From positions 1 to 31,997 of the IMG/VR virus record IMGVR_UViG_3300009024_000048: a stretch of DNA of 31,997 bases; one strand, given 5' to 3'. This DNA comes from a virus. Shown here piece by piece: positions 1 through 31,997 of this stretch. A model generated the notes under the pieces. The model saw nothing but the letters and a program-made list of their open reading frames with translations. It ran no database searches and was not told where the DNA came from. The position numbers and the translations under genes are program-made. Position 1 is the first letter of the stretch. Each line of letters opens with the position of its first letter.

Positions 1-3000
1 AGAACTAGAACATCACAGTTTGGAGATATTAATGTCAAGACTGGAAAGACAGAGTTTGGAGAGAACTATCTAGCCTCTGACCCTGGGAAAGAACTTGTAA
101 CAAGCGTAGAAGAGGGCATGCTAAAGCTTGGAAAGTCTCCTACAGTATCTAGGGTAGTAACTCAGCTAGGTCAGGCCGTCGCCAGCAATATTCTGACCAA
201 GGAGCAGGCATCTAATATTGTTTATGCTTTGGGAAACCAGCTCGGAGATAGCACCTTTGCACTTAGTGTGAACGGCCAGCTTAACGAGCTACTAGGACCA
301 GACGGAGAAAATATCCTGACCCAGGGCCTAGAAATTCAGGTAAGACTAAATGAAAGGTCTCTCAACTCAGTCATTGGCCCAACTGGTAGCCTAACGCAGC
401 TATTCTCAGAAGGTGGCGGAGCAGAGAGGAACTGGCTTACTGGAATTATTGGTAACGTAGACTGGAAGAAGCTTGGAAACCTGGAGGGTCAGGTAGCTGG
501 AGAAATTAATGGTGTAGTTCAGCAAATCGCACTAGGCCTAGACACACTTGACGCAAGGTACTTAAAGCAAATTCAAGCACTGAAGGATAGCGGAGATCTT
601 ACTGGTGCACTTTCAAAGCAGAAAGAGTATGAGGAGGCAAGGGCAAAGCTAATCGCTTCTAATGAACAGATGAGCAACCAGCTTTTTGGAAGGATTACAG
701 AAATTGAAGAGAGATATGATAAAGCTCTAAAGTCTGGTTACGCTGTAGATGCTGGTCTTATGACACAGTATCGATCAATCGAAGCAGTCGTAAATCAATC
801 AGAAGAGCTAGCAAAAGCCTTCTTTGACGGAAACGAAGAAGCAAAGAAGCTAATAGAGACTCTGTCAAACAGCCTTGTTCTCAGTAGTGAAACAAAGCTA
901 GTATTTAATGCAGCCCTGGCTAGTGATACTCTAAGCATTGATGCCGCCAAGGCCATCCTTGAGGGTGATCTTAAGTCTACAGAGATTGAGCTAGTAGCAG
1001 ACATGATGATCAAGTATGGTGCAGGAACTGGTCAGCAGATGGCAAATATTTTGTCTATGTTTACTGGAGATGCAAATGCTGCACAAAAGAAATCAGACTT
1101 CTTGCTAATGATGGATTCTCAATCAACAGAAGAATTCAATAGGGTTCTCAATCTTCTAGATATGGTTACTGCATATGAGGGTGCCATCGGCAAGGACGGA
1201 AAACTAATCTTTGACGCCTATATGAAGGATCCAAAGAAATTAGAGGCATTGCTAGGCAAGCTAACAGAGCTTAATGACCTAGCTGATGGAAACAAGCTAG
1301 AGTATGACGTAATTATTAACACAGATATTCTAGGGTCAGATGGACTGGCTGCCCTAAAACAAGATGCAGAATACTTCAAAACACTAGACCCAGTACAGAG
1401 ATTCCTATACATACAGACCATGCTTACTGTAGAAGGAACCTATTCTAATTCAGATGTAGACTCATTCCTAGCATCTAAGGGGATAAAGCCAGGCGGCTCA
1501 TCACTGAGCTATTCTCCAGGAGCTGATCGTGCTATTACTACTGGTAGATATACTGCAGCCCAGAGAACGCAGGGCATTCTAGATATGATGGCACGAGATG
1601 CTCAGAAGATAACGGAAGCAGCAACTACCAACATTGTTACTGGTGAGGAGACGGAGCCTACGGACACAGGCACTGGATCAAAGAGTGACCCATTCGCAAA
1701 CATCTTAACTAGGCTAAAGCAAGTTAGGAATGCTGCTATAAACGCTGCAGGTGGCGTCGCAGAGCTTATGAGAGTTCTTGGCAAGGGGAAAGAGCTAACA
1801 CTATTTAAGGGAATAAGCCAACAGCTTACATTTGCTGGGTACGGAAAAGAGTTCTCTTCATACATCTCTGGACTAGACGAAGAGACTAGATCTAAGTTTG
1901 TTTCAATTGAAAATGGAGTTGTCAAGGTAACTGCAGCAGGTAAAGCAATGAGCAGGGCCTTCTCAGAGGCAGCACTTGGAGACTACCAGCTATCACTTGT
2001 TCAGGGTGTGTCAGATATCAATAAGCAGATTCAGGCTGTAACCACCCTAACATCCAGAGGCCTATCCCTTAATGATTCTTATGAAATTGCTAGCGATGCA
2101 AACCTTGCCTATGCTATAGCCACAGCTGCTACCACAGAAGAGGTAGACGAGCTAATCTTTAGATTCCAAAAATTGCAAGAGGCACAAGAGAAGTGGGCAA
2201 ACACAACACCAGAGGGAATTGAGCAAGGTCTTTCAAAAGCATTTGCATCTATCAAAGAATTCTTTGCAGCCCAGGAAGAGGCTGTCAACCTAGCTTTCCA
2301 GTCAGACACCTCATACCTGACGAATGCTACAGATGGTTTAATCACAAAAGCTGCTCAGGAGATAGAGGACTACCAGTACCTACTCGACGATTTGAACTAC
2401 GAGCTGGACGGCATAGCTAAGCAAGAAGATGCTATCAACAAGAAATATGACGAAAGAGTTGAAGCACTTAATAAGGTATACGAGATCAATGCAGACCTAG
2501 CAAGCCAAGAAAAGGGTAAGCTAGATATTGCCTCTGCTTTGGCATCTGGTGACATTGCAGCTGCAGCCAGGGCAATTCAGGAGCAAAGAAGGCAGCAGGC
2601 AGAGCAGCAAAGAAAGAAGTCGGAAGCGATTCTTGAGGCATCTCGTCAGAAGGAGCTAACATCCGTTACCTCTTCAAACAACAGAACCAGGCTTGATATT
2701 GAAAACGAGATTAAAGATATTACAGAGAAGATCGCAGTTATTGAAGAAGAAAGACTGGAACCAAACCAGAAGCTACTCAAGGATGCAGAACGACTCAGAG
2801 ATGTAAACCTAGAAGCTATTGGTAACGATGGATACTTGAACAAGACCAAGGCCGAGTGGGCTCTAGTAGAGAATGGAATCAGACTTGCCAAGGTAGAGTC
2901 AGAGGGATATTCTACATCGATTTTGGCAGCAATTAGCAACATTGAGAAGCTTAAAGCACTTTATAATGACCCAGCAACATTTACTGCAAAGTTGCCAGAA

Positions 3001-3627
3001 GACTTTAACCCAGTTTCCCAAAATCCAACAGCTACAGATTCTGGATCTTCTAGCACTTCTGGATCCAGCAGCTCCTCTGGTTCGTCTACAGACCCTGACC
3101 CAACTTCATCCAAGGATCCAGGCCCAATGCCTCCATATAATCCAGGTACTGGTAAATACTGGAAGCTTAAGAATAACAAATGGACTGCAGCAACTATACC
3201 ACCAAAGCCAAGCTACACTCCTCTCAATACCTACTGGAAGTTTGACACAGCCAAGGGACAGTGGACATCGGTAAAGAAGACAACAACCACTACATCTGGC
3301 GGCGGCGGAGGAAGTGTAATGTACCGCTCCACTGGTGGAATGGTTCCAAAATACTTTGCAGCAGGTGGGTATGCTCGGGGAACAGACACAGTCCCAGCAA
3401 TGCTGACCCCTGGAGAGTTTGTTGTGAGAAAATATGCTGTAGATAAGTTTGGAGCAGATAACCTCAAAGCAATTAATAGTGGTGCAAACCTAGGTGGAAC
3501 CATGTATAATAGTTATGAAGTAAATGTCAACGTTAAGTCAGACTCTAACCCAGATCAAATTGCCAGGGCAGTCATGAATCAGATTAAGCAAGTTGACTCA
3601 CAAAGACTAAGGAGTAATAGGTTCTAA
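1..3627 (+). CDS. Tail tape measure protein, C-terminal part (5' end outside window)
   Basis: The reading frame is open from base 1, so the gene begins upstream; an internal ATG at 118 is not its start. At least 1208 residues are visible. The protein is long and mostly helical, with a charged coiled-coil stretch at about 2360-2740 rich in Glu, Lys, Gln and Arg. A Ser/Pro/Gly linker follows (about 3034-3150), then two short Tyr-Trp-Lys/Trp motifs and a Gly run. The C-terminal block contains GGMVPKYFAAGG and LTPGEFVVRK, a signature commonly seen near the C terminus of phage tape measure proteins, and an end rich in Asn, Val and Gln. In the family this protein sets tail length and is threaded through the tail tube. 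Its size suggests a long-tailed (siphovirus- or myovirus-type) virion. The stop codon overlaps the next start (TAATG). Confidence 0.9.
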   Translation, partial: RTRTSQFGDINVKTGKTEFGENYLASDPGKELVTSVEEGMLKLGKSPTVSRVVTQLGQAVASNILTKEQASNIVYALGNQLGDSTFALSVNGQLNELLGPDGENILTQGLEIQVRLNERSLNSVIGPTGSLTQLFSEGGGAERNWLTGIIGNVDWKKLGNLEGQVAGEINGVVQQIALGLDTLDARYLKQIQALKDSGDLTGALSKQKEYEEARAKLIASNEQMSNQLFGRITEIEERYDKALKSGYAVDAGLMTQYRSIEAVVNQSEELAKAFFDGNEEAKKLIETLSNSLVLSSETKLVFNAALASDTLSIDAAKAILEGDLKSTEIELVADMMIKYGAGTGQQMANILSMFTGDANAAQKKSDFLLMMDSQSTEEFNRVLNLLDMVTAYEGAIGKDGKLIFDAYMKDPKKLEALLGKLTELNDLADGNKLEYDVIINTDILGSDGLAALKQDAEYFKTLDPVQRFLYIQTMLTVEGTYSNSDVDSFLASKGIKPGGSSLSYSPGADRAITTGRYTAAQRTQGILDMMARDAQKITEAATTNIVTGEETEPTDTGTGSKSDPFANILTRLKQVRNAAINAAGGVAELMRVLGKGKELTLFKGISQQLTFAGYGKEFSSYISGLDEETRSKFVSIENGVVKVTAAGKAMSRAFSEAALGDYQLSLVQGVSDINKQIQAVTTLTSRGLSLNDSYEIASDANLAYAIATAATTEEVDELIFRFQKLQEAQEKWANTTPEGIEQGLSKAFASIKEFFAAQEEAVNLAFQSDTSYLTNATDGLITKAAQEIEDYQYLLDDLNYELDGIAKQEDAINKKYDERVEALNKVYEINADLASQEKGKLDIASALASGDIAAAARAIQEQRRQQAEQQRKKSEAILEASRQKELTSVTSSNNRTRLDIENEIKDITEKIAVIEEERLEPNQKLLKDAERLRDVNLEAIGNDGYLNKTKAEWALVENGIRLAKVESEGYSTSILAAISNIEKLKALYNDPATFTAKLPEDFNPVSQNPTATDSGSSSTSGSSSSSGSSTDPDPTSSKDPGPMPPYNPGTGKYWKLKNNKWTAATIPPKPSYTPLNTYWKFDTAKGQWTSVKKTTTTTSGGGGGSVMYRSTGGMVPKYFAAGGYARGTDTVPAMLTPGEFVVRKYAVDKFGADNLKAINSGANLGGTMYNSYEVNVNVKSDSNPDQIARAVMNQIKQVDSQRLRSNRF

Positions 3628-4286
3628 TGGCAACAGCACTATACATGAGCCAAAGGCAAAAATACTCACGCCCTCAAGCACTGCTATTCTCCGAAAATCC
3701 TGGAACAATTGATTTTGTAGACCAGGGTACTGAAAATGAGCAAGTCCTATATGCTCCAGAAGGATATGAGGTAGGAGCCTTATTGCCAGAGGGAGAAGAC
3801 CTGTCCCTAGCCGACCAGTTTGTAATTTTATCCGATCACAATAGAAGTGGGTTGGATTTCTCAACTAATAGAATTGAAAGCCGTGAAAGAATGGTAAACG
3901 GCAGAATGCGTTCTTACCATATTGCAGACAAGCTGGAGCTATCAGTTTCTTGGGACATGCTTCCATCTAGATCCTTTCCTGGCAGACCAGACTTTGACAC
4001 CCTTGGGATAGCCCCATACTCAAAAACTGAAGAGTACACAGCCGACAACGGTGCAGGTGGCGTAGAACTAATGGACTGGTATAATAAGCACACTGATCCA
4101 TTCTGGGTGTTTATATCTTACGATAATTACAAGAGCTATGGATCAATTCCAGCTGCGTATAATCAGCTAGGAAGATATAGTCAGGTAGTAGAGATGTTCA
4201 TCTCTAGCTTTGACTATAGCGTGGTAAAGCGTGGAAACGGCACCTATGACTTCTGGAACATAAGCATGAGACTTGAAGAGGTCTAA
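3627..4286 (+). CDS. Distal tail (Dit-like) / minor tail protein
   Basis: This 219-residue protein starts at the ATG inside TAATG, one base into the tape measure stop, with AAGGAG at 3608-3613 upstream. It has no signal peptide or membrane segment, and is rich in aromatic and acidic residues as expected of a beta-rich structural protein. The C-terminal part (VVEMFISSFDYSVVKRG followed by a strand ending MRLEEV) reads like a tail ring-type fold. Its position between the tape measure gene and the giant hub protein is where siphophages usually encode the distal tail protein that joins the tube to the tip. That assignment rests mainly on gene order and size, since I recognise no decisive motif. 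Confidence 0.6.
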   Translation: MATALYMSQRQKYSRPQALLFSENPGTIDFVDQGTENEQVLYAPEGYEVGALLPEGEDLSLADQFVILSDHNRSGLDFSTNRIESRERMVNGRMRSYHIADKLELSVSWDMLPSRSFPGRPDFDTLGIAPYSKTEEYTADNGAGGVELMDWYNKHTDPFWVFISYDNYKSYGSIPAAYNQLGRYSQVVEMFISSFDYSVVKRGNGTYDFWNISMRLEEV

Positions 4287-7200
4287 ATGTTTCAAAATAC
4301 AGATCTTGAGTCCTACCTAACAACATCATCAACTGTAAGCAGTGATAGTCTTGTGTCTGCAGAATGGAACATGAATATTGCAGACAACATCCTGCAGGTT
4401 GGTAACTATAGATATAGGCCCTCGGAAAGAGCTTCCCTGCCAGCATCTGCACAGTCTATCTATGCCGTAGCCAACAATACTTTTGATAGCGATGACGTAG
4501 GGAATTACTATACTGATGCAACTTATTCAGACATAGTCATTGATGGCGGATTCGATGATGACGATACACCCACAACCTTTAAGTCTAGAAGGCAGAAGGA
4601 GCAGATGCTCTATTCTCTCGAAGACTGCTTGGGAAGATTTAGGCCACGTTCAGGTATCAATAAGATTAGATATTTTAACAATAACTTTATTCACTTTGCT
4701 AATAGCAGTATGGCAACTCGGCCAAGATATTATATGGGGCACAGGGACGACAAGTTTAAATATTGGACATCCTATCGCATAGATGATAACGTCGAACGTG
4801 GTATTGGAAATCAGTTAATAAACGGTTCATATTACATAGACGATGCAGCACCATTTGTTGTGTATAAAAATCCAATTCCTGCAAACAGGCTTGTAGTAAA
4901 AATGCAAACCAATGTTGGAGGATCAGACCTAGGACCCTTCTACAGCGGCTCAGGGGCCTTCTCAGACCCTTTCTACGGTGACCAGAACATGACAGTACCC
5001 TCTAAGTGGTCAGTACAATACCTAGATAATGATATTTGGATAGATGCCATATCGTTTAGTGAAAGCTCAACCAGAACAGATGGCTCAAGAATAATTAAAT
5101 CAGACGGCTATGTTGAGCTACAATATGGCGTAATCATTCCAGAAAAATATAAGAATTCGTTTTTCCTTGTTGGAGAAATCTTTTCTGAAAAAGTGTTGCC
5201 AGAAACAGCTGCAGATGGTCAGTCTTATCTAGTTAAAAGACCAACTGACGTCACTGGAACATTTTATATATGGCAAGATTCGTCAGGCTCCTTCGAGTCA
5301 TTTTCTCCAACTTTTGGCTGGAGCCTGGTAGAAGATGAGTCAGCTAATAATGTGTCAAATTTTGTTAACACTTTGGTATCTCCACCAGAATACACTGACC
5401 CAGTAAGCGGACGTTCTGGTTATACAGAATTCCAAGAAATATCTGGAATAAGAATCCTGGTAGATACTATGAATAAGTCGGATGCAACCTTTGATCTAAT
5501 TGAGATGTCTCCAAGACTAGTGGCAGACTTGACAGATATGACAAAGTCTTTTACAGTAAATAAAACTGCTTCAGATCTAGGGGTCACTGGATTGCCAGTA
5601 GGTCAGCTTCTAGCATCTACGGGTAGCCTAGAGCTGTTTGATACTGAACTAGCATTTAGCTCGGTAAATTCAGACAGCATAATTCAAAGCTTTATATCAC
5701 AAAACTTACAGATAAAGCTATATGATATTATTAAGAATTTGGATGGGTACAAGTACCACGTTCCACTAAAAACATTTTACGTAGATGGCATGGCAGAGAC
5801 AAATGTGCAGACAAGGTCTACAGACCTAGTTTTAAGAGATCTATTCTTTCACCTAGAGTCAATTTCAGCACCAGAGCTAATGATACCAGATACCTCTCTA
5901 AGCTATGCAATATCTACAATCTTGGACTATGTTGGTTTTTCAAACTACACAATTAAAATGCTTGATGGTCAAGCAGAGCCTATCATTCCATATTTCTTTG
6001 TAGATTCAAATCAGACCCTAGCCGAGGTCCTAGAAAGCCTGGCGGTTTCAACACAAAGTGCCATGTTCTTTGACGAATATAATAACTTTGTAGTGATGAC
6101 AAAAGAGTATCTAATGGCAAGTGAGGGCGATCGGTCTACAGACATAACGCTGCTAGGCAGCCGAGACTCTCAGGCTGCAGGTGCTTACAAGAACCTGTCA
6201 AACGGATTATCTAAGGCAAACATTATAGAGATTGCCTCTAAAGAAAACCGTGTATACAATGATGGAATTGTTAGGTATACTCCAAGGTATATTCAGAAAA
6301 ACTACAAGAACATTGGATCTGCAGACAAGTTACAAAGGGACATTAACTGGGTATACAAGGCATCAGAGCTTTGGGAGGTAGCCCCAGAAAGCAGTGTAAC
6401 TTCACAGAATGAAACACTTGGAACGCAAGAGTCTTATACGCTAGGGGCATACCCAATCAATTCGGACATCCCATCCTCAGAGCCATCAGTATACAATGGT
6501 GCAGTAATCAATAACACAATTGACATTGGCGAAGCAGTCAACTTCATGGCTAGGTATAGCGGTTACCTGTATGCAAATGGAGAAATTATTAAGTTTGACG
6601 CTGTTCAGTATAGCGTGCCAGGACTGTCGGAAATAGAGTCAACCGATGGGAATGTTTGGATTACAAGTGTAAAAGATTACCAAAAGTATTTTGCAAAGAT
6701 TCCATTTAACGGAAAGATGTACCCTACTGGTTTGGTTAGAATATTTACAGAGCCAGAGTACGAAGTCGTCGATGGAGTGACAAGGCTTAAGCCAGGTTCA
6801 ATAGCTAGAAATGGAAGAGCCCAATTTGGTACACAGATTACAGAACACTCTGCAGGACTAGATTCATATTGGCATGACAACGCTAATGTTAAAGGCTGTA
6901 AGATGCGTGCCAATCTCATATTCGGCATTGAGGATTCTAGCAATATAACTGCAGGCCTACGTGGCGTAACACTAGAAAGCGGAGCAGCTGGAACCGATAG
7001 AGCTGTCGGTGTTGCAAGCTCTAGGAATGGAATTATAAAGAATTATCTAGCATCTAACTTTCCAAAAGATGTAAATGTTGATAGGCTACTGTCAACACAG
7101 ACAGGAACTGTCCAAGCATCAGCACTAGTAATGACTGGTGGAAACTTTGCCAGTACGCAAGACCCACTTAATTATATCTCCTATGTTCACAAGCCACTGT

Positions 7201-8615
7201 CTGATAACTTCAAACATTTTGGGACTAGGCTTAGGATTGTTGGCAAGAGTCAGAACAATGAGATAAACTTTCAGACGCCTTATGGAAGCACACCATATTA
7301 CAATGGAGTTAGCGGCGGTAGTGCAGGCCTCGCATGCCTGATCAATCCAGAAACTAACAATGGATACTACTACGAAATTATAGCACTAGACACTGTCGAC
7401 ACAAAGAGTATTGAAAATAAAGACTCAATGTTTAATATTGTATTCTACAAAATTATGAAAGATGCCACCACAGGCGAGGCAGTGCCAGTAATGCTTTGGG
7501 GAGGAATCACAAAGATAACGGTAGATAGCGGTGACTTCGTAGGTCAGTATAGAATGGTGGCAGAGGAAAATCCTAGCGTATATGATCTAGCGGTAGAGTA
7601 TGAAGATATCGGCACGACAAGAACCTTTTACCTTTATCTAAATAATAAGCTTATCAGAACTGTAAATGATCTAAGTCCACTGCCAGTATACAATAACATG
7701 GCACTATTTATACGTGGAGCATCTCGTGCAATGTTTGAAAATATATATGCTATCGGATCAAACTATTCTCAAAACCCATCTTTAGCAGTTGATCTGCCAA
7801 CGAGCACAGCTTTTAGCTCAGGAGAGATAAGCCTCAGCGAGTCATTCAGAAAGTACTCAATGAGCGGCATCGTGCAATCTACAGTGCTGTCTGGTATAAG
7901 TCCAGCAGAAGATCCTAAGTACAACCTATACTTTGATGAGTTTGGAACAATTATGAGAGAGGCTGCTTACTTTAATGTGAGATATGAAAAGGCATATCCA
8001 GCACTATATGCAAGACTAGCACCAACATTTAATAGGATTAAGACATATACCGTCTCTGGCTTTATGGCAGGGGCATATGGAGCAGAGTTCATGGTATTTA
8101 ACGCAACTGACTCTACCATAGACCTAAGCGAAAATAGCGGAAACTATCTTAAGATTCAGGGAATTGCATTCACCCAAAAGTCATCTAATGAGTTAACCGT
8201 GGACTCACATTTTTCCAATAGAGGATCATTTTATGATTCGGCAGTATCCAATGATCCAGAGAGCATTTCTCCAATTGTCTCTAGAGAAGAATACAACAGA
8301 ATTAAGAATAGTCGGATTAAGTATGGTAAGAATGAGTTTGTCTTAGATGCATCCTACATCCAAAGCCAGGACGCAGCCTCTGACATGATGGAATGGATTG
8401 TGTCAAAAATAATGAAGCCTAGAGCTTCCCTTGGAATAAAGGTCTTTCCTAATTCCATGATCCAGCTTGGAGACATCGTAAAGATTGAATACAAGTCAGA
8501 CTCGGGAAAGGACCTTGCGATTGATTCCACTAAGCGTTTTGTAGTATATAATATAGAATATTCCAGAATGTCTTCTGGTCCAGAAATGACGTTGTATGTA
8601 AGCGAGGTGTCATAA
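4287..8615 (+). CDS. Large tail hub / tip-associated protein with lectin-like insert
   Basis: This 1442-residue protein starts directly after the preceding stop. Residues 1-390 are an N-terminal structural region. Residues about 390-660 contain alternating strands and helices (EISGIRILVDTM, PLKTFYVDGMAE, ISTILDYVGFSNYTI) resembling a phage tail-hub (gp27/Tal-like) fold. About residues 960-1165 look like a concanavalin A/LamG-like beta sandwich (GGSAGLACLINPETNNGYYYE, then FYLYLNNKLIRTV), a domain type that binds carbohydrate or protein ligands. The C-terminal segment (SMIQLGDIVKIEYKS) returns to a hub-like strand pattern. By position it is the tail-tip protein that contacts the host surface. 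The exact domain limits are my estimate. No peptidase or lysozyme active site was recognised. Confidence 0.7.
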   Translation: MFQNTDLESYLTTSSTVSSDSLVSAEWNMNIADNILQVGNYRYRPSERASLPASAQSIYAVANNTFDSDDVGNYYTDATYSDIVIDGGFDDDDTPTTFKSRRQKEQMLYSLEDCLGRFRPRSGINKIRYFNNNFIHFANSSMATRPRYYMGHRDDKFKYWTSYRIDDNVERGIGNQLINGSYYIDDAAPFVVYKNPIPANRLVVKMQTNVGGSDLGPFYSGSGAFSDPFYGDQNMTVPSKWSVQYLDNDIWIDAISFSESSTRTDGSRIIKSDGYVELQYGVIIPEKYKNSFFLVGEIFSEKVLPETAADGQSYLVKRPTDVTGTFYIWQDSSGSFESFSPTFGWSLVEDESANNVSNFVNTLVSPPEYTDPVSGRSGYTEFQEISGIRILVDTMNKSDATFDLIEMSPRLVADLTDMTKSFTVNKTASDLGVTGLPVGQLLASTGSLELFDTELAFSSVNSDSIIQSFISQNLQIKLYDIIKNLDGYKYHVPLKTFYVDGMAETNVQTRSTDLVLRDLFFHLESISAPELMIPDTSLSYAISTILDYVGFSNYTIKMLDGQAEPIIPYFFVDSNQTLAEVLESLAVSTQSAMFFDEYNNFVVMTKEYLMASEGDRSTDITLLGSRDSQAAGAYKNLSNGLSKANIIEIASKENRVYNDGIVRYTPRYIQKNYKNIGSADKLQRDINWVYKASELWEVAPESSVTSQNETLGTQESYTLGAYPINSDIPSSEPSVYNGAVINNTIDIGEAVNFMARYSGYLYANGEIIKFDAVQYSVPGLSEIESTDGNVWITSVKDYQKYFAKIPFNGKMYPTGLVRIFTEPEYEVVDGVTRLKPGSIARNGRAQFGTQITEHSAGLDSYWHDNANVKGCKMRANLIFGIEDSSNITAGLRGVTLESGAAGTDRAVGVASSRNGIIKNYLASNFPKDVNVDRLLSTQTGTVQASALVMTGGNFASTQDPLNYISYVHKPLSDNFKHFGTRLRIVGKSQNNEINFQTPYGSTPYYNGVSGGSAGLACLINPETNNGYYYEIIALDTVDTKSIENKDSMFNIVFYKIMKDATTGEAVPVMLWGGITKITVDSGDFVGQYRMVAEENPSVYDLAVEYEDIGTTRTFYLYLNNKLIRTVNDLSPLPVYNNMALFIRGASRAMFENIYAIGSNYSQNPSLAVDLPTSTAFSSGEISLSESFRKYSMSGIVQSTVLSGISPAEDPKYNLYFDEFGTIMREAAYFNVRYEKAYPALYARLAPTFNRIKTYTVSGFMAGAYGAEFMVFNATDSTIDLSENSGNYLKIQGIAFTQKSSNELTVDSHFSNRGSFYDSAVSNDPESISPIVSREEYNRIKNSRIKYGKNEFVLDASYIQSQDAASDMMEWIVSKIMKPRASLGIKVFPNSMIQLGDIVKIEYKSDSGKDLAIDSTKRFVVYNIEYSRMSSGPEMTLYVSEVS

Positions 8616-8616
8616 T

Positions 8617-9090
8617 ATGGTTTCAGCTGAAGCAAACCTTCCAGAGTCTAGCTCTTCATCTTCTTCATCTGTGAAGGAAGCCACCCCAGACATTATTCTG
8701 GATGACCAGTCAATAGAGATAGATGAGGGTATCTTTAACATTGCCCTAGAGCAGTTGTCTGCTCAAGAGATCATAACCATATCTAGACACGATACAATTA
8801 ACGGCCAAACAGTTGCTTATCAGCCAATTAAGAATCTCGCACAACTTGCTGTCAAGTATGGACCCCAGACAATAATTCCAGTACAGAATTCATCACGGGC
8901 ATTTTTTAACAATTTCTCTATCAAGCTAGAGGACTACCTTCCCAATGAGGGCAATGGCCTAGGTGGACTTTATGTCTATATGAACTCAGAAAACTCTATT
9001 GTGATTGAGTTGGTTGGATTGGCAGAAGATGAGCAAGTTGAACTTCAGATACTAAGCTCAGGCCAGATTATTAATGATACAATATACTAG
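8617..9090 (+). CDS. Small tail-associated protein, Ser-rich N terminus
   Basis: This 157-residue acidic protein begins one base after the hub gene stop. Residues 11-19 are an almost unbroken serine run, followed by a compact domain with predicted strands (QTIIPVQNSSRAFFNNFSIKLEDYLP, GGLYVYMNSENSIVIELVGLAED). I do not recognise the family. Its place inside the tail gene block and its strand-rich pattern suggest a minor tail or baseplate-periphery component. The serine run looks like a flexible linker and recalls the Ser-rich linker in the tape measure protein. Confidence 0.55.
   Translation: MVSAEANLPESSSSSSSSVKEATPDIILDDQSIEIDEGIFNIALEQLSAQEIITISRHDTINGQTVAYQPIKNLAQLAVKYGPQTIIPVQNSSRAFFNNFSIKLEDYLPNEGNGLGGLYVYMNSENSIVIELVGLAEDEQVELQILSSGQIINDTIY
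9075..9083 (+). promoter_or_regulatory. Possible extended -10 element before the tail-fibre gene
   Basis: TGATACAAT (TG-N-TACAAT) lies in the last codons of the gene at 8617 and would start transcription near 9090, close to the fibre gene start at 9099. There is no clear -35, so support is weak. Confidence 0.35.
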
Positions 9091-9098
9091 AGGAAAAA

Positions 9099-10310
9099 AT
9101 GATAACTAACACAGGAAAAGACATTCTAGCCAAGTACTTGATTGGCCACGTTCCGTCATACGCATCATATTTGGCTTTTGGCTGTGGTGCAGCACCGCTA
9201 TCTACATCAGATAACTTTAACCTATCATCATACGAGCAGAAGGAAAGCCTAGACTTTGAGATGTTTAGGGCACCTATTATCTCTAGAGGATATGTTACTC
9301 AAAATGTTTTAGACGAGAACGGTGACGTTACGGTTGACGGCGATGGAAACCCAGTACAGTATACCGAGATAGTTTTTACATCAGAGCTACCAACTTCAGA
9401 AAGATATGAGATTACGGAGATTGGTCTATACTCTGCAGGAACAAACCCAGTAACAAGCTCTAATCAAAGTAGAAATATTTATACATTTACTAACACAGAA
9501 AACTGGGAGTACCACACTAGCGTTTCTGCAACTGACATTCCTGTACACCCAGATACTCTCTATAACCTTGCAGACGGAACTCCTGGAGGATTGGAGTCGA
9601 GTATCAATGTTGAAGAGAAAGTTTTCCAGGCAAATGCAGACGACATCGTGCTTGATGACACGGTAAGAACTCAAAGAAACGAAAGACCAAGGTTTTTAAA
9701 TAGCGTAATATTTATGCGTGGAGACACATCGTCAGTGCTTGGAACTGGAGATAATCTCTACGTAGAGTCAGATCCAGAAAGCGTTGACTACGATCCAACT
9801 CATATTCACTTAAATGGCATCCAGCTTGATCTGGATAAGTACTCTGCAAAGGATGAGCTCAGGCTCGCATTCTCAGTTATTAATAAGAATGCAGACAGCA
9901 CTGCCCCAACAGATATTAAAATTATAGTGGAGTTTGCTACGCCAGAAGGCAGCGGAACCCAGCAGTATGCCAGATTCAAGACTCACCTTCTATCTACTAC
10001 AAGTGATTTTGCTAATAACAGATATTTTGTTGTAAGCAAAAGGCTGGAAGAGTTAGACAAAAGCTCAGAGTTTTCCTGGCAGGGAGCGAGCGTAGTTAAG
10101 ATTTATGCATCTGCCATAAGCGGAGGAGACTTCTCATCAGACTACTACATAGCACTTGACGCTATGCGTGTAGAAAACCTGAACTCCGTAAGCCCAGTCT
10201 ATGGACTAACAGGGTACACAGTAACAAAGACAGACTCAGGACTCCCAATCTTAAAGGCACCAAACACTGCCAACCTTGTGGAATTTAGATTTGCAATGGA
10301 TGTAGCGTAA
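9099..10310 (+). CDS. Tail fibre / collar-type tail protein
   Basis: This 403-residue protein starts at 9099 with AGAGG at 9089-9093, five bases upstream. Its N terminus (MITNTGKDILAKYLIG, then YLAFGCGAAPL) and the segment ending YEITEIGLYSAG at about residues 100-112 match the pattern of phage tail-collar/fibre proteins, where an ITEIGLY-type motif sits at the base of the fibre that attaches to the tip. Residues about 190-400 are beta-rich with repeated Asp/Ser/Thr, compatible with an adhesion or jelly-roll-type domain. In context it is probably a receptor-facing tail component. A possible extended -10 element lies just upstream. Confidence 0.65.
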   Translation: MITNTGKDILAKYLIGHVPSYASYLAFGCGAAPLSTSDNFNLSSYEQKESLDFEMFRAPIISRGYVTQNVLDENGDVTVDGDGNPVQYTEIVFTSELPTSERYEITEIGLYSAGTNPVTSSNQSRNIYTFTNTENWEYHTSVSATDIPVHPDTLYNLADGTPGGLESSINVEEKVFQANADDIVLDDTVRTQRNERPRFLNSVIFMRGDTSSVLGTGDNLYVESDPESVDYDPTHIHLNGIQLDLDKYSAKDELRLAFSVINKNADSTAPTDIKIIVEFATPEGSGTQQYARFKTHLLSTTSDFANNRYFVVSKRLEELDKSSEFSWQGASVVKIYASAISGGDFSSDYYIALDAMRVENLNSVSPVYGLTGYTVTKTDSGLPILKAPNTANLVEFRFAMDVA

Positions 10311-10774
10311 TGGCCGATAGCAATATTAAAAAAATCATTATTCGTCAGTCAGAGCTGCCGCCTCTAAACACAGATGAAGAGAAGTATGTTGTAAGATTTA
10401 GGATAGTGTCGGAAGACAAGAACAGGGTTTCTCACTGGTCACCACAGCACCTTCTTGAGCCAAAGCCACTTGAGATTGCCGAGGACGACAGGATCTCTGT
10501 CACTAGTGGCAATGGACTATTGGCTATATCTTGGGAAGAGCTTGAGCCAGGATCAATCGCACCTTATGATGTGTGGGTTGCTTGGGGTACGCAGTCTGGA
10601 AGCACTGGCTTGTCAGAGTTTAAAGCTACTGTAGCTGGAAACTATGTCACTATACCAATCCCAGATGGAAAGGTTTCTGCACAAGTCTTTATTCAAAACA
10701 TGACTGTGCCAAGAAAGCAGCTGCCGTCCTTAGTTGTTGCTCAGACTAGCGTGCTAGACTTGAATGTGGTATAA
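10310..10774 (+). CDS. Minor tail protein with fibronectin-III-like pattern
   Basis: This 154-residue protein starts in a TAATG overlap with the fibre gene. The opening (IIIRQSELPPL, then YVVRFRIVSEDKNRVSHWSP) and the strand VTSGNGLLAISWEELEPGS followed by YDVWVAWGT fit a two-sheet Ig/fibronectin-III-like layout with conserved Trp positions. Such small Ig-like proteins commonly decorate phage tails. I infer a structural, surface-exposed role. The last codons (GTG GTA TAA) also form the extended -10 box that drives the next gene. Confidence 0.55.
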   Translation: MADSNIKKIIIRQSELPPLNTDEEKYVVRFRIVSEDKNRVSHWSPQHLLEPKPLEIAEDDRISVTSGNGLLAISWEELEPGSIAPYDVWVAWGTQSGSTGLSEFKATVAGNYVTIPIPDGKVSAQVFIQNMTVPRKQLPSLVVAQTSVLDLNVV

Positions 10775-10781
10775 TTAAACC
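10767..10781 (+). promoter_or_regulatory. Leaderless-type promoter for the gene at 10782
   Basis: TGG-TATAAT (10767-10775) is a perfect extended -10. Its last base is followed by 6 nt and then ATG, so the transcript would begin at the start codon. No Shine-Dalgarno is present. The box coincides with the stop codon of the previous gene. Confidence 0.65.
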
Positions 10782-11222
10782 ATGGCCATTATTCCACTAC
10801 CAGAGCGAGGACAACCGCTAGACCTTGCATATGTCTATCAGCTAGCTAATGCTATCAATGATCTGTCTGCACAGGTATCTCCATCTACTGCAAAGTATAC
10901 AACAATTGATACTGCAGTTGGTAAACAGACCCTAAGGACAGCTGACTCAAAGGTTCTTGGCGGTATTATCCCAGTGACCAACAACAGTATTGTTACAGCT
11001 GGTAACGAGCGATCATTCTTTTATGACTTTCCAGCAGACTTTAAATACGCACCGATTGCAACGGCAACGGCAGTAAATATCGGAGACACCCCAGCAGGTA
11101 AAAATGTTACAGTAATTCTTACTTCAGTAAGCAATGCCAGAATTGAGGGCATTGTTAGATTTGGAACATCTGGTGAGGTATCTATTTCTGTTAACTTAAT
11201 CGCAATTGGTGTGCCTAACTAG
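10782..11222 (+). CDS. Small structural (tail) protein, apparently leaderless
   Basis: This 146-residue protein has a short helical N terminus (LPERGQPLDLAYVYQLANAI) followed by a strand-rich C-terminal domain (KNVTVILTSVSNARIEGIVRF, VSISVNLIAIG). The layout resembles small phage fibre or decoration proteins in which a helical trimerising base carries a beta domain. I recognise no named family. It is the last gene of the tail block. It has no Shine-Dalgarno. Instead a perfect TGGTATAAT ends 6 nt before the ATG, so transcription would start at the start codon itself. This gives the gene its own promoter inside an otherwise continuous block. Confidence 0.55.
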   Translation: MAIIPLPERGQPLDLAYVYQLANAINDLSAQVSPSTAKYTTIDTAVGKQTLRTADSKVLGGIIPVTNNSIVTAGNERSFFYDFPADFKYAPIATATAVNIGDTPAGKNVTVILTSVSNARIEGIVRFGTSGEVSISVNLIAIGVPN

Positions 11223-11231
11223 TAGGAACCC

Positions 11232-11780
11232 ATGGCTCCCAATCCAAAGCGTGGGTATAGGACTCGTGAAGAATATAACGAGGCCCCAATAATTCCTGGA
11301 AATAAAAAGGTATGGTTTTTAAATGGAGATTTGGTACGGGTTCATCATCTTAACAGGTCTAATGGAATTATGTCTGTTTATAATATTATTCAAGATAGAA
11401 TTGAAAGCTGTCTTATCTCGGACTTTAAAAAGAATAGAAAACGTGCGTACACTGTTGGTGAAACAGCAGACCTAGTAAACAGACACAAGAAGTATATGCC
11501 AAGTCTAATGAAGCGTGGAGTTATTCCTCATCCAACTGGATCACAAAAGGGAGGACAGACGGCGTGGCAAGTAAGAAGTTATTATTCTGAGACACAGGTG
11601 AGAGAAATTCGTGATATACTAGCTACCTACCATATGGGAAGACCTCGCAAAGATGGACTTATCACTAATGATATAACACCATCCAATCAGGAGTTGACAA
11701 GGCGTATGGGCGATGGTATACTGACTTATACGAGAACAGAAGATGGGAGATTCATTCCAGTTTGGTCTGAATCAATTTAA
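11232..11780 (+). CDS. MerR-like helix-turn-helix DNA-binding protein
   Basis: This 182-residue basic protein carries a winged-helix/MerR-type pattern at about residues 72-130: AYTVGETADLVNRHKKYMPSL, then VIPHPTG and a helix RSYYSETQVREIRDILATY. Just after it, GRPRK at residues 136-140 resembles an AT-hook core, which would bind the minor groove. The start ATG at 11232 has a weak AGGA upstream. It sits exactly between the tail genes and the replication genes, so a regulatory role in switching between modules is plausible but inferred. The N-terminal 60 residues (PGNKKVWFLNGDLVRVHHLN) look like a small strand-rich domain of unknown role. Confidence 0.6.
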   Translation: MAPNPKRGYRTREEYNEAPIIPGNKKVWFLNGDLVRVHHLNRSNGIMSVYNIIQDRIESCLISDFKKNRKRAYTVGETADLVNRHKKYMPSLMKRGVIPHPTGSQKGGQTAWQVRSYYSETQVREIRDILATYHMGRPRKDGLITNDITPSNQELTRRMGDGILTYTRTEDGRFIPVWSESI

Positions 11781-11795
11781 GAGAGAGAATCGGGT

Positions 11796-12005
11796 ATGAA
11801 TAACGAAGACACCAGGGTAAGGGTAGCACTTGGCTACACCCTAAATCTAGGAAATTTTCAGTCATTGCGTATTGACCTAGAGATTACAGATAGCAAGCGT
11901 GAAGGCGAGAATACAGATCAGGCATTTACCAGAATCTACGAGTACGTAGAGACTAAACTGTCAGAGAAGGTACAAGAGGCCTCTGCGGAGCTAGAGAGTA
12001 AGTAA
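11796..12005 (+). CDS. Small acidic protein of unknown function
   Basis: This 69-residue protein begins after a purine-rich leader (GAGAGAGAA) that may serve as a weak ribosome binding site. It has a strand pair (RVRVALGYTLNLGNF, SLRIDLEI) followed by a C-terminal amphipathic helix (EYVETKLSEKVQEASAELES), with no cysteines and no membrane segment. I do not recognise the family. Its stop overlaps the next start (TAATG), so it is probably translated together with the gene before the helicase. Confidence 0.6.
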   Translation: MNNEDTRVRVALGYTLNLGNFQSLRIDLEITDSKREGENTDQAFTRIYEYVETKLSEKVQEASAELESK

Positions 12006-12313
12006 TGGCTGATCGCAAGGAACGTTTTGCCTTGCTGAGTCGCTACAGTAAACTTCATACTGCAAGGTATGAGGAAAGACCGCAAGTCAATTTAAATGTT
12101 GAGCAATGGGCAGCAGATGCCTTAGTTGACTCATACGGTTTACAAGAATGCTACGATCTGCTAGAATATTATTTTAGTGTAGCACCAAGTCCCAACTGGA
12201 AATACTTTGCACATTATGCTCAGGATATTATTAATCGTCAGCAACAGTATAAGCAGGATCTAGAAGAGCGTAAACAACGCAGACAACAAGCGAAGAAGTG
12301 GTTAAGTGAGTAA
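12005..12313 (+). CDS. Unknown small helical protein upstream of helicase (possible helicase partner)
   Basis: This 102-residue, mostly helical protein starts in a TAATG overlap and ends 8 bases inside the helicase gene. Its middle (VDSYGLQECYDLLEYYFSVA, PNWKYFAHYAQDIINRQQQY) and a strongly charged Gln/Arg/Lys-rich C-terminal helix suggest protein or nucleic-acid contacts. Phage helicase loaders or replisome organisers are often small helical proteins encoded just before the helicase, and the tight coupling fits that. No sequence motif proves it and no ATPase motif is present, so this is only a positional hypothesis. Confidence 0.55.
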   Translation: MADRKERFALLSRYSKLHTARYEERPQVNLNVEQWAADALVDSYGLQECYDLLEYYFSVAPSPNWKYFAHYAQDIINRQQQYKQDLEERKQRRQQAKKWLSE

Positions 12314-13526
12314 TACAGAATCCAAACTAATATCAGCTGTCCTTAAGGATAAGCAGGTCCACGTGCTGCTTCAGGCAAACGTAGACAATCTGATGTCAAG
12401 CCACGGAGATATCTGGCAATTCATCAGAACATACTTTGAAAAAAATGGTGCTACCCCACCAGTAGATTTAGTCGTAGACAAGTTTAGAGACTTTCACCCA
12501 GAAGAGGGTGTCGGAGCTACGAAGCACCACCTAGAAGAGCTTCAGTCAGAGTTTATGCATAACAGTCTTAAAGAGGTTCTAAGAACTGCTGCAGGCGACA
12601 TTCAGGCTAATAAAACTACAGAAGCACTAGAAATGCTAATCTCTAAAACTGCAGAGCTCAAGAAAGGCTCAGCAGCAATTCGAGATATTGATGCCACAGA
12701 CCTAGAGTCTGCAGTTGCATATTACGAACAACAGAAAGAGCTTGCAGAACTTGGCATAACTGGAATTAAGACTGGCCTACCAGGCTTTGATGACTACCTT
12801 CCAGCTGGCATTATGCCAGGACAGCTTGGAGTATTCCTAGCTTATCCAGGTATTGGTAAGTCGTGGCTATCCCTATACTTTGCGGTACAGGCATGGAAAC
12901 AGGGCAAGTCTCCAATGGTAGTAAGTCTTGAGATGAGCGAGACAGAAGTTCGTAACCGTGTATTTACGATTATGGGTGATGGTCTATTCTCACACCGTAA
13001 GCTAAGCTCAGGTCAGGTAGATCTAGATATGCTTAAGAAGTGGCATAAGGAAAAGGTACAAGGAAAGCCAGAGTTTCACATCATCTCAAATGACTCAGGT
13101 GGCGAGGTGACTCCTTCTGTTCTTCGTGGAAAGATTGACCAGTACAAGCCTGACTTTATTATCGTAGACTACCTACAGCTAATGTCTCCTAATCAAAAGG
13201 CAGATAGCGAAACTGTTAGGATGAAGAATCTTTCTCGTGAGCTTAAGCTTATGGCTATCTCAGAAGAGGTACCAATCATAGCTATCTCCTCAGCGACTCC
13301 AGATGACGTTACAAAGCTAGATACCGTTCCAACCCTAGGTCAGACTGCCTGGAGTCGTCAGATAGCCTACGATGCCGACTGGGTAATGGCTCTAGGGCGT
13401 GGACCTAACTCAGACGTTATTGAGTGTGTGTTTAGGAAGAACCGTAACGGATTTATGGGTGAGTTCTTTGTGCAGGCTGACTTTGATAAAGGTTACTATA
13501 AGTACAAAGATTTTGAAGATAACTAG
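12306..13526 (+). CDS. dnaB: Replicative DNA helicase, DnaB-like (SF4)
   Basis: This 406-residue protein starts with GTG at 12306, overlapping the previous gene by 8 bases. Residues 1-120 form a helical N-terminal domain like that of DnaB, which contacts primase. The RecA-fold motor follows, with Walker A YPGIGKSW at 181-188, SLEMSE at 207-212, and Walker B FIIVDYLQLM at 284-293. After that comes ISSATPDDVTKL at the conserved switch/loop region, and late Arg residues typical of the family (AYDADWVMALGR, FRKNRNG). It unwinds the fork 5' to 3' as a hexamer. The primase, SSB and polymerase genes follow directly, so this is the phage's own replicative helicase. Confidence 0.92.
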   Translation: MSNTESKLISAVLKDKQVHVLLQANVDNLMSSHGDIWQFIRTYFEKNGATPPVDLVVDKFRDFHPEEGVGATKHHLEELQSEFMHNSLKEVLRTAAGDIQANKTTEALEMLISKTAELKKGSAAIRDIDATDLESAVAYYEQQKELAELGITGIKTGLPGFDDYLPAGIMPGQLGVFLAYPGIGKSWLSLYFAVQAWKQGKSPMVVSLEMSETEVRNRVFTIMGDGLFSHRKLSSGQVDLDMLKKWHKEKVQGKPEFHIISNDSGGEVTPSVLRGKIDQYKPDFIIVDYLQLMSPNQKADSETVRMKNLSRELKLMAISEEVPIIAISSATPDDVTKLDTVPTLGQTAWSRQIAYDADWVMALGRGPNSDVIECVFRKNRNGFMGEFFVQADFDKGYYKYKDFEDN

Positions 13527-13538
13527 TATAATGGTTGT
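13527..13538 (+). promoter_or_regulatory. Leaderless-type promoter for the gene at 13539
   Basis: TATAAT at 13527-13532 is followed by 6 nt and the ATG, the same spacing as at 10782 and 20750. It lies just after the helicase stop codon. No Shine-Dalgarno and no good -35 are seen. Confidence 0.65.
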
Positions 13539-13871
13539 ATGAGTTACGTACATCATAGGCCTATTAAAAGGTTTAGCCTAGAAGGAATCATCCATGATGA
13601 TTCTCAGATCATGCGTCTGAAGGCTGAATACGTTAGGCTATTATGGACAAGCATGCGAATGTCTGGATATGTTCCAAGATTGGATGTTGACTTAGACTTC
13701 ACAACAAGCTATAATGAAAAAGCACAATATTTTGAATTTGAATTATCGGTATATGGAACTTATTTAGGGAAAAGAAAGAGCGAATGGATACTAGGACTAG
13801 ACGGATCAAGAGCGATACATACTCACCAGATCAAATCAAGCGTGTACTCACAGGCAGCGGCCTCACAGTAG
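13539..13871 (+). CDS. Unknown protein, leaderless, overlapping the primase start
   Basis: This 110-residue protein of unknown family has a basic N terminus, a middle helix (IMRLKAEYVRLLWTSMRMSG) and a strand-rich C-terminal half (LDVDLDFTTSYNE, YFEFELSVYGTYLG). TATAAT at 13527-13532 lies 6 nt before the ATG and there is no Shine-Dalgarno, so it looks like a leaderless gene with its own promoter. It shares 88 bases with the primase gene in another frame, unusually long for this genome, where most overlaps are 1-30 bases. The last 30 residues may be an extension dictated by the overlap rather than a conserved domain. Confidence 0.55.
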   Translation: MSYVHHRPIKRFSLEGIIHDDSQIMRLKAEYVRLLWTSMRMSGYVPRLDVDLDFTTSYNEKAQYFEFELSVYGTYLGKRKSEWILGLDGSRAIHTHQIKSSVYSQAAASQ

Positions 13872-14728
13872 AGACAGAGATTGATACTGACTATATCCTG
13901 TTTTGCCCATTTCACCCAAACCATAGAACTCCAGCAGGAGAAGTAGATAAATTTAAAGGTACCTTCTTTTGCTTTTCTTGCCACCATGTGGCTAGCCTTA
14001 CAGAGCTGGTTATGCATGCAACAGGCAGATCCTACTTCGAGTCAATTAGATTTATTAAGGCTAGAGAACAGCAGACCAATATTCAAGAAGATGTCGCCAA
14101 AGCTTTGGTAGTAAAGCCAGACTATGTTCCATACGACAAGGAAGTTCTTCTTAGGTTAAACAATGAAGCCTTGTCTAGCCCTAGGGCTTTAGAATATTTT
14201 GCAGGTAGGAGTATAACCAAAGAGTCTATGTCTAAGTTTAAGCTAGGATACTCCTCCAAGCAAGACATGGTTACTGTACCAGTCAGTGCACCTGACGGCA
14301 TGCCAGTTGGTTTTGTGGGCAGGTCTGTAGAGGGCAAGGTTTTTAAAAATACTCCAGGACTACCAAAAGCAAAAGTACTCTTTAACTTGCATAGAGTTAG
14401 AAACGAAGATACGATTTATGTGGTAGAATCTTCTTTCGATGCAATTAGGCTAGACCAGTGTGGGCTTCCTGCAGTCGCCACCCTGGGAGCTAACGTGTCA
14501 AACCTACAAATAGACTTGCTACAAAAATACTTCAATAACATTTATGTTGTTGCAGACAATGATGAAGCAGGCGGTAACATGAAGACCAGGATCTATGAAA
14601 AGCTTAGTTCTCGTGTAACCGTGATTCAACTAGACAAACAATACAAAGATATAGGCGAAATGAATGACGACGAAATAAAAAAGCTCAACATATCGTTTGA
14701 CAAGTCAATATCCGCCATGCTACAATAA
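13784..14728 (+). CDS. dnaG: DNA primase (CHC2-type zinc finger plus TOPRIM)
   Basis: This 314-residue protein starts at 13784 with a purine-rich AAAGAAAGAG upstream. The zinc-binding N-terminal domain has C41, H44, C63 and C66 (CPFH and CFSC). A middle region follows, with MVTVPVSAPDG then FVGRS, typical of the DnaG core. The TOPRIM fold has the acidic residue E215 in VVESSFDA and the DND motif at 258-260 in VVADNDEAGG, which bind the metals for RNA primer synthesis. At 314 residues it is much shorter than bacterial DnaG and lacks a clear helicase-binding C-terminal domain. It lies one gene after the helicase and directly before the SSB gene. Confidence 0.88.
   Translation: MDTRTRRIKSDTYSPDQIKRVLTGSGLTVETEIDTDYILFCPFHPNHRTPAGEVDKFKGTFFCFSCHHVASLTELVMHATGRSYFESIRFIKAREQQTNIQEDVAKALVVKPDYVPYDKEVLLRLNNEALSSPRALEYFAGRSITKESMSKFKLGYSSKQDMVTVPVSAPDGMPVGFVGRSVEGKVFKNTPGLPKAKVLFNLHRVRNEDTIYVVESSFDAIRLDQCGLPAVATLGANVSNLQIDLLQKYFNNIYVVADNDEAGGNMKTRIYEKLSSRVTVIQLDKQYKDIGEMNDDEIKKLNISFDKSISAMLQ
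14697..14726 (+). promoter_or_regulatory. Near-consensus sigma-70-type promoter for the SSB/polymerase genes
   Basis: TTGACA (14697-14702), 18 bases, then TGC-TACAAT (TACAAT 14721-14726): a perfect -35, an extended -10 and a one-mismatch -10. Transcription would start near 14733, giving a short leader with AAGGAG before the ATG at 14751. It lies in the 3' end of the primase gene. Confidence 0.75.
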
Positions 14729-14739
14729 ATAAACAAAAC

Positions 14740-14745
14740 AAGGAG
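14740..14745 (+). promoter_or_regulatory. Strong ribosome binding site for the SSB gene
   Basis: AAGGAG lies five bases before the ATG in an A-rich leader, one of the clearest Shine-Dalgarno sites in the window, consistent with high translation of the SSB. Confidence 0.7.
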
Positions 14746-14750
14746 AAAAA

Positions 14751-15404
14751 ATGAGCGTAATTAAAGGGCTAAAAGATATCAATGCACTGCTTGATAAGCC
14801 AAAGTATGACTCCAGCGGTCCAAAGGTTCGTTGGGTAAAGCTAGCAGACGGACAGTCCGCTAAGATTCGTTTTGCAGAAGAGCTAGATTCTGAGTCTGCT
14901 CACTATGCAGAAGAGCGTGGACTTTCTGTAGTCATTGCACAGCACACAAATCCCAAAGACTACAAGCGTATGGCAGCATGTACTCAGGAGTCTGAGGGTC
15001 GCTGCTTTGCTTGCGAGATGGCCCGTAAGGAGCCAAAGGCTGGCTGGCGTTCAAAGCTACGCTTCTACTGCAACGTGCTAGTAGATGACGGGCTAGAGGA
15101 TCCATATATTGCTGTATGGTCCCAGGGTGTAAGCAAGCAGTCTGCATTTAACACCATTCGTGAGTATGCACTAGAGACTGGAAGCATTTCCAATCTTACG
15201 TGGAAGCTAAAGCGTAACGGTCAGGGAACAGAGACAAACTACACTCTTATCCCAACTGGACCAGACTCTGAGCCATACGACTGGTCAACTCACGAGTTCC
15301 ACAACCTAGAAAAGGTTGTAAGGGAGATCCCTTATCCAGAGCAGGAGTCCTTCTACTTTGGATTTGATGCTCCATCCGTAACCTCTACCAATATCGACTG
15401 GTAG
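14751..15404 (+). CDS. Single-stranded DNA-binding protein, gp32-like
   Basis: This 217-residue protein starts at 14751 after a clear AAGGAG. H65, C77, C85 and C88 form a zinc site (AQH, then ACTQESEGRCFAC) with almost the same spacing as T4 gp32 (His64, Cys77, Cys87, Cys90). Flanking segments (KVRWVKLADGQSAKIRF, RFYCNVLVDD, YIAVWSQGVS) fit an OB-fold. The C terminus is acidic and aromatic, as in SSBs that contact partner proteins. It would coat single-stranded DNA during replication and recombination. It follows a near-consensus promoter and uses almost only CGN codons for Arg (10 of 11), consistent with high expression. Confidence 0.75.
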   Translation: MSVIKGLKDINALLDKPKYDSSGPKVRWVKLADGQSAKIRFAEELDSESAHYAEERGLSVVIAQHTNPKDYKRMAACTQESEGRCFACEMARKEPKAGWRSKLRFYCNVLVDDGLEDPYIAVWSQGVSKQSAFNTIREYALETGSISNLTWKLKRNGQGTETNYTLIPTGPDSEPYDWSTHEFHNLEKVVREIPYPEQESFYFGFDAPSVTSTNIDW

Positions 15405-15412
15405 GGGCTAGG

Positions 15413-18400
15413 TTGAGCTATAACGGACTTCACGTACATACACATTTCTCACTCTTCGACGGTATTGCAACTCCAGAAGAGTACCTAACACGTGCCAAAG
15501 AACTTGGCATGTCTTCCCTAGCAATTACAGATCACGGTTCGCTTTCTGGTCACAGAGAGTTCTACCGTATCGCTAAGGAAAAGGGCATCAAGCCAGTATT
15601 GGGTATTGAGGGGTATATTACTAACGATAGGAAGGACCAGCGTGCTACAGATGTACGTGACGGCCTACTAGACCTAGTGTATAACCACATTATTGTGCTT
15701 GCAAAGAATAGTGTTGGACTTGAAAACCTGAATAAGCTCAACGAAATTGCGTGGACTGAAGGATTCTTCAAGAAGCCACGCTTTGACTATGAGGTTCTAG
15801 AGAGGCATTCGGAGGGACTAATTGTTCTTTCTGGGTGTCTCTCTGGTGCCCTAGCAAAAGCTATTGAGGCAGAAGAGCTTGCAGAAGCCAAGCGTATTAT
15901 CGAGTGGCACAAGCGTGTGTTTAAAGATGACTTCTATATTGAGGTTATGCCTCACAATCCACCAGAAGTAAACAAGCAGTTACTAGAGTTAGCTGATAAG
16001 TATGATGTTACACCAATTGTGACACCAGACTGCCACCACGCACACACTGGTCAAAAAGAAATCCAAGAGCTTAAGCTAATCCTGAACAGCTATTCAAACA
16101 AAGTTGAGAAGGATGCCACATACGAGAAGTCCAAGAAGTACGATAACCTTATGGATCGTCTAGACTATCTATATGGAGAAAGACAGATTAGCTTTTCTAA
16201 GTTCGACATTCACCTTCTATCTGATGAAGAGATGAGGGCTGCTATGCAGGCCCAGGGGATTGACCGTGAAGACATGTATTCTGCAACCCAAGAGGTAGCG
16301 GACAAAGTAGAAGACTATAAGATTAAGGATCACCTAGATCTATTGCCAGTGCAGTATCAGGATCCAGACAAAGAGCTATACGAGCTAGCTGTCGCAGGAC
16401 TGAAAGATCGTGGGATACACACAGACGAATATCTTGCAAGGCTAGACGAAGAGCTTAAGGTAATTAGGGATAAGAACTTTGGTCCTTACTTTCTAGTAGT
16501 GCGAAGCATGATTGCCTGGGCAAAAAAAGAAGGAATCATGGTGGGGCCAGGACGTGGTTCTGCAGCAGGCTCTCTTCTTTGTTATGCACTTAGGATTACT
16601 GACATTGACCCCATTCAGCATGGTCTTCTGTTCTTTAGGTTCATTAACCCTGAGCGTAATGACTTTCCTGATATTGATACAGATATTCAGGACTCTAGAC
16701 GTGATGAGGTAAAAGACTACCTAGTTAGACAGTACAAGCACGTAGCTTCTATTGCTACATTCCTGCAGTTCAAGGATAAGGGTGTTGTACGAGATATTGC
16801 ACGTGTACTACATATACCACTGAGTGATGTCAACAAGGTTCTAAAGGTTATTGACACCTGGGACGATTACTGCTACTCAAAGCAAGCAACATGGTTCCGT
16901 GAAAAGTATCCAGAAATTGAGGCATATGGAGACCAACTCCGTGGTCGTATTCGTGGTACTGGAATTCACGCTGCTGGCGTTGTTACTTCTAAGCAGCCCA
17001 TTTTTAAGTTTGCACCAATGGAGACCAGGACTGCACCAGGAACCAAGGAGCGTATTCCTGTTGTTGGGGTAGACATGGAGGAGGCAGAGCGTATTGGTCT
17101 AATTAAGATTGATGCACTAGGTCTAAAGACTTTGTCAGTTCTAAGAGATACCCTAGATATTATTGAGGATCGTCACGGCAAAAAACTAGACCTGCTATCA
17201 ACAGACATGGAAGACCCAAAAGTCTATCAGATGCTCTCTGACGGCTTTACAAAGGGTGTTTTTCAGTGTGAGGCAACCCCATATACAAACCTTCTTGTAA
17301 AGATGGGCGTAAAGAATTTTGCAGAGCTAGCGGCGTCAAACGCCTTAGTACGTCCAGGTGCTGCTAATACTATTGGTAAAGACTACATTGCTCGTAAGCA
17401 TGGTAAGCAGAACATTAGCTACCACCACCAGGTAATGAAGGCTTTTACAGCAGAGACCTATGGATGCATCCTATACCAGGAACAGGTTATGCAGGCTTGT
17501 ACAGAGCTTGGTGGCATGTCCATGGCAGAGGCAGACAAGGTTCGTAAGATCATTGGAAAGAAGAAAGATGCCAAAGAGTTTGACGTATTTAAGGACCGCT
17601 TTGTTGCTGGTGCTTCAAAGTTTCTCAGCCCTAATGTGGCTCTTGACCTATGGCATGATTTTGAAGCCCACGCAGGGTATTCGTTCAATAAGTCGCACGC
17701 TGTTGCGTACTCTACGCTATCGTACTGGACGGCATGGCTAAAGACTTACTATCCTCTAGAGTTTATGTATTCTATCCTTAAGAACGAGAAGGACAAGGAT
17801 GCACGCACCGAGTACCTTATTGAGGCAAAGCGTATGGGGATTAGCATCAAGCTTCCACACATTAATGACTCAGATGCTGACTTTAAGATTGAGGGCAAGG
17901 GGATCAGATTCGGTCTCACTGGAATCAAGTATATCTCTGACAATATTGCAGAGAAGTTTATTGCACGTAGGCCATTCACCTCTTATGCAGAGCTAGAGCA
18001 GTTTACAGTAGACAAGGGTAGCGGTGTCAACACCAGATCATTGTCATCCCTGAGACTCATTGGTGCAGCGACATTTTATGATAATCCTAGAAACGAGGAA
18101 GAGGTTCGGGAAAACTTATACGAGTACCTGAACCTTCCAGAGTTTAATATTTCTGTTCCACAACACTTCTATGCATTTGTCAATGATGTAGAAGAGTTCG
18201 AGGAGAAGGGTGCCTTTGTACTTATGGGAATGGTAAAGTCAATCAAGCGTGGGAAGGGATGGTCTAGAGTTGAGGTATTGGACAAGACGGGAAGCGTTGG
18301 AATCTTTGATGAAGAGCAGACAGCTATCGAGCCAGGCCGTACGTATCTTTTACTGGCTAGTGATAATAGGATTGTTAGTTATGTTCCTATAGATGAGCTA

Positions 18401-18688
18401 GGCAAGTCTGAGTCAGCTTTGGTTAGATACCTAAACTACAAACAACTTCCATATAAGGATGACCAGATGTACGTTGTGTCTTTTAACCCTAGGGTCACTA
18501 AGGCTGGAAAGAAGATGGCCTCAATGACTTTGGCTGACTCTTCTAGGGAGCTACACCCAGTAACAGTATTCCCAACTACGTTTGCAAAGGCTTACATGAA
18601 GATCAAAGAAGGAAATGCATACACATTTTCTTTTGGAAAAACAAAAGATGGAACCGTTATATTGGAGGATATAATTGACAACAATTGA
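15413..18688 (+). CDS. dnaE: DNA polymerase III alpha subunit (DnaE, family C)
   Basis: This 1091-residue protein starts with TTG at 15413, preceded by GGGG/AGG purines. The N-terminal PHP domain keeps metal-binding-type residues (HVHTH at 7-11, ITDHG at 38-42, PDCHH further on), so it may have nuclease activity. The catalytic palm has GRGSAAGSL and PDIDTDIQDSRR (D420, D422), with the third acid in KIDALGLKTL at D567. It ends with an OB-fold (FVLMGMVKSIKRGKGWSRV). The full length and intact catalytic residues indicate an active family C polymerase, less common in phages than family A or B. No separate beta clamp is visible here. The next gene starts inside its 3' end. Confidence 0.95.
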   Translation: MSYNGLHVHTHFSLFDGIATPEEYLTRAKELGMSSLAITDHGSLSGHREFYRIAKEKGIKPVLGIEGYITNDRKDQRATDVRDGLLDLVYNHIIVLAKNSVGLENLNKLNEIAWTEGFFKKPRFDYEVLERHSEGLIVLSGCLSGALAKAIEAEELAEAKRIIEWHKRVFKDDFYIEVMPHNPPEVNKQLLELADKYDVTPIVTPDCHHAHTGQKEIQELKLILNSYSNKVEKDATYEKSKKYDNLMDRLDYLYGERQISFSKFDIHLLSDEEMRAAMQAQGIDREDMYSATQEVADKVEDYKIKDHLDLLPVQYQDPDKELYELAVAGLKDRGIHTDEYLARLDEELKVIRDKNFGPYFLVVRSMIAWAKKEGIMVGPGRGSAAGSLLCYALRITDIDPIQHGLLFFRFINPERNDFPDIDTDIQDSRRDEVKDYLVRQYKHVASIATFLQFKDKGVVRDIARVLHIPLSDVNKVLKVIDTWDDYCYSKQATWFREKYPEIEAYGDQLRGRIRGTGIHAAGVVTSKQPIFKFAPMETRTAPGTKERIPVVGVDMEEAERIGLIKIDALGLKTLSVLRDTLDIIEDRHGKKLDLLSTDMEDPKVYQMLSDGFTKGVFQCEATPYTNLLVKMGVKNFAELAASNALVRPGAANTIGKDYIARKHGKQNISYHHQVMKAFTAETYGCILYQEQVMQACTELGGMSMAEADKVRKIIGKKKDAKEFDVFKDRFVAGASKFLSPNVALDLWHDFEAHAGYSFNKSHAVAYSTLSYWTAWLKTYYPLEFMYSILKNEKDKDARTEYLIEAKRMGISIKLPHINDSDADFKIEGKGIRFGLTGIKYISDNIAEKFIARRPFTSYAELEQFTVDKGSGVNTRSLSSLRLIGAATFYDNPRNEEEVRENLYEYLNLPEFNISVPQHFYAFVNDVEEFEEKGAFVLMGMVKSIKRGKGWSRVEVLDKTGSVGIFDEEQTAIEPGRTYLLLASDNRIVSYVPIDELGKSESALVRYLNYKQLPYKDDQMYVVSFNPRVTKAGKKMASMTLADSSRELHPVTVFPTTFAKAYMKIKEGNAYTFSFGKTKDGTVILEDIIDNN

Positions 18689-19682
18689 TGAAGCATTAGC
18701 ACTACTAGATCCTAAGATTAGAAAGCGTCTAGGGCCCGCTGTGGGCATTAAAACAGAATTCCAGGCTACTCCTAGCCCAGGTCTTAATAAGGCCTTAGGA
18801 GGCGGTCTGCCGTACGGTAGACAGGTACTCCTGTGGGGCAGCAAGTCCAGTGCAAAGTCTTCCCTATGCCTACAGACAATAGGTATGGCACAGAAAGATG
18901 GAAAGCTGTGTGCTTGGGTGGATGCAGAAATGTCCTACGATGAAGAGTGGGCAAAAAAGCTTGGAGTAGATACGAGCCAGCTAATTTACTCAGAGGCGAG
19001 AAGCATTAATGACATGGTTGATGTGACAGTCGCTCTATTGCATGCAGGAGTAGACCTAATTGTTATTGACTCAATTAGTTCACTACTACCAGCGGTATAC
19101 TTTGAGAAGGACTCTACAGAGCTGAAGGATCTAGACAAGACTAAGCAGATTGGTGCAGAGTCTAAGGATCTAAAGCATGCATGGATGATGATTAACTATG
19201 CAAACAACCAGGAGAAGCCATCGCTAATTATTGCTATCTCTCAGGCACGAAACAATATTACACCAACTTATACACAAGCTGTACCAACTGGAGGAAATGC
19301 TACGCAGTTCTTTTCGTCTACTATTGTAAAACTATTCTCGTCATCATCTGACGGACAGGCTATTAAAAAGAAGATTAAAGTTGGAGACAAGCTTATTGAG
19401 CAAAAGGTTGGCCGCAAGGTACGCTGGGACGTACTAAATTCAAAGACCTCTGCTCCTGGAGAGTCTGCAGAGTATGATTTCTACTTTAGGGGCGACATGA
19501 TTGGTATTGATGAGGTTGGAGATCTTGTAGACACAGCAGAGATGAATGGTTACGTAGAGAGAACTGGTGCTTGGTACCTGTTGCCAGACGGCAATAAGGT
19601 TCAAGGACGAGACGCTTTCGTTGACTATGTAAGAGAAAACGAATCGTTCCAAGAAGAACTGAGGGTAAAGCTTAATGGGTAG
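18675..19682 (+). CDS. recA: RecA/UvsX-like recombinase
   Basis: This 335-residue protein starts with TTG at 18675, six bases after GGAGG, and overlaps the polymerase gene by 14 bases. The core has Walker A GSKSSAKSS at 55-63, the catalytic Glu in WVDAEMSYD (E85), Walker B LIVIDSISSLLP at 128-139, and SLIIAISQARNNI with a downstream loop (TGGNATQFFSS) placed like the DNA-binding L2 loop. The Walker A reads A-K-S where cellular RecA has G-K-T, and is nearer to phage UvsX forms. The family forms filaments on single-stranded DNA for strand exchange, which may drive recombination-dependent replication. Confidence 0.88.
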   Translation: MTTIDEALALLDPKIRKRLGPAVGIKTEFQATPSPGLNKALGGGLPYGRQVLLWGSKSSAKSSLCLQTIGMAQKDGKLCAWVDAEMSYDEEWAKKLGVDTSQLIYSEARSINDMVDVTVALLHAGVDLIVIDSISSLLPAVYFEKDSTELKDLDKTKQIGAESKDLKHAWMMINYANNQEKPSLIIAISQARNNITPTYTQAVPTGGNATQFFSSTIVKLFSSSSDGQAIKKKIKVGDKLIEQKVGRKVRWDVLNSKTSAPGESAEYDFYFRGDMIGIDEVGDLVDTAEMNGYVERTGAWYLLPDGNKVQGRDAFVDYVRENESFQEELRVKLNG

Positions 19683-19851
19683 GTATTCTATTTATCATGG
19701 AGAATTCTTGTGTCAAGTTTGTAAGGCAGAGGTATCAACCCTCAGACATTATCAAGACGACAAGCTTCTGACATGGATGTGCCCAGATAAGCATTTGTCA
19801 GAGGTTAGTCTAGATCCAAAGAGAAAGAAAGCCGACTTTATTAATGAGTGA
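19675..19851 (+). CDS. Small zinc-ribbon-like protein
   Basis: This 58-residue open frame fills the gap between the recombinase and the next gene. It starts at the ATG inside the recombinase stop region (8-base overlap), with TGAGGG upstream, and ends by overlapping the next ATG. C13, C16, C36 and H40 (LCQVC, then WMCPDKH) form a CxxC-CxxxH zinc-ribbon-like pattern. The tail is basic (PKRKK). No specific family is recognised. The tight overlaps on both sides and the metal-site pattern argue that it is real. A role in nucleic-acid binding near the recombinase is inference. Confidence 0.6.
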   Translation: MGRYSIYHGEFLCQVCKAEVSTLRHYQDDKLLTWMCPDKHLSEVSLDPKRKKADFINE

Positions 19852-20134
19852 GCGTGGAGAGACCAAGAGGCTAGGTGCCCAGGGCATCAAAAACTCTGGT
19901 AGAGGAAACAAAAAAGGTGATGCTACTTGGGAGAACTTTACTGTAGACTTTAAAGAATATCCAAAGGGCTTTACCGTTAATCAAGACAACTGGGCAAAGG
20001 CTGTAACTGATGCCTTGCGTAATGGCAACGATCCTGCTATAGTAGTAGTATTGGGTGAAACTAATCGTAAAACAAGACTAGCAATAATTGAACTAGAATT
20101 ACTAGAACAGCTAGTAGAAGAGAGTAAGAAGTAA
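19844..20134 (+). CDS. Putative PD-(D/E)XK endonuclease (Holliday-junction-resolvase-like)
   Basis: This 96-residue protein has GRGNKKGDATWENFTVDFKEY at 19-39, consistent with the PD-(D/E)XK core: D26, then D35-x-K37. It is followed by a helix with W and K (NQDNWAKAVTDA) and strands PAIVVVLGE and RLAIIEL. The small size and Gly/Arg/Lys-rich entry resemble Hjc-like phage resolvases. If right, it would cut branched DNA before packaging. The nuclease assignment rests on motif spacing that I judged by eye, so it is moderate. It overlaps the preceding small gene and the following exonuclease (one base). Confidence 0.5.
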   Translation: MSERGETKRLGAQGIKNSGRGNKKGDATWENFTVDFKEYPKGFTVNQDNWAKAVTDALRNGNDPAIVVVLGETNRKTRLAIIELELLEQLVEESKK

Positions 20135-20742
20135 TGAAAACACTATATCTAGATATCGAGACAACACCAATTAAAGCTTATGTGTGGGGCCTATGGGACC
20201 AGAACGTAAGTATTGATCAGATCATTGAGCCAACCGAGATGCTATGCTTTGGTGCCAGGTGGGGCGGTACAAAGAAGGTCATCTTTAAGTCAGTACATCA
20301 CGATGGCAAGAAGGCAATGCTACAGGAGCTACATGCCCTCATGGAGGAGGCCGATGTCCTAGTTGGGTGGAACTCAGCAGCATTTGACCATAAGCACATT
20401 AACCGTGAGTTCCTTGAGAATGGCATGGCACCACCATCAACAGTTAAAGACCTGGACCTTATGTCAATTGTTAAGGCTAACTTCCAGTTCCCATCCAACA
20501 AGCTAGACTATGTCGCACAAAAGCTTGGCGTTGGTGCAAAGGTAAAGCACTCAGGATTTAGCCTATGGATTAGGTGCATGGAGGGAGATGCCAAGGCGTG
20601 GGTAGAGATGAAGAAGTATCAGATCCAGGATGTCAATCTCCTAGTGGATCTGTATGACATTCTTTTACCATGGTTTGTAGGCAAGGCAACCGTTACTAGT
20701 AAAGATAAGCAGAATATAGTGAACGGCGAATCTATGGTATAA
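20134..20742 (+). CDS. DEDDy 3'-5' exonuclease (DnaQ/PolB-exo-like)
   Basis: This 202-residue protein has the RNase H-like exonuclease motifs. Motif I is LYLDIETTP (D7, E9), motif II is LVGWNSAAFDHKHI (D85), and motif III is YQIQDVNLLV with Y162 and D166, which places it in the DEDDy type. It is a free-standing exonuclease rather than a domain of a polymerase. Encoded downstream of DnaE and the recombinase, it is a natural candidate for proofreading or end processing. The last codons form the -10 box of the next gene (TGGTATAAT). Confidence 0.85.
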   Translation: MKTLYLDIETTPIKAYVWGLWDQNVSIDQIIEPTEMLCFGARWGGTKKVIFKSVHHDGKKAMLQELHALMEEADVLVGWNSAAFDHKHINREFLENGMAPPSTVKDLDLMSIVKANFQFPSNKLDYVAQKLGVGAKVKHSGFSLWIRCMEGDAKAWVEMKKYQIQDVNLLVDLYDILLPWFVGKATVTSKDKQNIVNGESMV

Positions 20743-20749
20743 TTCTACT
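20735..20749 (+). promoter_or_regulatory. Leaderless-type promoter for the first oxygenase-like gene
   Basis: TGG-TATAAT (20735-20743) is followed by 6 nt and ATG at 20750, identical in layout to the site before 10782. It overlaps the stop of the exonuclease gene (ATG GTA TAA). No Shine-Dalgarno is present. Confidence 0.65.
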
Positions 20750-21559
20750 ATGGAAAAATTTACAGCCCCAGAGATGTGGGACTACCTGTCTGACGATATG
20801 TCTAACTATTTGTCTGACTTGCCATTTTATGTAAATGATGCTTTATCTGATGATCAAGTTTTTAGAGTAACAAAAATTATTGAAGATACTTTATCACAAA
20901 ATAGTAATGCAGAGTACAATCTTGTTAATGGCGGACAGGAAGAGTATCGTGGAAATAGGTGGTACGACCCCAAAAAGGTTGTTCATATGTCTAGGGAAAT
21001 GGTAGAGTATGATGTTCCAGAAGATATTGAAAATCTTATGGATAGCATCGTTAAACCACTTTATCGTGGTGAATTGAGGCTGGCACATTGGAACTATATA
21101 GATTATGATTTAAGGCACGGGGATGGGCGTTACGCCCCTTCCTTGCCTCCTCATATTGATAATAGCGAAGATCTTCTTACGTTTAATTATATGTTAGACG
21201 GAAATATAGATTGGGACCTATATATTGACAACGAAAAATATCAGCTAAAGAAAGGCCAAGCTATTGTCTTTAGTGCATTAAACCAGCCTCACTTTAGACC
21301 AAAGCGAAAATGGAAAAGGGGAGAGTTTGTAAAAATTCTAACATTTGACTACTCACCCCCATCCGACTTTAGATTTACTGGAAAAGATTATGCACTGGAT
21401 CCAGGAAAGTTTCCAGAAAGGCTTAAGCCATATTTGGATTCGGTGAACAAGCACCCAAAGATGCAGGCAGCCTGGATGCTTTACAACTCTCTTGGAAAAA
21501 AAGAAGGCATTTCGGACCCAGAGACACACGGTACTTGGGAGGAAACCGATGAACTTTGA
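20750..21559 (+). CDS. 2OG-Fe(II) oxygenase-like protein 1
   Basis: This 269-residue protein has the facial-triad pattern of Fe(II)/2-oxoglutarate oxygenases: H135 and D137 in PPHIDNSEDLL and the distal His at H181 in LNQPHFRP, with Arg/Lys nearby (R190, K195) that could bind 2-oxoglutarate. The WDLYID-to-KGQAIVFS span matches the jelly roll before the second His. The substrate (protein, nucleic acid or small molecule) cannot be read from the sequence. It starts at a leaderless-type promoter and is followed at once by a second protein of the same kind. Arg codons here mix CGT and AGG. Confidence 0.6.
   Translation: MEKFTAPEMWDYLSDDMSNYLSDLPFYVNDALSDDQVFRVTKIIEDTLSQNSNAEYNLVNGGQEEYRGNRWYDPKKVVHMSREMVEYDVPEDIENLMDSIVKPLYRGELRLAHWNYIDYDLRHGDGRYAPSLPPHIDNSEDLLTFNYMLDGNIDWDLYIDNEKYQLKKGQAIVFSALNQPHFRPKRKWKRGEFVKILTFDYSPPSDFRFTGKDYALDPGKFPERLKPYLDSVNKHPKMQAAWMLYNSLGKKEGISDPETHGTWEETDEL
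21538..21542 (+). promoter_or_regulatory. Ribosome binding site that sets the start of the second oxygenase-like gene
   Basis: GGAGG six bases before the ATG at 21549 decides the start against a longer in-frame ATG at 21492. Confidence 0.7.
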
Positions 21560-22160
21560 TCAACCAAATCTAATTGTCAAAGACATTTTTACAGATATAG
21601 AAATTGCTCAGATCTATGGGCATATTAACAATACTCCAGAAGACAGGAAGCAGGTTGTAGAAGTTTTTTCTCACCAAGCATATCATAGCTGGATGCCTCA
21701 AAATATTGTAGAGACAATCACCAGAGCAGCTCAATCAACGACCGACATTCCGATTGTTCTTAGAGAGCTATCGTTTGCTAGATACGCAAAGTTCGATGAT
21801 GCACCGAAGATACAACTAACTCCACATACAGATCAGACTTTCAGGGAGCCTCGGCTGACATTTGATATTCAGCTAGATTCAAATAGGACATGGCCCCTGG
21901 TTGTAGAGGGTCGTTCGTATACTTTGCAGAATAATGAGGCTCTTACATTCTCAGGCACTCATCAGGTTCACTGGAGAGAAAAGGTAGAGTTTCTAGAAGA
22001 TGATTATATGGACATGGTCTTTGCTCACTTTAGTGCCGCAGACTATGTACCAGAAGAGCTCGGAAAATTTGATGTAAATGACTTGTCAAATATGGCAGAA
22101 CATGATAAGCTTATGACAGATAAGCGAGAATACTGGGAAAAAATTTATAACGAAAGTTAG
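21549..22160 (+). CDS. 2OG-Fe(II) oxygenase-like protein 2
   Basis: I chose the ATG at 21549 because GGAGG at 21538-21542 lies six bases upstream. A longer frame from 21492 would overlap the previous gene by 68 bases and add a basic tail without support. The 203-residue protein has H93 and D95 in LTPHTDQTF and distal His candidates H138/H141 in GTHQVHWRE, the same arrangement as its neighbour and about the same spacing. It may therefore be a paralogue or an oxygenase partner. The sequences are divergent apart from the motif region. Substrate and pathway are unknown. Confidence 0.6.
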   Translation: MNFDQPNLIVKDIFTDIEIAQIYGHINNTPEDRKQVVEVFSHQAYHSWMPQNIVETITRAAQSTTDIPIVLRELSFARYAKFDDAPKIQLTPHTDQTFREPRLTFDIQLDSNRTWPLVVEGRSYTLQNNEALTFSGTHQVHWREKVEFLEDDYMDMVFAHFSAADYVPEELGKFDVNDLSNMAEHDKLMTDKREYWEKIYNES

Positions 22161-22163
22161 GGT

Positions 22164-22466
22164 ATGACAGATAAAACAACTTTAGAATCAGTTAATGGTT
22201 TGGCAGAAATCGCAGACTTCATGCAAGATGAAGAGCTAACGCAGGCACTAACAATGGTGGCTAAGTTAATTCTTAAACCAGATATCCCCATTCAGGTAGC
22301 AACACTGGAGATCGTAAGGCTGCAAGCAATTGCTGCAAAGATGTCTCTTAAAGCAACATGGATGGTAAACGTAGATAAGGGAGATAGAGCAAAGAAGAAT
22401 ATATACTTCACAACTGCAGAGGCCGTAAATGACCTTGTGGCAGCACTCAAGTATATTGCTCGATAG
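22164..22466 (+). CDS. Unknown small helical protein
   Basis: This 100-residue, almost entirely helical protein (FMQDEELTQALTMVAKLIL, VATLEIVRLQAIAAKMSL, AEAVNDLVAALKYIAR) has no metal motif, signal peptide or membrane segment. I do not recognise it. It lies between the oxygenase pair and the Cas4-like nuclease, and its spacing to both is a few bases, so it belongs to the same transcript. An accessory role to the nuclease is conceivable from position only. Confidence 0.55.
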   Translation: MTDKTTLESVNGLAEIADFMQDEELTQALTMVAKLILKPDIPIQVATLEIVRLQAIAAKMSLKATWMVNVDKGDRAKKNIYFTTAEAVNDLVAALKYIAR

Positions 22467-22471
22467 AAAAT

Positions 22472-23275
22472 ATGGCAAAAAATTTATTAAACCAGGTAAT
22501 GCTTAAAGCTGCACAACAAAAGTCATTCCTTAATACTAAAGATCTAGTAGATAGGATTAACTCTGGCTATACAGTTAAGAGAGTCTCTAAGCACACCCAG
22601 AAGAAGACATTCGCTCCTTCAACTATTGCTTATGGGCACGGAGAGTGCCCAAGGTATTGGTACATAGCTTTTGACGGCACAGAGTTCCACGACAGTGCAG
22701 ATGCCTACGGTGCTGCAAATATGACAGCTGGAACAAAGTCTCACGAGAGAATCCAGGAGGCAATGGGAAACGTAGACGACTTCCTGATTGACTCTGAGTT
22801 TAAGATTACAGCGAATGACCCACCAATATTTGGCTTTGGGGATGTTATGCTAAAATGGGATGGCAAGGAGCTTCTTGGTGAAATCAAGACAATGCCACAA
22901 GAAGGGTTTGAATATCGCAAGGCAGCTGGTAAGCCAAAGCTAGGACACCTAGTTCAATTGCTTATCTATATGAAGATTCTAAATAAGACAGAAGCTGTTC
23001 TTATTTATGAAAACAAAAATAATCATGAGCTACTGATTCTACCAGTAGAGATTAGTGATTATTATATTAAGTGGGTAAATGGCACATTTGACTGGTTGAG
23101 GTCAGTTCGTAAGGCTTGGGTTGACAGAACCCTTCCTGAAAAGAACTACCGATCTAACTCAAAGATTTGCAAGACATGTCCTGTAAAGGCAACTTGTGAT
23201 GTGGCTGGTAAGGGAGACATTAAACTATTATCTCTGGAGCCGATAGATGAAAAGCAAGCACTGCCAGTGGTGTGA
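22472..23275 (+). CDS. Cas4/RecB-like PD-(D/E)XK nuclease with Fe-S-type cysteines
   Basis: This 267-residue protein shows the full motif set. C59 is in GECPRYW, H91 in TKSHERIQ, D124 in FGFGDVML, E137-x-K139 in LLGEIKTM, and Q162/Y166 in QLLIYMK. The C-terminal cysteines C233, C236 and C242 lie in CKTCPVKATC. One early and three late cysteines are the arrangement that holds a 4Fe-4S cluster in Cas4 and AddB-type nucleases. It probably degrades or trims DNA ends, for recombination or replication. No CRISPR or other cas gene is near, so the Cas4 likeness is structural only. The next gene begins inside its 3' end. Confidence 0.8.
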   Translation: MAKNLLNQVMLKAAQQKSFLNTKDLVDRINSGYTVKRVSKHTQKKTFAPSTIAYGHGECPRYWYIAFDGTEFHDSADAYGAANMTAGTKSHERIQEAMGNVDDFLIDSEFKITANDPPIFGFGDVMLKWDGKELLGEIKTMPQEGFEYRKAAGKPKLGHLVQLLIYMKILNKTEAVLIYENKNNHELLILPVEISDYYIKWVNGTFDWLRSVRKAWVDRTLPEKNYRSNSKICKTCPVKATCDVAGKGDIKLLSLEPIDEKQALPVV

Positions 23276-23537
23276 CCACGCCTTTGAGACTGAGATCTCT
23301 TACCAAATATATTGTTGTGCTGAATGCCGAGAGGCAGCCACAAAAGAAAAGATTGCAGCAAGGTATAACCAAACTCGTAGAACTAGGCGTAAGGGCAAAG
23401 ATCGTCCATGCAAAAACTGTGGAAAACAGCTGTCCATCTACAATGACGGAGACCTTTGTGAAACTTGTGTGACTGACCCTAGAGATTTAAAGGGTGCACT
23501 AAAAGAAATAAAGAGGCTTATCAATGGTAAGGAATAA
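23247..23537 (+). CDS. Cysteine-rich zinc-finger protein of unknown function
   Basis: This 96-residue basic protein starts at 23247 with GGAG at 23236-23239 and overlaps the previous gene by 29 bases. It has two zinc modules: C6, C9 with C23/C24/C27 (HCQWC, YCCAEC) and C55, C58 with C71, C74 (CKNC, CETC). A basic linker (RYNQTRRTRRKGKDR) and a C-terminal helix follow. Zinc-ribbon proteins of this kind often bind nucleic acid. No catalytic motif is visible. Its position between the Cas4-like nuclease and the RuvC-like resolvase suggests an accessory role in DNA processing. Confidence 0.65.
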   Translation: MKSKHCQWCDHAFETEISYQIYCCAECREAATKEKIAARYNQTRRTRRKGKDRPCKNCGKQLSIYNDGDLCETCVTDPRDLKGALKEIKRLINGKE

Positions 23538-24087
23538 ACTTTTTTCTGTAGACGCAAGCACAACTAGCATGGCTTTTGCAATCTTTGATGGAGAGGCTCT
23601 TGTATCATACGGTAAGATCAACTTTGAGGGTAAGTCTATATATGCAAGAGTGGCAGATGCAGGCAGAAAATGCAGAGCCTTTTTCGAAGAGTTTCCAGAG
23701 ATAAAAAATCTTGTTATTGAGCACACTGTATTTATGAATAGCCCTAAGACAGCCGCAGACCTTGCCCTTGTGCAAGGAGCCTTGCTTGGTGCGGCAGCAC
23801 AGTCTGGCATCACTCTTGCAGGAGCAGTTAACCCAATTGCTTGGCAGAGTTATTTGGGGAATAAGAAGATGACTAAAACTGAACAGTTTGAGCTTACAAA
23901 AGAATTCCCAGGCAAGTCAAAGACATGGTATAAGAATAAAGAGCGTGAAATACGTAAACAAAGAACTATGAATATTATTAAGATAAACTACGATAGAGAT
24001 ATACTAGACAATGATGTTGCAGATGCGGTTGGTGTTGGACATTACGCAATTGGAAACTGGGCAAAGGTGGTTGACAAAGATGGCTAA
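23524..24087 (+). CDS. ruvC: RuvC-like Holliday junction resolvase
   Basis: This 187-residue RNase H-like nuclease starts at 23524, seven bases after AAGAGG at 23511-23516. It carries the acidic core: D10 in LFSVDASTTSMAF, E66 in LVIEHTVF, and D164/D167 in DNDVADAVGVGHYA. The family cuts four-way junctions. Here it would resolve recombination intermediates or branches before packaging, next to a Cas4-like nuclease. It overlaps the previous gene by 14 bases and the next by 8. A second, unrelated resolvase candidate of the PD-(D/E)XK type is encoded at 19844. Confidence 0.8.
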   Translation: MVRNKLFSVDASTTSMAFAIFDGEALVSYGKINFEGKSIYARVADAGRKCRAFFEEFPEIKNLVIEHTVFMNSPKTAADLALVQGALLGAAAQSGITLAGAVNPIAWQSYLGNKKMTKTEQFELTKEFPGKSKTWYKNKEREIRKQRTMNIIKINYDRDILDNDVADAVGVGHYAIGNWAKVVDKDG

Positions 24088-24241
24088 ATCTGCTAAACTA
24101 TATACAAATGAGTTGTGGTTAAAGAAACGTTTCCACATGGACAAGAAGACACCAGAGCAAATTGCCCAGGAATGCGGTGTAAGCGTAGAGACTGTTTACG
24201 TTTACCTGGCAAAGTTTGGGCTAAGAAAGTCGAGAAGGTAA
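24080..24241 (+). CDS. Small helix-turn-helix protein
   Basis: I chose the ATG at 24080, with AAAGGTGG at 24062-24069 upstream, over an in-frame ATG at 24011 that would overlap the resolvase gene by 77 bases. The 53-residue protein is basic and consists mainly of a helix-turn-helix (KTPEQIAQECGVSVETVYVYLAKFGL) with a Lys/Arg-rich end, like small phage regulators. It lies between the resolvase and the packaging genes. It may act on transcription or be a DNA-binding partner for packaging, which is undecided. Confidence 0.55.
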   Translation: MAKSAKLYTNELWLKKRFHMDKKTPEQIAQECGVSVETVYVYLAKFGLRKSRR

Positions 24242-24525
24242 TGGCACGTCGTAATAAAGCAGTAGTAGCCCCAAGTCACTTTGTTACAGAGCCCTACATG
24301 GAGCTAGATGGTTTTCCAATTAACGCAGGAGACACCATCAAAGTAAAGGGTGAGTATGGCACCAAGTTTAAGTTTGTAGGAGTTACTACCAATGAGCTTA
24401 CTGGATCGCAGTGGGTAGACTGCTTTGAGATTTTTAGAGGAAAGGCACAGCAGTTCCGTGCATTTAAGGAGGACCGTATCAAGCGTGTGCCTCAGAGGGG
24501 AAAGAGGGCCAAGCGTGTCAATTGA
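24241..24525 (+). CDS. Small basic strand-rich protein of unknown function
   Basis: The ATG at 24241 lies in a TAATG overlap with the helix-turn-helix gene stop. A longer frame from 24115 would lie wholly over that gene in another frame and is not supported. The 94-residue protein is basic with several short strands (ELDGFPINAGDTIKVKGEYG, FKFVGVTTNELTG, WVDCFEIFRG) and an Arg/Lys-rich end (RIKRVPQRGKRAKR). I recall small actinophage proteins of similar layout but cannot name a family. A nucleic-acid-binding, OB- or SH3-like fold is possible. Confidence 0.55.
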   Translation: MARRNKAVVAPSHFVTEPYMELDGFPINAGDTIKVKGEYGTKFKFVGVTTNELTGSQWVDCFEIFRGKAQQFRAFKEDRIKRVPQRGKRAKRVN

Positions 24526-25048
24526 GGACCTAACAGTAGAGCACCTAGATCAAGTAAATAGAGTTGTTGAAAAGTACCTAGCAGGAACACCAGAAACACA
24601 GATCTCCAAAGAGCTTGCAATTCCTAGGCAGAAGGTTGTTGGCTATATCAATGAGTGGCGTGCAATGGCTTCCGACAATGCTGCAATTAGAGCCAGAGCC
24701 AAAGAGGCTTTAGTAGGTGCAGACACACACTATAGCAAGCTAATCCAAAAAGCCTATGAGGTAATGGACGAAGCCACAACAACTGCAGACCTAAGGTCTA
24801 AGAACTCTGCAATCAAGTTGGTCATGGACCTCGAGCGTACCAGGATTGATATGCTTCAAAAAGCTGGCCTTCTTGAGAACAAGGAGTTGGCGGAAGAGAT
24901 GATGCAGATTGAAGAGCGTCAGCAGGCCCTCATCCTAATCCTTAAAGAGATTGCTGCAGAGCACCCCGAGATTCGGGATAAGATTATGAGAAGACTGTCT
25001 GATGCAACCAAGCCTGGAGAAACAATCACAGTAGTGAGCGGTGAGTAA
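24515..25048 (+). CDS. terS: Terminase small subunit (putative)
   Basis: The GTG at 24515, with AAAGAGGG at 24501-24508 six bases upstream, fits better than an earlier ATG at 24425 in the same frame, which would overlap the previous gene by 101 bases. The 177-residue protein has an N-terminal helix-turn-helix (GTPETQISKELAIPRQKVVGYI) and then long helices (MQIEERQQALILILKEIAAEH), the usual layout of terminase small subunits that recognise the packaging site and oligomerise. Its stop overlaps the large-subunit start (TAATG), which supports the pairing. Confidence 0.7.
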   Translation: MSIEDLTVEHLDQVNRVVEKYLAGTPETQISKELAIPRQKVVGYINEWRAMASDNAAIRARAKEALVGADTHYSKLIQKAYEVMDEATTTADLRSKNSAIKLVMDLERTRIDMLQKAGLLENKELAEEMMQIEERQQALILILKEIAAEHPEIRDKIMRRLSDATKPGETITVVSGE

Positions 25049-26823
25049 TGTTTGATGATTTTCTAGATGCACTTAAGTCTGATGCTTTTGCAGAGATTCC
25101 TGTAGATGCAAAGACCTTTGTAGAGGGTGAAGACTACCTTGGACAGCCACCACTATCTCAGGTACAGTACGATATCGTTGAGGCAATGAGCCAGATCTAC
25201 AAGCAAGAAGATCTAGAAGACATTATGGGTGCCGAGGAAGGTGCCAAGTACTACAAGAAGTATACTAAGAATGAAGTAATTTTGCAGCTTGGCAAGGGTA
25301 GTGGTAAAGACTTTACATCTACTGTAGCATGTAGCTACATCGTATACAAGCTGCTATGCCTTAAAGACCCAGCGAGATACTTCGGAAAGCCTTCTGGTGA
25401 CGCCATTGATATCATCAACGTTGCTATCAACGCACAGCAGGCAAAGAACGTTTTCTTTAAGGGCTTCAAGTCCAAGATTGAAAGGTCTCCATGGTTTGCA
25501 GGCAAGTATTATGCCAAGGCAGACAGCATTGAGTTTGATCACGCTATCACAGTATACTCTGGTCACTCAGAGCGAGAATCTCACGAGGGTCTAAACCTTA
25601 TACTAGCAGTTCTAGACGAGATTTCTGGATTTGCTCAGGAGGTTGGCACTGGTAATGACCAGGGCAAAACAGCAGATAACATCTACAAAGCTTTCCGTGC
25701 CTCTGTAGATTCTCGTTTCCCAGATCTCGGCAAGGTTGCATTGCTATCATTCCCACGTTTCCCTGGCGACTTTATTTCTCAGCGGTATGACGATGTTATT
25801 GCAGACAAAGAGGTGATAACCAAGACTCATAAGTTTGTTATGAATCCAGACCTACCAGAGGATGCAGATGGTAACAGTCTGGAAATTAGCTGGGATGAAG
25901 ATACTATCGTAAACTATAAGTATCCAGGAGTGTTTGCACTAAAGAGGCCAACCTGGATTGTCAACCCTACAAGAAAGGTTGATGACTTTAAGCTAGCATT
26001 CTATACAGATATGGGCGATGCTATGCAACGCTTTGCCTGTGTGCCAACCTTCGCATCTGATGCATTCTTTAAGCAGCGTGACAAGGTAAGAGCGTGTATG
26101 ACAGTAAGAAATCCTATTGATAGCTCTAAGAGGTTCGACGAAACATTCAAACCAGATCCAGACAAAGTTTACTATGTCCACGCAGACCTTGCTCAGAAGC
26201 ATGACAAGTGTGCCGTAGCAATTGCCCACGTAGAGAAGTGGGTATCTGTTCAGGTAATGAAAGACTATGAGCAGGTAGTGCCAATGGTAGTCGTAGATGC
26301 CGTAGTATACTGGGAGCCAAGGGTTGAGGGGCCAGTTAACCTTTCAGAAGTTAAGCAGTGGATTCAGAATTTACGTCGCCAAGGATTTAACGTCGGAATG
26401 GTATCCTTCGACCGCTGGCAGTCATTCGATATTCAGAATGAGCTAAAGGCTGTGGGAATGAGAACTGAAACGGTATCGGTCGCCAAGAAGCACTACGAAG
26501 ATATGGCTATGCTTGTTTACGAAGAGCGTCTAGCTATGCCAGCAATTGAGCTACTGTTTGAGGAGCTAACAGAGCTTAAGATTGTAAAGCAGAACCGTGT
26601 GGACCACCCCAGAAAGCTATCTAAGGACCTTGCAGATGCGGTGTGTGGTGCAGTCTTTGGAGCAATCTCTCATACTCCCAAAAACGTTAACCAGGAAGTA
26701 GAGATTCACACTTTCAGGGATAGGCCAAAAGATCCACTTGAAGATAATTCTAAAAACGTGATACAATATAAACCCAGTAAAGAAAAGATTGAGGATTATC
26801 TATCCCAATTTGAGGTCATATAG
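25048..26823 (+). CDS. terL: Terminase large subunit
   Basis: This 591-residue protein starts at the ATG in the TAATG overlap. The N-terminal ATPase has Walker A LGKGSGKD at 81-88 and Walker B ILAVLDEI with D190 and E191. The C-terminal RNase H-like nuclease has its first Asp in YVHADLAQKHD (D380) and late Asp residues in KDLADAV (D527, D530). It powers packaging and cuts the concatemer, together with portal and small subunit, in the infected cell. It lies after the replication genes and before the nrd cassette. No portal or capsid gene is visible in this window, so those lie outside it. A -10/-35 candidate for the following operon sits in its 3' end. Confidence 0.92.
   Translation: MFDDFLDALKSDAFAEIPVDAKTFVEGEDYLGQPPLSQVQYDIVEAMSQIYKQEDLEDIMGAEEGAKYYKKYTKNEVILQLGKGSGKDFTSTVACSYIVYKLLCLKDPARYFGKPSGDAIDIINVAINAQQAKNVFFKGFKSKIERSPWFAGKYYAKADSIEFDHAITVYSGHSERESHEGLNLILAVLDEISGFAQEVGTGNDQGKTADNIYKAFRASVDSRFPDLGKVALLSFPRFPGDFISQRYDDVIADKEVITKTHKFVMNPDLPEDADGNSLEISWDEDTIVNYKYPGVFALKRPTWIVNPTRKVDDFKLAFYTDMGDAMQRFACVPTFASDAFFKQRDKVRACMTVRNPIDSSKRFDETFKPDPDKVYYVHADLAQKHDKCAVAIAHVEKWVSVQVMKDYEQVVPMVVVDAVVYWEPRVEGPVNLSEVKQWIQNLRRQGFNVGMVSFDRWQSFDIQNELKAVGMRTETVSVAKKHYEDMAMLVYEERLAMPAIELLFEELTELKIVKQNRVDHPRKLSKDLADAVCGAVFGAISHTPKNVNQEVEIHTFRDRPKDPLEDNSKNVIQYKPSKEKIEDYLSQFEVI
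26738..26767 (+). promoter_or_regulatory. Promoter candidate for the nrdI-nrdE-nrdF cassette
   Basis: TTGAAG (26738-26743), 18 bases, then TGA-TACAAT (TACAAT 26762-26767), inside the end of the terminase gene. The -35 to -10 spacing and TG extension match the promoter before the SSB gene. The transcript would have a leader of about 65 bases to nrdI. Confidence 0.55.
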
Positions 26824-26837
26824 AAAGCGGTGTACTA

Positions 26838-27237
26838 ATGGTATTGCCAATTTCTATAGTCTACTTTTCCAATTACTCCGAGAACACTAAACGATTTGTA
26901 GAAAGGCTCACAGATGCAGGAATTCGTATTCCCACTCGTCCTAGCGACGCTCGGGGCTTCACTGTGGATGCTGAGTATGTACTCGTTTTACCGACTTATG
27001 GTGGTGGCAATGAATCACCTGCTATCCCAAAGTCAGTAAAGGTATTTTTAAATAATCCTGCCAACAGGGATTTATTGCGTGGTGTCATAGGCACAGGCAA
27101 CACAAACTTTGGCGAGCACTACTGTAAGGCAGCAGATATGATCTGCAATAAGACTGGTGTACCACTTATAGGACGTGTAGAAATTATGGGGACACCAGAA
27201 GACGTAGAAGAAATTACAAGGAGACTGGAGCTACTAT

Positions 27238-27251
<14 letters not shown>
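26838..27251 (+). CDS. nrdI: NrdI, flavodoxin-like ribonucleotide reductase activator
   Basis: This 137-residue protein has the NrdI pattern: [16 protein letters not shown] (FMN-phosphate-binding loop), [10 protein letters not shown] and [15 protein letters not shown]. In class Ib systems it provides the oxidant that activates the manganese cofactor of NrdF. Its start at 26838 has no strong Shine-Dalgarno. A promoter candidate lies about 70 bases upstream inside the terminase gene. It overlaps nrdE by 14 bases, so the cassette is probably translated together. No nrdH is seen in the window. Confidence 0.88.
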
Positions 27252-30302
<3,051 letters not shown>

Positions 30303-30320
30303 TTAAATAAGTTGGAATGG

Positions 30321-30349
30321 GGGGCATGGCTTAGGCTGTGCCCCTTTTT
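30321..30349 (+). terminator. Intrinsic terminator after nrdF
   Basis: A 10-bp stem (four G-C pairs at the base, two internal G-T wobbles) closes a TTAG loop (30321-30344) and is followed by TTTTT (30345-30349). It ends the nrd cassette 19 bases after the nrdF stop. It is the clearest intrinsic terminator I found in the window. Confidence 0.9.
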
Positions 30350-30365
30350 CATTTATAAAGTCCAG

Positions 30366-30371
30366 TATAAT
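30366..30371 (+). promoter_or_regulatory. -10 candidate for the secreted coiled-coil gene
   Basis: TATAAT lies between the terminator and the gene at 30412. Transcription would start near 30378, giving a leader of about 34 bases. No convincing -35 was found. Its position after a terminator makes a new promoter necessary here. Confidence 0.5.
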
Positions 30372-30411
30372 AGTATTAGAATACATTCCCCAGCTACCCC
30401 AAAACTAGGAG

Positions 30412-31872
30412 ATGAGGTTAATTAACAGATTATTTAAGCTTTCATTGTCAGCACTGTTAGCTCTTTTCGTAGTGCTTCTTTTTCCTATTTCAGCAAGTGC
30501 TAACCACCCCAACACGCCTACTAACCTATCCGCATCTGTATCTTCAGAGCGTAATATTACAATAACTTGGACCCAGGCAGCAGCTGTAGAAGGGCAATAT
30601 AAACCAGAAAGATATGCCATTGGATTTGGCATGAACAGTAGCTGGCCATACGGAGTTGCAACAGGCAATGTTGGCGGAGCTAACTCTCTTAACACCACGT
30701 ACACTTTTACCTGTAACTATCTTAAGCAGGTATTTCAATTGGATGATTGTGTGGGTAGTTTTAATTTTAAAGTTAGGGCTGACAATGACACTAACTCAGT
30801 CTACTCTGGTTGGTCTACAGCGGTATCCGTAACTTTAACCACACCAGTTGTATCACAAGCAGAGTACGATGCTCTTAATGCTCAGTACCAAGCCTTACAG
30901 ACTAATTACAATCAGCTTAAGTCAAGTTATGATAGCTTGCAGGCATCTTACGATGAGCTAAAAACAGCCTATATTAATTATCAAGACAGTGCAAAGGCAC
31001 AGATTGAACAAGATCAAATAACAATTGCTGGATATATCAAGAAGGTGGACTCGCTTACTGAGAGCCTTGCGACCAAGTCTGCAGAGCTAGAAGATAAAGT
31101 AAAGGAACTTGCTACAGCACAAGAATCAATTGCCACCCTTAAGGCTGACCTGGAAGATGCAAACTTTAAGCTGGGAATTGCAGAAGATAATTTTGCTACA
31201 GTTAGCAAAGAGCTAAAAGACGCACTAACTAGTCTGGCTAAAAGCAAGTCTGACTACGAGCTAGAGAAGGCTAAGTCCGCTGATCTTGGCAAACAGCTTG
31301 CAGCATCTAAGGCTAGGGTAGAAGAGCTTGAGGCAAAGCTAGCAGATGTAACCAAGAGACTAGATGATATGACAGCTAAGCAAGGATCTACTCAAAAAGA
31401 GCTAGAGGCAGCGAGAGCGACCATAGAAAGCCTAAAGGCCCAGCTTACAGCTGCCAATGCAACCATAGACGAGCAGAAGAAAAAGATAGAAGATTTACAG
31501 GCTATTCTAAATAACCCAAAGGCTGAGCAAAATCTAGCTTTGGCAGAAGAGGTTAAAGAAATTGCAATGGCAAAATTTCAAACTTCAGAAAAAGATTCAG
31601 AAGAATACCTGGTGGCTCTGGAGCTGCTAGCAGTTGCAGCAGAAGCAGATGACCCAGACTTGGCAGAAGAAATTGCTGTGATACCAGTCGTGGGTGCAGT
31701 AGCTGAACAGGTGCTAGAGGTTATGAACAACCTGGGAAATATTGGTGCTGACATTGCACCAGAACAGCGAGAGCGAGCAGAAGAGATTGTTGTTGCATCT
31801 GTTATTGCAGGAAATGTTGCAGCATCGGCAGGAGCATCCGCAGCTAGTGGAGCAAGGAGGAAAGTAGAGTGA
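30412..31872 (+). CDS. Secreted FN3 plus coiled-coil protein of unknown function
   Basis: This 486-residue protein has a classic signal peptide (basic N terminus, hydrophobic core at about 10-25, cleavage after SASA at residue 30). An FN3-like domain at about 33-142 has two cysteines (C101, C113) that may form a disulfide. A long coiled coil spans about 150-385 and opens with six heptads, each starting with Tyr and five with Leu at the fourth place. The end is Ala-rich with hydrophobic stretches and a basic RRK tail, perhaps a membrane-associating segment. The start is odd: AGGAG abuts the ATG directly and an in-frame TAG lies just upstream. It sits after a terminator, with its own -10 candidate. 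It is translocated by the host, so a surface, lysis or exclusion role is possible. Confidence 0.7.
   Translation: MRLINRLFKLSLSALLALFVVLLFPISASANHPNTPTNLSASVSSERNITITWTQAAAVEGQYKPERYAIGFGMNSSWPYGVATGNVGGANSLNTTYTFTCNYLKQVFQLDDCVGSFNFKVRADNDTNSVYSGWSTAVSVTLTTPVVSQAEYDALNAQYQALQTNYNQLKSSYDSLQASYDELKTAYINYQDSAKAQIEQDQITIAGYIKKVDSLTESLATKSAELEDKVKELATAQESIATLKADLEDANFKLGIAEDNFATVSKELKDALTSLAKSKSDYELEKAKSADLGKQLAASKARVEELEAKLADVTKRLDDMTAKQGSTQKELEAARATIESLKAQLTAANATIDEQKKKIEDLQAILNNPKAEQNLALAEEVKEIAMAKFQTSEKDSEEYLVALELLAVAAEADDPDLAEEIAVIPVVGAVAEQVLEVMNNLGNIGADIAPEQRERAEEIVVASVIAGNVAASAGASAASGARRKVE
30865..30990 (+). repeat. Six in-frame 21-base heptad units in the coiled-coil gene
   Basis: Residues 152-193 read as YDALNAQ, YQALQTN, YNQLKSS, YDSLQAS, YDELKTA, YINYQDS. 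Tyr is in position 1 every time and Leu in position 4 in five of six. The DNA units are diverged, so the array is old or under protein-level selection. Confidence 0.85.
31853..31859 (+). promoter_or_regulatory. Ribosome binding site for the membrane-protein gene
   Basis: AAGGAGG nine bases before the GTG at 31869 is a near-perfect Shine-Dalgarno and supports the GTG start of the last, partial gene. Confidence 0.75.
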
Positions 31873-31997
31873 AAAAGTTTATTAAAAAGATTTTCACAGG
31901 CATCAAAAATGTATTTGCTGACGTAGTAGCAGAGTCTTGGACCCTGGTAGGTATGTTTGTAGCTTGGATTGTTCTTGAAGGATCTGCCAGAGAAATG
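31869..31997 (+). CDS. Small membrane protein, 5' part (3' end outside window)
   Basis: This frame begins with GTG at 31869, overlapping the preceding stop as GTGA, with AAGGAGG at 31853-31859 nine bases upstream. The 43 visible residues have a basic N terminus (KKFIKKIFTGIKN) and one hydrophobic segment (SWTLVGMFVAWIVLEG) that reads as a transmembrane helix, followed by a Ser/Ala/Arg turn. The pattern is compatible with a holin-like or other small phage membrane protein. The coupling to the secreted coiled-coil gene suggests they work together, but the class cannot be fixed from a partial frame. Confidence 0.55.
   Translation, partial: MKKFIKKIFTGIKNVFADVVAESWTLVGMFVAWIVLEGSAREM

Follow-up and report, generated by a model that had tools for sequence, protein, structure and literature searches.

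The open reading frame at 30412-31872 (+) of the window, i.e., of the whole 31,997-nucleotide stretch of viral DNA analyzed here, was confirmed to encode a protein of 486 amino acids (protein A), which very probably forms a membrane-anchored display architecture together with a two-transmembrane (2-TM) partner, protein B, encoded from position 31869. In our best overall explanation, held at a probability of roughly 0.4, the two proteins are a display unit with a masking role. The parts of the unit, the A-B linkage and its fusions, the interchange of stalks and heads, the clustering with lysis genes, and the actinobacterial hosts are all read from sequence. The obligate 2-TM partner is the main point, and one beyond the reach of the original prediction, which had the letters of this stretch alone to go on. 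The window also lies inside a 69-kb IMG/VR contig (L007/G001; window position x is contig position x+11222), so that the DNA downstream of its end could be read. The features are as follows:

30319..30346, plus strand: terminator-like hairpin between nrdF and A (12 pairs, 7 GC, T run; the region has 3, where shuffles average 0.6)
30412..31872, plus strand: protein A, predicted exported, stalked ectodomain protein (ORF; identical copies on other contigs, one of them partial)
30412..30501, plus strand: signal peptide, residues 1-30 (...FPISASA/N), from hydropathy
30502..30849, plus strand: FN3 head domain, residues 31-146 (alignment A7; AF2; Foldseek against PDB and BFVD)
30853..31530, plus strand: coiled-coil stalk, residues 148-373 (periodicity; AF2 helices)
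30865..30990, plus strand: six Tyr heptads, five with Leu at position 4 (register count; no DNA repeat)
31537..31785, plus strand: conserved C-terminal domain, residues 376-458 (identity to relatives; profile search)
31786..31842, plus strand: hydrophobic segment, residues 459-477, a probable membrane anchor at the C terminus (equivalent in fused relatives)
31843..31869, plus strand: basic C-terminal tail of A, ASGARRKVE
31855..31860, plus strand: Shine-Dalgarno AGGAGG for B, within the 3' end of A (sequence)
31869..31997, plus strand: protein B, 2-TM partner of 66 amino acids, cut by the window end and complete at L007:9458-9658

Protein A and its two-TM partner

Signal peptides and transmembrane segments were called throughout from hydropathy heuristics, not a trained predictor. 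By this measure the signal peptide proposed originally was recovered, with a hydrophobic core at residues 10-28 (KD 2.45) and an end at ASA/N. The "Ala-rich basic tail" of the same prediction proved to be a 19-residue hydrophobic segment (KD 1.67) with a basic end (RRKVE) behind it. Together, segment 459-477 and the tail ending in RRKVE form a probable C-terminal membrane anchor. The full-length model of A was weak (pLDDT 67) and shows, at low confidence, a helix over residues 450-478; a net charge of +2 or more over the last 8 residues was found in 63 of 64 A proteins encoded separately from B. At the other end of the gene, AGGAG abuts the first in-frame ATG at 30412 without a spacer; translation of A may therefore initiate in an unusual way or at another site.

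The GTG start codon of B at 31869 overlaps the TGA stop of A. Homology of B to its relatives was seen in alignment A10 (38-53% identity) and by clustering, and its linkage to A held in both directions. Among 73 loci collected via A only and dereplicated by shared k-mers in downstream DNA, all 73 carried a B homologue, adjacent in 64 and fused in 9; of the adjacent ones, 48 begin within 0-4 nt of A's last sense base, and 30 overlap A by 4 nt. In a reverse scan via B only, which kept 80 loci and from which two lacking upstream DNA were excluded, A lay upstream in 77 of the 78 testable loci. The C-terminal motif of A (..VPVVGA..LGNIGADIAPEQRERAEE..; IPVVGA in the window protein) was recognized by pattern in 75 and by eye in two (L227 and L229), and was absent upstream of B at one testable locus, L236. 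The fused forms have three C-terminal hydrophobic segments, which fits a segment of A that crosses the membrane ahead of B; an exported A must make such a crossing ahead of the B hairpin, and the hydrophobic segment would do so. As judged from their sequences, the fusions argue for A and B forming one membrane complex.

Profile searches matched the B proteins of some relatives to phrog_29041 (E 5e-26 and 8e-10), a PHROG family without assigned function, to which the window's own B had no match. No holin profile in PHROGs matched B, and its 2-TM topology is compatible with a holin.

A family with interchangeable heads and stalks

Among the matches listed from IMG/VR, whose contigs are fragments, we counted 168 relatives of A through its FN3 domain, at least 345 proteins with the C-terminal domain of the broader family, and at least 595 relatives of B. 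The relatives of A are built alike: behind a signal peptide come at least one head and a stalk, then the C-terminal domain, a hydrophobic segment, and a basic tail; the window protein combines a signal peptide, the C-terminal domain with its hydrophobic segment and basic tail, and an adjacent B. Homology of its C-terminal domain to the broader family was established via L119-type and L199/L207-type intermediates: residues 376-458 are 55% identical to L207 (9e-11) and 56% identical to L208 (2e-10), and a profile of the L119-type C terminus finds the domain by hmmsearch with 28 bits (E 3e-10, Z=2).

Conservation at the level of single domains, across 168 to at least 595 viral relatives, contradicts the reading of A as a fragment of a host gene or a chance coiled-coil ORF, which we regard as barely credible. 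In its favor, the coiled-coil matches of A are generic; those in Pfam (HOOK and the like) lie under curated cut-offs, those in PHROGs (tape measure, SbcC) are likewise of the generic coiled-coil type, and both sets were dropped. Pattern scans of 84,980 genomes, restrictive enough that host homologues could be missed, returned nothing in the first scan and two MAG contigs in the second, both phage-like with the same lysis genes. These contigs (L193 and L194, filed under Gammaproteobacteria and Flavobacteriales) hold an A-B unit and actinophage-type lysis genes and are therefore probably misbinned phage.

The FN3-like domain of the original prediction was borne out by structure prediction. Modelled by AF2 from 42 sequences (pLDDT 92.1), the head has the fold of a seven-strand FN3 beta-sandwich: the top 50 Foldseek matches in PDB include FN3-containing chains (TM, query, 0.53-0.68), and those in BFVD include proteins from uncultured Caudovirales labelled "Fibronectin type III" or SUEL lectin, at 30-36% identity. 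Pfam fn3 was absent among the Pfam families listed for protein A, and phmmer against PDB, with the FN3 domain or the coiled coil as query, gave nothing useful. The head carries the conserved motifs PERYAI, GVATGNVG, and R.DNDT, and 16 columns of the alignment (including ERYAI, ATGN, and DND) are invariant over the 42 sequences, a pattern more suggestive of a conserved site than of a spacer. Cysteines C101 and C113 are not conserved among relatives (alignment A7), so the disulfide once considered possible is no feature of the family.

Tail proteins often contain FN3 domains, the BFVD matches include minor tail proteins, and tail-like genes lie just upstream of A in several loci, all of which would suit a virion or tail-fiber component that merely looks exported. 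We consider this improbable, given that 119 of 130 complete relatives have signal-peptide-like starts and that A has a C-terminal membrane segment and an obligate, sometimes fused, 2-TM partner; a virion protein would be assembled without an export signal, and A has both a signal peptide and a membrane segment.

Across the family the head itself is exchanged. In a set of 56 proteins, the heads recognized by Pfam were PA14 (14), fn3 (3), L-type lectin (2), GLEYA (2), and SUEL lectin (1), domains that by their sequence class appear to be of external glycan-binding or adhesion type. In pairs with >85% identical downstream DNA, median identity was 0.91 for heads and 1.00 for tails. Faster divergence of heads than of tails would also suit an intercellular adhesin that attaches infected cells, or debris of their membranes, to other cells or to surfaces and so brings new hosts near released virions. 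Yeast flocculin stalks are Ser/Thr-rich. Yeast PA14/GLEYA flocculins and Epa adhesins (the Flo family) have a signal peptide, a lectin head, a repeat region, and a C-terminal anchor, so that the plan of signal peptide, PA14/GLEYA or lectin head, and anchor is theirs too; in contrast, they are eukaryotic and GPI-anchored, the window protein has FN3 and not PA14, and no relation is implied (PMC8621652). Expression near lysis would leave little time to aggregate, and we think an adhesin unlikely.

The stalks vary as widely. A coiled coil had been claimed for A and extends over 226 residues (148-373), with 79 windows strongly hydrophobic at positions a and d against a shuffle mean of 3.6. The Tyr-Leu array was described exactly: Tyr stands at 152, 159, 166, 173, 180, and 187, and the first five of these heptads have Leu at position 4. 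Six Tyr in register appeared in 0 of 100,000 local-composition shuffles. Recent DNA duplication was ruled out as its origin, since the array contains no DNA tandem repeat and its heptads average 47% DNA identity. Its importance as an informative feature did not survive comparison, the array being one interchangeable stalk among several: a Tyr-Leu coiled coil was observed in this phage only, no relative examined had more than 3 Tyr in heptad register, and coiled-coil strength was 34 windows in the window protein versus at most 5 in B-anchored relatives. Relatives instead carry Thr/Ser-rich, Ala/Glu/Arg helical, Pro-rich, or acidic stalks, with 157-712 residues (median 308) between FN3 and C-terminal domain. 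Unlike sequences in one and the same position are as expected of a spacer. As a single continuous helix (0.15 nm per residue), the stalk of A would measure ~34 nm, long enough to span a Gram-positive wall.

Lysis genes, hosts, and the role of the pair

Upstream of A lie genes for NrdI, NrdE, and NrdF, the last 77% identical to NrdF of Gordonia phage GodonK and Mycobacterium phage PegLeg; the hairpin at 30319..30346 suggests that A begins a separate transcription unit. WhiB was found on 16 of 20 contigs tested, and as it is described as exclusive to Actinobacteriota and as a marker of actinophages (PMC10202952), actinobacterial hosts are indicated, by indirect assignment. At two other loci (L021 and L017), tail-like minus-strand genes stand divergently upstream of A, some with a different type of FN3.

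Downstream of B, a gene at L007:9670-9936 encodes an 88-amino-acid holin-like protein (PHROG 443 holin, E 4e-4), and an M23+LysM endolysin, assigned by eye, follows ~10 kb downstream; an Amidase_2 search for the endolysin of this phage found none. The holin-like protein also matches PHROG 26427, labelled "nuclease" (E 1e-24), a label that looks wrong because its homologues in relatives sit directly after B in lysis clusters. Past this gene, an ORF of 437 amino acids (L007:10824-12137), whose start resembles a lipobox (LAGC) and which contains an HEYFH motif, is a possible phage lipoprotein metalloprotease. Farther along (G001 51000-69378; L027), sugar- and cofactor-related genes were frequent by eye: carbamoyltransferase-like, 2OG-oxygenase-like, and sHSP-like proteins and nucleotide-sugar enzymes.

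Lysis genes recur beside the pair across the family. Downstream of it, 52 of 73 loci have an endolysin, a holin (two kinds were counted), or both; a homologous holin is present in 45 (median +186 nt), and an endolysin cluster in 33. These neighbors favor a possible reading that is a close rival to masking and ranks next after it, in which A and B are lysis proteins: B would be one among several holin-like TM proteins in the lysis cassettes of actinophages, and A would either regulate it from outside the cell or act as a spanin-like part, coupled to the wall, that helps to break the envelope or times its break. B also shows the 2-TM hairpin expected of holin-like proteins. For A, the one match to a spanin family (phrog_739) is weak (E 0.0095) and covers residues 141-197, which are coiled coil. 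Comparisons are available in mycobacteriophage LysF1a, with two TMDs and a predicted N-in-C-in topology (PMC13056207), and in the T4 antiholin RI, a protein with a cleavable signal peptide that is believed to sense superinfection (PMC8385771). LysF1a/b of mycobacteriophages and LysZ of Corynebacterium phages are actinophage membrane proteins of lysis pathways; LysZ differs in having 177 amino acids, one TMD, and a proposed N-in-C-out topology, whereas A is large, stalked, and probably anchored at its C terminus. Against a lysis role, the Pfam heads are external carbohydrate-binding or adhesion types with no peptidoglycan-binding domain listed, a separate holin often coexists with B, the pair also occurs away from lysis genes, and a variable stalk and head would be unexpected in a spanin.

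We tentatively favor masking of host surface glycans against re-adsorption. The signal peptide would export A, whose C-terminal hydrophobic segment would hold it in the cytoplasmic membrane with its Arg-rich tail inside the cell, associated with B as an N-in/C-in hairpin. A coiled coil in this case, the stalk would carry the head, here FN3, through the cell wall to the exterior. Made late, together with the lysis genes, the pair would present heads that bind envelope glycans of the very host that made them and so cover its receptors, and neither progeny nor competitors would then adsorb to dying cells or to debris from them. We infer the topology, surface exposure, and glycan binding of A in this scheme. 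Several observations weigh against masking. A search within 2.6 kb of the pair gave neither a holin nor an endolysin homologue at 21 of the 73 loci, the next genes being structural-looking in some. If masking acts in cis, some link to the receptor-binding protein of the same phage might be expected, but among the loci examined, which are partial genomes, no part of A recurred within its own locus. An origin of the heads as copies of the phage's tail fibers was rejected for this reason. The upstream neighbors in the window's phage are nrd genes, not tail fibers. The remaining probability we leave to roles of the A-B pair that we have not thought of.

Known systems and biological meaning

In INPHARED (50,697 phages), no cultured phage carrying the A-B unit was found. 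The one clear carrier was the metagenome-assembled Actinomycetia phage DSL-LC01 from Dishui Lake (OQ999401; PMC10611076); a second match, in a Pseudomonas phage, was weak (E 5e-3, residues 115-254). The 944-amino-acid DSL-LC01 protein, WJZ48438.1, annotated as a hypothetical protein, has an FN3 domain 41% identical to that of A and, fused in the one chain, the C-terminal domain typical of the broader family and a B-like 2-TM region; unlike A, it has a Thr-rich stalk and extra N-terminal domains. BLASTP of B against this protein gave no significant match, and the link was made via family alignments.

We know of no phage system of the A-B display design and of no sequence relation between T5 Llp and A. 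Llp is like the proposed A in being a phage-made, exported envelope protein that blocks re-adsorption, a works-like comparison only (PMC9586334); it differs as a small periplasmic lipoprotein of a phage with a Gram-negative host, and that this known receptor-blocking protein is far smaller than A counts against masking. A description of the A-B pair was not found in the literature searched (open-licence papers, fixed-word searches), and the pair seems to be undescribed so far. It resembles surface adhesins and exclusion proteins in outline only.

The original proposal of export and action at the host surface gains support from the signal-peptide-like starts, the lectin and adhesin heads, the stalk lengths, and the position beside holin and endolysin genes; A did not turn out to be a known virion fiber or a host gene fragment, and a predicted export signal is present. 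Of the roles then offered, lysis, exclusion, and release remain alternatives. The pair occurs on hundreds of IMG/VR contigs (a lower bound) versus one clear INPHARED case, itself metagenome-assembled, and the unit has thus stayed unnamed. In such phages, the slot adjacent to holin and endolysin genes often holds a variable putative ligand-binding protein, and its variable heads could serve to study which glycans matter. We can tentatively picture a dedicated phage display system in which a lectin-like protein, anchored in the membrane and reaching across the wall, comes with exchangeable heads and stalks and with its obligate 2-TM partner. If this is true, phages of abundant uncultured Actinobacteria place it on the infected cell during their exit program and so control who or what sticks to the dying cell. 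This offers a concrete hypothesis for how freshwater Actinobacteria phages treat the host surface at exit, and with Planktophila phages and their hosts now culturable (PMC10202952), testing it is within reach.
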